Below, piece by piece: positions 1 to 64,000 of a stretch of 64,000 nucleotides of DNA. A program made the translations under genes and the position numbers. The number at the start of each line of letters is the position of its first letter. Positions within the stretch are counted from its first letter, which is position 1. The DNA lies in contig JABFSE010000003.1 in the NCBI GenBank assembly GCA_013140765.1, positions 1 through 64,000 of the forward strand, in the 5' to 3' direction. This DNA comes from Sulfuriferula sp. (GTDB lineage: Bacteria > Pseudomonadota > Gammaproteobacteria > Burkholderiales > Sulfuriferulaceae). The notes below the pieces were generated by a model, which was given only the letters and a program-made list of their open reading frames with translations, was not told the DNA's origin and did not search any database.

Positions 1-75
1 ATCCCTAGAGCATCCCTAGAGTATCCCTAGAGTATCCCTAGAGTATCCCTAGAGTATCCCTAGAGTATCCCATAG
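1..75. repeat. 11-bp tandem repeat array (ATCCCTAGAGT), continues off the left edge
   Basis: Six consecutive copies of an 11-bp unit are visible (the first ends in C instead of T), followed by a decayed seventh, ATCCCATAGAG. The array starts at base 1, so its true length is unknown. It lies just downstream of the argH stop codon. Each unit contains CTAG, a tetranucleotide often rare in proteobacteria. There are no spacers, so this is not CRISPR. Function unknown. Confidence 0.9.
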
Positions 76-126
76 AGTTCGTATGGGTTTATAGTAACAT
101 AGCCGTATTGCCATGTCATGACAAAT

Positions 127-1515
127 TCATTGCAACGCCAATCGCCCTCGTGCTATCGCCGCACGCACCTGATTAGGCGCAGTGCCGCCGATATGATTGC
201 GGCTATTCATTGAGCCTTCGAGTGACAACACCGCATAGATATCGTCGGCAATCAAGCTAGAAAACTGTTGTAAACTCGCCAGCGGCAAATCCGCCAAATC
301 ACAGCCCTGCGCTTCAGCATGTCGCACCGCGAGCGCGACAGCCTCGTGTGCATCACGGAACGGCAAGCCTTTTTTGACCAAATAATCTGCCAAATCAGTC
401 GCGGTGGCGTAGCCTTGCAATGCCGCATTGCGCATGGCTTCAGGTTTGACGCGGATACCTGGGAGCATTTCGGCAACAATAGCGAGCGTGTCGATTAAGG
501 TGTCCACGGTATCAAACAGCGGCTCTTTGTCCTCTTGATTATCTTTGTTATACGCCAGCGGTTGCCCTTTCATCAACGTCAACAACCCAACCAGATGACC
601 GTTGACGCGCCCAGTTTTGCCGCGTATCAGCTCAGGCACGTCTGGATTTTTCTTTTGTGGCATGATAGATGAGCCTGTACAAAAACGGTCAGCCAAGTCG
701 ATAAAGCCAAAACGGGGGTTCATCCATAAAATCAGCTCTTCGGACAAACGTGAAAAATGGGTCATGATGAGACTGGCGCAAGCGGTGAATTCGATGGCGA
801 AATCACGATCGGAAACCGCATCCAGCGAGTTTTCACAAACGCCGTCAAAACCTAATTCACGCGCAACCATTTCGCGGTCTATCGGGTAACTCGTGCCTGC
901 TAAAGCCGCCGCACCCAAAGGCAGGCGATTAACCCGACGGCGGCAATCGGTGAGGCGTTGGGCATCACGCTTGAGCATCTCAAAGTAAGCCAACAAATGA
1001 TGCCCGAAAGCAACAGGCTGTGCGACTTGTAAATGGGTAAACCCTGGCATAACGGTATCAACGTGTTGCTCTGCCAAATCCAGCAATGCGGTTTGGGCGG
1101 CGCGAATCAACTGTAATATGCCGTCAATATTGTGACGCAAGTATAAACGTATATCGGTTGCCACTTGGTCGTTACGGGAACGCCCAGTATGCAAGCGTTT
1201 ACCTGCATCACCGACTTTGGCAGTGAGTGCTTTTTCGATATTGAGATGCACGTCTTCCAAATCGAGCAACCACTCAAACTGACCCGCATGAATGTCAGCC
1301 AGTATCTCGCTCATGCCACGCTGGATGTCGGCCAAATCCTGCTGGCTGATAATAGATTGATGTGCCAGCATATTGGCGTGTGCCAATGAGCCTTGTATAT
1401 CGAATTCAGCTAAACGATAATCGAAGCTGATAGAAGCGGTATAACGTTTGACGCGTTCAGATACGGGTTCAGTAAAACGACCAGACCACAGTTGTGGCGC
1501 AACAGAATTTGACAT
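127..1515 (-). CDS. argH: Argininosuccinate lyase
   Basis: This enzyme cleaves argininosuccinate to arginine and fumarate, the last step of arginine synthesis, in the cytosol. The 462-residue product has the usual family length. It carries the fumarase/aspartase superfamily signature [12 protein letters not shown] near residue 281, and an upstream [13 protein letters not shown] segment (about residue 109) typical of ArgH. It is divergent from the AlgZ-type kinase gene with only 39 bp between the start codons, so promoters must overlap. The argH/algZ/algR order is familiar in gammaproteobacteria. The identification is secure. Confidence 0.97.
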
Positions 1516-1554
1516 TTAATAACCTATAAATTTAACATTGAAGACATACGCGCC

Positions 1555-2565
1555 ATGAGCCTACCTAGCAACCCAGACTATCCTGACCGCCTACCCGATT
1601 TTTGCAATCTGGGCGTAATGTTGCGTATTTTACTCGGAGTTGAAGCCTTCGTGTGGATAACCGTGTGGCTACAAATCAGTGAGCTTACACAAATGCCTAC
1701 CTTATTTGTCGGCTATTCACTCGTTTTACAACCTGCATTATTGCTCACACTAGGCGCATTATGTTTATTCAGCAGGCCATTACAACGGCTACCCTATCTA
1801 TACGGCGCAATCAGTAGCATATTAGTTGCACTACTCGTCAGCACTTTAGTCATGAATGGACTCAGCCATTTACTACTGGACAGCAAACTCGCGATGAACT
1901 GGCGTATCGCCATCAATATCACGGCAATGAGCTTACTCATACTCAGCTATTTTCAACTACGCGGCCGTGCGCTCTCGCCTGCTTTAACCGAAGCACGCTT
2001 ACAGGCGTTGCAAGCCCGCATACGCCCGCACTTCCTATTTAACAGCCTCAACGCAGTGTTAAGTCTCATGCGTAGCGAGCCGCGCCGTGCTGAACGCGCA
2101 TTAGAAGATTTGGCCGATTTATTTCGCGTCGTCATGGCAGATAATCGCCAACTCAGCACACTACGACGCGAAGTAGAAATCAGCAAACAATACTTAGCAT
2201 TAGAAGGTCTACGCCTGGGCGACAGACTGCGCGTTGTTTGGCATATAGACAAAGCACCCAGCAATGCCTTATTGCCGCCCTTGGTGTTACAACCGCTACT
2301 CGAAAACGCCGTCTATCATGGCATAGAGCCTGCCACCAACCCAGGTGAAATCAGCGTTAATCTTTACCGCAATGCAGGGCAATTACACCTTATCATACGC
2401 AACCCTTACCAAAAAACAGGCGACCATCATAGCGGCAACAAAATGGCACTCAGCAATATCAAAGCGCGTTTAATGCTACATTACGATGTCGAGGCCAGTT
2501 TACAAACGCAAGTACAACAAGACTACTACCAAATCCACATCACACTACCTTACCAAACATCATGA
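1555..2565 (+). CDS. algZ: Sensor histidine kinase, LytS/AlgZ family
   Basis: Membrane sensor kinase of 336 residues. Several hydrophobic segments occupy roughly residues 20-145. A His_kinase (PF06580-type) domain follows with the signature RPHFLFNSLNAV near residue 158, and an ATP-binding region with LLENAVYHGIEP near residue 250. It lacks a classical HisKA dimerisation domain, as usual for this family. It overlaps the next gene by 4 nt (ATGA), so the pair is translationally coupled to the LytTR regulator. By analogy with AlgZ/FimS it should control the partner, but its signal and regulon cannot be read here. The symbol rests on family and synteny. Confidence 0.85.
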   Translation: MSLPSNPDYPDRLPDFCNLGVMLRILLGVEAFVWITVWLQISELTQMPTLFVGYSLVLQPALLLTLGALCLFSRPLQRLPYLYGAISSILVALLVSTLVMNGLSHLLLDSKLAMNWRIAINITAMSLLILSYFQLRGRALSPALTEARLQALQARIRPHFLFNSLNAVLSLMRSEPRRAERALEDLADLFRVVMADNRQLSTLRREVEISKQYLALEGLRLGDRLRVVWHIDKAPSNALLPPLVLQPLLENAVYHGIEPATNPGEISVNLYRNAGQLHLIIRNPYQKTGDHHSGNKMALSNIKARLMLHYDVEASLQTQVQQDYYQIHITLPYQTS

Positions 2566-3299
2566 ACCCACTACGCATACTCATTGTTGACGACGAAGCC
2601 CCAGCCCGCAACCGCCTGCGCGACGTACTCGCAGATTGCGCTGTATCGCTCCCGCTAACCATCATCGGTGAAGCGGAAAACGGCTTGCAAGCATTGCAAT
2701 TATTAGCCAAAACCCCAGCGGATGTCATTTTGCTAGATATACATATGCCCGCAATGGACGGCATAGACTTAGCGCACCACCTCACCCAACGCGAACATCC
2801 CGCCGCAGTGATATTTACCACAGCCTACGACAGTCACGCCCTGCAAGCATTCGAACTCAACGCCCGCGACTACCTGCTCAAACCAGTACGCGCAGAACGA
2901 CTACTTGCCGCCCTGCGCAAAGTAGCCACCACCCCCACGGCGCAACCACAATATCTCAGCACAACCGAGCGCGGACGCGTATTGCTCGTCCCCATTGCCG
3001 ATATTATCTGCCTGCGTGCCGAACAAAAATACGTCGCCGCCCGCACCGCCAAACACACCTATTTGCTGGAAGAAAGCCTGACCAACCTAGAACAAAACTA
3101 CCCCAGCCATTTCGTCCGCATACACCGCAACACCCTCGTCGCCCGCAACGCAATCGCAGGCTTCGTACTCAAAGAAAATGGCGACAACGACAGCGAACAC
3201 AGCGGCTGGTTCGCCCTACTCAAAGACAGCGACGTAGCCCTCCCCGTCAGCCGCCGCCAATATGCAGTAGTCAAACAATTTAGACTAGGCACAGCCTAA
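2562..3299 (+). CDS. algR: LytTR-family response regulator, AlgR-like
   Basis: Response regulator of 245 residues. The N-terminal receiver domain has the acidic pair VDDEAPARNRL, the phospho-acceptor Asp in VILLDIHMPAMDG (about residue 57) and the conserved Lys in YLLKPV. The C-terminal part (about 135-245) is a LytTR DNA-binding domain, with FVRIHRNTLVARNAI characteristic. It is coupled to the upstream kinase by a 4-nt overlap. AlgR in pseudomonads controls alginate, motility and virulence genes; whether that holds here is unknown. Downstream is an AT-only hairpin (3327-3347) and then the HipA-like gene. Confidence 0.88.
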   Translation: MNPLRILIVDDEAPARNRLRDVLADCAVSLPLTIIGEAENGLQALQLLAKTPADVILLDIHMPAMDGIDLAHHLTQREHPAAVIFTTAYDSHALQAFELNARDYLLKPVRAERLLAALRKVATTPTAQPQYLSTTERGRVLLVPIADIICLRAEQKYVAARTAKHTYLLEESLTNLEQNYPSHFVRIHRNTLVARNAIAGFVLKENGDNDSEHSGWFALLKDSDVALPVSRRQYAVVKQFRLGTA

Positions 3300-3310
3300 A
3301 GCACAAAATA

Positions 3311-3426
3311 TTCGTTTCATTTTAAGTAAAAAATTAACTATTTTTTATAAAAATAATGAATAAAAACAATTATTAGAATAGAATAAACGCATTATAAATT
3401 CGTTTCATGATTCGTTTCATTTTAAG
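3311..3426 (+). promoter_or_regulatory. Three TTCGTTTCAT repeats in the HipA-like gene leader
   Basis: TTCGTTTCAT occurs at 3311-3320, 3399-3408 and 3411-3420. The first and third copies extend to TTCGTTTCATTTTAAG. They sit in an AT-rich 107-bp intergenic region and run up to 14 nt before the preferred start codon at 3440. Repeats this close to a HipA-family start are candidate binding sites for the protein's own N-terminal HTH domain. That is inference from position only. Confidence 0.5.
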
Positions 3427-3439
3427 CAGGCTAAATTGG

Positions 3440-4834
3440 ATGGCTAAAATCCGCTCAGACACACTTATCCAAATTTTGCGCACACAACCGCGTATTCACG
3501 CCGCCGCATTACGCACCCAACTCGGCGAGATTAGTCGCGCTACATTAAGCCGCACCGTCAAAGCATTAGGCGCACATATTATCAGCGGCGGCGGCTCTAA
3601 ACGCACGCGCTACGCCTTACGCCGCGCGTTGCGAGGTGACACGCTAGACATGCCCATTTATCGCATAGATACGTCTGGTCAAGGACAGCTTATCGCGCAA
3701 CTTTCGCCCACTTACCCCACAGGTTGTCACCTTAGTTTTATCGCCGACTACCTTTGGGCATTCGATGCGAATATGCGCGATGGCTGGTTTGAAGGTCTGC
3801 CTTATCCCATTTACGACATGCGCCCGCAAGGTTTCTTGGGTCGCCATTTTGCCAAAACACACGCCACCCAACTACAGCTTGCGGACAACCCCGACGCATG
3901 GGCGGATGACGACATACTCTACGCGCTCATGCAAATGGGCTATGACCAACCTGGTGATTTAATCATAGGCGACACCGCTTATCAGCTATTTTTGACAACG
4001 CGTAACTTAGCAAAAACCACACCTATCAATGATGATGAAATTGCGCTGAGTTACCCAGATCTAGCGCAACTCGCGATGATGCAAGGCATAGCGGGCTCAT
4101 CGGCAGGCGGCGAGTTTCCCAAATTCAGTGCGCTACGCATCATCAACCAACGCGCACAGCATGTTATTGTGAAATTCTCAGCAGCAGGTACTAGCCCTGC
4201 GATACAACGCTGGTCGGATTTGCTAGTGTGCGAGCACATTGCAACGCGGACACTCAACGACACCTTAAAAATCCCAGCCACACAGACCAACATACACCAA
4301 CACGCGAATCGCACTTTTTTGGAAATTAGCCGATTTGATAGACATCATGAGTACGGTCGCTCGCCTGTCTGCACGTTAGCCAGCATCAATCCCGCACTCA
4401 TAGGCAAAACAACAGATTGGCGGCATAGTGCACGCGCATTGCAAGTATTAGGTTGGCTGGCTGAACACGACGTAAATCAAATTAACCGCGCTTGGTGGTT
4501 TGGTAAGCTCATCGCCAATACCGACATGCACGATGGCAATCTCGCTTTTCGACCTGGCCTGCAACTTGCGCCCATTTACGACATGCTCCCCATGATGTAC
4601 GCACCCGCCAATAGCGGAGAAGTACCCACGCCCATATACCAAATTGCGTTGCCGCTACCCACTGAATTAGCTACATGGCAACAAGCCGCTACCGCCGCCA
4701 TCGGCTACTGGCACGACTGTGCGCGAGACACGCGTATCAGTGCCAATTTTCGCGCTATTTGCCGTACTAATTGCGACAGTTTGACAAATAGTCTAGCTAA
4801 CATAAAACCCACTGCTGCTCCTACTCGCATTTAG
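3440..4834 (+). CDS. yjjJ: HipA-like serine/threonine kinase toxin with N-terminal HTH, YjjJ type
   Basis: Probable single-component HipA-family kinase of 464 residues. The N-terminal ~60 residues form a winged-HTH-like segment (IRSDTLIQILRTQ...ISRATLSRTVKALG) and the rest is a HipA-like kinase fold. A Gly-rich loop SSAGGEFPKF precedes a probable ATP Lys in VIVKFSAAG. The catalytic segment is NTDMHDGNLAF, and the metal-binding Asp lies in LAPIYDMLP. Fusing HTH and kinase parts fits the YjjJ group rather than the two-gene hipBA. I chose ATG 3440 over ATG 3407 because AGCAGG lies 9 nt before it, and the upstream alternative lies inside the repeat cluster. No separate antitoxin gene is adjacent. 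Confidence 0.8.
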   Translation: MAKIRSDTLIQILRTQPRIHAAALRTQLGEISRATLSRTVKALGAHIISGGGSKRTRYALRRALRGDTLDMPIYRIDTSGQGQLIAQLSPTYPTGCHLSFIADYLWAFDANMRDGWFEGLPYPIYDMRPQGFLGRHFAKTHATQLQLADNPDAWADDDILYALMQMGYDQPGDLIIGDTAYQLFLTTRNLAKTTPINDDEIALSYPDLAQLAMMQGIAGSSAGGEFPKFSALRIINQRAQHVIVKFSAAGTSPAIQRWSDLLVCEHIATRTLNDTLKIPATQTNIHQHANRTFLEISRFDRHHEYGRSPVCTLASINPALIGKTTDWRHSARALQVLGWLAEHDVNQINRAWWFGKLIANTDMHDGNLAFRPGLQLAPIYDMLPMMYAPANSGEVPTPIYQIALPLPTELATWQQAATAAIGYWHDCARDTRISANFRAICRTNCDSLTNSLANIKPTAAPTRI

Positions 4835-4909
4835 CCCTGTTTACCCCTGCCGTTTTTTGACTAAATCCCGTACAATCACGACTTTACCAAATCACCCTCA
4901 CTACCCATC

Positions 4910-6364
4910 ATGGCTGACAATTTCGATACGGGCAAAGCCCACGACAGCACTGAATACAACCTGAATCGGGTAGTGGAGTTGTTGCGCAAGCACGATTTAG
5001 TCGCACGTCTAGTGCACAAGCAAGACATGCCGCGCCATGAGTTGGTTGAAGGCTTGGTGCACAAGCAAAACCTAGCCGAACTGCATAAGTTTCTCGACAA
5101 CATGCACTCTGCCGATATTGCACGCGTGCTGGAAGCCTTGCCGCTCGACCACCGTTTGCTAGTATGGGATTTAGTCAAAGCTGAACTGGACGGCGAAATA
5201 CTGCTAGAAGTCTCCGACGCAGTGCGCGAATCGCTGATTAAGGCGATGGACAGCGATGAGCTATTAGCTGCCGCAGAAACGCTAGACACTGACGAAATCG
5301 CCGACTTAGCACCTGATTTACCGCAAGACGTTATTCAAGATTTGCTCGAGTCGCTGGATACGCAAAAGCGCACCCGCTTACAATCCGCACTCTCGTATCC
5401 TGAAGACACCGTGGGTGGCTTGATGGATTACGACATCGTCACCATACGCGCCGATGTCACGCTAGAAGTTGCGTTACGCTATTTACGCCGTTTGGGTGAA
5501 CTGCCAGATCAAACCGATAAACTTTTTGTCGTTGACCGTGCAGGCGCATTACAAGGCGTAATGCCATTGCAACGGCTATTACTCAAAGACCCCGACGCTC
5601 AAGTTGCCGATGTGATGGCGGAAGAAGTCGTCACCTTCCACGCTGAAGACGATGCCACCGATGCCGCTAATGCGTTTGAACGTTACGATTTAGTTTCCGC
5701 ACCCGTTATCAACAACCGCCGCCATATTGTTGGTCGCCTCACGGTGAACGCGGTGGTTGACCATATCCGCCAAGAATCCGACAGCGATATGCTCTCTATC
5801 GCAGGTTTGCGTGAAGAAGAAGATATTTTTGCCAGCGTGTGGAAATCCGTACAAAACCGCTGGGCCTGGTTAGCGATTAACCTCGTCACCGCATTTGTTG
5901 CCTCACGCGTGATAGGCGAATTTGAAGGCACGATAGAAAAGCTCGTCGCCCTCGCCGCACTCATGCCCATTGTCGCGGGGATAGGCGGCAACTCGGGCAA
6001 TCAAACTTTAACCATGATAGTTCGCGCCTTGGCGTTGGGGCAGATACATCCTGACAATGCTAAAAAACTATTCAAAAAAGAAATCGGTGTGGCGGCACTC
6101 AATGGGCTGATTTGGGGCACGGTGGTCGGCATTTTCGCCTATTTACTCTATGGCAAACCCGCACTAGGGGTGGTGATGATGGGTGCGCTCACGTTAAACT
6201 TATTACTCGCCGCCATCATGGGTGTGGCGATTCCCGCTTTCATGCACAAGCTCGGACGCGACCCCGCAGTCGGCTCCAGTGTCTTACTCACTGCCGTTAC
6301 CGACAGCGGTGGGTTCTTTATTTTCTTAGGTCTCGCGGCACTTTTCATGCCCTATCTCACATAA
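4910..6364 (+). CDS. mgtE: Magnesium transporter MgtE
   Basis: Inner-membrane Mg2+ channel of 484 residues. The order is the standard one: a cytosolic MgtE N-domain of helical repeats (to about residue 130, with LPLDHRLLVWDLV), a CBS pair (about 140-265, with SAPVINNRRHIVGRLTV), and a C-terminal membrane domain with about five helices. The membrane domain contains PIVAGIGGNSGNQTLTMIVR, a signature of the pore family. The CBS/N domains sense cytosolic Mg2+ in characterised homologues. It is followed 9 nt later by a flavoprotein gene on the same strand. No Mg-responsive leader is evident in the 75-bp upstream gap. Confidence 0.95.
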   Translation: MADNFDTGKAHDSTEYNLNRVVELLRKHDLVARLVHKQDMPRHELVEGLVHKQNLAELHKFLDNMHSADIARVLEALPLDHRLLVWDLVKAELDGEILLEVSDAVRESLIKAMDSDELLAAAETLDTDEIADLAPDLPQDVIQDLLESLDTQKRTRLQSALSYPEDTVGGLMDYDIVTIRADVTLEVALRYLRRLGELPDQTDKLFVVDRAGALQGVMPLQRLLLKDPDAQVADVMAEEVVTFHAEDDATDAANAFERYDLVSAPVINNRRHIVGRLTVNAVVDHIRQESDSDMLSIAGLREEEDIFASVWKSVQNRWAWLAINLVTAFVASRVIGEFEGTIEKLVALAALMPIVAGIGGNSGNQTLTMIVRALALGQIHPDNAKKLFKKEIGVAALNGLIWGTVVGIFAYLLYGKPALGVVMMGALTLNLLLAAIMGVAIPAFMHKLGRDPAVGSSVLLTAVTDSGGFFIFLGLAALFMPYLT

Positions 6365-6373
6365 GGATGCACC

Positions 6374-7765
6374 ATGCAGGAATTTGATTTAATCGTTATC
6401 GGCTCAGGACCTGGCGGCTATCGCGCCGCCGTATTGGCCACATTACGCGGCTTGCATGTCGCTATTATCGAAAAAGCCGATTGGGGTGGCTGTTGCCTGA
6501 ATCGCGGTTGCGTACCTAAAAAAGACTGGCATCACACCGCGCAATTAGTCGCACACAGCAATGACTTCGCGGAACGCGGTATTAGCGGCAAACTCAGCGC
6601 CGACTTGAACGCGGCGTGGGATCACCAGCACAAAGTAGTTAAAAATGTACGCGACAGCTACACCGATTACATGAAACGCCTAAGTATTAGCGCGTTTACA
6701 GGTGCGGGTGAATTTATTGATGCGCACACGATAGCAATAGGCGACACCCAAATCAGCGGCAAAAACATCATCATTGCGACAGGTTCCAGCCCGTATATTC
6801 CTGACGTTTATCCACTCACCGCTGGGCGCGTGCTCACCACCGATGATTTATTCGACCAGCCACCGCCAGCAGGCAAACGCGTTGCTGTGGTCGGTAGCGG
6901 CGTTATCGGTACAGAATTCGCCTTTATTCTGTCACAACTGGGCTGTGAAATCGTGTGGATAGCCAACAGCAAACCGCTGGCAAATAGCCTGTACTCGGCA
7001 CCCGCGCTGAAAATCCTGCACGAAGCACTCGCCAAACACAACATCATCCCGCGCACCCGTAGCCGCGCCCAGCAAGTTGAAGTGTTAGCCGACGGCGTTA
7101 AACTCAGCTTCGCTGACGGCAGTAGCGAAACTGTCGATTGGGTGTTACTCGGCTCAGGTCGCCGCCCCCATACTGACGCGCTTAACGCTGCCGCCGCTGG
7201 GGTTGCGCTGGACAGCAAGGGTTACGTGAAAGTGAACGCTTACCTGCAAACCAATATCCCGCACATTTACGCGATAGGCGATGTCGCCAATACGCGCATG
7301 ACGGCTAATCAAGCACTGGCGGATGCCTCCGTTGCTATTGCCAACATCCTCGCCCCCAAATCGCGTAAACAAGATCTATCCGCCGTGCCTGAGCTGGTTT
7401 ATTCAGCAGTAGAGTTAGGTCGTATCGGCATGAATGAGGACGAAGCCGAAGACAACGAACTCGAGCCAGCAGTGGGATTTGCCGCATTTGAGAGCAACCC
7501 GCGTGCGCTAGGACAAGACGATATTAACGGCTTTGTGCGCTTAATCGCGGACATGGATAGCGGCGCATTGCTAGGCGCAGAAGTGGTGGGCGCAGAAGCA
7601 GGCGAGATCATCCACGCTATTGCCCAACAATACGGACACGAAGACGCATTAGCGCGGTTTGCTGGCATGTTCTACAACCACCCCGCTCGCACCGAGGAAA
7701 TCCAGAATGCCACCGAAACCTTGGCAAACAAATGGGGCTTGAGCAAACAGGTATTTGGCGCGTGA
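6374..7765 (+). CDS. Dihydrolipoamide dehydrogenase-like FAD/NAD(P) oxidoreductase
   Basis: Class I pyridine nucleotide-disulfide oxidoreductase of 463 residues. An FAD-binding GSGPGGYRAA lies at about residue 11. The redox pair is in CCLNRGCVPKK (about 41-51), with Cys-X4-Cys spacing. A second Rossmann motif VVGSGVIGTEFA is at about 174, and YAIGDVAN is the FAD signature. The C-terminal NHPARTEE matches the His-Glu active-site dyad region. It is not beside any 2-oxoacid dehydrogenase genes, so lipoamide need not be its substrate. It overlaps msbA by 4 nt (GTGA). Confidence 0.82.
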   Translation: MQEFDLIVIGSGPGGYRAAVLATLRGLHVAIIEKADWGGCCLNRGCVPKKDWHHTAQLVAHSNDFAERGISGKLSADLNAAWDHQHKVVKNVRDSYTDYMKRLSISAFTGAGEFIDAHTIAIGDTQISGKNIIIATGSSPYIPDVYPLTAGRVLTTDDLFDQPPPAGKRVAVVGSGVIGTEFAFILSQLGCEIVWIANSKPLANSLYSAPALKILHEALAKHNIIPRTRSRAQQVEVLADGVKLSFADGSSETVDWVLLGSGRRPHTDALNAAAAGVALDSKGYVKVNAYLQTNIPHIYAIGDVANTRMTANQALADASVAIANILAPKSRKQDLSAVPELVYSAVELGRIGMNEDEAEDNELEPAVGFAAFESNPRALGQDDINGFVRLIADMDSGALLGAEVVGAEAGEIIHAIAQQYGHEDALARFAGMFYNHPARTEEIQNATETLANKWGLSKQVFGA

Positions 7766-9507
7766 CCGATAGCAAACACGAAAGCCTGAAGCTCTACCTG
7801 CGCCTGTTGCAGTACGTGCGCCCCTATTGGCGCATGTTTGCTGGCGGCTTGCTGGCGATGGCTGTATTGGCGGCGGCAGAGCCCGCTATTCCTGCGCTGT
7901 TTAAGCCTTTGTTAGACGGTAGCTTTGTTAAAAAAGACCCTGATTTAATTCTGCTGATTCCTTTGCTGATGGTCGGGGTGTTTTTTATACGCGGTATCGC
8001 TGATTTTGCCAGCACTTACGCCATTAACTGGGTCGGTAGCCAATTAGTCATGGACTTACGCACCACCATGTTTAACAAACTCATCGCCATGCCCACGCGC
8101 TATTACGACAATAGCTCCACAGGCACGCTCATTGCCCATGTCGTGTTTAACGTCACCCAAGTCACTCAATCTGCCACCAGTGCAGTGACGCTACTGGTAC
8201 GCGATACGCTCACGATAATTGGCTTACTGAGCTGGTTACTGTGGCTCAATTGGAAACTAACGCTTATTATTATCGCCATCGCCCCCATAGCCGTATTGAT
8301 AATTCGCAAAGTCAGCCGCCGATTACGCAATATCAACCGTCAGGCGCAACAAAATCTGGGCGAGATTACGCATGTGGTCGAAGAATCCGTCGGCGCACAT
8401 AAAGTCGTCAAAATTTTTGGCGGGCAACATTACGAATCGCAACGCTTTGAACACGCTGTCAACAACGCCCGCCGTTACACCATGAAAGGCGTAACCGCCG
8501 CCGCCGCGAATGGTCCTGTGGTGCAATTAGTCGCCGCTTTAGGCGTTGCACTGGTGGTGTACATTGCCACCAAACAAGCACTGGCAGGTGAAATCACAGT
8601 GGGTGGTTTTGTTTCTTACATCATTGCTATGCTCATGATATTTGGCCCAGTCAAACGACTCACAGGCATTAACGAACAGCTGCAACGCGGATTAGCGGCG
8701 GCCGAAGTGGTGTTTGAAATCATAGACAGTGCGCCAGAAAACGACACAGGTACGACGCAAATCGCCCGCGCCCGTGGCGCACTAAAATTCAATCAAGTTT
8801 GCCTGTATTACCCCGACAAACCCGTGCCTGCGTTAGACCATATCAACCTCGACATCCAGCCAGGCGAAACCATCGCCTTGGTCGGCGCGTCAGGTAGCGG
8901 CAAAACCAGCTTAGTCAATTTGATACCGCGTTTTTACGCAATTGATCAAGGCGACATTTCGCTAGATGGCGTAAGTATCACCGAGCTAACGCTCAACAGC
9001 CTGCGTGCCAATATCGCGATGGTATCGCAAGACGTGGTGTTATTCAACGACACACTCGCCGCCAACATCGCTTACGGTGCGCAAAGCAACGCCACAGAAG
9101 CCGATATTATCCGCGCCGCCGAAGCCGCGCACGCAATGGAGTTTATCCGTGAACAACCACTAGGCTTGCAAACCATGGTGGGTGAAAATGGCGTAAAACT
9201 GTCAGGCGGGCAACGTCAACGTATCGCCATTGCCCGTGCGCTGTTGAAAAACGCCCCTGTACTGATATTGGACGAAGCCACTTCGGCACTCGATACGCAA
9301 TCCGAACGCCATGTTCAAGCCGCGTTAGAAACACTCATGCAAGGACGCACCACGCTGGTGATTGCGCATCGTTTATCGACCATAGAAAACGCCCACCGTA
9401 TCGCTGTCATGCAACAAGGGCGTATCGTCGAGCTAGGTAAACACGCCGAACTACTCGCGCTAAACGGTGTTTATGCGCATTTACACAGTTTGCAATTCCA
9501 TGAATAA
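7762..9507 (+). CDS. msbA: Lipid A export ABC transporter MsbA
   Basis: Flips lipid A-core (and phospholipid) across the inner membrane. A six-helix ABC transmembrane domain occupies about residues 1-310. The nucleotide-binding domain carries Walker A GASGSGKTSL, signature LSGGQRQRIAIARAL and Walker B VLILDEATSALD, then the H-loop IAHRLS. I prefer the GTG start at 7762, which overlaps the previous TGA. It gives 581 residues, close to the E. coli protein; ATG 7732 would add ten residues inside the upstream gene. The LpxL-type genes at 34 kb and lptD at 23 kb belong to the same LPS pathway. Confidence 0.94.
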   Translation: MTDSKHESLKLYLRLLQYVRPYWRMFAGGLLAMAVLAAAEPAIPALFKPLLDGSFVKKDPDLILLIPLLMVGVFFIRGIADFASTYAINWVGSQLVMDLRTTMFNKLIAMPTRYYDNSSTGTLIAHVVFNVTQVTQSATSAVTLLVRDTLTIIGLLSWLLWLNWKLTLIIIAIAPIAVLIIRKVSRRLRNINRQAQQNLGEITHVVEESVGAHKVVKIFGGQHYESQRFEHAVNNARRYTMKGVTAAAANGPVVQLVAALGVALVVYIATKQALAGEITVGGFVSYIIAMLMIFGPVKRLTGINEQLQRGLAAAEVVFEIIDSAPENDTGTTQIARARGALKFNQVCLYYPDKPVPALDHINLDIQPGETIALVGASGSGKTSLVNLIPRFYAIDQGDISLDGVSITELTLNSLRANIAMVSQDVVLFNDTLAANIAYGAQSNATEADIIRAAEAAHAMEFIREQPLGLQTMVGENGVKLSGGQRQRIAIARALLKNAPVLILDEATSALDTQSERHVQAALETLMQGRTTLVIAHRLSTIENAHRIAVMQQGRIVELGKHAELLALNGVYAHLHSLQFHE

Positions 9508-10237
9508 CCCAGCCGTCAAACCACCACGTTCACTCTTATCAGCCACTGGCAAGGCGATAGGCGATTTCGCCATGATACGCAACGGCGACCGCATATTGCT
9601 AGGCTTGTCAGGCGGCAAAGACTCGCTATCACTATTGCATATTTTGCTGGATTTACAAAAACGCGCACCGATTAAATTTGAACTTGCCGCATGTACAGTG
9701 GATCCGCAATCCGACGAATACGACCCATCAGTACTCAAGCCGTATCTAGCAGCACTCAACGTACCGTATTTCTTTGAAAGCCAGGCTATCATCGAATCCG
9801 CCAAAACCAACATGACGGGCGATTCCTACTGCGCCTATTGTTCGCGTATGCGCCGTGGCATACTCTACCGCGTGGCGCGTGAACAAAAATACAACGTGCT
9901 GGCATTAGGGCAACACTTGGATGATTTTGCCGAAACCTTTATGCTGTCGGCTTTTTTTGGCGGCAAACTACGCACCATGCAAGCGCATTACACCAACGAC
10001 GCAGGCGACGTGCGCATCATCCGCCCATTAGCTTATGCCCGCGAACGTCAGACGGCAGATTTTGCCCGCAACGCGCAACTGCCCGTGGTGTTTGAAAACT
10101 GCCCTGCGTGCTTTAGCAAACCGCAACAACGGCAAAGCATCAAACTCATGCTGGCAGATCAAGAAAAATCCCACTCCAAATTATTCGCCAGCCTGCTCAC
10201 TACCATGCGCCCGTTAATGGGCACAATAGGGGCATAA
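9500..10237 (+). CDS. ttcA: TtcA-family tRNA 2-thiolation enzyme
   Basis: PP-loop ATPase of 245 residues. In TtcA this activity thiolates C32 of certain tRNAs using an Fe-S cluster. The PP-loop GLSGGKDSLSLLH is near residue 38. The CXXC pairs CAYC (about 116) and CPAC (about 204) match the two-CXXC layout of the family. The protein is shorter than E. coli TtcA (about 311) and the motif contexts differ, so a paralogous TtcA-like function is possible. ATG 9500 overlaps the msbA stop by 8 nt and is preferred over the 9467 start. Confidence 0.8.
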   Translation: MNNPAVKPPRSLLSATGKAIGDFAMIRNGDRILLGLSGGKDSLSLLHILLDLQKRAPIKFELAACTVDPQSDEYDPSVLKPYLAALNVPYFFESQAIIESAKTNMTGDSYCAYCSRMRRGILYRVAREQKYNVLALGQHLDDFAETFMLSAFFGGKLRTMQAHYTNDAGDVRIIRPLAYARERQTADFARNAQLPVVFENCPACFSKPQQRQSIKLMLADQEKSHSKLFASLLTTMRPLMGTIGA

Positions 10238-10242
10238 TCACC

Positions 10243-10902
10243 ATGTTCAGCTGGCACGCGATTACTAATTTAGCGAGTTTTAGCGTGATTACACCAGTCG
10301 CATTAGTCATCACCCTGTGGCTATGGCTAGGGCACGCATGGCGTTTAAGTGTGTGGTGGCTAGGCTTATTTACCGCAGGAATGGCGATAGTGGTCGTCAG
10401 CAAAATCACTTTTATTGGCTGGGGTATAGGCTATCGCGACTATGATTTTACGGGGTTTAGTGGGCATGTTGTCCGCGCCACGGCAATAGCGCCTGTGTTA
10501 CTCTACCTTATCAGCCAACGCGCCGCGCCCACTTTGCGTAATCTCGCTGTCGTCACGGGGTATGGCTTTGCTGTACTGATTGCCATATCACGCGTTGTCG
10601 TCCGCGCACACTCGCCGTCAGAATCCATCATGGGCTGGGTGTTGGGCGCGATTATCAGTGCGTGGATGATATATTTGCTACACCATACCCCCGCCATACG
10701 CATACGACACTGGCTAATCAGCCTGTTATTAGCGTGCCTATTGTGGCTGTCTTACTTATATGCAACACCCACACCGACACAACGCTGGATTACCCAAGTT
10801 GCGCTCTATTTATCGGGGCATGATAGACCCTATATCCGCGTCACTTGGCAACTCGCGCCCAAATCATGGCGCGGGACTAAACCCAGTGACACCGAAATCT
10901 AG
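10243..10902 (+). CDS. PAP2-like membrane phosphatase, divergent
   Basis: Polytopic membrane protein of 219 residues with about five or six hydrophobic helices. It shows degenerate PAP2 motifs: FSGH in place of PSGH near residue 73, and SRVVVRAHSPSE near residue 124, where the usual final Asp is Glu. The first PAP2 motif (K-X6-RP) is not recognisable. It probably acts, if at all, on a lipid or isoprenoid phosphate at the membrane. It starts 5 nt after the ttcA-like gene and converges on hslU. Confidence 0.6.
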   Translation: MFSWHAITNLASFSVITPVALVITLWLWLGHAWRLSVWWLGLFTAGMAIVVVSKITFIGWGIGYRDYDFTGFSGHVVRATAIAPVLLYLISQRAAPTLRNLAVVTGYGFAVLIAISRVVVRAHSPSESIMGWVLGAIISAWMIYLLHHTPAIRIRHWLISLLLACLLWLSYLYATPTPTQRWITQVALYLSGHDRPYIRVTWQLAPKSWRGTKPSDTEI

Positions 10903-10920
10903 CGAGACTGGAATTTGGCA

Positions 10921-12264
10921 TTACAGCACATAGCGAGCCAAATCCTCAGTCACTGCCACATATTGCAACCGCGCATTGACAAAATCCACATCTATCTGCA
11001 CAGGCTCAGTTTGGTAGGCGTGCGCGTCAAACGACACCGTTTCCAACAGTCGTTCCATCACCGTATGTAAACGTCGCGCACCTATGTTTTCGGTGGTTTC
11101 ATTCACGTGAAAAGCAATTTCAGCTAAACGATGTATGCCCTCAGCGGTAAAATTAAGCGTGACCCCCTCGGTCGCTAACAGGGCTTGATATTGGCGCGTC
11201 AAACAAGCATCAGTCGCCGTTAAAATCGCCTCAAAATCAGTCACGGATAATGAGCTCAACTCCACTCTGATGGGGAAACGTCCTTGTAACTCAGGTATCA
11301 AATCCGATGGCTTAGCCAGATGAAACGCACCGCTGGCAATAAATAAAATATGGTCGGTTTTCACCATACCGTATTTCGTCGTCACTGTTGTGCCTTCTAC
11401 CAGCGGCAATAAGTCGCGTTGCACACCTTGCCGCGACACCTCGCCGCTACCGCCCTCGTTGCGGCTAGTGATTTTGTCGATTTCATCCAGAAACACAATG
11501 CCGTTTTGTTCAACGCTAATCAACGCCCGCTGCTTAATATCTTCTTCATTCACCATGCTGGCGGCTTCTTCTTCCACCAGCAATTTCAACGCATCAGCGA
11601 TTTTCAATTTACGCGTTTTGCGCGGACGATTGCCCATGTTCTGGAACATATCCTGAATCTGACTGGTTAAATCTTCCATCCCCGGCGGCGCAAAAATCTG
11701 TGCGGTAGCTTGCCCACCTGCCACATCAATGTCTATTTCCTTATCGTTCAATTGCCCTTCACGCAGCATCTTGCGGAATTTTTGCCGCGTACTGCTATCT
11801 TCGGGCTTATCCGTCGTCGCTACCCCCAAGCTATGCGCGACATCACGCGCAGGCGGCAACAGCGCATCGAGCACACGCTCCTCGGCCGCGTCTTCGGCAC
11901 GTATTTTAACTTGAGCCATTTCCAGCTCACGCAGATCTTTAATCGCGATTTCCATCAAATCGCGAATAATGGAATCCACATCACGCCCAACATAACCCAC
12001 CTCAGTGAATTTCGTCGCTTCTATTTTAATAAAAGGCGCATTCGACACGCGCGCCAAACGCCGCGCGATTTCAGTTTTGCCTACACCAGTAGGCCCTATC
12101 ATCAGTATATTTTTAGGCGTAATTTCGTGGCGCAACGGTTCATCGACTTGCGAGCGCCGCCAACGATTGCGTAACGCCACCGCTACCGCACGTTTAGCCG
12201 CTTCCTGCCCAATAATATGTTTGTCGAGTTCGCTGACGATAGCTTGAGGGGTCATAACAGACAT
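10921..12264 (-). CDS. hslU: ATP-dependent protease ATPase subunit HslU
   Basis: AAA+ unfoldase of the HslUV (ClpYQ) protease, 447 residues, cytosolic. It begins with the typical [17 protein letters not shown]. Walker A is [15 protein letters not shown] (about 57) and Walker B FLDEIDKI. The I-domain lies between them, and a [11 protein letters not shown] sensor-2 region is present. The gene follows hslV with a 3-bp gap, so the two are co-transcribed from the heat-shock-like promoter upstream of hslV. Confidence 0.97.
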
Positions 12265-12267
12265 GGT

Positions 12268-12804
12268 TTATTCCAACACTTCAATAAGGTGATTGTGATT
12301 AGTGTATATGCAAATATCGCCCGCAATGGTCAACGATTTGGCAACGATTTCCTGCGGCGACAAATCCGTATTTTCTAACAAACCACGCGCCGCCGATTGC
12401 GCGTAAGCCCCGCCGCTACCAATAGCGACGATGCCATATTCAGGCTCCAGCACATCGCCATTGCCCGTAATAATCAACGAATGTTCCCTATCAGCTACCG
12501 CTAACATCGCCTCCAAACGACGCAAAGCGCGATCACTACGCCAGTCTTTTGCCAACTCAACCGCCGAACGCAATAAATTCCCCTGATGCTTATCGAGCTT
12601 GGCTTCAAATCGCTCAAACAAAGTGAACGCATCCGCCGTACCGCCCGCAAACCCAGCTAAAATCTGCCCTTGATGAATACGCCGTATCTTACGCGCCGTA
12701 CTCTTAATGACAATACTACCCAACGTCACCTGCCCATCGCCGCCTAGCGCAACCTGATTTCCCCGCCGCACCGACAAAATAGTCGTCCCACGATATTGTT
12801 CCAT
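12268..12804 (-). CDS. hslV: ATP-dependent protease subunit HslV
   Basis: Proteolytic subunit of HslUV, 178 residues, related to proteasome beta subunits. After removal of the short N-terminal MEQYRG, the new N-terminal Thr (TTILSVRRG) is the nucleophile. GDGQVTLG and [11 protein letters not shown] are family segments. It is the first gene of hslVU and lies 30 nt downstream of a sigma-32-like -10 element. Confidence 0.97.
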
Positions 12805-12833
12805 AACCTAGACCAATGAAAAGAATAGCAGGT

Positions 12834-12861
12834 AGATGAGGATAGCCAGATGAATATCAAG
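12834..12861 (-). promoter_or_regulatory. Sigma-32-like heat-shock promoter of hslVU
   Basis: On the minus strand the sequence reads CTTGATA, 13 nt, CCTCATCT. The sigma-32 consensus is CTTGAAA with CCCCATNT at 11-16 nt. Six of seven -35 bases and all but one of the fixed -10 bases match. The -10 ends 30 nt before the hslV ATG. hslVU is a classic sigma-32 operon in enterobacteria. Seen in sequence, not tested. Confidence 0.6.
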
Positions 12862-12910
12862 ATGCGTGTCGTCGAAAATACGCCTGATGCTGGTCAGGTA
12901 GTTTTGATTG

Positions 12911-13198
12911 CTAGAGACTTTGCTTTTGATGACGTATAGCCAGTATAGTGGCTTGTTCACCATCAAAATAATAACGTGCCACATAGCTGCTATCACTAAA
13001 GTCTATTGTCCATTCTCGGTACTGCGCTGGCATGTCTTCAATGAGACGACCTATCTGTGGTTGCAATGCTAGCAGCTGCAGGGATTTTACGATGGCTTCT
13101 GCCGCACGCTGGGCGGCTAGTGGATTTTTTGGTCGTAAAAATTCCCGTAATCGTTGCAAGTCGCGAATGGCATTAGCGGTATAAATTACTTGTGGCAT
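12911..13198 (-). CDS. ParE/RelE-superfamily toxin
   Basis: Toxin of 95 residues. It begins with the ParE-like pattern QVIYTANAIRDLQRLREFL, then QIGRLIEDMPAQYREW, and ends with VARYYFDGEQATILAIRHQKQS, the typical last beta strands of the fold. Its start overlaps the antitoxin end by 13 nt. ParE toxins poison gyrase and RelE toxins cut mRNA; the sequence resembles ParE more, but the target is not decided. It sits between the AddA-like gene and hslV. Confidence 0.82.
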   Translation of the reverse strand: MPQVIYTANAIRDLQRLREFLRPKNPLAAQRAAEAIVKSLQLLALQPQIGRLIEDMPAQYREWTIDFSDSSYVARYYFDGEQATILAIRHQKQSL

Positions 13199-13482
13199 AC
13201 AGGTGCGGGAAGCTCATTATCTTTGCCCCAACTATCCAGCCAGTTATTCACTTCTACCGCTGTCGCGTGCAATCCCGTTTGTTGGTATTCCTCCCACGCT
13301 TGGACTGTATCCCGCCGAAAAGCCTCGCGTTTTTCTTCCCGATGAATGTATTGGCTTATCGCCTCGCGCATCACCCAATGCGCAGAACGGTGACGCACTT
13401 CCGCCACATTGTCTAGGCGCATACGTGTTTGTGCATCGAGTTTTACTGAGACAGTCTTGGCGGCTATGTGCGGCTGAGGCAT
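13186..13482 (-). CDS. Ribbon-helix-helix antitoxin, CopG/ParD-like
   Basis: Antitoxin of 98 residues from ATG 13482. The N-terminal ribbon-helix-helix is TVSVKLDAQTRMRLDNVAEV followed by RSAHWVMREAISQYI. The C-terminal part, rich in charged residues, should wrap the toxin. A GTG at 13515 would lengthen it, but ATG 13482 is preceded by AATGAGAGAGATGACACC, a better ribosome-binding site. The neighbouring inverted repeat at 13517-13543 is a candidate autoregulatory operator. Confidence 0.82.
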   Translation of the reverse strand: MPQPHIAAKTVSVKLDAQTRMRLDNVAEVRHRSAHWVMREAISQYIHREEKREAFRRDTVQAWEEYQQTGLHATAVEVNNWLDSWGKDNELPAPVCHK

Positions 13483-13516
13483 GGTGTCATCTCTCTCATT
13501 AAGAATAGGTGTCACT

Positions 13517-13543
13517 TTAACATACCTGCAAGCGGTGTGTTAA
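13517..13543. promoter_or_regulatory. Inverted repeat upstream of the ParD-like antitoxin
   Basis: TTAACA (13517-13522) and TGTTAA (13538-13543) form an interrupted palindrome 35-61 bp before the antitoxin ATG. RHH antitoxins usually bind such repeats with their toxin to repress the operon. Candidate operator only. Confidence 0.4.
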
Positions 13544-13567
13544 AAATCAAAACGCAACAACTACGAA

Positions 13568-16500
13568 CTAAACAGCGATCAATTCCCCCGCCGCCGTTAT
13601 CAGTCCGCAATATATTTTATGCGTTGGGTAACAGCTTTGCATGGCATCGCGGTATTCGTTGAGCTGTGGTTGATGGCGAGTGATGAGTGCGTCTGCACTG
13701 GTTTGTTGGTCGGTTTTATAATCGAGCACCCATATTTCTTGCGCGAAAATAACTAAGCGGTCTATGCGGTGCAGGCTACCATCTGCGCGTAGGTAAGCGT
13801 ACTCGTTGTGAGCGGTTTGATAGTGTGCGGGGTCAAAAAAGCGTTGTAAGTGCGCTTGTTGAGTAATCTCACGGGCGCATATCAGTGCTGCTTCGTAGCC
13901 TTGCTGTGTACCGTAGCGGTTATGCAATGCCTTATCTGTACTGGTTTGTGGCGGCGTGATGGCGGCTAATAGTGCGTGTACCAGCTTGCCATAGCGGGTC
14001 GCGGCATTGTCGTCGGTTATCGTGCGTGTGCCGATAGGATAAACTGACCGCATGGCGGCGGGCAAACTGACAGGCGTAGCGACTGCCTGTGTTACGGGCG
14101 CACTAACGGGGCGATTTTCCAAGCTATCACCGTGGCTAATCGGCGCATCTGTTACACCGCCTAAACCTTGGCTAATCAGCTCATGCCAGCCACCTGTTCG
14201 CCGACTGGCTATGCCTGACACCATCAGCACTTGACGAGCACGAGTCATGGCGACGTAGAGCAAATTGTAATCTTCGCGTTGATGGTGCGTTGCGTCTAAG
14301 GCTAAATAGCCTTGTTGGTAGTCAGCCGTTTCACTTTGCGTGGTCATCAATGAAAAATGGCTAGGGCGTGCCGCACCTAGCGGCCAATCCAACAACACGC
14401 GATAGCTATCAGCGGGTGTTTGCCGTGCGCCCACATCGAGCAACCAGACCACGGGGGCTTCCAAGCCTTTCGCGCCGTGGATGGTGTGGATGGTGACAGT
14501 ATCACCAACATCGGTCATGCCCACTTCGGGCGCACTTTCGCTGTCGTCAGCTAATGCCCGCACTTCGTACAAAAACCGCGCCAAGCTGGGGTAACGCCCG
14601 CCCGAAACGCTCAATGCCAAGGATAATAATTCAGTCAAATTGCTGGTTATTTGTTTTACTTTGGCGACAGGTGCGGCGGCTTGATAGCGGGCAATTAAAT
14701 TAGCTTCAAAATAAATCCTATCTAACACATCATGCACAGGCAAGCTATTGGCGTATTGCAACCAGCTACTCAACAAGGCAAGCGCACGCGCTAATGCAGG
14801 CGAATCTGCCTGTTGCTGTAAGGTTTCCCACCACGAAGTAGGTGCAATGCGTGCTTGGCGTAGCTGAATTAAATCGTCGTCACTGCACGCAAAAATAGGC
14901 GAGCGCAACACTTGTGCTAGGGCTAAATCCAAATTGGGCGTGGATAGCCATTGCAATAGCATCAGCACATCTTGCGCTTCTATACTTGCCAATAAACCCG
15001 TGCGGCTTGCGCTGATATAGGGAATGCGAGCGCGAGTGAGTGCGCGCTCATAGTGGTGGAGTTGGGTGCGACTACGGACTAGTATCATAATGTCAGCGTA
15101 GCGCAATAAGCGCGTCGTGCCGTTATCGTCTATGACCCAGTGCCCGACCATGGCGTTAATATGCTGTGCTAATTGTTGCGCTTCCAATTCACGGGCGTGC
15201 GTTTCATTTTCTTCTCGCCGCGCTTGTTGCAATGGGTTGCGTAGCGACGGGGCTAGATGAATTTCCGCTTCAGGTGTACTCACCAGCGGTAGCACTTCGA
15301 TACGTCCAGGGCGATGCGTTTCATACACCGCATGCGACTGAAACAAAGGGTAATCAACGATAGGCGCAAACGTCGCATTCAGCCCCGTGATAACCGTATG
15401 GCTACTGCGCCGCGTGTGATTTTGCTGTAAATAATGTGCGCCGTGCGTTTGCAGATAAGCCCGCGCCAAATCAAACAGCCCCGCCTCCGCGCCGCGAAAT
15501 CGGTAAATAGATTGCTTGGGATCGCCCACCAAAAAAACCTTGGGCATGGTGCTAGAAGTACGCGCTGACTCAAACCATGACTGTAAAATCTGCCACTGTA
15601 TGGGATTGGTATCTTGAAACTCATCCAACAAAATCTGCTGATAGCGGGCATCCAGCTTCATTTGTATGTATTCGGCATCGTCAGAATTGAGCAGTAGTTG
15701 CGCGACCTGCCATTCCACATCAGCAAAATCCAGCACCCGCGCTTCGCGTTTCGCCGCTTGATATTGCGCCAATAACGCCACGCCGACATTGAGCGCATTA
15801 GCGTTGAAGCGATAGCTGGCTTGCGCTAAACGCTGTTGATGCACGGCAATCAAGCGCGAACCAAGATACTCATGCAGTTGTAGCATCTTGTCCTGCATCG
15901 CCGCACCCAGCCGCTTTTCCTGCGCGGTGCTGGCTTTCATGCTGTACAACTCACCTTTACCCGTCAAAATAATTTGGTGTAATTGCAAATAACGCTGCTC
16001 GGTTGTTAGCGTTGCGCTTAAGGTGACGATAATGGCATCAGCACGCTTTTGCGTGGTAGCGGTATTCAAGCCCAATAGCCGCGCATATTCATACAGGTCA
16101 GTGATAAATTGCGTATCTGCCAACAATGCCGCCGCCACATCGGCATCGACATCCACACCAATTTGCGCCTGCAAATTATCCAGCGCATAACCTAATGGGT
16201 CGGCCTCGCCTGCGCTATAAGCCCACCATTCGCTACGCCGGTGAATAAAATTGTTAAGCAATTTACGGCTATTGAATAGCCCTAGCTGGGCAATGAGATT
16301 TTGCATGGCGGCGGCTGTGGCATCGTCCGCATTTTGCATCCAGTGTTGCGTCAGCTGCGCCCAAGCCTGATTAAGATACGGTCGTGTTTGTTCCGCAAGT
16401 TCCAGCCCCATCAAGCCTGATGACAGCGGTGCGCGTTGGATAATATCTAAAAACCAAGCATGAAAAGTGCTGATGGTAACACTGGGCTGGGCAGTGAGCA

Positions 16501-16822
16501 CGGTTTCAAACAGTCCGCGAGCTTGTGCTAGTTTGGCATCCAGCTGCAATTCGTCAACGGCGCGTTCACGTAAAAACTGACGCACAACATCATCTTCCGC
16601 CGTCGCGCATAGTCGCAACCAATCGTCCAGCCGCGCCCGCATTTCCCGCGCGGCTTTACGGGTAAACGTAATCGCCAATATCTCGCCAGGCGCAATACCA
16701 TCGAGCAATAAACGCACGATACGCGATACCAGTAGCCAAGTTTTACCGCTACCCGCGCACGCCTCAACAACAACTGAATGCTGCGGCGCAAGCGCGGTTT
16801 GATTAAAAGAATTAACGTCCAT
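13568..16822 (-). CDS. UvrD-type helicase with C-terminal PD-(D/E)XK nuclease, AddA-like
   Basis: DNA helicase/nuclease of 1084 residues. Walker A is ACAGSGKTWLL (about 22-32), motif Ia AITFTRKAAREM, motif II LLDEFQDTNPIQ (about 396), motif III GDPKQSIYRFRGAE, and motif VI LLYVAMTRARQVL. The C-terminus carries HRIDRLV...WVLDYKTD (about 1020-1040), a PD-(D/E)XK nuclease core as in AddA. AddA normally works with AddB in double-strand break repair, but no AddB is encoded in this window. The start overlaps the upstream TPR gene by 11 nt, so it ends a long co-directional run. Confidence 0.85.
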   Translation of the reverse strand: MDVNSFNQTALAPQHSVVVEACAGSGKTWLLVSRIVRLLLDGIAPGEILAITFTRKAAREMRARLDDWLRLCATAEDDVVRQFLRERAVDELQLDAKLAQARGLFETVLTAQPSVTISTFHAWFLDIIQRAPLSSGLMGLELAEQTRPYLNQAWAQLTQHWMQNADDATAAAMQNLIAQLGLFNSRKLLNNFIHRRSEWWAYSAGEADPLGYALDNLQAQIGVDVDADVAAALLADTQFITDLYEYARLLGLNTATTQKRADAIIVTLSATLTTEQRYLQLHQIILTGKGELYSMKASTAQEKRLGAAMQDKMLQLHEYLGSRLIAVHQQRLAQASYRFNANALNVGVALLAQYQAAKREARVLDFADVEWQVAQLLLNSDDAEYIQMKLDARYQQILLDEFQDTNPIQWQILQSWFESARTSSTMPKVFLVGDPKQSIYRFRGAEAGLFDLARAYLQTHGAHYLQQNHTRRSSHTVITGLNATFAPIVDYPLFQSHAVYETHRPGRIEVLPLVSTPEAEIHLAPSLRNPLQQARREENETHARELEAQQLAQHINAMVGHWVIDDNGTTRLLRYADIMILVRSRTQLHHYERALTRARIPYISASRTGLLASIEAQDVLMLLQWLSTPNLDLALAQVLRSPIFACSDDDLIQLRQARIAPTSWWETLQQQADSPALARALALLSSWLQYANSLPVHDVLDRIYFEANLIARYQAAAPVAKVKQITSNLTELLSLALSVSGGRYPSLARFLYEVRALADDSESAPEVGMTDVGDTVTIHTIHGAKGLEAPVVWLLDVGARQTPADSYRVLLDWPLGAARPSHFSLMTTQSETADYQQGYLALDATHHQREDYNLLYVAMTRARQVLMVSGIASRRTGGWHELISQGLGGVTDAPISHGDSLENRPVSAPVTQAVATPVSLPAAMRSVYPIGTRTITDDNAATRYGKLVHALLAAITPPQTSTDKALHNRYGTQQGYEAALICAREITQQAHLQRFFDPAHYQTAHNEYAYLRADGSLHRIDRLVIFAQEIWVLDYKTDQQTSADALITRHQPQLNEYRDAMQSCYPTHKIYCGLITAAGELIAV

Positions 16823-19118
16823 TCGCCATGAGTTGTTTTGCTTTCGCGCAAGCGGCGGCGTGGTCTAATTCGCACACAGCTTGCAACGCAGGCATAGCCT
16901 CAGCGCGACGATTCAAGCCCACGAGCAACATGCCCTTGCTTAACTGGGCTTTAGGATTATTGGGTGCGAGTTGCACCGCGCGTTCATAATCAGCCAATGC
17001 CGCATCGTTATGCACTAACGCCGACTGCACCGCACCCCGCACGATATACAGCGGCGCGACGTTGGGTTGCAGGCTGACGGCGCGGTTGAGCAGATTTAAC
17101 GCTGATTCATAATGTGTGCCGCCAATTTCTAAGGTGGCGAGTTTAACCAGCGCATCAGGATAATTAGGGTTAATCGCCAACGCCGCTTGCAAATCGCGTG
17201 CCGCGCTGTCTTTATCACCTTGTATTAAAGCGAGATAACCTCGATTGTAATACGCTTCGGCTGATTTCGGGGCGAGTTGCAAGGCGTAATTCATATCTGC
17301 CAGCGCGGCGACAAATTGCTGTTGTTGTGCATAAATCACGCCTCGATTGATATAGGCTTGGGCGTTATTGGCATCTAATTGCAACGCATGATTGACATCA
17401 TCCAACGCACGGTCAAACTGCCCAAGTGCCGCGTAGCTCAAACTGCGATTCAAGTAAGCATCCGCCGCATTAGGCATGAGTGCAATAGCACGGTCGTAAT
17501 CAACAATACTGTCTGCCACACGCCCAAGCTGAAATTTCAAATAGCCACGATTCAATATCGGGTCACGATAATTATCACGCGCGGCGATGGCTTTGTCGTA
17601 ATAACTAAATGCCTCATCAGCACGCCCTTGCAACATACGGATGACACCCATATTGAAATTCACGTCTTCGGATTTGGGGTTGATACGCAAGGCAGTGGCT
17701 AAATTATTTTCAGCATCGGTCATTTGATGCGCCTGCATATAGGCATAACCGAGGTTGTTATAAGCGCGTTCCGCCCCGATATGACTGGTGTCAGTATCTT
17801 TGGCGGCGGCATCAGTCCACAGTTTAATCGTGCTAGAAAACGTCTCTATCCGCCCCCAAGCCAGCGTTGCAAACACAGCGCATAACAATATCACGCCGAC
17901 CTGTTTAAGCCGCGTATCGAGCACACCGATTAAACCCACTATCAACAATGGCAACGTCATAAACCACAAATAGCTACGGTACAACACAAACGGCTCTTGC
18001 AAGCGCACCGTTGCCAGCTCAGTAAAAAACAACAACCAAGGTGCGAGCAAGGCAAAACCTATCAGCCCGCGTTGCCCGCCTTTACGTAACCAGTGAAAGG
18101 CGATAACGGGATAAATTAGGAAAGCAACAAAGCCTATTATTTCAGGCAAGCTCAGTATTTGCGTAGGAAAATGTTGACGCAAATCTATCGCCAACCAATT
18201 CGGTGCAGGTATCAGCCACACCAACAAGTATTTGAAATACAAATAAGCCTGCGAAATAACGCTCAACGCATAGACATGCTCAGGCATCACGCCGCCACGG
18301 TTTTCAGCCATTTGCGCCAACATCGCTTGCGCGTAGATTTCGTAAGGAGCGCCGAGCACGCCTTTGCTACGTAAAATAACAAACACGCCGACCAGCGCAA
18401 AACCGACATAAACGCCCCAATAGCGACGCGCAATATCACGCATAGATGCGCCCTGCCATATCGACAACAGCACTGCCACAGCAGGCAACATCACGCTGTG
18501 CTCTTTAGAAAACACGGCGAAGAAGTAACACACCACAGCCGCCACCAACCAGCGTTTACCGTGTTCGCGGCTAATTCCTTCAAGATAACACCATAGCGCG
18601 GCAACGCTAAACAAAGTTGCCATGATAATGCTGCGCTCAACCAAATACGCCACGCCATACACGGCGACAGGATGAATAGCAAAAATCAACGCCAGCGCAA
18701 AAGCACTAAAACTAGCGGCGCGTGCGCCTACATTTGCCAAGCTAATCATGCGCTGAAAAAACAAAAACAGCAGGCTGGCAGTGACGCCATGCAAGATAAT
18801 GTTACCCCAACGCAACGCGCTAACATCCATGCCGAACCACTGGTAAGTCCAGCCAAAACTGGCATACGCTAACCAGCGCAAATCCAAATGAAACAGCGAC
18901 GTGCCGTAAGCATGTAAATTAGCCGCAGTAAAAAACGGCACATCGTCAAATACCAATGGATAATTGACACTACGCCCATACAACACCGCGATGGCGGCAA
19001 ATAACAACACCATAGACAAGATGCCAGCCCGTATCACGGGGCGCGACAGCCATGCGCTGACTGATTCGACAGGCGTAAACTTTTGATAATTAGCGAGCGG
19101 ATCGTAGTGGTCTTGCAT
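16812..19118 (-). CDS. Multi-span membrane protein with C-terminal TPR repeats, TMTC-like
   Basis: Large protein of 768 residues. The first ~430 residues contain about ten to twelve hydrophobic helices of the kind seen in PMT/TMTC-like glycosyltransferase-fold proteins. The rest is a series of about nine 34-residue TPR units with motifs such as AYNNLGYAYMQ, AYLNRSLSYAALGQFDRAL and AYYNRGYLALIQGDK. An early acidic FDDVPFF loop resembles the metal/sugar-binding loop of that superfamily. The substrate is unknown. I prefer M3 (19118) because AAAGG sits 8 nt before it. It overlaps the AddA-like gene by 11 nt. Confidence 0.75.
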   Translation of the reverse strand: MQDHYDPLANYQKFTPVESVSAWLSRPVIRAGILSMVLLFAAIAVLYGRSVNYPLVFDDVPFFTAANLHAYGTSLFHLDLRWLAYASFGWTYQWFGMDVSALRWGNIILHGVTASLLFLFFQRMISLANVGARAASFSAFALALIFAIHPVAVYGVAYLVERSIIMATLFSVAALWCYLEGISREHGKRWLVAAVVCYFFAVFSKEHSVMLPAVAVLLSIWQGASMRDIARRYWGVYVGFALVGVFVILRSKGVLGAPYEIYAQAMLAQMAENRGGVMPEHVYALSVISQAYLYFKYLLVWLIPAPNWLAIDLRQHFPTQILSLPEIIGFVAFLIYPVIAFHWLRKGGQRGLIGFALLAPWLLFFTELATVRLQEPFVLYRSYLWFMTLPLLIVGLIGVLDTRLKQVGVILLCAVFATLAWGRIETFSSTIKLWTDAAAKDTDTSHIGAERAYNNLGYAYMQAHQMTDAENNLATALRINPKSEDVNFNMGVIRMLQGRADEAFSYYDKAIAARDNYRDPILNRGYLKFQLGRVADSIVDYDRAIALMPNAADAYLNRSLSYAALGQFDRALDDVNHALQLDANNAQAYINRGVIYAQQQQFVAALADMNYALQLAPKSAEAYYNRGYLALIQGDKDSAARDLQAALAINPNYPDALVKLATLEIGGTHYESALNLLNRAVSLQPNVAPLYIVRGAVQSALVHNDAALADYERAVQLAPNNPKAQLSKGMLLVGLNRRAEAMPALQAVCELDHAAACAKAKQLMANGR

Positions 19119-19150
19119 AGACATTGCCTTTGGCGATTGCGGTTAAAAGA

Positions 19151-19624
19151 TTACTTAATCACTATTTTAGTCGGCCCATCAATATCCTCAATCGCGAACT
19201 TAGGCTCAGTGCCGTCTATCACCGCACGTATGCCAGGTAAGTAACGCGCCATACATTCCAATGCGAATACCACTAAAGTTTGCACCATTTTAGGCGTGAG
19301 TTCACCATCGCTCACATCTAGGCTATTTTTGAAATTCATTTCGCCGTCGTTCATGTCAATTTCAAAATTGCCTAGCGGTAAGCCGTAGTTAGCGCGAGTA
19401 AGAAACTCGGCAAGAGCGGCGATACGGTCTATCGGCACGAGCATGTCTTGCGGGCGTGCGTAAACAAACACGCGGCGACTGTCTTCGTGGCTGTGGAGGA
19501 ATAAATTGAGCTTGCCGCCTTCGATATCGACAGGCAGGTTAATCACAGGCAAATTAGGCACGCGGGTGCTGGGTAGTTGCATCGTGTCTAGGCAGGTTTG
19601 AGCGATGTCGATAAGTTGGGTCAT
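19151..19624 (-). CDS. YbjN-domain protein
   Basis: Cytosolic protein of 157 residues that resembles YbjN/type III secretion chaperone-like folds: a short helical start, LNLFLHSHEDSRRVFVYARP strands, and a long helix FALECMARYLPGIRAVIDG. The molecular function of such proteins is poorly defined. It overlaps rsmA by 4 nt (ATGA) and takes the place where apaG/apaH often follow rsmA in enterobacteria. Confidence 0.6.
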   Translation of the reverse strand: MTQLIDIAQTCLDTMQLPSTRVPNLPVINLPVDIEGGKLNLFLHSHEDSRRVFVYARPQDMLVPIDRIAALAEFLTRANYGLPLGNFEIDMNDGEMNFKNSLDVSDGELTPKMVQTLVVFALECMARYLPGIRAVIDGTEPKFAIEDIDGPTKIVIK

Positions 19625-20403
19625 GGTGTTTCCTTGTGAGTTAAATAGTTAGCGATATTGACAAACTCCGCGACGCTCAGGGTTTCAGCGCGGCGTTGTG
19701 AATCGAGTGCGAGTGCGGCAAAATCATTCGGGTTAAGCAAAGCCGCTAAGGTGTTGCGCAAGGTTTTACGGCGTTGCGCAAAAGCACTGCTAACAACGTG
19801 TGCGAAGGTGGTGATATTGTGTGCGCCCATGTCGCTGGCGGCACGCGGTATCATGCGCACGATGGCGGAATCTACTTTGGGCGGCGGATCAAACGCGGTT
19901 GGCGGCACGTTGAACAAGTATTCCATCGTAAAGCGATATTGCAACATGACTGTCAACCGTCCGTAATCATGCGTGCTGGGCTGTGCTACCATGCGCTCAA
20001 CGACTTCTTTTTGTAGCATAAAGTGCATGTCCACAATATGCGGCGCGAATTCTGCCAAGTGAAATAACAACGGCGTAGAAATGTTGTATGGTAAATTACC
20101 GACGATGCGCAACTTGTCACCCAAGCTGGCAAAATCAAACGCCAGCGCGTCGCCAGCGTGGACGGTGAGCTTATCTTCGGTGTAATGACGGCGCAGACGT
20201 TCAACAATATCACGATCTAGCTCAACGACATCCAGATGCGGGATGTGCGCCAATAACGGCACAGTCAACGCACCTAAGCCTGGTCCGATTTCGACTAATT
20301 TATCCTGTGCTTGCGGGTGGATGGCGTGAATAATGCCGTTGATAATATCGTCGTCGCATAAAAAATGCTGACCAAAACGTTTACGTGCGATATGTTTAGC
20401 CAT
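19621..20403 (-). CDS. rsmA: 16S rRNA dimethyladenosine transferase RsmA
   Basis: Dimethylates A1518 and A1519 at the 3' end of 16S rRNA. The 260-residue protein shows [11 protein letters not shown] at the N-terminus, the SAM motif [11 protein letters not shown] (about 39), the catalytic NLPYNIST (about 105), and the C-terminal [12 protein letters not shown]. It overlaps pdxA by 8 nt within the lptD-surA-pdxA-rsmA operon order known from gammaproteobacteria. Confidence 0.97.
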
Positions 20404-21373
20404 TTGCCATCCCTGCCATTTCTGCCGCCAATTGAATTGCCGCCATTAAACTGCCTGCATTGGCTCTACCCGTACCTGCCAAATCGAGTGCCGTACCATG
20501 ATCAACAGAAGTGCGGATAATCGGCAAACCTAGCGTGACATTGACACCACCGCCGAAGCTGGCGTGTTTGAGCACGGGCAAACCTTGGTCATGATACATC
20601 GCCAATACCGCATCGGCAGTGGCTAAACGACTAGGGTTGAACAAAGTATCGGCGGGCAACGGCCCAGTTAAATTCATACCCTCAGCGCGTAATTGGTTCA
20701 ACACGGGGGTGATAATACGGATTTCTTCATCGCCTAAATGCCCGCCTTCACCTGCGTGAGGGTTCAAACCCGCGACGATAATATGCGGCTGTGCGATATG
20801 AAAACGGTGTATTAAATCATGATGCAAAATGCGTAAGGTCGTTGTGAGCGACTCAGCTGTAATCGCATCGGCAACTGCACGTAACGGTAAATGTATCGTC
20901 GCCAGTGCGACGCGCATACCGCCACCTACCAGCATCATCACCACGCGCTCGGTGTGCGTTGCCTCAGCCAATAACTCAGTGTGCCCCGTGAACGGAATGC
21001 CTGCTTGATTGATAATAGCCTTATGCACAGGGGCGGTAACCATGCCCGCAAATTCGCCCGTGACACAGCCTGCCACCGCACGATGCAAGGTATCGACCAC
21101 GTACTGCGCATTGTCAGCATTGAGCACACCCGCCTGTACGCTGGTACGCAGTGGGATAGACAACACGCTGATTTCACCCACCGCTTGCGTCACGGTCGCG
21201 GCAGGGACGTAATCAATGATACGCAACGGTAAATTAAGCGCGGTGGCGCGTTGACCAAGTAATTCGCGGTCGGCTATCACCACGATAGGATACGGGCGCA
21301 ATGACTGCGCCAGCATCACACATAAATCAGCACCGATACCCGCAGGTTCGCCCGCAGTGAGACATAGCCTCAT
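20396..21373 (-). CDS. pdxA: 4-hydroxythreonine-4-phosphate dehydrogenase PdxA
   Basis: NAD-dependent oxidative decarboxylation in pyridoxal phosphate synthesis. The 325-residue product begins with [11 protein letters not shown]. It has the metal-binding [10 protein letters not shown] context near residue 137 and [15 protein letters not shown] near 260, with the conserved His and the G-rich [14 protein letters not shown] loop. It overlaps surA by 4 nt and rsmA by 8 nt. Confidence 0.96.
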
Positions 21374-22713
21374 TGCTTACCGTCGCGGTATTCTACAAAC
21401 GCACCGTCACGTAATTGGCGTATCCAGTCTTCTTGCGCTTCGTCGATTTTGCGTTCACGCAATGTCTGGCGAGCTAACTGGCGCTGACGCTCTTTAGTCA
21501 CGTCTTGGTCACGACGCTCTATAACTTGTATCAAGTGGTAACCAAATGGCGACAATATAGGCTGGCTAATTTCACCAGGCTTGAGCGCATTCATGGCGCG
21601 TTCAAATTCAGGCACGGTTTCACCTGGCGAGAGCCAACCTAAATCACCGCCTTTAGCCGCACTGCCGTCACCTGAATACTGGCGTGCCATGTCTTCGAAT
21701 TTGACACTGCCGTTTTCTATACGCTCACGTATTTGCGCGAGTTTGTTTTTTGCATCGGCTTCCGACACGACTTCATTGGTTTTAATCAAAATATGACGCG
21801 CATGAGTTTGCGGAATGATGGTCGCCGCTTCTTGTCCACGTTTATCTATCAATTTAATTAAATGAAAGCCGTTGTTACTACGCAAAATATCGCTGGTCTC
21901 ACCTGGCTTCATATTCACTAATACTAGGCTAAATAGCGTAGGGATCTGCGAACCACGTCGCCAGCCCATCGCGCCGCCCTCCAAAGCATTAGGCGCGTCA
22001 GAATAGCTGGCCGAAACTTGCGCAAAATCAGAACCACCACGTATCGCATCGAGTGCTTTTTGCGCTTTAGCACGCGCGGCTTGGATTTGCTCCGTGGTTG
22101 CATTTTCGGGTATGCGTATCAGGATATGCGCGGTGTTGTATTCGGTATCGACACCTTGCTTGGCTTGTGCCTCTAAATAAGCATCAACTTCTGATTCAGT
22201 CACGTTGATTTTATTATCGACTTCGCGCTCGCGCAGACGGTTTAAGATAATTTCCTTGCGTATGTCATCGCGGAAGCTATTAAACTCTACGCCTTCTTTT
22301 GTCAACGCATCACGGAACTGCTCTATCGACATCTTATTTTGTGCCGCAATACGATCAACTGCCTTATCCAGCATATTAGCGTCCACGCGTATGCCTGTTT
22401 GCGCTGCAAATTGTAATTGGATACGGTCGTTAATCATACGTTCCAACAGCTGTTTTTCCAGCACGTTGCGCGGCGGTAAAGGTGTTTTACGCGCCTCTAA
22501 TTGCGTAACCGCACGTTGATAACGGGTATCCACATCATGCTGGGTAATCACCTCATCATTCACCACCGCCACGATGCGATCTATCGCAATCACCTTAGGG
22601 ATGGGCGTGCTGGCGAGCTCTGCGCTTAATTGTAATGGGGAATTCGCGGCAAATGTTAGCGGTGCTAACAGTGCCAACAAAACGAATAGGCTATGTGGTT
22701 TATTTAATGTCAT
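21370..22713 (-). CDS. surA: Periplasmic chaperone/peptidyl-prolyl isomerase SurA
   Basis: Escorts outer-membrane proteins, including LptD, through the periplasm. The 447-residue precursor has a signal peptide ([17 protein letters not shown]), an N-terminal chaperone domain starting at [18 protein letters not shown], and two parvulin (PpiC) domains. These begin near [14 protein letters not shown] (about 193) and [13 protein letters not shown] (about 305), each with a GGDLGW- or GGAMGW-type motif. It overlaps lptD by 14 nt, coupling it to a client. Confidence 0.96.
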
Positions 22714-24922
22714 TGGAGTTAGTGTATCCAGGTACGCTCAGTTTAAGGGCATCGAGCGGATTAGAGCCTAGCCGACCCAATCCGTTCAATTCTAATTGGA
22801 TGAAAAATGATGTGCTAGTGGTGTTCGCCGCTGTGGCAATCGTTTGGAAAACGCCACGCGCTGCCCAGCAACCACCATTGTATTCTAGCCCAGCCAAGCC
22901 TTCTACCACACGCTTATCCAATAATGAATAATTGTATCGTGCCATACCGTACCAGCGCGGTGCAAGCGGCCATTGTGCTGACAAGTCAATTTGATTGATT
23001 TCGCCGCTAATGGTGCGATAGCTGAAATTCATGACTTTACCAGGTGCGGGTCGATAGCTGGCGGTAAAGCTGTTACGCACAGTGCGATTAAGCTGGGTGT
23101 TATATTGTATCGCCGCTTCAGCCCGCCAAGCGGAATTGATTTGCCCGCCTAACGAAGCCAACAAATCACTGCTAGTGTCATTGGTCGCCACACCCGTAGG
23201 CAAAGTGACTTTTTGCGGGGTGAAGTATAAACGCTGCCCGACAGCAAAACGCAATCGCTCTAAACCAGTCTCCGTATCCAACAGGCGCGAAGTCATCGCC
23301 AATGTCAGCTGATTGGCATTATTGATGCGATCGTTACCGATAAAGCGGTTTTCGGTAAACAATTGCGAATAATTCAAATCCATTTGTGCGCTGTCAAAAT
23401 TAGGCAACGCGCTTTGGTCGCGGTAGGGGATGTAAACGTAATAAGCACGCGGCTCTAATGTTTGCTGGTACTTTCCACCAAACCAATCTACATCACGGTC
23501 GAAATAAACACCGCTATCTACGCTCATAATCGGCAACGTGCGGCTGACGTTTTCAGCAGGTGTGGTCGCCGTTGAGTTCAACCCATATTCGGTAAAATGC
23601 ACGCCCACTTTAGGCGTAAAAAAGCCAAAATTATTCACCAGCGGCATCGCCACGCTAGGATATGCAACTAGTCGATTACCTGTTATCAGCGTCGGGTGAT
23701 CAAAGTGCGTCAGCTCGGTATTGACATTAACATCCAATCCACTATCGGTGGATAAAGTCCCTTGCCAAGTCAATTGCGGCAGACGTTTATACGGCGGGAC
23801 AACAGGCGCGTTCGGGTCTTGCAAGGTTTGGTATTGTTGCACTCGCACACCTGCACGCCACCAATCACTTTGGTAACTGAGCACAGCTTCCTGATTCAAG
23901 TTGGTCAGCGAGGTGCTACTAACTTGGCTGGATAAATCACGGAAATACGCGTCGTCAGACACCCGCTGATAAACAAAATGCCCAGTTAGCTGAGAAGTAA
24001 ACGTTTGATCGTGCGTACCAAAAAACCGCCAGCGATTGGTGCTGGTCTGCGAGTCTGGCAAAAAATCACCGTCTAAAATACCGCGATAAGTATCACCCAA
24101 ATAACGGAATTCACTGTTTACCATCGCACCGCGTTTAGTCATCAGACGTGGCGTAATGGTCGCATCATAATTAGGCGCGATATTCCAATAATACGGCACG
24201 CTAAACTCAGTACCACTCTTGCTCGTCGTACCAAAAGTGGGCGCAAGCAAACCCGATTTGCGACGGTTATCCAAAGCAAAATCCAACCAAGGCGTGTACA
24301 AAATAGGCACGCCCTTAAACTCAATAATTGCACCGTGTGCTGTACCAAGCTGGCGAGTGTTGTCAATGTCCAGCTCTTTAACCCGCAAATACCAGTCGTC
24401 ATTACCCACGGGGCAAGTGGTATAAGCGGCGTTATTCAAGCGATATTGATCTTCACCTAAAAAATTAAGCACATCGGCATTGCCGCGTGGGTTGAGTGTT
24501 TGGGTGGAAAATTGGGTCGCGACTGCCGTGTTGTCAAGCGTAAACACAGGCTGCGTCATACTACCCACTTGCGTACTCATTTGTAATTCCAGCTCGGGGC
24601 CTGTCAGCGTCAAACCTTGTTGTTTTAAGACGACGCTGCCAGCTGCCTGCACGGTGTCAGTTTCGACCTGATAATGCACTTCATTGGCGGTCAGCACACC
24701 ATTATTACGCCGCAACTCGACATCACCCAGCGCATTGATTTGTTGTTCATTACTGCCGCTGATTTGGTCGGCACTAATAAAAACAGCACCGTCTTGCTCG
24801 GCTTTAGGGCGCGGCGTTAAATCAGAGGCACTTTGTAACATCAGCGTATCATCAGACGTAGCAACACCGCTGAGTAATAACAGCGGCGCGGCAATATGGC
24901 GGGCAAAACGATAGTTGGACAT
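22700..24922 (-). CDS. lptD: LPS-assembly outer-membrane protein LptD
   Basis: Inserts LPS into the outer leaflet together with LptE. The 740-residue precursor has a signal peptide (to about residue 23), an OstA/LptA-like jellyroll domain with FISADQISGSNEQQINALGD, and a large C-terminal beta-barrel. I find only two cysteines, in TTCPVGNDDW and NGGCWAARG. E. coli has four in two disulfides, so one essential disulfide is expected here. It is the first gene of the operon and is divergent from amgK with a 47-bp gap. Confidence 0.95.
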   Translation of the reverse strand: MSNYRFARHIAAPLLLLSGVATSDDTLMLQSASDLTPRPKAEQDGAVFISADQISGSNEQQINALGDVELRRNNGVLTANEVHYQVETDTVQAAGSVVLKQQGLTLTGPELELQMSTQVGSMTQPVFTLDNTAVATQFSTQTLNPRGNADVLNFLGEDQYRLNNAAYTTCPVGNDDWYLRVKELDIDNTRQLGTAHGAIIEFKGVPILYTPWLDFALDNRRKSGLLAPTFGTTSKSGTEFSVPYYWNIAPNYDATITPRLMTKRGAMVNSEFRYLGDTYRGILDGDFLPDSQTSTNRWRFFGTHDQTFTSQLTGHFVYQRVSDDAYFRDLSSQVSSTSLTNLNQEAVLSYQSDWWRAGVRVQQYQTLQDPNAPVVPPYKRLPQLTWQGTLSTDSGLDVNVNTELTHFDHPTLITGNRLVAYPSVAMPLVNNFGFFTPKVGVHFTEYGLNSTATTPAENVSRTLPIMSVDSGVYFDRDVDWFGGKYQQTLEPRAYYVYIPYRDQSALPNFDSAQMDLNYSQLFTENRFIGNDRINNANQLTLAMTSRLLDTETGLERLRFAVGQRLYFTPQKVTLPTGVATNDTSSDLLASLGGQINSAWRAEAAIQYNTQLNRTVRNSFTASYRPAPGKVMNFSYRTISGEINQIDLSAQWPLAPRWYGMARYNYSLLDKRVVEGLAGLEYNGGCWAARGVFQTIATAANTTSTSFFIQLELNGLGRLGSNPLDALKLSVPGYTNSNDIK

Positions 24923-24969
24923 TATGATGTTAGAATATCACGCACAAATCGATTATTTATAGGAAAGTC

Positions 24970-27058
<2,089 letters not shown>

Positions 27059-27069
<11 letters not shown>

Positions 27070-28363
27070 GCATTTTATTGCACGACGTGCGGCGTTAATG
27101 GCGCAAATTGGTGACGGCGTAGCGATATTACGCACCGCCCCCGAGCAAGTACGCAACCGCGATTCACATTTCCCTTATCGTTACGACAGCAGTTTTTATT
27201 ATTTAACAGGCTTTACCGAGCCTGAAGCGGTGCTGGTGTTATTAGCCCAAAGCCAGCGTGCGATTTTATTCTGTCGTGAAAAAGACATAGAGCGCGAAAT
27301 CTGGGATGGATTTCGTTTTGGTCCCACAGCGGCGGCAGAACAATTTGGCTTTGACGAAGCTTACCCGATGAGCGAACTCAACGAACGCCTGCCTAAACTG
27401 ATGGCAAATCAAGCCAGCCTGCATTACGCGCTAGGCGCAGATACGGCGTGGGATACGCAAGTATTAAGCTGGCTCAACCAAGTGCGTGATTTAGCGCGAA
27501 CGGGCGTACATGCGCCTGCGCAGATTCGCGATGTGCGGGCATTAGTCGATGAAATGCGCTTGTTTAAGGACGATGTAGAGCTGGATTTAATGCGTCGTGC
27601 GGCAACGATTTCATGCGGTGCGCATCAACGCGCCATGCAAATGACGCAGGTGGGTCGCTATGAATATCAGGTCGAGGCCGAATTACTGCATGAATTCCGC
27701 CGCCACAGTGCGCAATCGCCCGCTTATACATCCATCGTCGCAGGCGGCGCGAACGCTTGTGTACTGCATTATGTCGACAACAATGCCGTGCTCAACGACG
27801 GCGATTTATTGTTAATAGATGCAGGCTGCGAGCTCGATGGCTACGCGTCGGATATTACCCGCACCTTTCCCGTCAACGGCAAATTTAGCGGTGCGCAACG
27901 CGATATTTACGCGCTAGTATTGGCGGCGCAAACGGCAGCGATTGCCGAAGTGAATGTATCAGCGCATTGGAACAGCGCACACGATGCCGCTGTGCGTGTG
28001 TTGGCGCAAGGTTTCATTGATGCGGGCTTGTGTCAGGGCAGTGTGGATGGCGTTATCGAGTCAGGTGACTTCCGTCGTTTTTACATGCACCGCACAGGGC
28101 ACTGGCTGGGGCTGGATGTGCACGACGTAGGCGACTATAAGCAAGCCGATGTATGGCGTAATCTGCAAGCAGGCATGGTACTGACGGTGGAGCCAGGTTG
28201 CTACATTCGCCCCGCCGATAATGTGCCCGAGGCGTTTTGGAACATAGGCATACGCATAGAAGACGATGTACTGGTAACGGACAATGGCGCGGAAATACTC
28301 ACTATCGCCGCGCCTAAAACGATAGACGACATCGAGGAACTCATGCGACAACGAGGGCATTAA
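27059..28363 (+). CDS. pepP: Xaa-Pro aminopeptidase PepP
   Basis: Metallopeptidase of 434 residues that removes N-terminal residues before proline. The creatinase N-domain (RNRDSHFPYRYDSSFYYLTG) is followed by the pita-bread domain with di-metal ligands in LLIDAGCELDGYASDITRTF, HRTGHWLGLDVHD, TVEPGCYI and GIRIEDDVLVT. I chose ATG 27059 because GAGGA lies 8 nt before it; ATG 27050 is less well placed. It is followed at once by ubiH, as in E. coli. Confidence 0.95.
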
Positions 28364-28364
28364 C

Positions 28365-29513
28365 ATGCAGTCACATAGCGATATTATCATCGTCGGCGGC
28401 GGGCCTGTAGGCGCGACGTTGGCACTGGCACTAGCAGACACGCCATTTAGCGTGCAAGTGCTGGAAGCGCGTACCGACTTGAGCCGTGCCACGCATAAAC
28501 GCACACTGGCACTGTCATACAACAGCCGTTTGATATTGGAGCGACTGGGAATATGGGATCAACTGCAAGCCGTCACCGCCATTACCGACATTCACATCTC
28601 GCAACGCGGTGGCTTGGGAATGAGCCAATTAACTGCCGCCGAAGAAAGTCTGCCCGCGCTGGGCTATGTGGTCGATTACGCTGAATTAGATGCCGCCTTA
28701 CATGACGCATTGCGCCAGACAGCTACGCAAGTCGTCACAGGTACGCGGGTAACGGACATACAGACTAATACAGGCTACGCGCAAGTTCAGGCGACACGCG
28801 GCAACGACACACACCATGTCACCACCCGATTAGCCGTGGTTGCCGATGGCGGCGCGGGGCAAGCGCAACGGGTTACGCAAGAATACGACCAGCACGCCTT
28901 ACTCGCCACCGTCACCACCGAATTAGCGCATAACGGTCGTGCATTTGAGCGCTTTACGCCTGAAGGTCCTGTCGCGCTATTGCCTAGTGGCACTGGCTTT
29001 GCCTTAGTCTGGACAGGCACACCTGAACGCGTAGCGGCATTGTTGGCGTTAAATGACGATGATTTTTTACATGCACTGCATCAGCATTTTGGCGATAGGG
29101 TAGGGCAATTTTTAACCGTGTCAGCGCGTAGTAGCTTCCCGCTAGTCTTGCGCTATGCCAAAAACACCGTCGCACCGCATCAAGTGCTTATCGGCAATGC
29201 CGCACAAACGTTACACCCCGTCGCAGGGCAAGGCTTTAATTTGGGCTTGCGTGACGCGTGGGAATTAGCGCAAATCGTGCGCGACAGCACTAAGCACAAT
29301 TTAGGCGATGCACGCATGTTGCAACAATTCCAATCACAACGCCGTAGTGACACGGGTAGCAGCATTTTCTTTACCGATATGCTAGTGCGACTATTTTCTA
29401 ACAACCAACCCGTGCTCAAACACGCACGTAGTCTAGGGTTGATGGCATTGCAATACCTGCCGCCAGCCAAACATTTTGTCGCTAGGCGGATGATATTTGG
29501 AGCACGCGCATGA
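28365..29513 (+). CDS. ubiH: 2-octaprenyl-6-methoxyphenol hydroxylase UbiH
   Basis: FAD-dependent monooxygenase of ubiquinone synthesis, 382 residues. It has the dinucleotide motif IIVGGGPVGATLALAL, a middle ADGGAGQAQR (DG-motif), and GNAAQTLHPVAGQGFNLGLR (about 285), the second FAD motif. It starts 1 nt after pepP and overlaps the following paralogue by 4 nt. Confidence 0.92.
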   Translation: MQSHSDIIIVGGGPVGATLALALADTPFSVQVLEARTDLSRATHKRTLALSYNSRLILERLGIWDQLQAVTAITDIHISQRGGLGMSQLTAAEESLPALGYVVDYAELDAALHDALRQTATQVVTGTRVTDIQTNTGYAQVQATRGNDTHHVTTRLAVVADGGAGQAQRVTQEYDQHALLATVTTELAHNGRAFERFTPEGPVALLPSGTGFALVWTGTPERVAALLALNDDDFLHALHQHFGDRVGQFLTVSARSSFPLVLRYAKNTVAPHQVLIGNAAQTLHPVAGQGFNLGLRDAWELAQIVRDSTKHNLGDARMLQQFQSQRRSDTGSSIFFTDMLVRLFSNNQPVLKHARSLGLMALQYLPPAKHFVARRMIFGARA

Positions 29514-30670
29514 GCACAACGCAATTTGACATTATCGTCATCGGTGCTGGCATAGTCGGCGCGGCATTTGCCGTTGCCATGCGCGACAGTCATTTGCGTA
29601 TCGCCGTTATTGAGCCACATCCACCCGCGCCGCCGAGTGCCGAGTGGGACACCCGTATTTATGCAATTAGCCCAGGTAGTCAAGATTTTTTGCGCGATAT
29701 GGGGGTATGGCAACAACTAGACAGCCATCGTATTCAGCCTGTTTACGCTATGGATATACACGGCGATGATGCGGCACGATTGCAGTTTGACGCGTATCAA
29801 GCAGGCGTGCCGCAACTGGCAAGCATTATGGAAAGTAGTCCGTTGCAATATGCTTTATGGCAAACCTTGCAAACCCAAGAAAATACCCAATTGATTAACG
29901 CCGCCTGCACCGATTTACGCTGGTCAACCACAGGCGGGCAAGTGACTTTAGCCGATGGCAAGGTACTCACTGCCAGTTTAATCGTCGGCGCAGACGGCAA
30001 TAAGTCATGGGTGCGCGAGCAAGCAGGCATACACGCTAAACGCAGTGATTACGCGCAATCAGGCGTAGTCGCAAACTTCACTGTAGCGCGTGATCATCAA
30101 GGCACTGCGCGACAATGGTTTAATGAATCTGGCGTACTGGCTTGGTTGCCATTGCCGAATCAACATATCTCCATGGTCTGGTCCACCGATGCCGCGCACA
30201 CTGCCGCGCTCATGGCGGCGACACCTGAGCAACTCGCCGCCCAAGTCGCCCAAGCAGGTGGGCACGCACTTGGCGAGCTACGCCAAATTGGGCGCACAGC
30301 GGCTTTTCCACTCAGCATCAATCGTGTCGATAAACTGGTGCAATCTGGGCTGGCGTTAATCGGCGATGCCGCACACGGCGTGCATCCACTCGCAGGGCAA
30401 GGCGTTAATTTAGGCTTGCGCGATGCACGTGAACTAGCCCGCACACTCACGCAACGCGGCAAAGCACCATGCGGCGATGTGTTATTACTACAACGCTACC
30501 AACGCGCCCGCCAGACTGATATAGTAGCAATGCAAACCATGACTGACGGACTGCACCATTTATTTCGCCATAGTCATCCTGTGTTAGCTAAACTACGCAA
30601 CGCAGGGATGAATTTTACTAACCAGATAACACCACTCAAATCCTGGCTCATGCGTCAGGCACTTAATTAA
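29510..30670 (+). CDS. UbiH/UbiF/VisC-family ubiquinone hydroxylase
   Basis: Second FAD monooxygenase of the family, 386 residues. It carries IIVIGAGIVGAAFAVAM, VGADGNKSWVREQAG and GDAAHGVHPLAGQGVNLGLR. Its position after ubiH matches ubiI (visC) in E. coli, the C5 hydroxylase. UbiF, UbiI and UbiM cannot be separated by eye, so I give no symbol. It is followed 9 nt later by dsbC. Confidence 0.88.
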   Translation: MSTTQFDIIVIGAGIVGAAFAVAMRDSHLRIAVIEPHPPAPPSAEWDTRIYAISPGSQDFLRDMGVWQQLDSHRIQPVYAMDIHGDDAARLQFDAYQAGVPQLASIMESSPLQYALWQTLQTQENTQLINAACTDLRWSTTGGQVTLADGKVLTASLIVGADGNKSWVREQAGIHAKRSDYAQSGVVANFTVARDHQGTARQWFNESGVLAWLPLPNQHISMVWSTDAAHTAALMAATPEQLAAQVAQAGGHALGELRQIGRTAAFPLSINRVDKLVQSGLALIGDAAHGVHPLAGQGVNLGLRDARELARTLTQRGKAPCGDVLLLQRYQRARQTDIVAMQTMTDGLHHLFRHSHPVLAKLRNAGMNFTNQITPLKSWLMRQALN

Positions 30671-30679
30671 GGAAACAAC

Positions 30680-31393
30680 ATGTTCAAACGTAGCCTATTG
30701 TCATTGATGTTAGTAAGTAGCTTATTAGCCTGTACCGCCAGCGCAGACCCAACCAGCATTAAATCCGTGCTTACCGAAAAATTCCCAGGCGCGAACATCA
30801 CCAGCATCACCAAAACACCTTATTCAGGCTTGTACGAAGTCATTATTGACGGACAAATTGTTTACACCGATGAAGATGCCAAATATGCTTTCTTAGGTAG
30901 CGTCGTCGATATCAAATCCAAGAAAAACCTCACCAATGAGCGCATGGCTAAACTCAATACCATCAAAGTAGATGAGCTACCGTTAGAGCAAGCAATTAAA
31001 TACGTTAAAGGCAACGGTAGCCGCAAACTCTACGTTTTCTCTGACCCACAATGCCCATTCTGCAAAAAATTTGAAGCTGAATTGAGCAAGGTCGATAACA
31101 TCACCATTTATATCTTCCCCTACCCTATCGCCAGCTTACACCCGCAATCAGCGGCCGAAGCCAAAGCTATCTGGTGCGCGGCAGATAAAAACGCCGCTTG
31201 GCAAAATGCCTTGTTAAAAAACACCCCACCTAAAAATGCGGGCGATTGTAAAAACCCCATAGATGCCAATATCGCACTAGGTGCAAAACTGCGCATCACA
31301 GGCACACCGACATTGATATTTGCTAACGGTGAACGCGTACCTGGCATGGTTCCCGCTGATAAACTAGAGCAATTATTAAGCGAGAAAAAATAA
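30680..31393 (+). CDS. dsbC: Thiol:disulfide isomerase DsbC-like
   Basis: Periplasmic disulfide isomerase of 237 residues. A signal sequence (MFKRSLLSLMLVSSLLACTASA) leads into an N-terminal dimerisation domain with VIIDGQIVYTDEDAKY, then a thioredoxin fold with active site CPFC in SDPQCPFCKKFEAEL (about 115). A cis-Pro loop GTPTLIFANGERVPG follows. The LLAC in the signal could be a weak lipobox, while TASA-DP looks like a SPase I site. Ribosome site AAGGAAAC precedes the ATG. LptD, with its disulfide, is a plausible client. Confidence 0.9.
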   Translation: MFKRSLLSLMLVSSLLACTASADPTSIKSVLTEKFPGANITSITKTPYSGLYEVIIDGQIVYTDEDAKYAFLGSVVDIKSKKNLTNERMAKLNTIKVDELPLEQAIKYVKGNGSRKLYVFSDPQCPFCKKFEAELSKVDNITIYIFPYPIASLHPQSAAEAKAIWCAADKNAAWQNALLKNTPPKNAGDCKNPIDANIALGAKLRITGTPTLIFANGERVPGMVPADKLEQLLSEKK

Positions 31394-32001
31394 TGTTAGG
31401 CGCGTGGGATGCCCGTTATGACGTGGCGGAATTTATTTTCGGCACTACGCCTAACGTCTTCCTCACCCAACAAGCGCACCGACTGCACGCAGGACAACGC
31501 GTGCTGGCAGTCGCCGATGGCGAAGGTCGCAATGGGATATGGCTGGCGCAACAAGGTTTACAGGTAGATGCCGTGGACAGCTCCAGCGTCGCGCAACATA
31601 AAGCCCAACAACTCGCACAGTCACGTCACGCGGCAGTCAACTTCATCCATGCCGACCTGCTCAATTGGGAATGGCCCGATGCGCAGTATGATGCCATCGT
31701 CGCCATTTTCATCCAATTCGCCACAGGCACAGGACGCGATGCCATGTTCACAGGCATGAAAACAGCCACCAAACTAGGCGGCTTAATCATCATCCAAGGC
31801 TATACCCCGCGCCAACTCGACTACGGCACAGGCGGGCCTAGCAACGCCGAAAACATGTACACACCCAGCCTACTGCAAGACTATTTTGCCGACTGGGAAA
31901 TCATCCACCTGCAAGAACACGATGAAATCATAGAAGAAGGTGCACACCACAGCGGCATGTCAGCGTTGATAGATTTAGTGGTGCGCAAACCATTGTTATA
32001 A
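31393..32001 (+). CDS. Class I SAM-dependent methyltransferase
   Basis: Small methyltransferase of 202 residues. Its SAM motif I reads VLAVADGEGRNGIWLAQQG (about 38), followed by the acidic VDAVDSS (motif II) and YDAIVAIFIQF (motif post-II). The GEGRNG motif groups it with TehB-like and thiopurine-like methyltransferases; the substrate is unknown. Its ATG overlaps the dsbC stop by 1 nt. Confidence 0.8.
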   Translation: MLGAWDARYDVAEFIFGTTPNVFLTQQAHRLHAGQRVLAVADGEGRNGIWLAQQGLQVDAVDSSSVAQHKAQQLAQSRHAAVNFIHADLLNWEWPDAQYDAIVAIFIQFATGTGRDAMFTGMKTATKLGGLIIIQGYTPRQLDYGTGGPSNAENMYTPSLLQDYFADWEIIHLQEHDEIIEEGAHHSGMSALIDLVVRKPLL

Positions 32002-32036
32002 ATAAAATACACCCACTTTAACCAAGGAGAGCCACG

Positions 32037-32828
32037 ATGCCATTCAAACACGTTCTTAAACTCACAGCCCTCATTTTACTATCTGGCAGCCACCTAGCCG
32101 TTGCCCAACCGTTGCTCGAGGCACTAGTGCCTGCTTATTTTGACCCCAGTAGCAACCCCACGGCATGGAGCACCTTAGCTAACACAGCAGCAAAAATACC
32201 ACTCTCAGCTATCATGAACCCCAATTCAGGCCCTGGTAGCGCACAAGACAGCAACTATGTCACCGCCACCAACAATTTGCGCGTTGCAGGTGGTCATGTA
32301 TTAGGTTATGTTGCAACCAGTTATGGTGCACGCCCTATCGCAGATGTCATGAGCGACGTAAATAAGTATATTGCATGGTATCCCGTTGACGGAATTTTTC
32401 TTGATGAAATGACCAGCGATGCAAACAGCACACACTACTCATACTATCAGTCTATTTACAATCAGATTAAAGCTATTAACCTAAACTATCGCATCATCGG
32501 CAACCCAGGCACTAACACCCAAGAAGCCTATTTAACCACACCGACAGCCGATGCCTTAGTCATCTTTGAGAGCACCGCCAAGAACTACCAAAAATTCACC
32601 CCCAGTGCATGGACAAACAACTACGGTCGCCAACATTTTGTCAACTTAGTCTATAGCCTAAGCACCAGCAGCCAAATTAAAACCTTTCTGAATCGAGCAG
32701 CGAATAGCAATACGGGGTTAGTTTATTTAACCAATGACGGCGGCAGCAACCCTTGGGACACATTAACCAGCTATTGGGATACAGAGGTAAACTGCATCGT
32801 CAATATCAACGCAGGCTTGACGTGCTAA
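32037..32828 (+). CDS. Spherulation-specific family 4 (spherulin-4/GH135-like) secreted protein
   Basis: Exported protein of 263 residues with a signal peptide ending near AVAQ. The mature part resembles the spherulin-4 family, with VPAYFDPSSNP at the start, a GHVLGYVATSYGARP strand, and acidic DGIFLDEMTSD (about 115-125) at the expected catalytic face of a TIM-like barrel. Later come IIGNPGTNTQEAYL and GLVYLTNDGG. Related Sph3 proteins are glycoside hydrolases acting on galactosaminogalactan-type polymers; activity here is inference. A strong ribosome site (CAAGGAGAG) precedes the ATG. Confidence 0.8.
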   Translation: MPFKHVLKLTALILLSGSHLAVAQPLLEALVPAYFDPSSNPTAWSTLANTAAKIPLSAIMNPNSGPGSAQDSNYVTATNNLRVAGGHVLGYVATSYGARPIADVMSDVNKYIAWYPVDGIFLDEMTSDANSTHYSYYQSIYNQIKAINLNYRIIGNPGTNTQEAYLTTPTADALVIFESTAKNYQKFTPSAWTNNYGRQHFVNLVYSLSTSSQIKTFLNRAANSNTGLVYLTNDGGSNPWDTLTSYWDTEVNCIVNINAGLTC

Positions 32829-32834
32829 CACCAC

Positions 32835-33581
32835 CTAAAACCGCTCATACCCCTGCAAATATCGCCATTGCCCAACTGCCAAGCTCGCCATAGGCATACG
32901 TGATATGCGTATGCGTTTGGCGGATAATACGGTTAGACCGACTTGCTCGCACGCGCCGATAATCTGCCCTGCTTGCACGCCTTTAACGGCGAAGCGCAAT
33001 TTGTGCTCGCTTTGCCAGCTCACTTTCATCTGCGGGATGGCGCGACCTTGCCAGCTCAGGCCGTGATTTAACAACGCCAAACCACCGTCTATCAACGCGC
33101 CTGTGACTTCGACGATATATTCCTGCTCGACTTTATCCACATCCTCTGACAATTTACGCACGATGCGCCAATCTTGGCTAAACACCAACAACCCTGAAGC
33201 CGTCAGTGGTAACGGCATCAGCATACGCGTATCGCGCAAGTGCCGCTGTAGAAACGCCAAACTTTTCAACCTGTCATCTGCACTGCGCGTCGCTGCGGTG
33301 ATGAGTTGTAGCAAGGGATTACTATTGTCTGCGGCACTCGCATCCATCCCTGCAGGCTTGTGTAGCAATATGGTCACGGGGTCGGCGGTGGTTAGGCTGG
33401 CATCGGGCAACACCGCCACCACTTGATTCGGCAATACGCGATAGCCGACGGTTTCTATGGTCACACCATCCACAGTCACCCAGCCGCCTTCTATATACTG
33501 CTCGGCCTCGCGGCGTGAGCACGGCAACATATCCGCTACGCGCTTGGCTAGACGCACTGAATCGGGTAAATTTTCTATCAT
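32835..33581 (-). CDS. S4-domain pseudouridine-synthase-like protein lacking the usual Asp
   Basis: RNA-binding protein of 248 residues. An N-terminal S4 domain ([21 protein letters not shown]) precedes an RsuA/RluB-like domain ([34 protein letters not shown]). Active members have a GRLDxxTxGL motif with a catalytic Asp. Here that segment reads [13 protein letters not shown] (about 119-131), with Pro where the Asp belongs. It may be a non-catalytic RNA binder or use a different residue. It overlaps yjdM by 4 nt. Confidence 0.72.
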
Positions 33582-33919
33582 ATTTTCTTAACGAATTCGG
33601 ATTTCAACGACATCGCACCTATGCCGTCAATTTTGCAATCTATATCGTGATCGCCTTCCACTAAGCGGATATTTTTGACCTTAGTGCCAACTTTGACGAC
33701 TGACGATGAGCCTTTAATTTTTAAGTCTTTAATCACCGTCACCGTATCGCCGTCATTGAGCACATTACCGTTAGCGTCGCGAATCTCACGCTTTTGGTTC
33801 GCGTCATCGACACTGGCTGTTTTCGACCATTCGTGTGCACATTCAGGGCAAACATACATTTCCCCATCTTCGTAAGTATAAATAGAACCGCATTGTGGAC
33901 ACGCTGGCAAACCGCTCAT
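33578..33919 (-). CDS. yjdM: YjdM/PhnA-family zinc-ribbon protein
   Basis: Small protein of 113 residues. An N-terminal zinc ribbon [21 protein letters not shown] is followed by the KOW-like domain [20 protein letters not shown] and [17 protein letters not shown]. This family was once linked to phosphonate use, but its role is unclear. I prefer the second ATG (33919) because GGGAG lies 6 nt upstream. The 108-bp gap to the next gene (plus) is AT-rich and may hold divergent promoters. Confidence 0.88.
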
Positions 33920-34027
33920 GGTAACTCCCATAAAATAACAAATAAGGCGACAATCATAACATACCCGATATAGCCGCTATTTCTAGGTTAAAATAGGTAC
34001 ACTTTTTTCCTATTTAACGTGGGCTTG

Positions 34028-34903
34028 ATGCGCCTTTTTTTACTTCGATTATTAGCAAAACTACCGCTACGTTTCTGGCATGGACTAGGCGCATTTGGCG
34101 GCTGGCTGACTTATCGTAGCGACAAACGCTACGCCGCTAAAATTCAGTCTAATTTTGCACAAAGCGGCATTGCAATGGATGCCGCCGATTATCAGCAACG
34201 ACTGCCGCAAATAGCACGCGAAATAGGCAAGGGGGCTGCCGAAGTCTTACCCGTGTGGTTACGCCCGTATCAGGACGTGCTCAAATTAGTGCAGGCGTGT
34301 CACGGTTGGGAGCATGTAGAAGCGGCGGCACAATCAGGCAAAGGCATATTAGCAATGACTCCGCATCTAGGCTGTTTTGAAATCGTCAGTTTGTATTATG
34401 CCGCCCGTCGCCCAATGACGGTTATGTACAAACCACCGCGTCAACGCTGGGCTGAAGCGATTATGCGCACTGGGCGGGAACGCGGGCAAATCAGCCTCGC
34501 AACGACCGATGTTAAAGGTGTGCGGGCATTACTCACCGCACTCAAAAAAGGCGAAGCCGTCGGTATCTTGCCCGACCAAGTCGCCAGCCGTGGTGATGGC
34601 ATCTGGGCGAACTTTTTTGGTCGCCCCGCTTACACGCCCACGCTGGTGACGCGTTTGCATCAATCGACGGGCGCGGTGCCGTTGTTGATGTACGGCGTAA
34701 GATTGCCGCGAGGTCTAGGTTACGATATTCACATTGAGCCGCTACAAGCTGATTTAAGCGGCGATAAACAACTTGCCTGCAACGCGCTAAATCACGCATT
34801 AGAGCAGCTTATACGCAAATTCCCCGCGCAGTATTTATGGAGCTATAACCGCTATAAACAGCCTGGCGGTGTAGTGCCGCCGCCTAGCGAGGGTGCATCA
34901 TGA
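34028..34903 (+). CDS. LpxL/HtrB-family lipid A acyltransferase 1
   Basis: Membrane-anchored acyltransferase of about 291 residues. It has an N-terminal anchor (LFLLRLLAKLPLRFWHGLG), the catalytic H-X4-E in PHLGCFEIV (about 115), and ILPDQVASRGDGIWANFFG (about 182). It should add a secondary acyl chain to lipid A. The reading frame could also begin at GTG 34019. It overlaps the next acyltransferase gene by 4 nt. Confidence 0.88.
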   Translation: MRLFLLRLLAKLPLRFWHGLGAFGGWLTYRSDKRYAAKIQSNFAQSGIAMDAADYQQRLPQIAREIGKGAAEVLPVWLRPYQDVLKLVQACHGWEHVEAAAQSGKGILAMTPHLGCFEIVSLYYAARRPMTVMYKPPRQRWAEAIMRTGRERGQISLATTDVKGVRALLTALKKGEAVGILPDQVASRGDGIWANFFGRPAYTPTLVTRLHQSTGAVPLLMYGVRLPRGLGYDIHIEPLQADLSGDKQLACNALNHALEQLIRKFPAQYLWSYNRYKQPGGVVPPPSEGAS

Positions 34904-35778
34904 TGTCGCGTTTGGGCATAGCGGCGTTATGGTTACTGCATTTTTTACCGCTAACATGGCAAGCACGCATAGGCAATGGACTAGGCTGGATGCTGTACTA
35001 CCTCGTCGCCAAACGCCGTAAAATCGGTGCGACTAATCTGGCATTGGCTTTTCCTACATGGTCAATTGCACAACGTCGGCAAGTGTTAAAACAACACTTC
35101 CAAGCCATGACACGAGCCGCTTTAGAGCACGGCATGTTGTGGTGGTCGGACGCACAACGGGTACGTGATTTGGTGAAAATTGAGGGTTGGGAACATTACC
35201 AAGCCGTCAAAGATCAGCCTATTATTTTGCTTGCGCCGCATTTTATTGGGCTAGATATGGGTGGCGTGCGTTTGTCTATAGAGCCGCATCCGTTAGTTTC
35301 TATGTATAGCCGCTTAAAGAACCCGCATTTTGACGCACTCATGTTGCACGCACGCACGCGCTTTGGGTGTTCGGTATTGATTTCGCGGCATGAAGGTGTG
35401 CGCCCACTGATACGCGAAATCAAACAGGGCGCGGCTTTGTACTATTTACCTGATCAAGATTTTGGCGCACGCGATGCTGAATTCGTGCCTTTTTTCGATG
35501 TGCCCGCCGCCACCGTCAATGCTATGCCACGCATGGCAAAATTAGCGCGAGCTAAAATTTTACCCGCCATTACGCGGCAATTACCCGATGGTCTAGGCTA
35601 TGTGCTACAGTTTTATCCTGCTTGGGATAATTATCCCAGCGACGACATGACCGCCGATATACGGCGCATGAATGCGTTTATTGAAGACCGTACTCGTGAG
35701 ATGCCAGCGCAGTATTTCTGGCTACACAAACGTTATAAAACACGACCCGCAGGCGAGCCTAGCTTATATGAAACTTAA
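34900..35778 (+). CDS. LpxL/HtrB-family lipid A acyltransferase 2
   Basis: Paralogue of the preceding gene, 292 residues. The anchor is [19 protein letters not shown], the catalytic H-X4-D is in [11 protein letters not shown] (about 110), and [18 protein letters not shown] follows. Two tandem LpxL-type genes suggest two late acylations of lipid A with different chain or position preference. It overlaps dapF by 11 nt. Confidence 0.9.
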
Positions 35779-36598
35779 ATTTACCAAAATGCACGGTGCT
35801 GGCAATGACTTTGTCGTCATTGATGCCATTAACCAAAATATCAATCTCGACCCCAGCCAAATCCGCTGGATAGCAGACAGGCATTTAGGCGTGGGTTGCG
35901 ACCAGCTGTTATTAGTCGAACGCCCCAGCCGCGACGATGCCGATTTTCGTTATCGTATTTTTAACGCTGATGGTAGCGAGGTGGAACAATGCGGCAACGG
36001 TGCACGCTGTTTTGTGCGTTTTGTCCATGATAAAGGCTTAACACAACAACGTGAAATCCGCGTAGAAACCGCATCAGGCTTGATATTCCCCAAGCTAGAA
36101 GACGATGGGCGCGTCACCGTTAATATGGGCGCACCCCGTTTTGAGCCTGCCGATATACCATTTATCACCGCGCATCGTGCGGGCACATACAGCCTAGAAA
36201 TAGACGACGCACTCATTAGCGTGAGCGTGCTGTCTATGGGCAACCCGCACGCGGTGCAAGTCGTCGAAAACATAGATGCCGCCCCCGTAGTCAGCATGGG
36301 GGCACGCATAGAAAGCCATCCGCGCTTCCCTAAACGCGTCAACGCGGGCTTCATGCAAGTGCTAGACCGCGCACATATACGCTTACGTGTATTTGAACGC
36401 GGTGCTGGCGAAACGCTGGCGTGCGGCACGGGCGCGTGTGCGGCGGTGGTTGCGGGTATCAATTTGGGTTTATTAGATGCGAAAGTAGAAGTCAGCACAC
36501 GCGGCGGCGTACTCACTATCACCTGGGCAGGCAATGACACCCCAGTATGGCTCACTGGCCCTACCGTTAATGTATTTGAAGCAGAGTTGACACTATGA
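35768..36598 (+). CDS. dapF: Diaminopimelate epimerase DapF
   Basis: Converts LL- to meso-diaminopimelate for lysine and peptidoglycan. The start is ATG 35768 ([17 protein letters not shown]), giving 276 residues, the usual length. The two catalytic cysteines lie in [10 protein letters not shown] (about 73) and [15 protein letters not shown] (about 220). It is coupled to the DUF484 gene by 4 nt, the standard dapF-DUF484-xerC order. Confidence 0.97.
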
Positions 36599-37215
36599 AA
36601 AATGAAGAAATCGCACGTTACCTAGCCACGCATCCCGAATTTTTTGATCAATTTCCGCACCTATTAACTGACGTGCGTGTTGCACACCCGTTTGATGGAC
36701 GGGCTATTTCTATCGCTGAACGCCAAATACTGAATTTACGTGACAAAGTCAGCTTGCTAGAAAACAAACTCGGTGAGCTCATACAATTTGGTGAAGAAAA
36801 CGATGTCATTGCGCTTAAAATGCACCACATCGCCCTTGCCACCATGTTAGCACGCGACATCACCACGCTCATACATGCGTGTTACATGAACTTACATGAG
36901 GACTTCGGCATTCCTCATGCGCACATACAGCTATGGGCTACCGATAACGGGCAAATTAGCGACGCTGTAAAAGCCTGGGTCAATAACATGCCGCATCCTC
37001 AATGCGGCGCGTATTTACACGAGGAAGCCTTATCGTGGCTGGGTGACACTAGCCACCTACGCTCATACAGCGCGATACCGCTCAAGCACAACGATGCCAT
37101 AGGCGTACTCATTTTAGCGTCAGAAGATGCGCAACGTTTTTACCCGCAAATGGGCACTATCTACCTGCAACGCTTGGGTGAACTCATCGCCACCGGCATA
37201 CAGCGGATGACATGA
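36595..37215 (+). CDS. DUF484 family protein
   Basis: Cytosolic protein of 206 residues. The N-terminal helix motif [19 protein letters not shown] is typical of DUF484. A coiled-coil helix ([21 protein letters not shown]) and a GAF-like C-terminal half follow. Function unknown; it is nearly always found between dapF and xerC in gammaproteobacteria. Both junctions overlap by 4 nt. Confidence 0.92.
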
Positions 37216-38081
37216 ACACCGCCCTGCTGGATGCTTATTTAGATTATTTAGCCGCTGAACGAGGTTTAGCGGCACTGACACTCAGCAACTACGAACGTGA
37301 TTTACGTTTATTATTCAGCAATCTAGCCGAAAAAAAACTAGCCGACACCTTAACCCACGACATACGCCGCATCATTGCCCGCTTACATGCCAGCGGCTTA
37401 TCGGGCAAAAGTTTAGCGCGGATATTATCATCATGGCGCGGATTCTATCGTTACTTGAACCTACGTCATGGCTACACACACAACCCTTGCGATGGCTTAC
37501 GCGCCCCCAAACACCAGCGAGCATTACCGCACAGCCTATCGATCGAGCAAACCCAACAATTACTCGACACCCATGCAGATGACGCACTCGACCTACGTGA
37601 CAGCGCGATGTTTGAATTATTTTATTCGTCAGGCTTACGCTTAACCGAGCTGGCAACACTGACCATGCCGCAACTGGATTTAGCGCAAGCCGAGCTTCAT
37701 ATCATCGGCAAAGGTAACAAAGCCCGCATCGTTCCCATAGGGGCGATGGCAATGACCGCATTAACGCAATGGCTGGCGCGGCGTGATGCGAGCACTGCGT
37801 CAGTTTTCCCTGGGCGTGCTGGGCAACACCTGACGCAACGTGCCATTGCGCTACGTCTCAAACGCCGCGCCGCCCTAGCGGGAGTCACCGCCAACGTCCA
37901 CCCACACGTACTCCGTCACGCCTTTGCATCACACTTATTGCAATCGTCAGGCGACTTACGCGCCGTGCAAGAGCTACTCGGGCACGCCAGCATCAGCACC
38001 ACCCAAATCTACACCCAACTGGATTTCCAGCACCTCGCCCACACTTACGACCAAGCGCATCCACGGGCGAAGAAAAAATAG
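37212..38081 (+). CDS. xerC: Site-specific tyrosine recombinase XerC
   Basis: Resolves chromosome dimers at dif with XerD. The 289-residue protein has a SAM-like N-terminal core-binding domain and catalytic residues Arg in SSGLRLTELATL (about 142), Lys in GKGNKARIVPIG, His/Arg in HVLRHAFASHLL (about 237), His in LLGHASISTTQ and Tyr in IYTQLDF. It ends just before a strong terminator. Confidence 0.96.
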   Translation: MNTALLDAYLDYLAAERGLAALTLSNYERDLRLLFSNLAEKKLADTLTHDIRRIIARLHASGLSGKSLARILSSWRGFYRYLNLRHGYTHNPCDGLRAPKHQRALPHSLSIEQTQQLLDTHADDALDLRDSAMFELFYSSGLRLTELATLTMPQLDLAQAELHIIGKGNKARIVPIGAMAMTALTQWLARRDASTASVFPGRAGQHLTQRAIALRLKRRAALAGVTANVHPHVLRHAFASHLLQSSGDLRAVQELLGHASISTTQIYTQLDFQHLAHTYDQAHPRAKKK

Positions 38082-38086
38082 CGGGC

Positions 38087-38120
38087 AATAAAAAAGGCGG
38101 GGTTAGCCGCCTTTTTTATT
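38087..38120. terminator. Bidirectional intrinsic terminator between xerC and rplI
   Basis: A perfect 14-bp stem, AATAAAAAAGGCGG (38087-38100) with CCGCCTTTTTTATT (38107-38120), encloses the 6-nt loop GGTTAG. The stem ends give a T-run on both strands, so it should stop both the dapF-xerC and the rpsF-rplI transcripts, which converge here. Confidence 0.9.
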
Positions 38121-38145
38121 GTGCACTGCGTGTTACGAGACGAGA

Positions 38146-38595
38146 TTAACGTTCGCCTTGTACCGTTACAGTGATTTCTACAACAACATCAGTATGCAAA
38201 GCAATGCTGACTGGGAATTCGCCGATTGCTTTTAATGGACCGTTAGGCATACGAATTTCAGCTTTAGCCACTTCGATACCTGCCGCGCATAAGCCTTCGG
38301 CGATATCAATGTTGGTGATAGAACCGAACAAACGGCCATCCATCCCTGCTTTTTGGCTAACGGCTAAAACGAATTCAGCCAATTTAGTAGCGCGTTCTTG
38401 CGCAGTAGCCAATACAGCCGCTTGTGCTTTTTCTAATTCAGCGCGACGCTCTTCAAAATGCTTCAAGTTAGCTGCTGTTGCACGTTTAGCTTTACCTTGA
38501 GGAATCAAAAAGTTACGTGCGTAACCGTCTTTAACTTTAACCACATCACCTAAAGTACCGAGGTTAACCACTTTTTCCATCAGAATAATTTGCAT
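38146..38595 (-). CDS. rplI: 50S ribosomal protein L9
   Basis: Large-subunit protein of 149 residues. The N-terminal [19 protein letters not shown] and [12 protein letters not shown] are the L9 signature, and the C-terminal lobe contains [18 protein letters not shown] lies 6 nt before the ATG. It is the last gene of rpsF-priB-rpsR-rplI. Confidence 0.98.
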
Positions 38596-38604
38596 GGTAA
38601 TCTC

Positions 38605-38871
38605 CTAGTGCAAGTCGGTGTAAGGCATCAACGCAAGGAAACGTGCGCGTTTGATAGCGGTGGACAATTGACGTTGAAAACGGGTTTTAGTCCCAGTGAT
38701 ACGCGCAGGGATGATTTTGCCGTTTTCAGCAACGAAATCTTTCAGGATTTCAGCATCTTTGTAATCTACCCAAGCAATACCTTCTACGGTAAAGCGGCAG
38801 AACTTACGACGTTTGAATAACTGGCGGGAACCTTCCCGACGTTTGTTGTTACCATTGGTTGGACGAGGCAT
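38605..38871 (-). CDS. rpsR: 30S ribosomal protein S18
   Basis: Small-subunit protein of 88 residues. [12 protein letters not shown] and [20 protein letters not shown] are the S18 signature, and [20 protein letters not shown] closes it. GGAG lies upstream of the ATG. It pairs with S6 on the ribosome. Confidence 0.98.
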
Positions 38872-38884
38872 GATGCGCTCCTAT

Positions 38885-39181
38885 CTAAATGTTTACTAAG
38901 CTACAAATATGTAGCACGATATGTGTACTTTTTTGGCTCTTTTGCGCCAGAAAACCCGTTACGCTAATCCTTTGCGCTAATGCCAGCTGACTCAGACTCA
39001 AGGCTAATTCGCCTACTGCCAACGCGGCGATTTCTACTTTTACCTGCCTTGCCAAATTCGCTTCAATTTGCTGGGATTCATGCAGAATCTTACATTCGAT
39101 TAAAGGCAAACCAGCGGGCGTGTAACGTAAAATATCACGTTGCGTTAAAACACCTATGAGTTCAACTTGATTAGTTTGCAA
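38885..39181 (-). CDS. priB: Primosomal replication protein N, PriB
   Basis: OB-fold single-strand DNA-binding protein of 98 residues that helps PriA restart replication forks. The start appears to be TTG at 39181, giving QTNQVELIGVLTQRD, which aligns with the usual TNRLxLxGxV start. The rest (TPAGLPLIECKILHES...RISVTGFLAQKS) fits. No good ribosome site is visible, suggesting coupling to rpsF, which stops 5 nt upstream. priA is at 42311. Confidence 0.88.
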   Translation of the reverse strand: MQTNQVELIGVLTQRDILRYTPAGLPLIECKILHESQQIEANLARQVKVEIAALAVGELALSLSQLALAQRISVTGFLAQKSQKSTHIVLHICSLVNI

Positions 39182-39186
39182 ATAAA

Positions 39187-39564
39187 TTAAGCGGCAACAG
39201 GTGCTTCAGGAGCTGCTTCTGGTGTTGCCGTCAAAGAACGTGATTTTTCATCCTTCATCATCGGTGAAGGCGTGGTCACTGCTTCATCCATACGGACGGT
39301 CAGATGACGTAAAACAGCGTCGTTGAATTTGAAGCCATGCTCTAATTCATCTAGTGTTTCTTGATCACACTCAATGTTCATCAACACATAATGCGCTTTG
39401 TGAACTTTTTGAATTGGATAAGCCATTTGGCGACGACCCCAATCTTCCAAGCGATGGATGTTACCATTGCGAGTACTGATTTGGGCACGATAACGCTCTA
39501 TCATCGCAGGCACTTGCTCGCTTTGATCAGGGTGTACGATAAATACGATTTCATAATGACGCAT
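39187..39564 (-). CDS. rpsF: 30S ribosomal protein S6
   Basis: Small-subunit protein of 125 residues starting at ATG 39564 ([19 protein letters not shown]), preceded by [25 protein letters not shown] is the S6 signature, and the C-terminal tail is Ala/Pro-rich. It is the first gene of the operon. Confidence 0.97.
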
Positions 39565-39585
39565 GTAAAACTCCTTTTGGTTATA

Positions 39586-39610
39586 GCCCTCCGTGCGTAA
39601 GCGGTAGAGC
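39586..39610 (-). promoter_or_regulatory. Candidate S6:S18-type leader hairpin before rpsF
   Basis: On the minus strand GCTCT-A-CCG, an 8-nt loop, then CGG-AGGGC can pair, giving an 8-bp hairpin with one bulged A and a CCG near the loop. In many bacteria the S6:S18 complex binds a structured leader ahead of rpsF to repress the operon. Position and CCG pairing fit that idea; assignment needs a covariance model. Confidence 0.35.
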
Positions 39611-39628
39611 AAGGGTGGGAAACCGCGC

Positions 39629-39657
39629 ATTATATTGCAAATTCAGTTAGTTAGCAA
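39629..39657 (-). promoter_or_regulatory. Sigma-70 promoter of the rpsF operon
   Basis: On the minus strand TTGCTA, a 17-nt spacer, then TATAAT, a perfect -10. Transcription would start about 60 nt before the rpsF ATG and include the leader hairpin. The -35 lies inside the 3' end of the DUF455 gene. Confidence 0.65.
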
Positions 39658-40453
39658 GCTCATCTAGCATATCCATTTCAGCTTGACTAAATCCTGCCGC
39701 ACGACGCGCCTCGGTATGCAAGGGCTTGCGCAACTTAGGCGCATTATATTCGCGCAATAGCCGCCTGAATGTCGCCACAGGTTCCAGCCCTTGTTGCGCA
39801 CAACAATACGCATACCAACGATTACCGACGGCAACATGCCCAATCTCATCGCGCAGAATAATACTCAAAATAGCCGCCGCATCCGTTGCGCCTGCGGAAT
39901 AGAGCTTATGGATAATGGCAGGCAACGCATCCAACCCTCGCGCCTCCAGCACACGCGGTACTAACGCCATGCGCACCAGCACATCATGCGCTGTCGCCAC
40001 CGCCATATCCCACAGGCCATTATGCGCAGTAAAATCACCGTAATCGTAACCCAGCCGCTGTAAATGCTGGCGTAGCAAAGTAAAGTGATACGCCTCTTCC
40101 GCCGCCACACGCAACCAGTCGTCATAATAATCGCGCGGCAAATCACGAAAACGATAGACCGCATCCAACGCCAGATTGATGGCGTTAAACTCAATATGCG
40201 CCAACGCATGTATCAACGCGGCGATGCCTGCAGGGGTAGATAATTTGCGCCGCTCAACCAATAGCGCAGACACTAATTCGGGTTTAATCGGGCGACCCGC
40301 AACAGCCAGCGCGGGCGCGGGTATCGCAGCAGTTAAATCCAGCTCGCCCGCCAACCAACGCTGGCGCACGTCGGCAACTTGTGCGCATTTTTCAGTGATG
40401 TCGGGGTTGAGTAAAGCAATACCAGTGAGCGTATATAAATTAGTGGACATCAT
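39647..40453 (-). CDS. DUF455 ferritin-like protein
   Basis: Predicted helical, diiron-type protein of 268 residues. Candidate metal ligands appear as EFNAI, EEAYHF, LEARGLD and DEIGHV, in the spacing of ferritin-like/MiaE-like four-helix bundles. Known DUF455 members have no firm function. It lies directly upstream of rpsF on the same strand and reads through the rpsF promoter. Confidence 0.8.
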   Translation of the reverse strand: MMSTNLYTLTGIALLNPDITEKCAQVADVRQRWLAGELDLTAAIPAPALAVAGRPIKPELVSALLVERRKLSTPAGIAALIHALAHIEFNAINLALDAVYRFRDLPRDYYDDWLRVAAEEAYHFTLLRQHLQRLGYDYGDFTAHNGLWDMAVATAHDVLVRMALVPRVLEARGLDALPAIIHKLYSAGATDAAAILSIILRDEIGHVAVGNRWYAYCCAQQGLEPVATFRRLLREYNAPKLRKPLHTEARRAAGFSQAEMDMLDELAN

Positions 40454-40501
40454 CCGCAGGGCGCGACATTAAAGCCGCATTATAACGCCCTCGGACAAAT
40501 T

Positions 40502-41029
40502 TTAGAGAACAACAAAAGACAAGCCAGCAACCAAGCCGCCCAATACAAAACCAGCCAGCACATCCGTAGGATAATGCAAGCCTAGCACCAAGCGTGAAAT
40601 AGCCACCGCCAGCGTAAACGGTATTAACAAACTCGCCAACACAGGGTAATAAGCGATAGCCACCAGACTAAACGTTACCGCGTGTAAAGTATGCCCAGAG
40701 GGGAAGCTGAATCTATCCAGCGGCGCAGTCAAGCAATGTATCTGCCCGAATTGCGCACATGGGCGCGGGCGTAGCGTTTTTTGTTTTAGCCACTTATAAA
40801 TGAGCGTAGCGGTCAGACCCGCCACTATCATTTGCAAAATAACGGGCAGCACCGCTTTGCCCATGAACACATACATGGCTATCATCAGGCAATACCAAAA
40901 CACGCCATCACCTAAACGGCTAATAATTTGAAACACCCGCACCACAGCGGGGTAACGCTCAACGCGGTTAAAGCGTTGTGTCAACCCAGCTTCATGTTCA
41001 GCCATCCACTGCCAGCTCAATTTCTCCAT
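40502..41029 (-). CDS. PAP2-family membrane phosphatase
   Basis: Inner-membrane protein of about 175 residues with all three PAP2 motifs: KQKTLRPRP, PSGHTLH and SRLVLGLHYPTD. The substrate is probably a lipid or isoprenoid phosphate. GAGGAG lies just before the tandem ATGs at 41032/41029. It overlaps the upstream glycosyltransferase gene by 32 nt, suggesting a joint role in a glycolipid pathway. Confidence 0.85.
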   Translation of the reverse strand: MEKLSWQWMAEHEAGLTQRFNRVERYPAVVRVFQIISRLGDGVFWYCLMIAMYVFMGKAVLPVILQMIVAGLTATLIYKWLKQKTLRPRPCAQFGQIHCLTAPLDRFSFPSGHTLHAVTFSLVAIAYYPVLASLLIPFTLAVAISRLVLGLHYPTDVLAGFVLGGLVAGLSFVVL

Positions 41030-42167
41030 CATACTCCTCACTGTCTACCAATGCCTGCAATACACGCTCAAAACGTTGGTGTATGTAATCCCACGATACC
41101 GTTAATGCCGTTTGATGCGCGGCCGCGCCTAATAATTTAGCCCGTTCAGGTTGCCGTGCTAGGGCTACGGCGGCGGCGACAAATTTATCTGGCGCGTCAA
41201 ATGCTGCTAACATGCCGTTTTCGCCATGCTTGATGAGTGCTTGCGCCGCCGCATAATCATAAGCCACCACGGCTAAACCACTCGCCATCGCTTCGGTAGT
41301 CACATTACCGAAAGTCTCAGTCATACTAGGAAACAAAAACACATCGCCAGACGCATAATGCCGCGCCAAATCGTCACCGCTACGCATCCCGCAAAATATC
41401 ACCTCGGGATACTGCGTTTGTAAATTCGCACGTTCAGGACCATCACCGACAATCACTAAGCGCGTATTTGCATTCACCGCCCGCATTGCGGCGTAAGCCT
41501 GAAAAACCAGCGGCAGATTTTTTTCAGGCGCAACACGCCCCACATAAACCGCCACCTGCGTATCCGCATCCACGCCCCAGCTCGCCCGCAACGCCGCATC
41601 GCGTTTAACAGGGTTAAATAACGCCGTATCCACGCCCCGCGAGACCACTTCCACATTATGATAACCATGTGCTTGCAATTCCAAACGCAGGCTTTCTGTC
41701 GGCACTAACGTCACCGCCGCTTTGTTATGAAACTTACGCAAATACGCCAATATCGGGCGACGTAACCAGCCTGCGCCATAATGCTTGCTGTAACTATGAA
41801 AATTAGTGTGAAAATCCGTGCTCACAGGCAAGCGTAATTTTTGTGCGGCCGACATTGCCGACCAGCCTAGCGGACCTTCAGTCGCAATATGCACTAAATC
41901 AGGCCGTTTTAATTGCCATAAACGCACCAAAGCCGCTTTAGCAGGCAACCCCATTTTCAGCCCAGCGTAGCGTGGAATCGGCACACCTACTTTGAGCACC
42001 TCCTCCAATTGCGCTGACTGCGTTGCCGTGTCCGCCGCATTTTGGCGTGGACGTATCAATTGCACTTGATGTCCACGCTGTTGCAAATCCGCCACTTGCC
42101 GCCCCAATGTCATGGCGACACCGTTAATCTCAGGTGGATAAGTCTCCGTTACCAACGCAATACGCAT
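40998..42167 (-). CDS. GT4-family glycosyltransferase
   Basis: Glycosyltransferase of 389 residues from ATG 42167 (MRIALVTETYPPEINGVAMT). It has a GT-B fold: an N-terminal donor-independent lobe with HIATEGPLGWSAM and DFHTNFHSYSKHYG, and a C-terminal lobe with YVGRVAPEKNL, VGDGPERANL and the E-X7-E region SMTETFGNVTTEAMASG. This resembles the MgtA/PimB-like lipid glycosyltransferases. An upstream in-frame ATG (42215) is possible. It is coupled to the PAP2 gene. Confidence 0.85.
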   Translation of the reverse strand: MRIALVTETYPPEINGVAMTLGRQVADLQQRGHQVQLIRPRQNAADTATQSAQLEEVLKVGVPIPRYAGLKMGLPAKAALVRLWQLKRPDLVHIATEGPLGWSAMSAAQKLRLPVSTDFHTNFHSYSKHYGAGWLRRPILAYLRKFHNKAAVTLVPTESLRLELQAHGYHNVEVVSRGVDTALFNPVKRDAALRASWGVDADTQVAVYVGRVAPEKNLPLVFQAYAAMRAVNANTRLVIVGDGPERANLQTQYPEVIFCGMRSGDDLARHYASGDVFLFPSMTETFGNVTTEAMASGLAVVAYDYAAAQALIKHGENGMLAAFDAPDKFVAAAVALARQPERAKLLGAAAHQTALTVSWDYIHQRFERVLQALVDSEEYDGEIELAVDG

Positions 42168-42310
42168 CGGTGAAGTCGGCGAGCTGAAAGTTTGGAGTAA
42201 GAGTTCATTATTCATGCGTAAATTGTGCGATAGATACAAGACAGTAACGTGACGTAAAGATGAAGATTAAGTGACACCTGAATAGCCTAGTTTTGCGGTA
42301 AACTGACGTG

Positions 42311-44491
42311 ATGCTACCCATCATCGCCCAAGTCGCACTCGACCTGCCCGTACCGCGTTTATTCGACTACCTCGCCCCCACGCTCACCAGCGCAGATGTC
42401 GGGCGGCGGGTGTGCGTACCATTTGGGCGCAAAACTTTAATTGGCATCGTTTTGAGCGTCGGGCACAACACTGAGCACCCCATAGATCGGCTCAAAGCCA
42501 TTAGCCACACGCTTGATGACGGCGCGATATTGTCAGCAGAAATCCGCAAGCTGTTGCGATTTTGTAGTGATTATTACCACTATCCACTAGGCGCAACGAT
42601 GTTATCCGCGCTACCTACCGCCTTACGAAAAGACCAACCCTACACCATCAAAACCACCAGTGCATGGCAGTTAACCGCCCTAGGGCGCACCGCTGAACTA
42701 CCCGCCCGCGCCCACAGACAACGCGCATTGCACGCCTTACTCGCCGACGGTCAGCTTCATCCGACCAGTACACTCGCCGCCACCAGCGGTTATCGCAATC
42801 TACTCAAACAATGGCTAGATGCTGGCTGGGTCAGCGTGCATCTAACCACCGCGCCCTTAAATAACCAGACCACCCACGCCGATACGCCGCCCGCGCTGAA
42901 CGCTGAACAAGCCGCCGCATTAGCGCAAATCAGCGCGGCGGCGGGGCAATTTATCGCGTTTTTATTACACGGCGTGACAGGCAGCGGCAAAACCGAAGTC
43001 TATTTACATGCCGTTGCCCACGCGCTTGCGCAAGGCGGGCAGGCACTGATATTACTACCCGAAATCAACCTCACGCCGCAATTAACTGGCGTATTCCGCG
43101 CACGCTTCCCCACGACAGAAATAGCCACCTTAAACAGCGGTATGAACGACGGCGACCGCCTGCAACATTGGCTCGCCGCCAGCACAGGACGTGCCCGCAT
43201 CGTATTAGGCACGCGCTTGGCCGTCTTCACGCCCATGCCGCAATTAGCCTTAATCATCATCGACGAAGAACACGACAGCTCGTTTTACCAGCAAGACAGC
43301 CTGCGTTATGCCGCACGCGATGTCGCCATTATTCGCGCTCAACAACGCAACATCCCCATCGTCTTAGGCTCCGCCACACCCGCATTAGAAACCTGGCGCA
43401 ATGCACAAACAGGACGTTACCAACGGCTATCGCTCACCCAACGCGCCGTTAGCGCGGCAACGCTACCGCGCATCCAGCTCATAGACTTACGCACGCAAAA
43501 ATGCGACGCAGGCATCTCGCCCGCACTCAGTACCGCGATTCAACAGCGATTAGATTTAGCGCAACAAAGCCTAGTATTTATCAACCGCCGTGGTTACGCA
43601 CCCACGCTAATCTGCCGTGCCTGCGGCTGGAACGCTGGCTGTCCTAGATGTTCAGCGCGGCTGGTGGTACATTTGCGCGATAAGCAATTACGTTGCCACC
43701 ATTGCGGCTATGCCCAGCGCGTACCCCACGCCTGCCCCGACTGTGGCAACGTTGATATTTCACCCACAGGGCTAGGCACGCAACGGCTGGAAGAAAAACT
43801 ACAACAGCAGTTCCCCACCGCCCGCGTACTACGCATAGACCGCGACAGCACCCGGCGCAAGGACAGCTGGACAACTATGCAACAACAAATCCGCGCTGGC
43901 GAAGTCGATATACTTATAGGCACACAATTACTAGCCAAAGGGCATGATTTCCCTAATCTCACTTTAGTCGGCGTTATCGACGCGGACAGCGCACTCTACA
44001 GCCCAGACTTCCGCGCCAGCGAACGCCTATTCTCGCAACTCATGCAAGTCAGCGGACGCGCAGGCCGCGCACAACACGCGGGCGAAGTGCTGATACAGAC
44101 TGAATTTATCACCCACCCGCTGTACCGCACATTGCAACAGCACGACTATATTGGCTACGCCAAAACCCTGCTCAACGAACGCCGCAGTGCCAGCTTTCCG
44201 CCCTTTATCCATCAGGCCGTATTGCGTGCCGAAGCCGAACACGTACAAGACGCACTGGCATTTTTAAGCGAGGCAAAAGCACTCGCCCCCATCAACGAAC
44301 ACATCAACCTATTCGACCCCACCCCCGCCGCACTCACCCGCAAAGCCAACGTTGAACGCGCACTATTATTAGTACAATCGCCGAATCGCCGTGCGTTGCA
44401 GGGGTTCTTGCAGGAATGGATAAGCAGCGTGTATAAAATGAAAGCCAGCACACTGCGCTGGCATCTGGATGTGGATCCTTGGGAGATTTGA
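42311..44491 (+). CDS. priA: Primosomal helicase PriA
   Basis: Restarts stalled forks. The 726-residue protein has an N-terminal DNA-binding region (VALDLPVPRLFDYLAP), Walker A HGVTGSGKTEVYL (about 222), DEEH box IIIDEEHDSSFYQ, and paired zinc motifs CRACGWNAGCPRC and CHHCGYAQRVPHACPDCG (about 435-475). The helicase motif VI region is QVSGRAGRAQHAGEV. ATG 42311 follows a GTG at 42308; both are possible. It converges with yoeB. Confidence 0.96.
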   Translation: MLPIIAQVALDLPVPRLFDYLAPTLTSADVGRRVCVPFGRKTLIGIVLSVGHNTEHPIDRLKAISHTLDDGAILSAEIRKLLRFCSDYYHYPLGATMLSALPTALRKDQPYTIKTTSAWQLTALGRTAELPARAHRQRALHALLADGQLHPTSTLAATSGYRNLLKQWLDAGWVSVHLTTAPLNNQTTHADTPPALNAEQAAALAQISAAAGQFIAFLLHGVTGSGKTEVYLHAVAHALAQGGQALILLPEINLTPQLTGVFRARFPTTEIATLNSGMNDGDRLQHWLAASTGRARIVLGTRLAVFTPMPQLALIIIDEEHDSSFYQQDSLRYAARDVAIIRAQQRNIPIVLGSATPALETWRNAQTGRYQRLSLTQRAVSAATLPRIQLIDLRTQKCDAGISPALSTAIQQRLDLAQQSLVFINRRGYAPTLICRACGWNAGCPRCSARLVVHLRDKQLRCHHCGYAQRVPHACPDCGNVDISPTGLGTQRLEEKLQQQFPTARVLRIDRDSTRRKDSWTTMQQQIRAGEVDILIGTQLLAKGHDFPNLTLVGVIDADSALYSPDFRASERLFSQLMQVSGRAGRAQHAGEVLIQTEFITHPLYRTLQQHDYIGYAKTLLNERRSASFPPFIHQAVLRAEAEHVQDALAFLSEAKALAPINEHINLFDPTPAALTRKANVERALLLVQSPNRRALQGFLQEWISSVYKMKASTLRWHLDVDPWEI

Positions 44492-44497
44492 GCTGAG

Positions 44498-44764
44498 TTA
44501 GTTACCGTAGTGATAGCGGCAGGCAATGATAACCAAGTCACCTTCGTTTACGCAGTACACCAGCCGATTTGTTTCATCAATTCTGCGTGACCAGTAACCT
44601 GCCAAGTTCTCTTTTAATGATTCTGGCTTACCTATGCCTTCAAACGGTTGCCGCATTGTTGCCTGAATAAGCTGATTGATGCGTTTAAGCGTCTTTTTAT
44701 CCTGACCTTGCCAATAAACATAATCATCCCAGGATGCCAGCGTCCAAGTCAGGCGACTAATCAT
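44498..44764 (-). CDS. yoeB: YoeB-family mRNA interferase toxin
   Basis: Ribosome-dependent endoribonuclease of 88 residues. It has the YoeB pattern TWTLASWDDYVYWQ, PFEGIGKPESLKENL, YWSRRIDETNRLVY and the C-terminal ACRYHYGN. The Glu, Arg and terminal His-Tyr used in catalysis are all present. It overlaps yefM by 8 nt. Confidence 0.95.
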   Translation of the reverse strand: MISRLTWTLASWDDYVYWQGQDKKTLKRINQLIQATMRQPFEGIGKPESLKENLAGYWSRRIDETNRLVYCVNEGDLVIIACRYHYGN

Positions 44765-45011
44765 CTACTAATTCTCGGGTTACGGTTTTGCCTTGTTGAT
44801 ATTGTGCAATTGAGTTTGCCAAATGCGCTGCATTGGCAGGGGATTTTAATAAATGCACGGTTTCCATTAAGCCATTAAACGCATCTAACGACATAATCAC
44901 CGCATCGGGCGCATCGCGTCGGGCAATGACGGTGTAATCAGCATCATCAACAACTTGATCAATCACTGCTTTTAAGCTGCTACGAGCTTCAGAAAAATTC
45001 ATGACACGCAT
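44757..45011 (-). CDS. yefM: YefM-family antitoxin
   Basis: Phd/YefM antitoxin of 84 residues from ATG 45011, with GGAG 6 nt before it. The N-terminal DNA-binding half is MNFSEARSSLKAVIDQV, then DAVIMSLDAFNGLMETVHLL, and the C-terminal tail neutralises YoeB. It lies 84 bp from the integron integrase stop, but on the side away from the cassettes. Confidence 0.93.
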   Translation of the reverse strand: MRVMNFSEARSSLKAVIDQVVDDADYTVIARRDAPDAVIMSLDAFNGLMETVHLLKSPANAAHLANSIAQYQQGKTVTRELVDD

Positions 45012-45026
45012 GGCGCACTCCAATTT

Positions 45027-45055
45027 GCACTATATATTGTACAAGTTTGCAGTGC
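45027..45055. promoter_or_regulatory. Candidate YefM-YoeB operator with TGTACA core
   Basis: TTGTACAA (45037-45044) sits at the centre of a larger interrupted palindrome, GCACT (45027-45031) to AGTGC (45051-45055), just ahead of the yefM ribosome site. Known YefM operators contain palindromes with TGTACA cores, so this fits well. Confidence 0.6.
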
Positions 45056-45094
45056 TTTTCGCACACTGTCAAGTGTAGAAATCTAGGCAAGCCT

Positions 45095-46090
45095 TTACAT
45101 ATCCAACGGACTTTTTACCCCGCGACCACCTTTATTTAACACATGGGTGTAAATCATCGTAGTGGAAACATCCGAATGCCCCAGTAACTCCTGCACCGTG
45201 CGGATGTCGTAGCCAGATTGCAATAAGTGCGGCGCAAAAGAGTGCCGTAAAGTATGCGGCGTAGCTGGTTTGGTGAAACCCAAATCACGTACCGCTTGTT
45301 TAATTGCGCGTTGCAAACCCTTTTCATCAATATGATGTCGGCGCGTGATACCAGAACGCGGGTCGGTTGATAAATTTTTAGACGGGAAAACATACTGCCA
45401 ACCCCATTCACGCCCCGCATGAGGGTATTTTTTATCCAGTGCAAACGGCAAATAAACCTCACCATAACCCGCCGCCACATCCTCATCATGCAAGGCTTTC
45501 ACCTTGGCTAAATGCAATTTAAGCGGCGTAATCAACGACTCAGGCAGCATCGTCACCCTATCCTTAAACCCCTTGCCCTCACGCACAATAATTTCATGTC
45601 GTGCAAACTCAATATCCTTCACCCGCAAACGAACGGCCTCCATCAAGCGCATCCCTGCACCATACAACAAACCCGCCACCAAGCTATGCGTACCCTTTAA
45701 TTGCGCCAACAGTGCCTGCGTTTCGCTCACCGTCAGCACCACGGGCAGACGTTTTGATGCTTTCGCCTGCGTTACGTTATCCAGCCATGGTAATTGGATT
45801 GCCAATACCTCACGATATAGAAATAGTAATGCGCTTTTAGCTTGATTCTGTGTTGAAGCAGCCACTTTGCCCGTCACCGCCAAATGCGTTAAAAACGCCT
45901 CCACCTCAACAGCCCCCATCTCCTGCGGATGCCGCTTGCCATGAAACAGAATATAGCGTTTAATCCAATCTAAATAAGTTTGTTCCGTGCGTATGCTGTA
46001 ATGCTTAACCCGCAATTTATCGCGTACACGGTCGAGCAATTTAGGCGGATTCACTATGGTGTCCTTGTCATCAAAATTAGGGTGTGCCAT
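45095..46090 (-). CDS. intI: Integron integrase IntI
   Basis: Tyrosine recombinase of 331 residues from ATG 46090 (AAGGA upstream); a TTG 46114 start is less likely. The extra segment found only in integron integrases is present as [18 protein letters not shown] (about 205). Catalytic residues are Arg in [12 protein letters not shown], His/Arg in [12 protein letters not shown], His in [11 protein letters not shown] and Tyr in IYTHVL. The usual SFATHLL reads SFAPHLL here, a Thr-to-Pro change that could affect activity. It is transcribed away from the cassettes, as in other integrons. Confidence 0.93.
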
Positions 46091-46111
46091 AATCGTATCC
46101 TTATTAAAATT

Positions 46112-46157
46112 CAAGGTGTTGCAACATGGATAGCCAGAATATACACCTTGAAGGTGC
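46112..46157. repeat. Repeated AAGGTG motifs between intI and attI
   Basis: CAAGGTGT (46112-46119) and its complement ACACCTTG (46143-46150) form an inverted repeat. A third copy, GAAGGTGC, follows directly at 46150-46157. Integrase-binding repeats and the intI promoter normally lie in this place. I see no LexA box. Role inferred. Confidence 0.4.
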
Positions 46158-46190
46158 TTTTGATGGCATTTTTTAGGGTGTCTACTTTAC

Positions 46191-46197
46191 GTTAAGC
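46191..46197 (+). other. Candidate attI core site (GTTAAGC)
   Basis: GTTAAGC fits the integron core consensus GTTRRRY and lies 101 bp upstream of the intI ATG, in the correct orientation for cassettes to be inserted to its right. Crossover would occur after the first G. Confidence 0.6.
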
Positions 46198-46571
46198 TCA
46201 GATAGCCATGCATCACGCATGGCAGTAATAATTAAATAATAAAATTCATGCACGGCACATGATGTTGGCAAGAAAATTGCTGTATTTACAGCAAGTTATA
46301 AATATGATATTGAGTGAAGCGAGACGTAACGCTGTCGCATAACTGAATTCGTTGATGCGAACATCGTGAGACTCGCTTCACGCAACATGATGATATTTTC
46401 GGGTGTTTTATTCGGTGGTGGTGCATAAGGGTACGTGTCAGAAATGAATCATCGTATACAAATAGAGAGAGGCCGTGCACGGCCATCTGCGCCTAACGCC
46501 TCGTTCGAGCGAACACCGTTCGCTTCGCTCTCGGCTGACGCCCCTTCGGGGTGTCGCTCAACTCAAACACG
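46192..46571 (+). other. Cassette 1: 380 bp without a convincing protein gene
   Basis: The stretch between attI and attC1 holds several inverted repeats: TTGCTGTA/TACAGCAA at 46277-46294, GTGAAGCGAG/CTCGCTTCAC at 46314-46381, and the perfect palindrome GGCCGTGCACGGCC at 46471-46484. The only plus-strand ORF of note is 46259-46342 (27 residues). A 66-codon minus-strand ORF is against the cassette direction. It might encode an RNA, a promoter or a decayed gene. Confidence 0.55.
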
Positions 46572-46577
46572 TTAGCC
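46491..46577 (+). other. attC site 1 (87 bp)
   Basis: The ends are GCCTAAC (46491-46497) and GTTAGCC (46571-46577). The inner arms GAGCGAACACC (46507-46517) and GGTGTCGCTC (46550-46559) pair except for one extra A, the extrahelical base typical of attC. Between them lie smaller hairpins, including CCCC-TTC-GGGG. Confidence 0.85.
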
Positions 46578-46644
46578 CTCTTGTTGCAAAGTCATCGTGA
46601 CATTCAAGCGCGAAGCGGCCAAAATACAAGGCAAATAGTGAATA

Positions 46645-46656
46645 TTTCCATGGAAA
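46645..46656. promoter_or_regulatory. 12-bp palindrome TTTCCATGGAAA before the methyltransferase
   Basis: A perfect palindrome ends 7 nt before the methyltransferase ATG, overlapping the expected ribosome-binding region. In restriction-modification operons such sites can be operators for a controller or for the methyltransferase itself. It is only a candidate; no controller gene is visible. Confidence 0.35.
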
Positions 46657-46663
46657 AAAGTAA

Positions 46664-47554
46664 ATGAGTAACTTTATAAAAGAAACAAAAGAAGCAGTCA
46701 CCGTTTACAACGGTGACTGCTTTGCATGCCTAGCCGATATTGAAGATTTTTCGGTAGATTTAATTTTTGCAGATCCACCGTACAACATCGGGAAGAAATT
46801 CGGCAATTTTATGGATGTATGGCCTTCCGATAAACACTACGCCGAGTGGTGCTACAAATGGCTAGAATTGTGCGTAAAGAAATTAAAGCCAAATGGTAGC
46901 CTGTACATTATGGCGAGCACACAGGCAATGCCTTATCTTGATTTATGGTTGAGAGAGCGGCTTACCGTTTTATCTAGAATAGTCTGGCATTACGATAGCT
47001 CAGGAGTTCAGGCAAAGAAATTTTTTGGCTCATTGTATGAGCCAATTATTTTTTGCGTCAAAGATCAAAAGAACTACACATTTAATGCTTCGGATATTGA
47101 GGTAGAGGCCAGAACCGGAGCAACTCGCAAGCTCATTGATTATAGAAAAGAAGTTCCAACACCCTATAAAACGACAAAAGTACCGGGCAACACGTGGTAC
47201 ATGCCTCGCGTAAGGTATCGAATGCCTGAGTATGAAGAGCATCCAAGCCAAAAGCCCGAGGCATTACTAGAAAGAATTATTAGGGCCAGCACCAACCCCG
47301 GCGACTTAGTGCTTGACCCATTTTCAGGAACATTTACCACATGTGCAGTTGCCCAGCACTTAGGAAGACGATCTATTGGTATTGAAATGCAGTCAGAATA
47401 TTTCAAAATTGCGCTTAGAAGACTTGGCATAGCTGACCATTTCAATGGTGAATTATTAAAACCAGTTGATAAAACATTCATCCGAAAAAATGGTAACGGC
47501 GTGCAGCAATCTCGCGAAGCACAACAGGACGGGCTTTTTGATGTCAAAGTTTGA
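46664..47554 (+). CDS. DNA methyltransferase, YhdJ-like (beta class), in cassette 2
   Basis: Methyltransferase of 296 residues. Motif IV (FADPPYNIGKKFG, about 36-46) comes before motif I (LDPFSGTFTTCAVAQ, about 217), the beta-class order of N6-adenine/N4-cytosine enzymes. YDSSGVQAKKFFGSLYEP, LIDYRKEVPTPY and the VPGN/PRVRY region closely follow E. coli YhdJ, an ATGCAT-specific adenine methyltransferase. If specificity is shared, this enzyme modifies ATGCAT. It overlaps the next gene by 14 nt and lies between attC1 and attC2. Confidence 0.9.
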   Translation: MSNFIKETKEAVTVYNGDCFACLADIEDFSVDLIFADPPYNIGKKFGNFMDVWPSDKHYAEWCYKWLELCVKKLKPNGSLYIMASTQAMPYLDLWLRERLTVLSRIVWHYDSSGVQAKKFFGSLYEPIIFCVKDQKNYTFNASDIEVEARTGATRKLIDYRKEVPTPYKTTKVPGNTWYMPRVRYRMPEYEEHPSQKPEALLERIIRASTNPGDLVLDPFSGTFTTCAVAQHLGRRSIGIEMQSEYFKIALRRLGIADHFNGELLKPVDKTFIRKNGNGVQQSREAQQDGLFDVKV

Positions 47555-48713
47555 AATAACGAATCACTCGTTTACCGCTTCAATAAATTCAATACTAGAG
47601 AAACATTTTGGAGAGTACGCCAAAGACGTTTTTGAAGCTAGCCCGCTACTTGGCTATCTGAATAACAAAACAAAGTCTGCAAATCGTGGCTCAAAAGCGC
47701 GTGGCGCTTTTGCAAATCATTACGCGCTCTATGTGGTAATAGAAGACTATTTGGAAAAAGGCTTTCTAAGTGGAAAGGCCAATATTCCATACTCAAAATA
47801 TGAAGGAGCTAGGTTTTCTGACCTTTTTCGTAGGCAGCGAGAATTGCCTTTTGGCGCAAAGCTACAAAATCATGGCCTTAATGCACGCCTGAATGACGAA
47901 TTTAAGAAGTTCTATCCAACTGTCGGCAAGTCGCCGATTGTTCGGGACGTCGAGAGCCAACGATACTGGTTTCAAGAAGACTTATTGCTTGTGCAAATAC
48001 GTCAAAAAAATGGAAAAGATGTCACATACAACATAGCAAAAGCCGTTATTGAAGTAATTGACGCTTATGTGGCCACAAAGAAAGCCGCTTTTGAAGGATT
48101 TCTTGAAGCCTGTCGGAAAATAGCAGAGCTTGGAAAAGAAAATCCAGAACACGCTAATGACTTCGTAATTCAGCAACTGAAGCAAAATGTTGATGCGAGG
48201 GTTTTTGAAATAGTTAGTTACGCTGTACTGAAGGCGAAATATGGCCAGCAAACGGTTTGGATTGGCGATGCAAAAGAAGCGGTATCTGAAGAGGCGCTAA
48301 TTCTTTACAAAACAGGCCGCACAAATGCAAATGATGGCGGCATTGATTTTGTCATGAAGCCTCTGGGGAGATTTTTTCAGGTGACGGAAACAATTGATGT
48401 CAGTAAGTATTTTCTGGATATAGACAAGGTTCAGCGCTTCCCCATCACCTTTGTTGTTAAATCTGACGAAACCGCAGAGCAAATACGATCTGCTATTCGA
48501 GTTCAAGCTATAGCGAAATATAAAATTGAAGCCGTCGTTGAAACCTACATGAAGGCTATTGAAGAAATAATTAACGTTAAAGATTTAGTCGAAGCGTTTT
48601 CGGAAGTCGTCAAGTCAGGAAGCCTTCAAGAAGTGATGGATGAAATCGTCATCCAGAGTAAGGTTGAGTTTAATTACAGCGATGATGAAGAGTTGGAATC
48701 TGATGACGTATAG
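47541..48713 (+). CDS. Probable type II restriction endonuclease partner, cassette 2
   Basis: Protein of 390 residues, AT-rich like its neighbour. The start ATG 47541 overlaps the methyltransferase by 14 nt. A PD-(D/E)XK-like core is suggested by NANDGGIDFVMKPLGRFFQV (about 262-281): an Asp after two Gly, then strand residues FFQVTE, with later Lys (DIDKVQRFP). The position beside a DNA methyltransferase in one cassette argues for restriction. If the pair acts on ATGCAT it would be an AvaIII/NsiI-type isoschizomer; that is inference. The stop codon lies 12 bp before attC2. Confidence 0.72.
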   Translation: MSKFEITNHSFTASINSILEKHFGEYAKDVFEASPLLGYLNNKTKSANRGSKARGAFANHYALYVVIEDYLEKGFLSGKANIPYSKYEGARFSDLFRRQRELPFGAKLQNHGLNARLNDEFKKFYPTVGKSPIVRDVESQRYWFQEDLLLVQIRQKNGKDVTYNIAKAVIEVIDAYVATKKAAFEGFLEACRKIAELGKENPEHANDFVIQQLKQNVDARVFEIVSYAVLKAKYGQQTVWIGDAKEAVSEEALILYKTGRTNANDGGIDFVMKPLGRFFQVTETIDVSKYFLDIDKVQRFPITFVVKSDETAEQIRSAIRVQAIAKYKIEAVVETYMKAIEEIINVKDLVEAFSEVVKSGSLQEVMDEIVIQSKVEFNYSDDEELESDDV

Positions 48714-48725
48714 CCAGCGAAAACG

Positions 48726-48784
48726 GGCTAACAAGTCGTTGCAGCGGACGCGCTAAAGCGCGCCGCTGAACTCCAACGTTAGCC
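48726..48784 (+). other. attC site 2 (59 bp)
   Basis: The ends GGCTAAC (48726-48732) and GTTAGCC (48778-48784) are exact complements, and the length is exactly 59 bp. The arms AGCGG-A-CGCGC and GCGCG-CCGCT pair around a TAAA loop with one extrahelical A. This is a textbook 59-base element. Confidence 0.95.
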
Positions 48785-48796
48785 ATTTCACGCCAC

Positions 48797-49321
48797 ATGG
48801 AATATCACGAAGCAGCAGACATTGCGAGAAAGAACCCAGGCGCGGTAATGACTCGTGACTCCTCCGGTACATTTATCGTTCGTCTAACCAACGGTGAGGT
48901 AGTCGGTTCATCTGGCAACACCGCAAATGTCGCTGATGCGGCTCATCAAGAACGTGAAGCACACCTCGATTTTGCCTTTCGGGAAGATCAACTCCACCAT
49001 GAAATTGCAGACCTCAGCGAAACAATTTCAAAGCTCAAGGGGGCAGTCAGCGCCGCAAAATTAGACGCACATCAACTTTCACAGCAACTTGAAACGCTTC
49101 GAGCCGAAAATGCATCACTTCAAAGCAAGCTTGCGAAGGTGTCGGCTGAAGAATTGGAAAGGATCAAGGCAGCAGACAAAGTCATAAGAGAAGCAGATAG
49201 TGCCCGCCGAAAATCCGAACGCAGGACTGTCAAATGTTCATGCTTTGGCGAAGTGGAGAACTGTTTCCGCGGCTATGGTGCCGGTGAATATACAGTCGAT
49301 GGGTTCGGCAATCGAGTATGA
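48797..49321 (+). CDS. Coiled-coil protein with C-terminal Cys motif, cassette 3
   Basis: I cannot assign a function to this 174-residue protein. Residues 1-50 form a small mixed domain (ARKNPGAVMTRDSSGTFIVR, with VRLTNGEVVGSSG). Residues about 55-140 are a heptad-rich coiled coil (QLHHEIADLSETISKLKGAV, SQQLETLRAENASLQSKLA). The tail is KCSCFGEVENCFRGYGAGEY then TVDGFGNRV. This looks like a zinc-binding tail (CXC...C..C) in which the last Cys has become Gly. It occupies the cassette between attC2 and attC3. Confidence 0.8.
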   Translation: MEYHEAADIARKNPGAVMTRDSSGTFIVRLTNGEVVGSSGNTANVADAAHQEREAHLDFAFREDQLHHEIADLSETISKLKGAVSAAKLDAHQLSQQLETLRAENASLQSKLAKVSAEELERIKAADKVIREADSARRKSERRTVKCSCFGEVENCFRGYGAGEYTVDGFGNRV

Positions 49322-49325
49322 CGAT

Positions 49326-49395
49326 GGCTAACCCGGCAGTCCACGCGGACGCTGCGCGATAAAGCCGAGCAGCGCCGGTGACTTCTACGTTATGC
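49326..49395 (+). other. attC site 3 (70 bp)
   Basis: The ends are GGCTAAC (49326-49332) and GTTATGC (49389-49395), the latter imperfect for GTTRRRY. Inner arms GGACGCTGC and GCAGCGCC pair with one extrahelical A, and CAC/GTG extends the stem past a bulged G. It closes cassette 3. Confidence 0.85.
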
Positions 49396-49415
49396 GCTAA
49401 AACAAGGATTCAGCA

Positions 49416-49556
49416 GTGATTGAATTGGTTCTGAAAAATATTAAAGTTGAGGAGGTCGATGAAGGTATCTTTTCGTGCATTGACCGAAATGACCGTCAGA
49501 GCGATTACGACAAGGCAACGGGGTCAGGTCTTGCAATGCAACATCCACTCCACTAA
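49416..49556 (+). pseudogene. Cassette 4 gene, interrupted by the RAYT element
   Basis: A GTG-started frame of 46 codons begins 21 nt after attC3 (IELVLKNIKVEEVDEGIFS, then CIDRNDRQSDYDKATGSG) and runs into the left end of the RAYT element at 49520. The last dozen codons are therefore transposon sequence. The original protein was presumably longer; its 3' part is not seen right of the element. Not recognised. Confidence 0.55.
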
Positions 49557-50424
49557 ACTAAGCAAATGGCTAGACCTTTAAGATTAGAATTATCGGGTGG
49601 TGTTTATCATGTCACGTCTCGGGGCGATGGGCGTGAGGATATTTATTTATCTGACGCGGACAGAATGGCTTGGTTGGCGGTGTTGGCTGAGGTCTGTGCG
49701 CGTTATAACTGGGTGTGTCATGCCTGGTGCCAAATGACGAATCATTATCATATTTTGATTGAAACGCCTGAGGCGAATTTAGCGCAAGGGATGCGTCAGC
49801 TCAATGGCGTTTATACGCAACGTTTTAATCGGGCAAATAGGCGAATTGGGCATGTTTTTCAGGGTCGGTATAAGGCTATATTGGTAGAGCGCGATAACTA
49901 TTTGCTGGAGCTGGCGCGGTACGTGGTGCTTAATCCATTGCGGGCTAGGATGATTACGCAATTAGCCGATTGGCAATGGAGTAGTTATTTAGCAACTTGT
50001 GGGCAAGTCGCGGGGGACGTTTGGTTACAAACGGATTGGATATTAGGGCAGTTTGGTGATAATCGTGCTAAGGCAATTGCGGGATATGTCGAATTTGTCC
50101 ATGCTGGCGCACGCTTGCCGAGTGTGTGGTCGCAGTTGCAGGGGCAGATTTATCTAGGCTCGGCTGACTTCGCCGAAAAGATGCAAGCGCAAATCGAGCA
50201 TAAATCATCACTATCCGAGATTCCACGCGCCCAGCGTCGGGGCGTATCTCAACCGCTATCTGAATTTGCGACGAGCTACCCAGCTAAAGAAGCGATGGCT
50301 CGCGCCTATCTTTCTGGGCAACACACCATGCAGTCTATCGCCCAGCACTTTAAGGTGCATTATGCTACCGTGAGCAGAGCCGTAAAAAATCACCATAAAA
50401 TGCTGGAAAGTTAGAACTGACCCC
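49520..50424 (+). mobile_element. RAYT-type element bounded by GGGGTCAG / CTGACCCC
   Basis: GGGGTCAG at 49520-49527 and its complement CTGACCCC at 50417-50424 flank a single Y1 transposase gene. The left end continues as GTCTTGCAATGCAACA, a sequence I associate with the same transposase type in other genomes. No target duplication was found. The unit is about 905 bp. Confidence 0.7.
49566..50414 (+). CDS. REP-associated tyrosine transposase (Y1/IS200-like)
   Basis: HUH-family transposase of 282 residues. It begins MARPLRLELSGGVYHVTSRG. The HUH motif is NHYHILIE (about 59), the candidate catalytic Tyr is in ERDNYLLELARYVVLNP (about 114), and FNRANRRIGHVFQGRYKA is typical of RAYTs. The C-terminal HTH (AYLSGQHTMQSIAQHFKVHY) suggests DNA binding. 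Such proteins mobilise or spread REP-like hairpins. All motifs look intact. Confidence 0.9.
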   Translation: MARPLRLELSGGVYHVTSRGDGREDIYLSDADRMAWLAVLAEVCARYNWVCHAWCQMTNHYHILIETPEANLAQGMRQLNGVYTQRFNRANRRIGHVFQGRYKAILVERDNYLLELARYVVLNPLRARMITQLADWQWSSYLATCGQVAGDVWLQTDWILGQFGDNRAKAIAGYVEFVHAGARLPSVWSQLQGQIYLGSADFAEKMQAQIEHKSSLSEIPRAQRRGVSQPLSEFATSYPAKEAMARAYLSGQHTMQSIAQHFKVHYATVSRAVKNHHKMLES

Positions 50425-50451
50425 ATATAGATATTCGCCTGTCAACGGTGG

Positions 50452-50474
50452 TAAAAAGTCACAGCCGGTGACTA
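50452..50474 (-). terminator. Intrinsic terminator of hflX
   Basis: On the minus strand AGTCAC (50473-50468), loop CGGCT, GTGACT (50462-50457), then a run of five T (50457-50453). The stem begins within the hflX stop codon, so it should end the nrtR-nadA-lnt-hflX transcript. Confidence 0.7.
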
Positions 50475-51788
50475 TTTGATCTGATTATGCAATTCTTCTA
50501 AACTCATGGGCTCGCCGCGCACGTGGAAGTATGCGCCATTTTCATCGGCTCGCTCGGCTAAAACCTGGCAATTCGCGTAAATCGCACTGCGAAACTGTTG
50601 CGCTGACCAGGGTAGGAATAGCTCGTCTTCGACTAAGTCGCGCTGGAAAAAGGCTACGATGGCCTGGTGCAGTTTTGTCACTTCGTCTGCGCGGCGTGCG
50701 CTCATGACGATGCAGGATGGGTATTTTGCCGTGAGCGTGGCAATGCACTGCGCTTGCGCGTCGCTATCACCGACGTGGTCGATTTTATTAAAGACGCGGA
50801 TAAGCGGCACTGTTTGTGCGCCTATCTCGGCTAAGACTTCGTTGGTCACTTCTAACTGCCGCTCAAATCCAGGGTCGCTGGCATCAATCACGTGTAGCAA
50901 TAGTTCGGCATCTAATGCCTCATCCAGCGTGGATTTGAACGATGCGACTAAGCCGTGTGGTAAGTTTTTGATAAACCCTACGGTGTCACTCACTAGCACA
51001 CGTGGTACGCTTTCGGGCTGGAGTACGCGCACGGTGGTGTCTAATGTGGCAAATAGTTTGTTTGCCACTAGCACTTCACTACCCGTCAATGCTCGCATTA
51101 AGGTCGATTTACCTGCATTTGTATAACCAACCAGTGCGACTGAGGCTTGGTTGCGGCGTTGTTGTCGCCGTGCGCGTTGAATGTTGCGATCGGCTTCGAG
51201 GGCGATAAGTTCTAATTGTAGCTCTGCGATGCGGTCGCGTATCTTGCGCCTATCCAGTTCGGTGTGCGACTCCCCCGCGCCACGCCCGCCCACGCCACTA
51301 CGTTGCCGACCTTGCGGACCCGCCAGCTTTGCCATTTCACGCAGTCGTGGTGCCATATAGCCTAGCCGTGCAATCTCAACTTGGGCGCGGGCGGCAGGCG
51401 AACGGGCGTTGCGATGGAAAATCTCGAGGATAACCATGGTGCGATCCATCACGGCACAGGCGATGTCATTTTCCAGATTACGCGCTTGCGAAGGCGAGAT
51501 TTCGTGGTCAACCAATACGGCATCTATGGTATCGGGTTCGGCAGTATCGAAGTCGAATTCATTGTGCACATATTGGTGTATTTCTTGCCGTTTACCCACG
51601 CCTAAATAAGCGGTGGTGTCAAAGCTGATACGTTTTTGTACGAAAGTACGCACAACCTCAAATCCCAAAGTCTTGGCTAATTCGCGTAATTCGGTAATGG
51701 ATGCCTCAAATTCGAGGTCGGTTATGTTAGGCAATTGGACTGCCGCGATAACAGCGTATTTTGGTTTATCTGGATTATTTTTTTGCAT
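50472..51788 (-). CDS. hflX: Ribosome-rescue GTPase HflX
   Basis: GTPase of 438 residues that splits stalled or heat-damaged ribosomes. The N-terminal HflX domain has GKRQEIHQYV and GYMAPRLREMAKL. The Gly-rich linker is GPQGRQRSGVGGRGAGE. The G-domain has G1 VGYTNAGKSTLM (about 227), G3 DTVGFIKNLP and G4 NKID. It follows lnt with a 21-bp gap. Confidence 0.96.
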   Translation of the reverse strand: MQKNNPDKPKYAVIAAVQLPNITDLEFEASITELRELAKTLGFEVVRTFVQKRISFDTTAYLGVGKRQEIHQYVHNEFDFDTAEPDTIDAVLVDHEISPSQARNLENDIACAVMDRTMVILEIFHRNARSPAARAQVEIARLGYMAPRLREMAKLAGPQGRQRSGVGGRGAGESHTELDRRKIRDRIAELQLELIALEADRNIQRARRQQRRNQASVALVGYTNAGKSTLMRALTGSEVLVANKLFATLDTTVRVLQPESVPRVLVSDTVGFIKNLPHGLVASFKSTLDEALDAELLLHVIDASDPGFERQLEVTNEVLAEIGAQTVPLIRVFNKIDHVGDSDAQAQCIATLTAKYPSCIVMSARRADEVTKLHQAIVAFFQRDLVEDELFLPWSAQQFRSAIYANCQVLAERADENGAYFHVRGEPMSLEELHNQIK

Positions 51789-51809
51789 TCGTTTTTCTAA
51801 AGTGATGGG

Positions 51810-53246
51810 CTAGATAGACTGAGGGTGTTTCATTATGCGCCACAATGCCACCAACAGCATCAAGCCTGCCAATATCAGCGCTGGATAGTTCGCAAAACGG
51901 GCAAACGGCGTGAGCCCTTGATAGCCTTGCGCCTGCGTTGTTAGTGTGGCGCGGGTAAAGAGAGGGAGCTGTTTGAGCACCACGCCATCGACATCAATTA
52001 TCGCCGTTGCGCCTGTGTTAGTGGCGCGTAGCATTTGCCGCCCGCTCTCTAGTGCACGCATCTGTGCGATTTGTAAATGCTGCCAGGGCGCGATGCTGTC
52101 ACCAAACCAAGCATCATTAGTCACATTTACTAACAAAGTAGCTTGCGGTAAGGCACGGATGATTTCCTCACCAAACACGTCCTCGTAGCACACATCTGCC
52201 GCAACTTGCTGACCCGCTATTTGGAATGCTGGTTGATATAAATCACCCCGTGAAAAATCAGATAATGGAATATGCAACACTTCGGTAATCACCCCAAAAA
52301 CGGGCTTCATCGGTATATATTCACCAAACGGCACGAGGTGTGATTTGCGATAAACCTGTGTGGCGGCAGTACCTACGTTCATTACGCTGTTGTAATAATG
52401 ACCGTTACTTAAACGTTCAGGCACGCCGAATAATATATCGCCGCCGTTTTGTCGCGCATGGCTGGCTAAATCAGCCAGATAATCAACGGGGATTTGGTCG
52501 AAAAATAATGGCAATGCAGTTTCAGGCAAGACGATAAGCCTAGCTGTGCTTTGCTGGGCTAAATCGCGATAGCTTTGCAGTGTCGTCCACACTTGCTCAG
52601 GTTGCCATTTAACTGACTGCGAGATATTGCCTTGCACCAAGCTCACGCTCAACGGCGCACCCACGGGTTGCGTCCAGCGTACATCGTGCATCAGCCACGC
52701 GCCAGCCCACAGTACGATGATAAGCCAGCTATAACGCGACCGCCATACCAACGCCGCCGCCGTCCACGCCAACAACAATGAAATGCCGAATACGCCAATT
52801 ATCGGCGCATAGCCAGCCAAGGGGCTTACAGGCACTTGCGAATAACCGACAGCCAGCCAAGGGAATCCCGTAAATATCCAGCCGCGCACCCACTCCATCA
52901 AAATCCAGCTGGCAGGTACGCTCCAGATTGCGGATGATGGGCTACGTTGATGTATATAGCCCACGACAGCGGGGAATAATGCCAAAAATGCGGCGAATAA
53001 CAACACCGCTAACGCCGCCAAACTGGCGGGCATTTCGCCAAAAGTGTGCAAGCTGATGTATATCCACGATACGCCTGCGCCAAAATAACCTAGCCCAAAA
53101 GCCCAGCCCAGCATGGCACTGTGCGCTGGGGCGCGTCGCCACAACGCAAACAAGCCTACCAATGTCAGCAATGGCACACCCCACCAACCAAACGGGGCAA
53201 AGCCAAATACGCTCATCGCGCCCAATAGCAAGGCGGCAATGGGCAT
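51810..53246 (-). CDS. lnt: Apolipoprotein N-acyltransferase Lnt
   Basis: Adds the third acyl chain to lipoproteins at the inner membrane. The 478-residue protein has about six to eight membrane helices and a nitrilase-like periplasmic domain. Catalytic residues are Glu in LPETALPLFF, Lys in KSHLVPFGEYIP and Cys in VCYEDVFGEE. I chose ATG 53246; the longer frame would need a TTG inside nadA. It starts 7 nt after nadA. Confidence 0.95.
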   Translation of the reverse strand: MPIAALLLGAMSVFGFAPFGWWGVPLLTLVGLFALWRRAPAHSAMLGWAFGLGYFGAGVSWIYISLHTFGEMPASLAALAVLLFAAFLALFPAVVGYIHQRSPSSAIWSVPASWILMEWVRGWIFTGFPWLAVGYSQVPVSPLAGYAPIIGVFGISLLLAWTAAALVWRSRYSWLIIVLWAGAWLMHDVRWTQPVGAPLSVSLVQGNISQSVKWQPEQVWTTLQSYRDLAQQSTARLIVLPETALPLFFDQIPVDYLADLASHARQNGGDILFGVPERLSNGHYYNSVMNVGTAATQVYRKSHLVPFGEYIPMKPVFGVITEVLHIPLSDFSRGDLYQPAFQIAGQQVAADVCYEDVFGEEIIRALPQATLLVNVTNDAWFGDSIAPWQHLQIAQMRALESGRQMLRATNTGATAIIDVDGVVLKQLPLFTRATLTTQAQGYQGLTPFARFANYPALILAGLMLLVALWRIMKHPQSI

Positions 53247-53253
53247 AATGAGG

Positions 53254-54291
53254 CTATTTTTGTGCGGCAAAATCTAGCATCCTTTGTATCGACAATATCG
53301 CTTTTTGTTGCGTCAGGCTGTCGATTAAAATCTCGTTTGCGCCTGTTTCTAGTACATGCGCTAGACTACGCAAGCCGTTCATCGCCATCCACGGACAATG
53401 CGCACAGCTCTTACACGTCGCCCCAACGCCCGCTGTGGGGGCTTCGATAAATGTTTTGCCAGGTGCGGCGGCGTGCATTTTGTGGAATATGCCGTTATCT
53501 GTTGCCACAATAAATTCACGATTAGGCAGTGTTTGTGTAGCGCGGATAATCTGCGTGGTTGAGCCCACCACATCGGCGAGCGCAATCACCTCGGCGGGCG
53601 ATTCGGGGTGGACTAATACGGCGGCATCGGGGTGGGCTAACTTCATCGCCGCCAGCTCTTTAGCTTTGAATGCTTCATGCACCACACACGAACCTTGCCA
53701 AAGCAGCATATCCGCACCTGTGGTTTTTTGTACGTAATCGCCCAAGTATTTGTCGGGAGCCCACAGTATTTTTTTACCCAAGCTATGCAAATGCGCAATG
53801 ATTTTTACCGCTGTACCTGAAGTCACCACCCAATCTGCCCGCGCTTTCACTGCCGCCGAGGTGTTGGCGTACACGACCACAACACGCTCAGGATGCTGGT
53901 CGCAAAAGGCGGAAAATTCATCCGCAGGACATGCCAAATCCAGCGAGCAATTCGCATTCAAATCAGGCATGAGCACGCGTTTTTCAGGGTTGAGTATTTT
54001 TGCGGTGTCGCCCATAAATTTCACCCCCGCAACCAATATGGTACTGGCACTATGCGCATGACCAAAACGCGCCATTTCCAATGAGTCGGACACGCAACCA
54101 CCTGTGGCATCGGCTAAATCCTGCAAATCGGCAGAGGTGTAATAATGTGCAACCAACACCGCATTTTGTTGCGCCATCATGGTTTTAATGTGGGCAATCA
54201 ACTGGGTGCGTTCATCGTCGCCTAATATCTCCTCCACCATAGCAGGCGCGGTGATTTTAGGAATAGCGGGCATGTGGAATAAGGTTTGCAT
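53254..54291 (-). CDS. nadA: Quinolinate synthase NadA
   Basis: [4Fe-4S] enzyme that makes quinolinate for NAD. ATG 54291 (CGAGGT upstream) gives 345 residues, the usual length; the longer frame overlaps the NUDIX gene. [17 protein letters not shown] is the substrate-site signature. The cluster ligands lie in [22 protein letters not shown] and [10 protein letters not shown]. It starts 10 nt after the NrtR-like gene. Confidence 0.96.
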
Positions 54292-54301
54292 AACGACCTC
54301 G

Positions 54302-54982
54302 TTATTTAATGTACTGCACAGCACCTGGATGGGCGAGGCGATAAAGTTTTGCGGGGCGTGACTTGCCATTGCTGCGCGTCGCATCTGTTTCGGCTAACAC
54401 GCCCAAACTCAATATATGCTTACGAAAATTACGTTTATCCAACGCCTCACCTCGTATAATTTCATACACTTTTTGTAACTCCCCTAGCGTAAACGTCTCG
54501 CCCACCAGCCCAAATGCCACGGTGGAATAATCGAGTTTGGCACGCAAACGCTGTTGCGCCAGTTGTATCACATCAGCATGGTCAAACGCTAACGGCGGTA
54601 AATCATCTAGCGCAAACCAAGCCACTTCAGCCGCATCCGACCCCGCCACTGGGGCTAATTGATCGTATGCCGCCAGCGCATAGTACGCCACGCTGATAAC
54701 GCGCTCACGCGGATCACGATTGGGTTTGCCGAAGGTGTAGAGTTGCTCCAGATAAACGCCCGTAATCCCCGTTTCTTCAGCCAATTCGCGCAACGCGCAG
54801 TCTTCCAGACACTCGTCCATATCCACAAAACCACCAGGCAACGCCCAACTACCCTGAAACGGCTGGGCACGGCGGCGTATTAACAATATCGACAACACAT
54901 CATGGCGCAAGGTGAACAAAATGATGTCCGTCGTCAGCGCGGGATGCGGGTATTCGTAACAATAAGGGGACATATCTGCCAT
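54302..54982 (-). CDS. nrtR: NUDIX protein with winged-helix tail, NrtR-like
   Basis: Protein of 226 residues. An intact Nudix box spans residues about 50-72 (G-X5-E-X7-RE-X2-EE-X-G, seen as [13 protein letters not shown] then [11 protein letters not shown]). The C-terminal part ([33 protein letters not shown]) is a winged helix, as in NrtR regulators of NAD genes. Position just before nadA supports NrtR; an intact box also allows ADP-ribose hydrolysis. A palindrome lies 24 bp upstream. Confidence 0.78.
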
Positions 54983-55005
54983 ATATAAACGTCTATGCGC
55001 TAACG

Positions 55006-55026
55006 ATAGTGTGATAGTTACACTAT
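55006..55026. promoter_or_regulatory. Candidate NrtR operator: ATAGTGT-N7-ACACTAT
   Basis: A perfect 7-bp inverted repeat, ATAGTGT (55006-55012) and ACACTAT (55020-55026), lies between the NrtR-like gene and the divergent c-di-GMP gene. NrtR proteins bind palindromes at NAD-gene promoters. Binding here is inference from position. Confidence 0.5.
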
Positions 55027-55115
55027 GTCAATAAAAACACGACAGCGAGTGTGCTCGCATAGTGATTAAACAAGCATATACATGCAATCTGCGTTAAAAT
55101 TATTTCCACTCTAAA

Positions 55116-58100
55116 ATGCTATCCCCTAGCGATATAAACATGTTTAATACCACCAACAAATTATCGTGGATTCAGCTTGTGTTCATCAATGTGGTGATCG
55201 CATTGAGCTATGTTGCATTAGCATTTGTGACACAAAAATTAACCAGCGGTAATCATCTTCTACCTATTTGGCCGCCGTCTGGGCTGGCGGCATTTGCGGC
55301 GATACGTTTTGGCTGGAGAGCAACACCCAGTTTGTATATAGGTTCGCTATTGGGCAATGTTTATGCGGCGGGTTTTGCTTGGGAAGAGGCTTTATGGATA
55401 AGTGTAGGTAATATGCTTGCACCGTTAGTCGCTTATTCCGCCATGCGCTACATCACCAAAAAATGGACTAAGGCTGATTGGACTGGCTTTGATAGCTTGT
55501 TTGAAACCATCAGTTTTATCCTACTCATGGGCGGCTTAAATGGTTTGCTGGCGGCAGGCTGGGCGGCTCAATTAGGATTAAGTTTGCAACAGTTTGCCAA
55601 TTGGGCAATTAACGATGCGCTCAGTGCCATTATGTTTGCGCCAGTCTTGTATTTGTGGAGTATTAAATATCGCCCACAGCAAATGCAAACATCAACATCA
55701 TGGCTACCTTTAGCATTGATAAGCTGGCTGAGTACGCTGGTCTTATTTTCACAGCACTATGCCGAAAGTAGCATTGCTATCGGCATCACCACTTTAGTTG
55801 TTTTACCCGCTATTTTTGCCGCGTTAAGTTGCTCATTCAGAACGGCAATAGGCATTACAGCAGTGACTTTTATTATCGGGATGAGTGCCACTGCACTGAA
55901 TTACGGTCCTTATCATGCGGCTGGGCTGGCTTATCCATTGGCGTTGTTGCAGCTAATGAGCTTTAGCTTAATGACAGCGGTAATGATTACAGGCACATTG
56001 ATGCAAGCGCGTTTACATGCAATGAGTGCGCTTGATGCCGTGAATGCGTCATTGGAAAAACGCGTGGTAGAGCGCACCTTGGCACTGAGTAAAAGCCATG
56101 AACAAGAACGTTTACGTAAGCTCTATTTTGAAGTATTGAGTAATGCCAACCGTTTATTTTCTCACGCCAACCACATTTCACTGACGGATACGCTACAGCA
56201 TCTCACCACGTTACTTGTGAGCCATTTGCACTTACAAGCGGCATGGATAGGCAAAGTTGATCAACGTACTAAGACAGTACAGTTTTTAGCAAAAGCGGGT
56301 CCATTGGCGCATATTTTAGATAATGCACACATTTCCACAGATGAGTCTCTTGCTGAAGGTCGCGGACCATCCGCCATCGTGTTACGCACTCAAAAAACAA
56401 CCTTATTCGACGCAACAGACCCCGCCTACGAAGCCTGGCGCGACAAGGCCAACCAGTATGATTTGGGCGGCAGTGCCAATGTACCCATCAAATGGCCTAA
56501 CGACGAGCCAGGCTTATTGACGCTTTATCACCGCAAAGGCGAGCACTTTTCTGAACATATCATAGATCTATTAGATAGCCTTAGTAAGGACATTACGGCG
56601 TTCTTGAACCATCAGCAAACTGAACAAGCATTGATACGAACGCGTCAATTAAAAACAGCACTCATCAACATCGGCGATATTGCATTAACCACCTCGGCTG
56701 AACAACCGCTACTACAGAACACCTGCGAACAGCTCATTAGCAGCGATTTATTCGTCGCCGCTTGGGTGGCGAAACCTGATAGCCGTCATTTTTTTCAATC
56801 TTTAGCCAGCGCAGGCGTGGGTGCACCAACGATAAGCACCTTTAATGAACAATGGTCAGCACTTGCCAGCGAACCCAGCGGTCAAACGGTCACAGCGCAA
56901 GCATGGCGTAATAACGAGATTGTCGTTGAACAAGACTATTTACACAGCACCGCAACACAGGCATGGCGAGACATGGCGGCAACTAACCAGTGGCACTCGG
57001 TCGCCGCACTCCCCATACAACGCCAAAATGGCGTGTGGGCAACACTCACCGTTATTGGTAATGCCGCACATCTATTTTCTGCAGACATGTGCCAATTACT
57101 CACGCAGGTGAGTCAATTTATCGGACGCGCCTTAGATGAAATAGACCTCAAAAGCGCGCTCACGCAAGAACGCTTACAACATATGCACTTAGCCAGTCAT
57201 GATGCACTCACTGGATTGGCTAACCGTCGTGGCTTGCAACAGCATATTACTAACAGCTTGGCGCGTACTTTGCGCCGCAATAAGCTCACCGCTTTCGCGA
57301 TTATGGATTTGGATAGCTTCAAACCCGTTAATGATATACATGGTCACGCGGCGGGGGATGAATTGCTATGCCTGCTCACTAAGCGGGTACGAAAAACCCT
57401 ACGCAAAGCCGACTTTATTGCGCGTTTAGGCGGTGACGAATTTGTATTTGTATTTGAAGAATTAAGTAACATGGCTGAACTGGAGGTCTTGCTATTGAAA
57501 TTAAGCGAGGTCATCAGTGCGCCTTTTCAGTTGTCCACGAGTGCCAATGTCACCATAGGCGCAAGTATGGGGGTAACTATTTTTCCGTTTGATGAAGCCG
57601 ATGTTGATTTACTTATACGTCACGCGGATCAAGCACTGTACCAAATCAAGATGCAAAAAACACAGCGTCAGCAAAATTGGGCACTATATCAGCACCACTA
57701 CACGACACAACCTAACGTTGAAAATGAATATCATAAACGCGTCATCAATGCTTTTTTTGGTGGCGGTTTAAGTGTAAATTATCAACCCATCATCAACTTA
57801 TATACAGGTGTTACAGTTGGCATAGAGGCTCTGGCTCGTCTTAGCGACCGTATAGGGAAAATGTCACCGAGCGAGTTTATTCCTAAACTTAATTTAGCAG
57901 AGCAGTGGATATTAACCAATCATATTATCCGCCAAGCCGCCGCTGAACTCACACTGATTATGGCTGACCAACCTCAGTTGATGGTTGCATTTAATATCAG
58001 TCCTATGTTGATGAACTCACCCGATCACCATCAAGCACTGAAGAACTTGTTACTTGATTGCGGTATTAAGCCGACTCAAATTAAATTAGAATTATTGGAA

Positions 58101-58808
58101 GTTGCCGAATTCTTATCTCATGAAGCGGCTTATCAGCAAATTGACGATTTTAAGCAACTAGGCATCCGTATTAGCATAGACGATATGGGTAGTGGTTATT
58201 CTTCGTTGTTGCGATTAAAGGATTTACCTGTTGACGAGTTCAAAATAGATCAGAATTTCGTTCGCCGCCTTCATCATCAACCTGACGACCTAAACTTCAT
58301 TAAAGCATTGGTTGAATTAGGCAGTGCATTGGCAATAGAGGTGGTTGCCGAAGGCGTAGAGACTGCGGATTTATTAGATGCGCTCATTGCGCTTAACGTG
58401 CCTCAAGCCCAAGGACACATCATCGCAGAGCCTATGCCTATTGCCATATTGACTATATGGATGGCTAAACACCCTATTTACACACCCGCAAGTGATAGCT
58501 TGCTCGGACTTTATGCAACGCACTTGAGCATTTATAGTGCGATGAAACAAACGCTAACCCATGCACCCAGCCTGATTAACAATAGTGCCTTTTTAACCGT
58601 AGATTTAAGTATTATGTATGCAAAAATGCAAAAGCTCGGACTCAACGACACACCCGCTCATGCCTGCTTTACCCATTATCATTTAACCCTGCAAACCATA
58701 GGTAATAAAACGCAAACACAAAATATAGACTGGGATGCCTTGACGACAAAAGAGCGTTTATTCAGGGATGCGTTACGCCTTTGCATACACACGCGCTATC
58801 AAACTTAA
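55116..58808 (+). CDS. MASE1-GAF-GAF-GGDEF-EAL c-di-GMP signalling protein
   Basis: Membrane protein of 1230 residues. A MASE1 sensor with about eight helices (to about residue 300; LLPIWPPSGLAAFAAIRFGW) is followed by two GAF-like regions (about 340-500 and 515-680). A GGDEF domain has GGDEF at about 771 and an RKAD inhibitory site five residues before it. An EAL domain starts with EALAR (about 904) and keeps DDMGSGYSSL and VVAEGVET. Both catalytic signatures look intact, so synthesis and hydrolysis are both possible. About 110 unassigned residues follow the EAL domain. ATG 55140 is an alternative start. Confidence 0.9.
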   Translation: MLSPSDINMFNTTNKLSWIQLVFINVVIALSYVALAFVTQKLTSGNHLLPIWPPSGLAAFAAIRFGWRATPSLYIGSLLGNVYAAGFAWEEALWISVGNMLAPLVAYSAMRYITKKWTKADWTGFDSLFETISFILLMGGLNGLLAAGWAAQLGLSLQQFANWAINDALSAIMFAPVLYLWSIKYRPQQMQTSTSWLPLALISWLSTLVLFSQHYAESSIAIGITTLVVLPAIFAALSCSFRTAIGITAVTFIIGMSATALNYGPYHAAGLAYPLALLQLMSFSLMTAVMITGTLMQARLHAMSALDAVNASLEKRVVERTLALSKSHEQERLRKLYFEVLSNANRLFSHANHISLTDTLQHLTTLLVSHLHLQAAWIGKVDQRTKTVQFLAKAGPLAHILDNAHISTDESLAEGRGPSAIVLRTQKTTLFDATDPAYEAWRDKANQYDLGGSANVPIKWPNDEPGLLTLYHRKGEHFSEHIIDLLDSLSKDITAFLNHQQTEQALIRTRQLKTALINIGDIALTTSAEQPLLQNTCEQLISSDLFVAAWVAKPDSRHFFQSLASAGVGAPTISTFNEQWSALASEPSGQTVTAQAWRNNEIVVEQDYLHSTATQAWRDMAATNQWHSVAALPIQRQNGVWATLTVIGNAAHLFSADMCQLLTQVSQFIGRALDEIDLKSALTQERLQHMHLASHDALTGLANRRGLQQHITNSLARTLRRNKLTAFAIMDLDSFKPVNDIHGHAAGDELLCLLTKRVRKTLRKADFIARLGGDEFVFVFEELSNMAELEVLLLKLSEVISAPFQLSTSANVTIGASMGVTIFPFDEADVDLLIRHADQALYQIKMQKTQRQQNWALYQHHYTTQPNVENEYHKRVINAFFGGGLSVNYQPIINLYTGVTVGIEALARLSDRIGKMSPSEFIPKLNLAEQWILTNHIIRQAAAELTLIMADQPQLMVAFNISPMLMNSPDHHQALKNLLLDCGIKPTQIKLELLEVAEFLSHEAAYQQIDDFKQLGIRISIDDMGSGYSSLLRLKDLPVDEFKIDQNFVRRLHHQPDDLNFIKALVELGSALAIEVVAEGVETADLLDALIALNVPQAQGHIIAEPMPIAILTIWMAKHPIYTPASDSLLGLYATHLSIYSAMKQTLTHAPSLINNSAFLTVDLSIMYAKMQKLGLNDTPAHACFTHYHLTLQTIGNKTQTQNIDWDALTTKERLFRDALRLCIHTRYQT

Positions 58809-58811
58809 ATC

Positions 58812-59762
58812 ATGACCTTAAATCACTATTGGCAACTTTTGTTAGAAGTCATGCTTCCTATGACCTTGCTGGTCGTTAGCGGGGGTGTTTGGCGGCGTTA
58901 TTTGGCGGATGAGCAAGTTCGCGCTATTCGTAGCCATATTGCCAGCATCACTATCAATTTATTTGCGCCTGCGTTGCTATTTGCCGCCGCCGCGAGTGCG
59001 CATATTACGGTTGAATTATTGTCTGTTCCTGCGTTATTGGCGACAGGGATTTTAATCGGTAGCGGTCTGCTGTATTGGCTACTATTTCGCACCCGGCTGG
59101 GTGTGGCATTAAGCCTGCCGACAAAAACAGGGCTGTTGTTGTGCGGCGTGTTTGGCAATGTGTTATTCATGGGCTATCCCTTGCTACATTTTTTATTCGG
59201 TGATGACGGCGTGCGCTACGCCGCGTTTGCGGATATGGGCGCGGCCACCCCGTTATTATGGAGCTTAGGTGTATGGATGGCGATACGGTTGAGTGGTAGT
59301 GGTGTGCGCATCAGCAATCCAATTAAAACCTGGTTACTACTACCGCCTGTATGGTCATTTTTACTCGGTGCAAGCCTGAGCATGATGCCGATAGATACGA
59401 CACCGCTAGTCCATGCCGCTCGCTTTATCGGGCAACCCACCGTGCCCATTATGTTGTTAATGCTGGGGCTAACTATTCCTTGGCGCAAGCTCGCACCGCA
59501 TCCTGCGGTTATTACGGTCGCATTATTCAAGATTATGTTGTTGCCATTGATGACTTGGCTGGTCGCTACGTATTATTTTGGCACGCTACGCGAGGCGCAA
59601 ATTGCCGCTGTGATTGAATCTAGTGTGCCCACTATGCTTATGGCACTGGGTTTGGCCGACAAATATGCGCTGGATGTCGAGTCGGTTGCGTTGACCATAG
59701 CCTGGAGCACGGTATTGTTTTTAATCAGCCTGCCATTCTGGTTATGGGTGCTGATTCGGTAA
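58812..59762 (+). CDS. AEC-family transporter
   Basis: Polytopic membrane protein of 316 residues with about ten helices, of the auxin efflux carrier/malonate carrier superfamily. INLFAPALLFAAAASA and GNVLFMGYPLLHFLFG carry family-typical Pro and Asn positions, and SSVPTMLMALGLADKYALD is near the end. The substrate is unknown. It starts 3 nt after the c-di-GMP gene. Confidence 0.82.
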   Translation: MTLNHYWQLLLEVMLPMTLLVVSGGVWRRYLADEQVRAIRSHIASITINLFAPALLFAAAASAHITVELLSVPALLATGILIGSGLLYWLLFRTRLGVALSLPTKTGLLLCGVFGNVLFMGYPLLHFLFGDDGVRYAAFADMGAATPLLWSLGVWMAIRLSGSGVRISNPIKTWLLLPPVWSFLLGASLSMMPIDTTPLVHAARFIGQPTVPIMLLMLGLTIPWRKLAPHPAVITVALFKIMLLPLMTWLVATYYFGTLREAQIAAVIESSVPTMLMALGLADKYALDVESVALTIAWSTVLFLISLPFWLWVLIR

Positions 59763-59801
59763 GGCTTGTGTACAATTACCGCTTTCGCAAAGGAAATAAA
59801 A

Positions 59802-60236
59802 ATGAGCCTTATTATTCATCCCAATAGCACGCCCAGCGCACCGATAGAAAAACGCGTCACCCTCAAAACCAAAGCGGGGCAAATGTTAAGCACGGACTTC
59901 ACTTTACAAGATGAAAACGGCCGTCATAGCGCGGCGGAATATATTTATCACTTATATACGTCCATTAAAGAAAAATTAGGCGAAGTCGTCATTGCCCAGT
60001 TAGGCGATAGTGCTGACCCTTATAACGTGGCTGAAATCAAAAAACAAATCTTATTTGTCGCCGCATTTCATGATTCCATGTTTGGCACGTTTAACCAAAC
60101 CAGTGATATTTCTGCGCAAGAACGTGCTGATTTTATAGAAATTTTCCTGCTCGCGGCGGCAACGCTAATGCCAGGTCGCAACATCATGATAGATTTAACC
60201 AAGAATACTATCAGTGACGGCGCAGGGTTAAACTAA
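59802..60236 (+). CDS. Conserved-looking hypothetical protein upstream of mpl
   Basis: Not recognised. A soluble protein of 144 residues from ATG 59802, with AAAGGAAA upstream. The N-terminal half is polar (KRVTLKTKAGQMLSTDFTLQ) and the second half is helical (FVAAFHDSMFGTFNQTSD, FIEIFLLAAATLMPGRN). It overlaps mpl by 1 nt (TAATG) and is probably translated with it. Confidence 0.75.
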   Translation: MSLIIHPNSTPSAPIEKRVTLKTKAGQMLSTDFTLQDENGRHSAAEYIYHLYTSIKEKLGEVVIAQLGDSADPYNVAEIKKQILFVAAFHDSMFGTFNQTSDISAQERADFIEIFLLAAATLMPGRNIMIDLTKNTISDGAGLN

Positions 60237-61573
60237 TGCACATACATATCCTCGGTATTTGCGGCACATTCATGGGCGGTATCGCCGCTATTGCACGGGC
60301 GGCAGGGCATAAAGTAACAGGCTGTGATGCCAATGTTTACCCACCTATGTCGGATCAGCTACGTGCGCTTGATATTGACCTTATCGAAGGCTTTGACGTA
60401 GATCAAATAGCACTCCAGCCTGATGTATTCGTGATTGGCAATGTTGTGACTCGAGGCAATGCGCTGATGGAAGCGATATTAAATCAGAATCTGCCGTATA
60501 TCTCTGGACCGCAATGGTTAGCCGAAAACGTATTGCACGATAAATGGGTGCTTGCCGTTGCAGGCACCCACGGCAAAACCACCACAACCTCGATGTTGGC
60601 GTGGATACTGGAAGATGCAGGATTAAATCCTGGCTTTTTGGTAGGCGGTATTCCGCAGAATTTTGGCATTTCGGCACGACTAACCGATTTGCCATTTTTT
60701 GTGATTGAAGCCGACGAATACGACACCGCATTTTTTGATAAACGTTCAAAATTCGTCCACTATCACCCACGCACAGCGATACTGAATAATCTGGAATACG
60801 ATCACGCTGATATTTTCCCTGATTTACACACGATAGAAACCCAGTTTCACCACCTCGTGCGCACCATCCCATCACAAGGCTTGGTGATTGCGAATGATGC
60901 TGAAGATAGCCTAAAGCGCGTCATCGCACGTGGCTGTTGGACACCCGTAGAATGGCTGGATAGCGCGACGGGCTGGCATACGCAAGGCGGCGAATCTGAA
61001 TTTAGCGTCTATTTTAACGGCGTTAAACAAGGTGATGTCGCTTGGTCATTGATGGGCGCACATAACGTGCACAACGCCCTCGCCGCCATTGCCGCCGCCC
61101 GTCACGCGGGTGTATCCACGGCGGTGGCGTGTGAGGCATTATGTCAATTTGAAAACGTCAAACGACGCATGGAAATACGCGGCACGGTAAACAATATCAC
61201 CGTCTATGATGATTTTGCCCACCACCCTACCGCTATCGCCACCACCTTGGCAGGCTTGCGCAATAAAGTCGGCAATGCCCGCATCATCGCCGTACTAGAG
61301 CCGCGTTCCAACACCATGAAACAAGGTGCGATGAAAGATGCCTTAGCCGACAGCCTCGTTGCCGCTGATATCGTCTTTTGCTACGCGGCTAATTTAGATT
61401 GGGATGCCGCCGCCGCACTTGCGCCATTGAGCAACCGCGCCCACGTTGCGCTGGATTTACACCAACTCGTTACCGCCATTGCTGACATGGCGCGTGCTGG
61501 CGACCATATTTTGATTATGAGTAATGGCGGCTTTGGTGGCATACATGCGCAATTACTGGCACTATTAAAATAG
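60236..61573 (+). CDS. mpl: UDP-MurNAc:tripeptide ligase Mpl
   Basis: Recycles the murein tripeptide by joining it to UDP-MurNAc. The 445-residue Mur-ligase-fold protein has ILGICGTFMGGIAAIARAAG at the N-terminus, the ATP site AGTHGKTTTTSMLAW (about 108), EADEYDTAFFDKRSKF (about 160), HNVHNALAAIAAAR and DDFAHHPTAI. The MHIHILGICGTFM start separates it from MurC. It complements amgK-murU at 25 kb. Confidence 0.95.
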   Translation: MHIHILGICGTFMGGIAAIARAAGHKVTGCDANVYPPMSDQLRALDIDLIEGFDVDQIALQPDVFVIGNVVTRGNALMEAILNQNLPYISGPQWLAENVLHDKWVLAVAGTHGKTTTTSMLAWILEDAGLNPGFLVGGIPQNFGISARLTDLPFFVIEADEYDTAFFDKRSKFVHYHPRTAILNNLEYDHADIFPDLHTIETQFHHLVRTIPSQGLVIANDAEDSLKRVIARGCWTPVEWLDSATGWHTQGGESEFSVYFNGVKQGDVAWSLMGAHNVHNALAAIAAARHAGVSTAVACEALCQFENVKRRMEIRGTVNNITVYDDFAHHPTAIATTLAGLRNKVGNARIIAVLEPRSNTMKQGAMKDALADSLVAADIVFCYAANLDWDAAAALAPLSNRAHVALDLHQLVTAIADMARAGDHILIMSNGGFGGIHAQLLALLK

Positions 61574-61616
61574 TTGCTTAATTCGGCGTGATAAAAAGCA
61601 CTAGGCAACACAGCAT

Positions 61617-61640
61617 ATTAAAGATAAAATTATCTTTAAT
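61617..61640. promoter_or_regulatory. 24-bp near-perfect palindrome upstream of hemN
   Basis: ATTAAAGATAA (61617-61627) and TTATCTTTAAT (61630-61640) flank an AA centre. The palindrome ends 18 bp before the hemN ATG. It is AT-rich and lacks the G/C stem of a terminator, so an operator for a regulator of anaerobic haem synthesis is more likely. It is not a canonical FNR box (TTGAT-N4-ATCAA). Confidence 0.5.
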
Positions 61641-61658
61641 TCTGCTTTAGATATTGCT

Positions 61659-63029
61659 ATGACTATCACCACCGCTTTGCTACAAAAATACAGCCAGCCA
61701 GGACCTCGTTATACCTCTTATCCTACCGCACCTTATTTTACGGCGGCTTTTGGCGCGGATGCTTGGCGCACAGAGCTACAGCAAACGTGCCAACGTGATT
61801 TATCGTTGTATGTGCACATTCCATTTTGCGATTCGCTGTGTTATTACTGCGGTTGCAATATGATAGCGACCAAAAATTATGCCAAAGCAATCACTTACCT
61901 CACTTTTTTGTACCAAGAAATCAGCCGAGTTGCAGCACTCACGCAATCTAATCGCGTTGTTCGCCAAATCCATTGGGGCGGCGGTACGCCGACTTATCTC
62001 CGTCCTGACGATATCCGCCGCTTAATGGCGCACATTCGCAGCCATTTCAATATTGCAGATAACGCTGAAATCGCTTGTGAAATTGATCCGCGTGAGCTGA
62101 GTCAGGCGCACGTACACGCATTAGCTGAGAGCGGTTTTAATCGCGCAAGTTTGGGTGTGCAAGATTTGGATTTAAGCGTACAGCAAGCAGTCAACCGCGT
62201 GCAGCCGCTCGCATTGATACAGCAGGTTAATCAGTGGATGCGTGATGTGGGCATAGCCAGCATTAACATGGATTTAATGGTCGGTTTGCCACAGCAGACA
62301 GTTGCCAGCTTTGAGGCGACCTTAACGCAAGTGATTGCTATGTCGCCAGACCGTCTGGCCGTATTTAGCTATGCGCATGTCCCGTGGATGAAAAAACACC
62401 AAAAGCTCATTGTCGAATCCGACTTGCCTGACCTGCCCACTCGCATTGCTCTGCAACAATTGCTGTTGGATAAACTTCAGCACGCGGGCTATGTTTATAT
62501 CGGCATGGATCACTATGCCCAGCCTGATGATGAGCTGGTGCTGGCGCAACAAAACCAGCAGTTATATCGCAATTTTCAAGGCTACACTACGCATAAAGAC
62601 TGTGATATTTATGCTTTTGGCGTATCGGCGATTAGTCAGACCGATACCGTTTATGTGCAAAATGCAAAAACTTTAGCCGAATACCAACAACGTATCGGTA
62701 CAGGTGAGTTGGCGAGTGAGCGCGGCTTGCGTGTCAATGAGGATGACAGGTTACGACGAGATGCCATTATGCGGCTAATGTGCGATTTGCAGCTGGATAA
62801 AGTTGCATTTGCGCTACGTTGGCATATTGATTTTGACACCTACTTTGCCAGCACGTTATCCATGCTGGGCGATATGCAAGCCGATGGACTGCTTACGCTA
62901 ACGCACAGCCATATCATGGTAACTGAAACAGGGCGGCTATTTTTGCGCAATATCGCGATGTGCTTTGATGCGTATTTGCAAACCGATACACAAAACGACG
63001 CGCCACCACGCTACTCGCGCACCTTGTAA
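61659..63029 (+). CDS. hemN: Oxygen-independent coproporphyrinogen III oxidase HemN
   Basis: Radical SAM enzyme of haem synthesis, 456 residues. The SAM-cluster motif is CDSLCYYCGC (about 57-66). YVHIPFC precedes it, WGGGTPTYL (about 107) follows, and the C-terminal domain has FGVSAISQTDTVYVQNAK. GPRYTSYPTAPYF near the N-terminus is the hallmark of true HemN rather than HemW. It converges on the cupin gene with no gap. Confidence 0.95.
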   Translation: MTITTALLQKYSQPGPRYTSYPTAPYFTAAFGADAWRTELQQTCQRDLSLYVHIPFCDSLCYYCGCNMIATKNYAKAITYLTFLYQEISRVAALTQSNRVVRQIHWGGGTPTYLRPDDIRRLMAHIRSHFNIADNAEIACEIDPRELSQAHVHALAESGFNRASLGVQDLDLSVQQAVNRVQPLALIQQVNQWMRDVGIASINMDLMVGLPQQTVASFEATLTQVIAMSPDRLAVFSYAHVPWMKKHQKLIVESDLPDLPTRIALQQLLLDKLQHAGYVYIGMDHYAQPDDELVLAQQNQQLYRNFQGYTTHKDCDIYAFGVSAISQTDTVYVQNAKTLAEYQQRIGTGELASERGLRVNEDDRLRRDAIMRLMCDLQLDKVAFALRWHIDFDTYFASTLSMLGDMQADGLLTLTHSHIMVTETGRLFLRNIAMCFDAYLQTDTQNDAPPRYSRTL

Positions 63030-63938
63030 TTAACGTACCAGCTGGAAATCCAGCACCTGCATATTCATCACTAAACCCGCATCTTGTATCGGCAAAACAA
63101 TAGCGTCTTGATCTGAATCATTATGGTGCGAATGCCACCAGCCTGGCGGCGTGATGAAGGTAGAGCCTGCTGTCCACATGGCTTTAATCGGATTGATGAT
63201 GTTACCTGCGTCATCCACTTCCTGCCCTATCAGCGTATAAGTATCGGACCCCGCAGAAACGCAATGGTCAATCGCTATCGAATTATGGCGATGCGGCTTT
63301 TGTGTCACACCCTTGGGCAAAATATTATACAGCGACCACAAGGTGTGTGTGAGCGTCATCGTGGTGGGAAAATGCGGATTAGACAACAACACGCCAACAC
63401 GATTACGGTTTTCGCCCATCGCCCGTACTTTGTTAAGCTCGGCGGTAATGCGTTCCTGTGTATAAAGCACAGGCTGAAAACGTTGTTCAGTCGGCGCAAC
63501 GCCCAAATAACGCAATAATGGCGCGTCATTGACCCAAAATAACACGCTATCCACCATAGCGGTGTGTCGCACTAACGGCATGGCGGGCAAGGTAAATAAA
63601 TCACCCGCTTTCCAACTTATTGTCCCCAAATCCATACTGCTTTGACCCGCACCACTAATCACAAAAAACATTTGTGAGGCGGCGATAAAATCAGTCTGAA
63701 ATGTTTCCCCCGCACAAATACGCAAATAACCCGCGTATAAATTAGGCGTAGTGGCGGCGTAGCTGGTTTGCAAATTAGCTGACAAATCAAACGGAATCAG
63801 CCGCGTCACGCCCGTCGCGTGTAGCGTATTCGGGTAGCCGTCTATGCCTATTTTAGGCATGGACGGATTGACCGCAGACATATATTCCTGAAACTCGGCT
63901 TGGGCTTCCCAGATTTGCGCTGACGCAGTGCTAGACAT
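63030..63938 (-). CDS. Bicupin protein, gentisate-dioxygenase-like
   Basis: Protein of 302 residues with two cupin-like halves. The first (about 80-130) has FFVISGAGQSSMDLG and WKAGDLFTLPAMP. The second (about 215-290) has KPHRHNSIAIDHCVSAG and GSTFITPPGWWHSHHND, with His residues suitable for metal binding. The layout resembles gentisate 1,2-dioxygenase and related enzymes, but the substrate is unknown and no aromatic pathway genes are nearby. Confidence 0.7.
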   Translation of the reverse strand: MSSTASAQIWEAQAEFQEYMSAVNPSMPKIGIDGYPNTLHATGVTRLIPFDLSANLQTSYAATTPNLYAGYLRICAGETFQTDFIAASQMFFVISGAGQSSMDLGTISWKAGDLFTLPAMPLVRHTAMVDSVLFWVNDAPLLRYLGVAPTEQRFQPVLYTQERITAELNKVRAMGENRNRVGVLLSNPHFPTTMTLTHTLWSLYNILPKGVTQKPHRHNSIAIDHCVSAGSDTYTLIGQEVDDAGNIINPIKAMWTAGSTFITPPGWWHSHHNDSDQDAIVLPIQDAGLVMNMQVLDFQLVR

Positions 63939-64000
63939 GATGGGCTGACTAAATACGAAAGCCGTGATTTTACTAGAAAATGAGGGGGATATAAAGTTTA

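Follow-up and report, generated by a model that had tools for sequence, protein, structure and literature searches.

The integron and its gene cassettes

The ORF under study occupies positions 48797..49321 on the plus strand of the window (the whole stretch of 64,000 nucleotides that was analysed), from an ATG at 48797 to a stop codon ending at 49321, and encodes a protein of 174 aa, exactly the coordinates and frame given in an earlier note on this DNA. It is the sole gene of a 611 bp integron gene cassette (48779..49389, plus strand), which runs from TTAGCC through the G preceding TTATGC. The integron integrase gene intI is located at 45095..46114 on the minus strand (TIGR02249, E-value 5e-145). 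Beside it, within 44498-45023 on the same strand, a YoeB toxin gene (TIGR02116, E-value 1.1e-30) was identified together with a YefM-like antitoxin gene, the latter under the curated cut-off (E-value 1.1e-19).

In an integron array the final six bases of an attC site belong to the following cassette, and this applies to the last six bases of the site that ends the 611 bp cassette (49326..49395, plus strand; core sites GGCTAAC at 49326 and GTTATGC at 49389). For this reason, the 3′-end of each cassette was joined to its own 5′-end, as in the circular form, before the bottom strand was folded. With its own cassette end the site folded with a z-score of -3.7 (1/500 shuffles as good), against -0.2 as it lies in the array. 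The attC of the upstream cassette (48726..48784, plus strand; GGCTAAC at 48726 and GTTAGCC at 48778) gave z-scores of -6.2 with its own ends joined (0/500 shuffles as good) and -5.0 as it lies. Both properties of an integron gene cassette, i.e. a nearby integrase and an attC with complementary cores and a bottom-strand hairpin, were thus found at 48779-49389, and on the grounds of the joined-end fold and the integrase at 45095-46114 the cassette is real. The number of complementary core pairs on the plus strand of the window was not above chance (10, against a mean of 5.7 and a maximum of 12 in 50 shuffled sets), and no Rfam match at gathering threshold was obtained in the window.

The upstream cassette carries a DNA adenine methyltransferase gene (46664..47554, plus strand; PRK11524, E-value 1.5e-134) and a type II restriction enzyme gene (47541..48713, plus strand; PADLOC PDLC03455, E-value 8.6e-153; no PDB relative at E-value up to 0.01), the two frames (46664-48713) overlapping by 14 bases within one cassette. 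The profile matches of both enzymes, the attC sites and the integrase bear out the location next to a restriction-modification cassette that had been proposed from the sequence. The first cassette-like segment (46192-46571, 380 bp) had no frame open beyond about 70 codons but a strong stem around 46313-46380 (-20.9 kcal/mol when folded as DNA). The first attC-like site (46491..46577, plus strand; GCCTAAC..GTTAGCC) folded no better than its shuffles (z-scores of -1.2 as it lies and -1.1 joined). Downstream, a fourth cassette begins at 49390, and its 46-codon ORF (49416-49556) stops shortly 5′ of a gene for a REP-associated Y1 transposase at the end of the array (49566..50414, plus strand; Y1_Tnp, E-value 2.2e-11; NF047646, E-value 5.4e-22, 78.2 bits against a cut-off of 80). 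The array looks as if it had been cut at this point.

When the 611 bp cassette was shuffled, an ORF of equal or greater length appeared in 18/1000 cases, and ORF length by itself gives weak support for a gene. That ORF 48797-49321 is a gene, carried as cargo of the integron cassette, follows from the full-length relatives that were found. A search of its own genome returned no second copy, and literature searches returned no description of the 174 aa protein, which belongs to a rare and so far uncatalogued family.

Relatives and genomic context of the family

The first relative is an unannotated ORF of 229 aa in Aeromonas caviae KAM479 (NZ_AP026896.1, 2998024-2998710, minus strand), which was retrieved with 28.9% identity over 99% of the length (E-value 3e-15) when 72,556 plasmid records were searched at the protein level. 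It matches the window protein at full length and has the same three parts, with the tail CTCNGEVENCYRCDGKGEY, but its coiled coil is longer, a fourth cysteine is kept in the tail, and an attC cassette around the ORF was not seen. The two-sequence profile in turn detected a relative of 199 aa (38% identity) in genome G595 of the same class (contig 109, 490-1089, locus L023), with E-values of 3.9e-15 (tail half) and 5.2e-6 (head). Also this protein shares the three parts and differs from the window protein in its fourth cysteine; its gene is flanked by inverted repeats, and attC was not seen.

In A. caviae a resolvase fragment (PF00239) precedes the family gene. This pair occurs twice, with its first copy truncated next to an IS66 transposase ORF that lies between the copies (L002:2098-5681). 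Downstream, two ORFs which by eye resemble an IS21 pair interrupt an integrase frame. The G+C content of the family gene was 0.438 against 0.553 for the locus; the record is labelled plasmid, yet it is 4.9 Mb long. The inverted repeats of G595 are 36 nt in length (75% complementary; 281-316 and 1223-1258), and 3′ of the family gene lie a gene of TauE type and a fragment of a UvrD-like helicase. Mobile DNA or repeats thus contain or adjoin all three members, which is what would be expected of cargo.

Searches of genome groups gave matches in 2/398 (the source genome and G391), 1/150 (the source genome), 13/369, 2/300, 2/94, 1/345 and 1/53 genomes, counts which are not additive as distinct genomes since the groups overlap. 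Judged from the aligned ranges, only the source genome and G595 were accepted as holding true members; the other matches (11 in the group of 369, and one each in the groups of 398, 300, 94, 345 and 53) aligned with the coil and did not reach the tail knuckle. Single-sequence scans of the genome contigs gave no confirmed relative. Matches to the head domain only, in 38/279 genomes at E-value up to 0.05 (best non-self 0.0015), were taken as chance, as no knuckle was present in the examined frames of the 14 non-self loci that were retrieved. The family is rare among the collections searched (up to 398 genomes per search).

Protein architecture

The three members share an N-terminal domain of 38 residues, a coiled coil that varies in length, the hinge VSxEExxRI, and the tail CxCxGExExCxxCxGxGxYxxDGxG (with the fourth Cys in the relatives). 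The N-terminal domain (residues 1-38, 48797..48910, plus strand) has the motif MxYxEAxxIARxNPGxxxxRxxxGxFxVxxxxG and is predicted to form a helix (3-12) and three strands (17-20, 26-29, 35-37); in the three-row alignment its invariant residues are E5, A6, A10, N13, P14, G15, R20, G24, F26, V28 and G33. The coiled coil (48923..49216, plus strand) is interrupted at the conserved hinge, as seen in the alignment and in the AlphaFold2 model. The long heptad region described in the earlier note was real, with L, I, V or M at 14 of the 29 a and d positions in the best register against 0-9 in the other six, and it was covered by the two helices predicted by AlphaFold2 (43-114 and 117-140). The zinc-knuckle-like tail comprises residues 147-169 (49235..49303, plus strand).

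Using two-row alignments, AlphaFold2 models of the window protein (pLDDT 81.7, pTM 0.36) and of the G595 relative (pLDDT 79.7, pTM 0.33) presented the same order of elements, i.e. helix, strands, long helix, hinge, helix, and two strands around the knuckle. Such low pTM values would be expected of a rod. Confidence was low in the tail, with block means of 52-74 in the window copy and 62-75 in the relative. Foldseek returned no matches for the window model against PDB at E-value up to 0.001, and none for the model of the G595 relative against the viral library. The best VIA-align match (Z 6.0) was on long helices, and the VIA-align matches were not used. A profile search of PDB with the head listed three sequences, the best at E-value 0.68. 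No Pfam, NCBIfam, PHROGs or PADLOC family fitted the 174 aa protein beyond coiled-coil noise, and the whole-protein matches in the profile libraries (ZapB, SMC, spanins, LmuB, Jet etc.) were rejected as coiled-coil similarity.

Putative zinc knuckle and the lost cysteine

The tail of the window protein reads C147-S-C149-F-G151-E-V-E-N-C156-F-R-G159-Y-G161-A-G163-E-Y165, and C147, C149, G151, E152, E154, C156, G161, G163, Y165, D168, G169 and G171 are invariant in the three-row alignment. At the position of Gly159 (codon 49271-49273) both relatives have cysteine. The window copy thus presents every part of the family pattern (head motif, coil, VSxEExxRI and the tail CxCxG(x4)CxxCxGxGxY) with the exception of the fourth Cys. 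A CXC...CXXC zinc site with its last Cys changed to Gly had been suggested earlier from the spacing, and this reading of a damaged zinc tail is well supported by the comparison, as Cys stands there in both relatives and in unrelated proteins of phage that carry this knuckle, although these proteins came from a pattern that required Cys.

This pattern, CxCxG(x4)CxxCxGxGxY, occurred in 24 viral stretches. Of these, 14 from environmental phage were judged to be plausible as open frames, and the other 10 to be of low complexity or broken. Ten of the 14 frames were scanned for families: three were terminase small subunits (loci L026, L034 and L049), two were DNA polymerases (L027 and L045), and five had no family at E-value up to 0.001. 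Of the frames outside the scan (L029, L036, L041 and L047), the first three were by eye near copies of scanned ones. With Gly replacing the fourth Cys, the pattern was found in four stretches, all in Cys/Gly-rich frames that were non-coding by look, which gives 14 plausible frames against none for two patterns that differ in codon composition, the frames being judged by eye. A stricter pattern including the two conserved Glu residues had no viral matches. The invariance of the Cys is based on two relatives, in a family of three known members, and to unrelated proteins selected for Cys.

Against PDB, the best two of the eight sequences listed for the knuckle profile were DnaJ A3 (E-value 0.014) and anti-TRAP RtpA (E-value 0.036), neither of them significant for any single stretch (i-Evalues of at least 1.4). 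Anti-TRAP requires zinc for both its oligomers and its function (PMC2896485). On the basis of these resemblances and of the zinc need of anti-TRAP, the four-Cys knuckle of the relatives is very probably a zinc site, and the window copy is, with marginally less confidence, likely to be zinc-impaired; with Gly159 in place of the fourth ligand its knuckle probably has little or no affinity for zinc. A single-base error of sequencing or assembly is a possible source of the Gly159 codon. The window copy may still work, since the other invariant residues of the tail are all kept.

Interpretation

The explanation which we regard as the best, and hold as a whole with intermediate confidence, is a rare family of rods with a head at one end and a knuckle at the other, of which the window copy, cargo of an integron cassette, would be a zinc-impaired member. 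The small alpha-beta head, the coil of variable length, the conserved hinge and the C-terminal knuckle CxCxG(x4)CxxCxGxGxY are given by the sequences or by prediction. The coiled coil would assemble the protein into dimers or trimers, and the ends of the rod would then display several heads and several zinc knuckles. By analogy with oligomeric zinc proteins that sequester their partners, e.g. anti-TRAP, the protein might act by binding a partner, either protein or nucleic acid, and the chances are about even that it is such an oligomeric binding adaptor; all that concerns the partner is what we infer. The window copy would represent a partly disabled cassette, or one in which only the function of head and coil is retained.

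An unlikely alternative is a regulator or a DNA- or RNA-binding accessory of mobile elements, in which the knuckle would contact nucleic acid and the coil would dimerise the protein. The knuckle is present in DNA-handling phage proteins, and each member lies in or beside mobile-element features (the integron cassette; the resolvase fragment, IS66 and split integrase of A. caviae; the inverted repeats of G595), but such a location is expected of any cargo gene, profile searches revealed no helix-turn-helix or other DNA-binding domain, and the similarity of the tail model to YbaB-type chains was weak (VIA-align Z 2.0-3.5) and within noise. Equally improbable is a decaying cassette without function in the source genome, with the Cys loss as its first visible damage: one of the four ligands is lost and the genome is without another copy, but the frame is intact and the remaining invariant tail residues are all kept.

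Somewhat less likely again is a single-gene anti-phage cassette, in which coil and head would target a component of the phage, recognising or blocking it, and the knuckle would mimic or touch DNA-handling phage proteins. According to a review (PMC12409362), at least 16/179 cassettes of Vibrio cholerae and 9/57 tested cassettes of V. parahaemolyticus were anti-phage upon expression, and from these counts about one cassette in ten would be anti-phage whatever its content. Nothing found here raises that figure much. The knuckle does occur in terminase small subunits and DNA polymerases of phage, and the adjacent cassette is a restriction-modification pair, but this neighbour says little because cassettes are shuffled one by one. 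PADLOC 2.0 matched 15 families at E-value up to 1, but all of these matches were on the coiled coil and amount to noise (best E-value 9e-4), and a recognisable defence locus surrounds neither relative. It is highly improbable that the mobile-cargo rods, which would share their knuckle with phage terminase small subunits and phage DNA polymerases, interfere with the packaging or replication of phage as oligomeric decoys or competitors, and that the window copy is a zinc-less form with rod and head kept. A phage origin of the family is rejected on present evidence, with no match in phage records and none confirmed in five protein-based viral scans.

This is a new small cargo family in an ordinary setting. 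Most integron cassettes are without an assigned function. For the protein of ORF 48797-49321 an architecture is now defined, two relatives located outside integrons are known, and a single residue stands out for testing. Phage DNA-handling proteins that are unrelated to each other also have the knuckle motif in common, which might be given a name as a small zinc module.

Comparison with known systems

The integron anti-phage cassettes (Darracq 2025, Kieffer 2025, via the review PMC12409362) are likewise small and single-gene, and no sequence link between them and the cassette described here is known. Anti-TRAP (RtpA, PDB 3lcz) is a small oligomeric protein with the CxxCxGxG zinc motif, but it has two such motifs in 53 residues and is without a long coil; the pattern of two CxxCxGxG in about 53 residues was not found in the window protein. 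The DnaJ cysteine-rich domain (PDB 2ctt) shares CxxCxGxG repeats with the tail. A single CxxCxGxG is present in the relatives and no complete one in the window copy, and among the Pfam matches listed there was none to the DnaJ-type CxxCxGxG domain (PF00684). The DnaJ domain has four repeats, whereas the family tail has one, preceded by CxCxG, and in sequence the knuckle weakly resembles half a DnaJ cysteine-rich domain and anti-TRAP.
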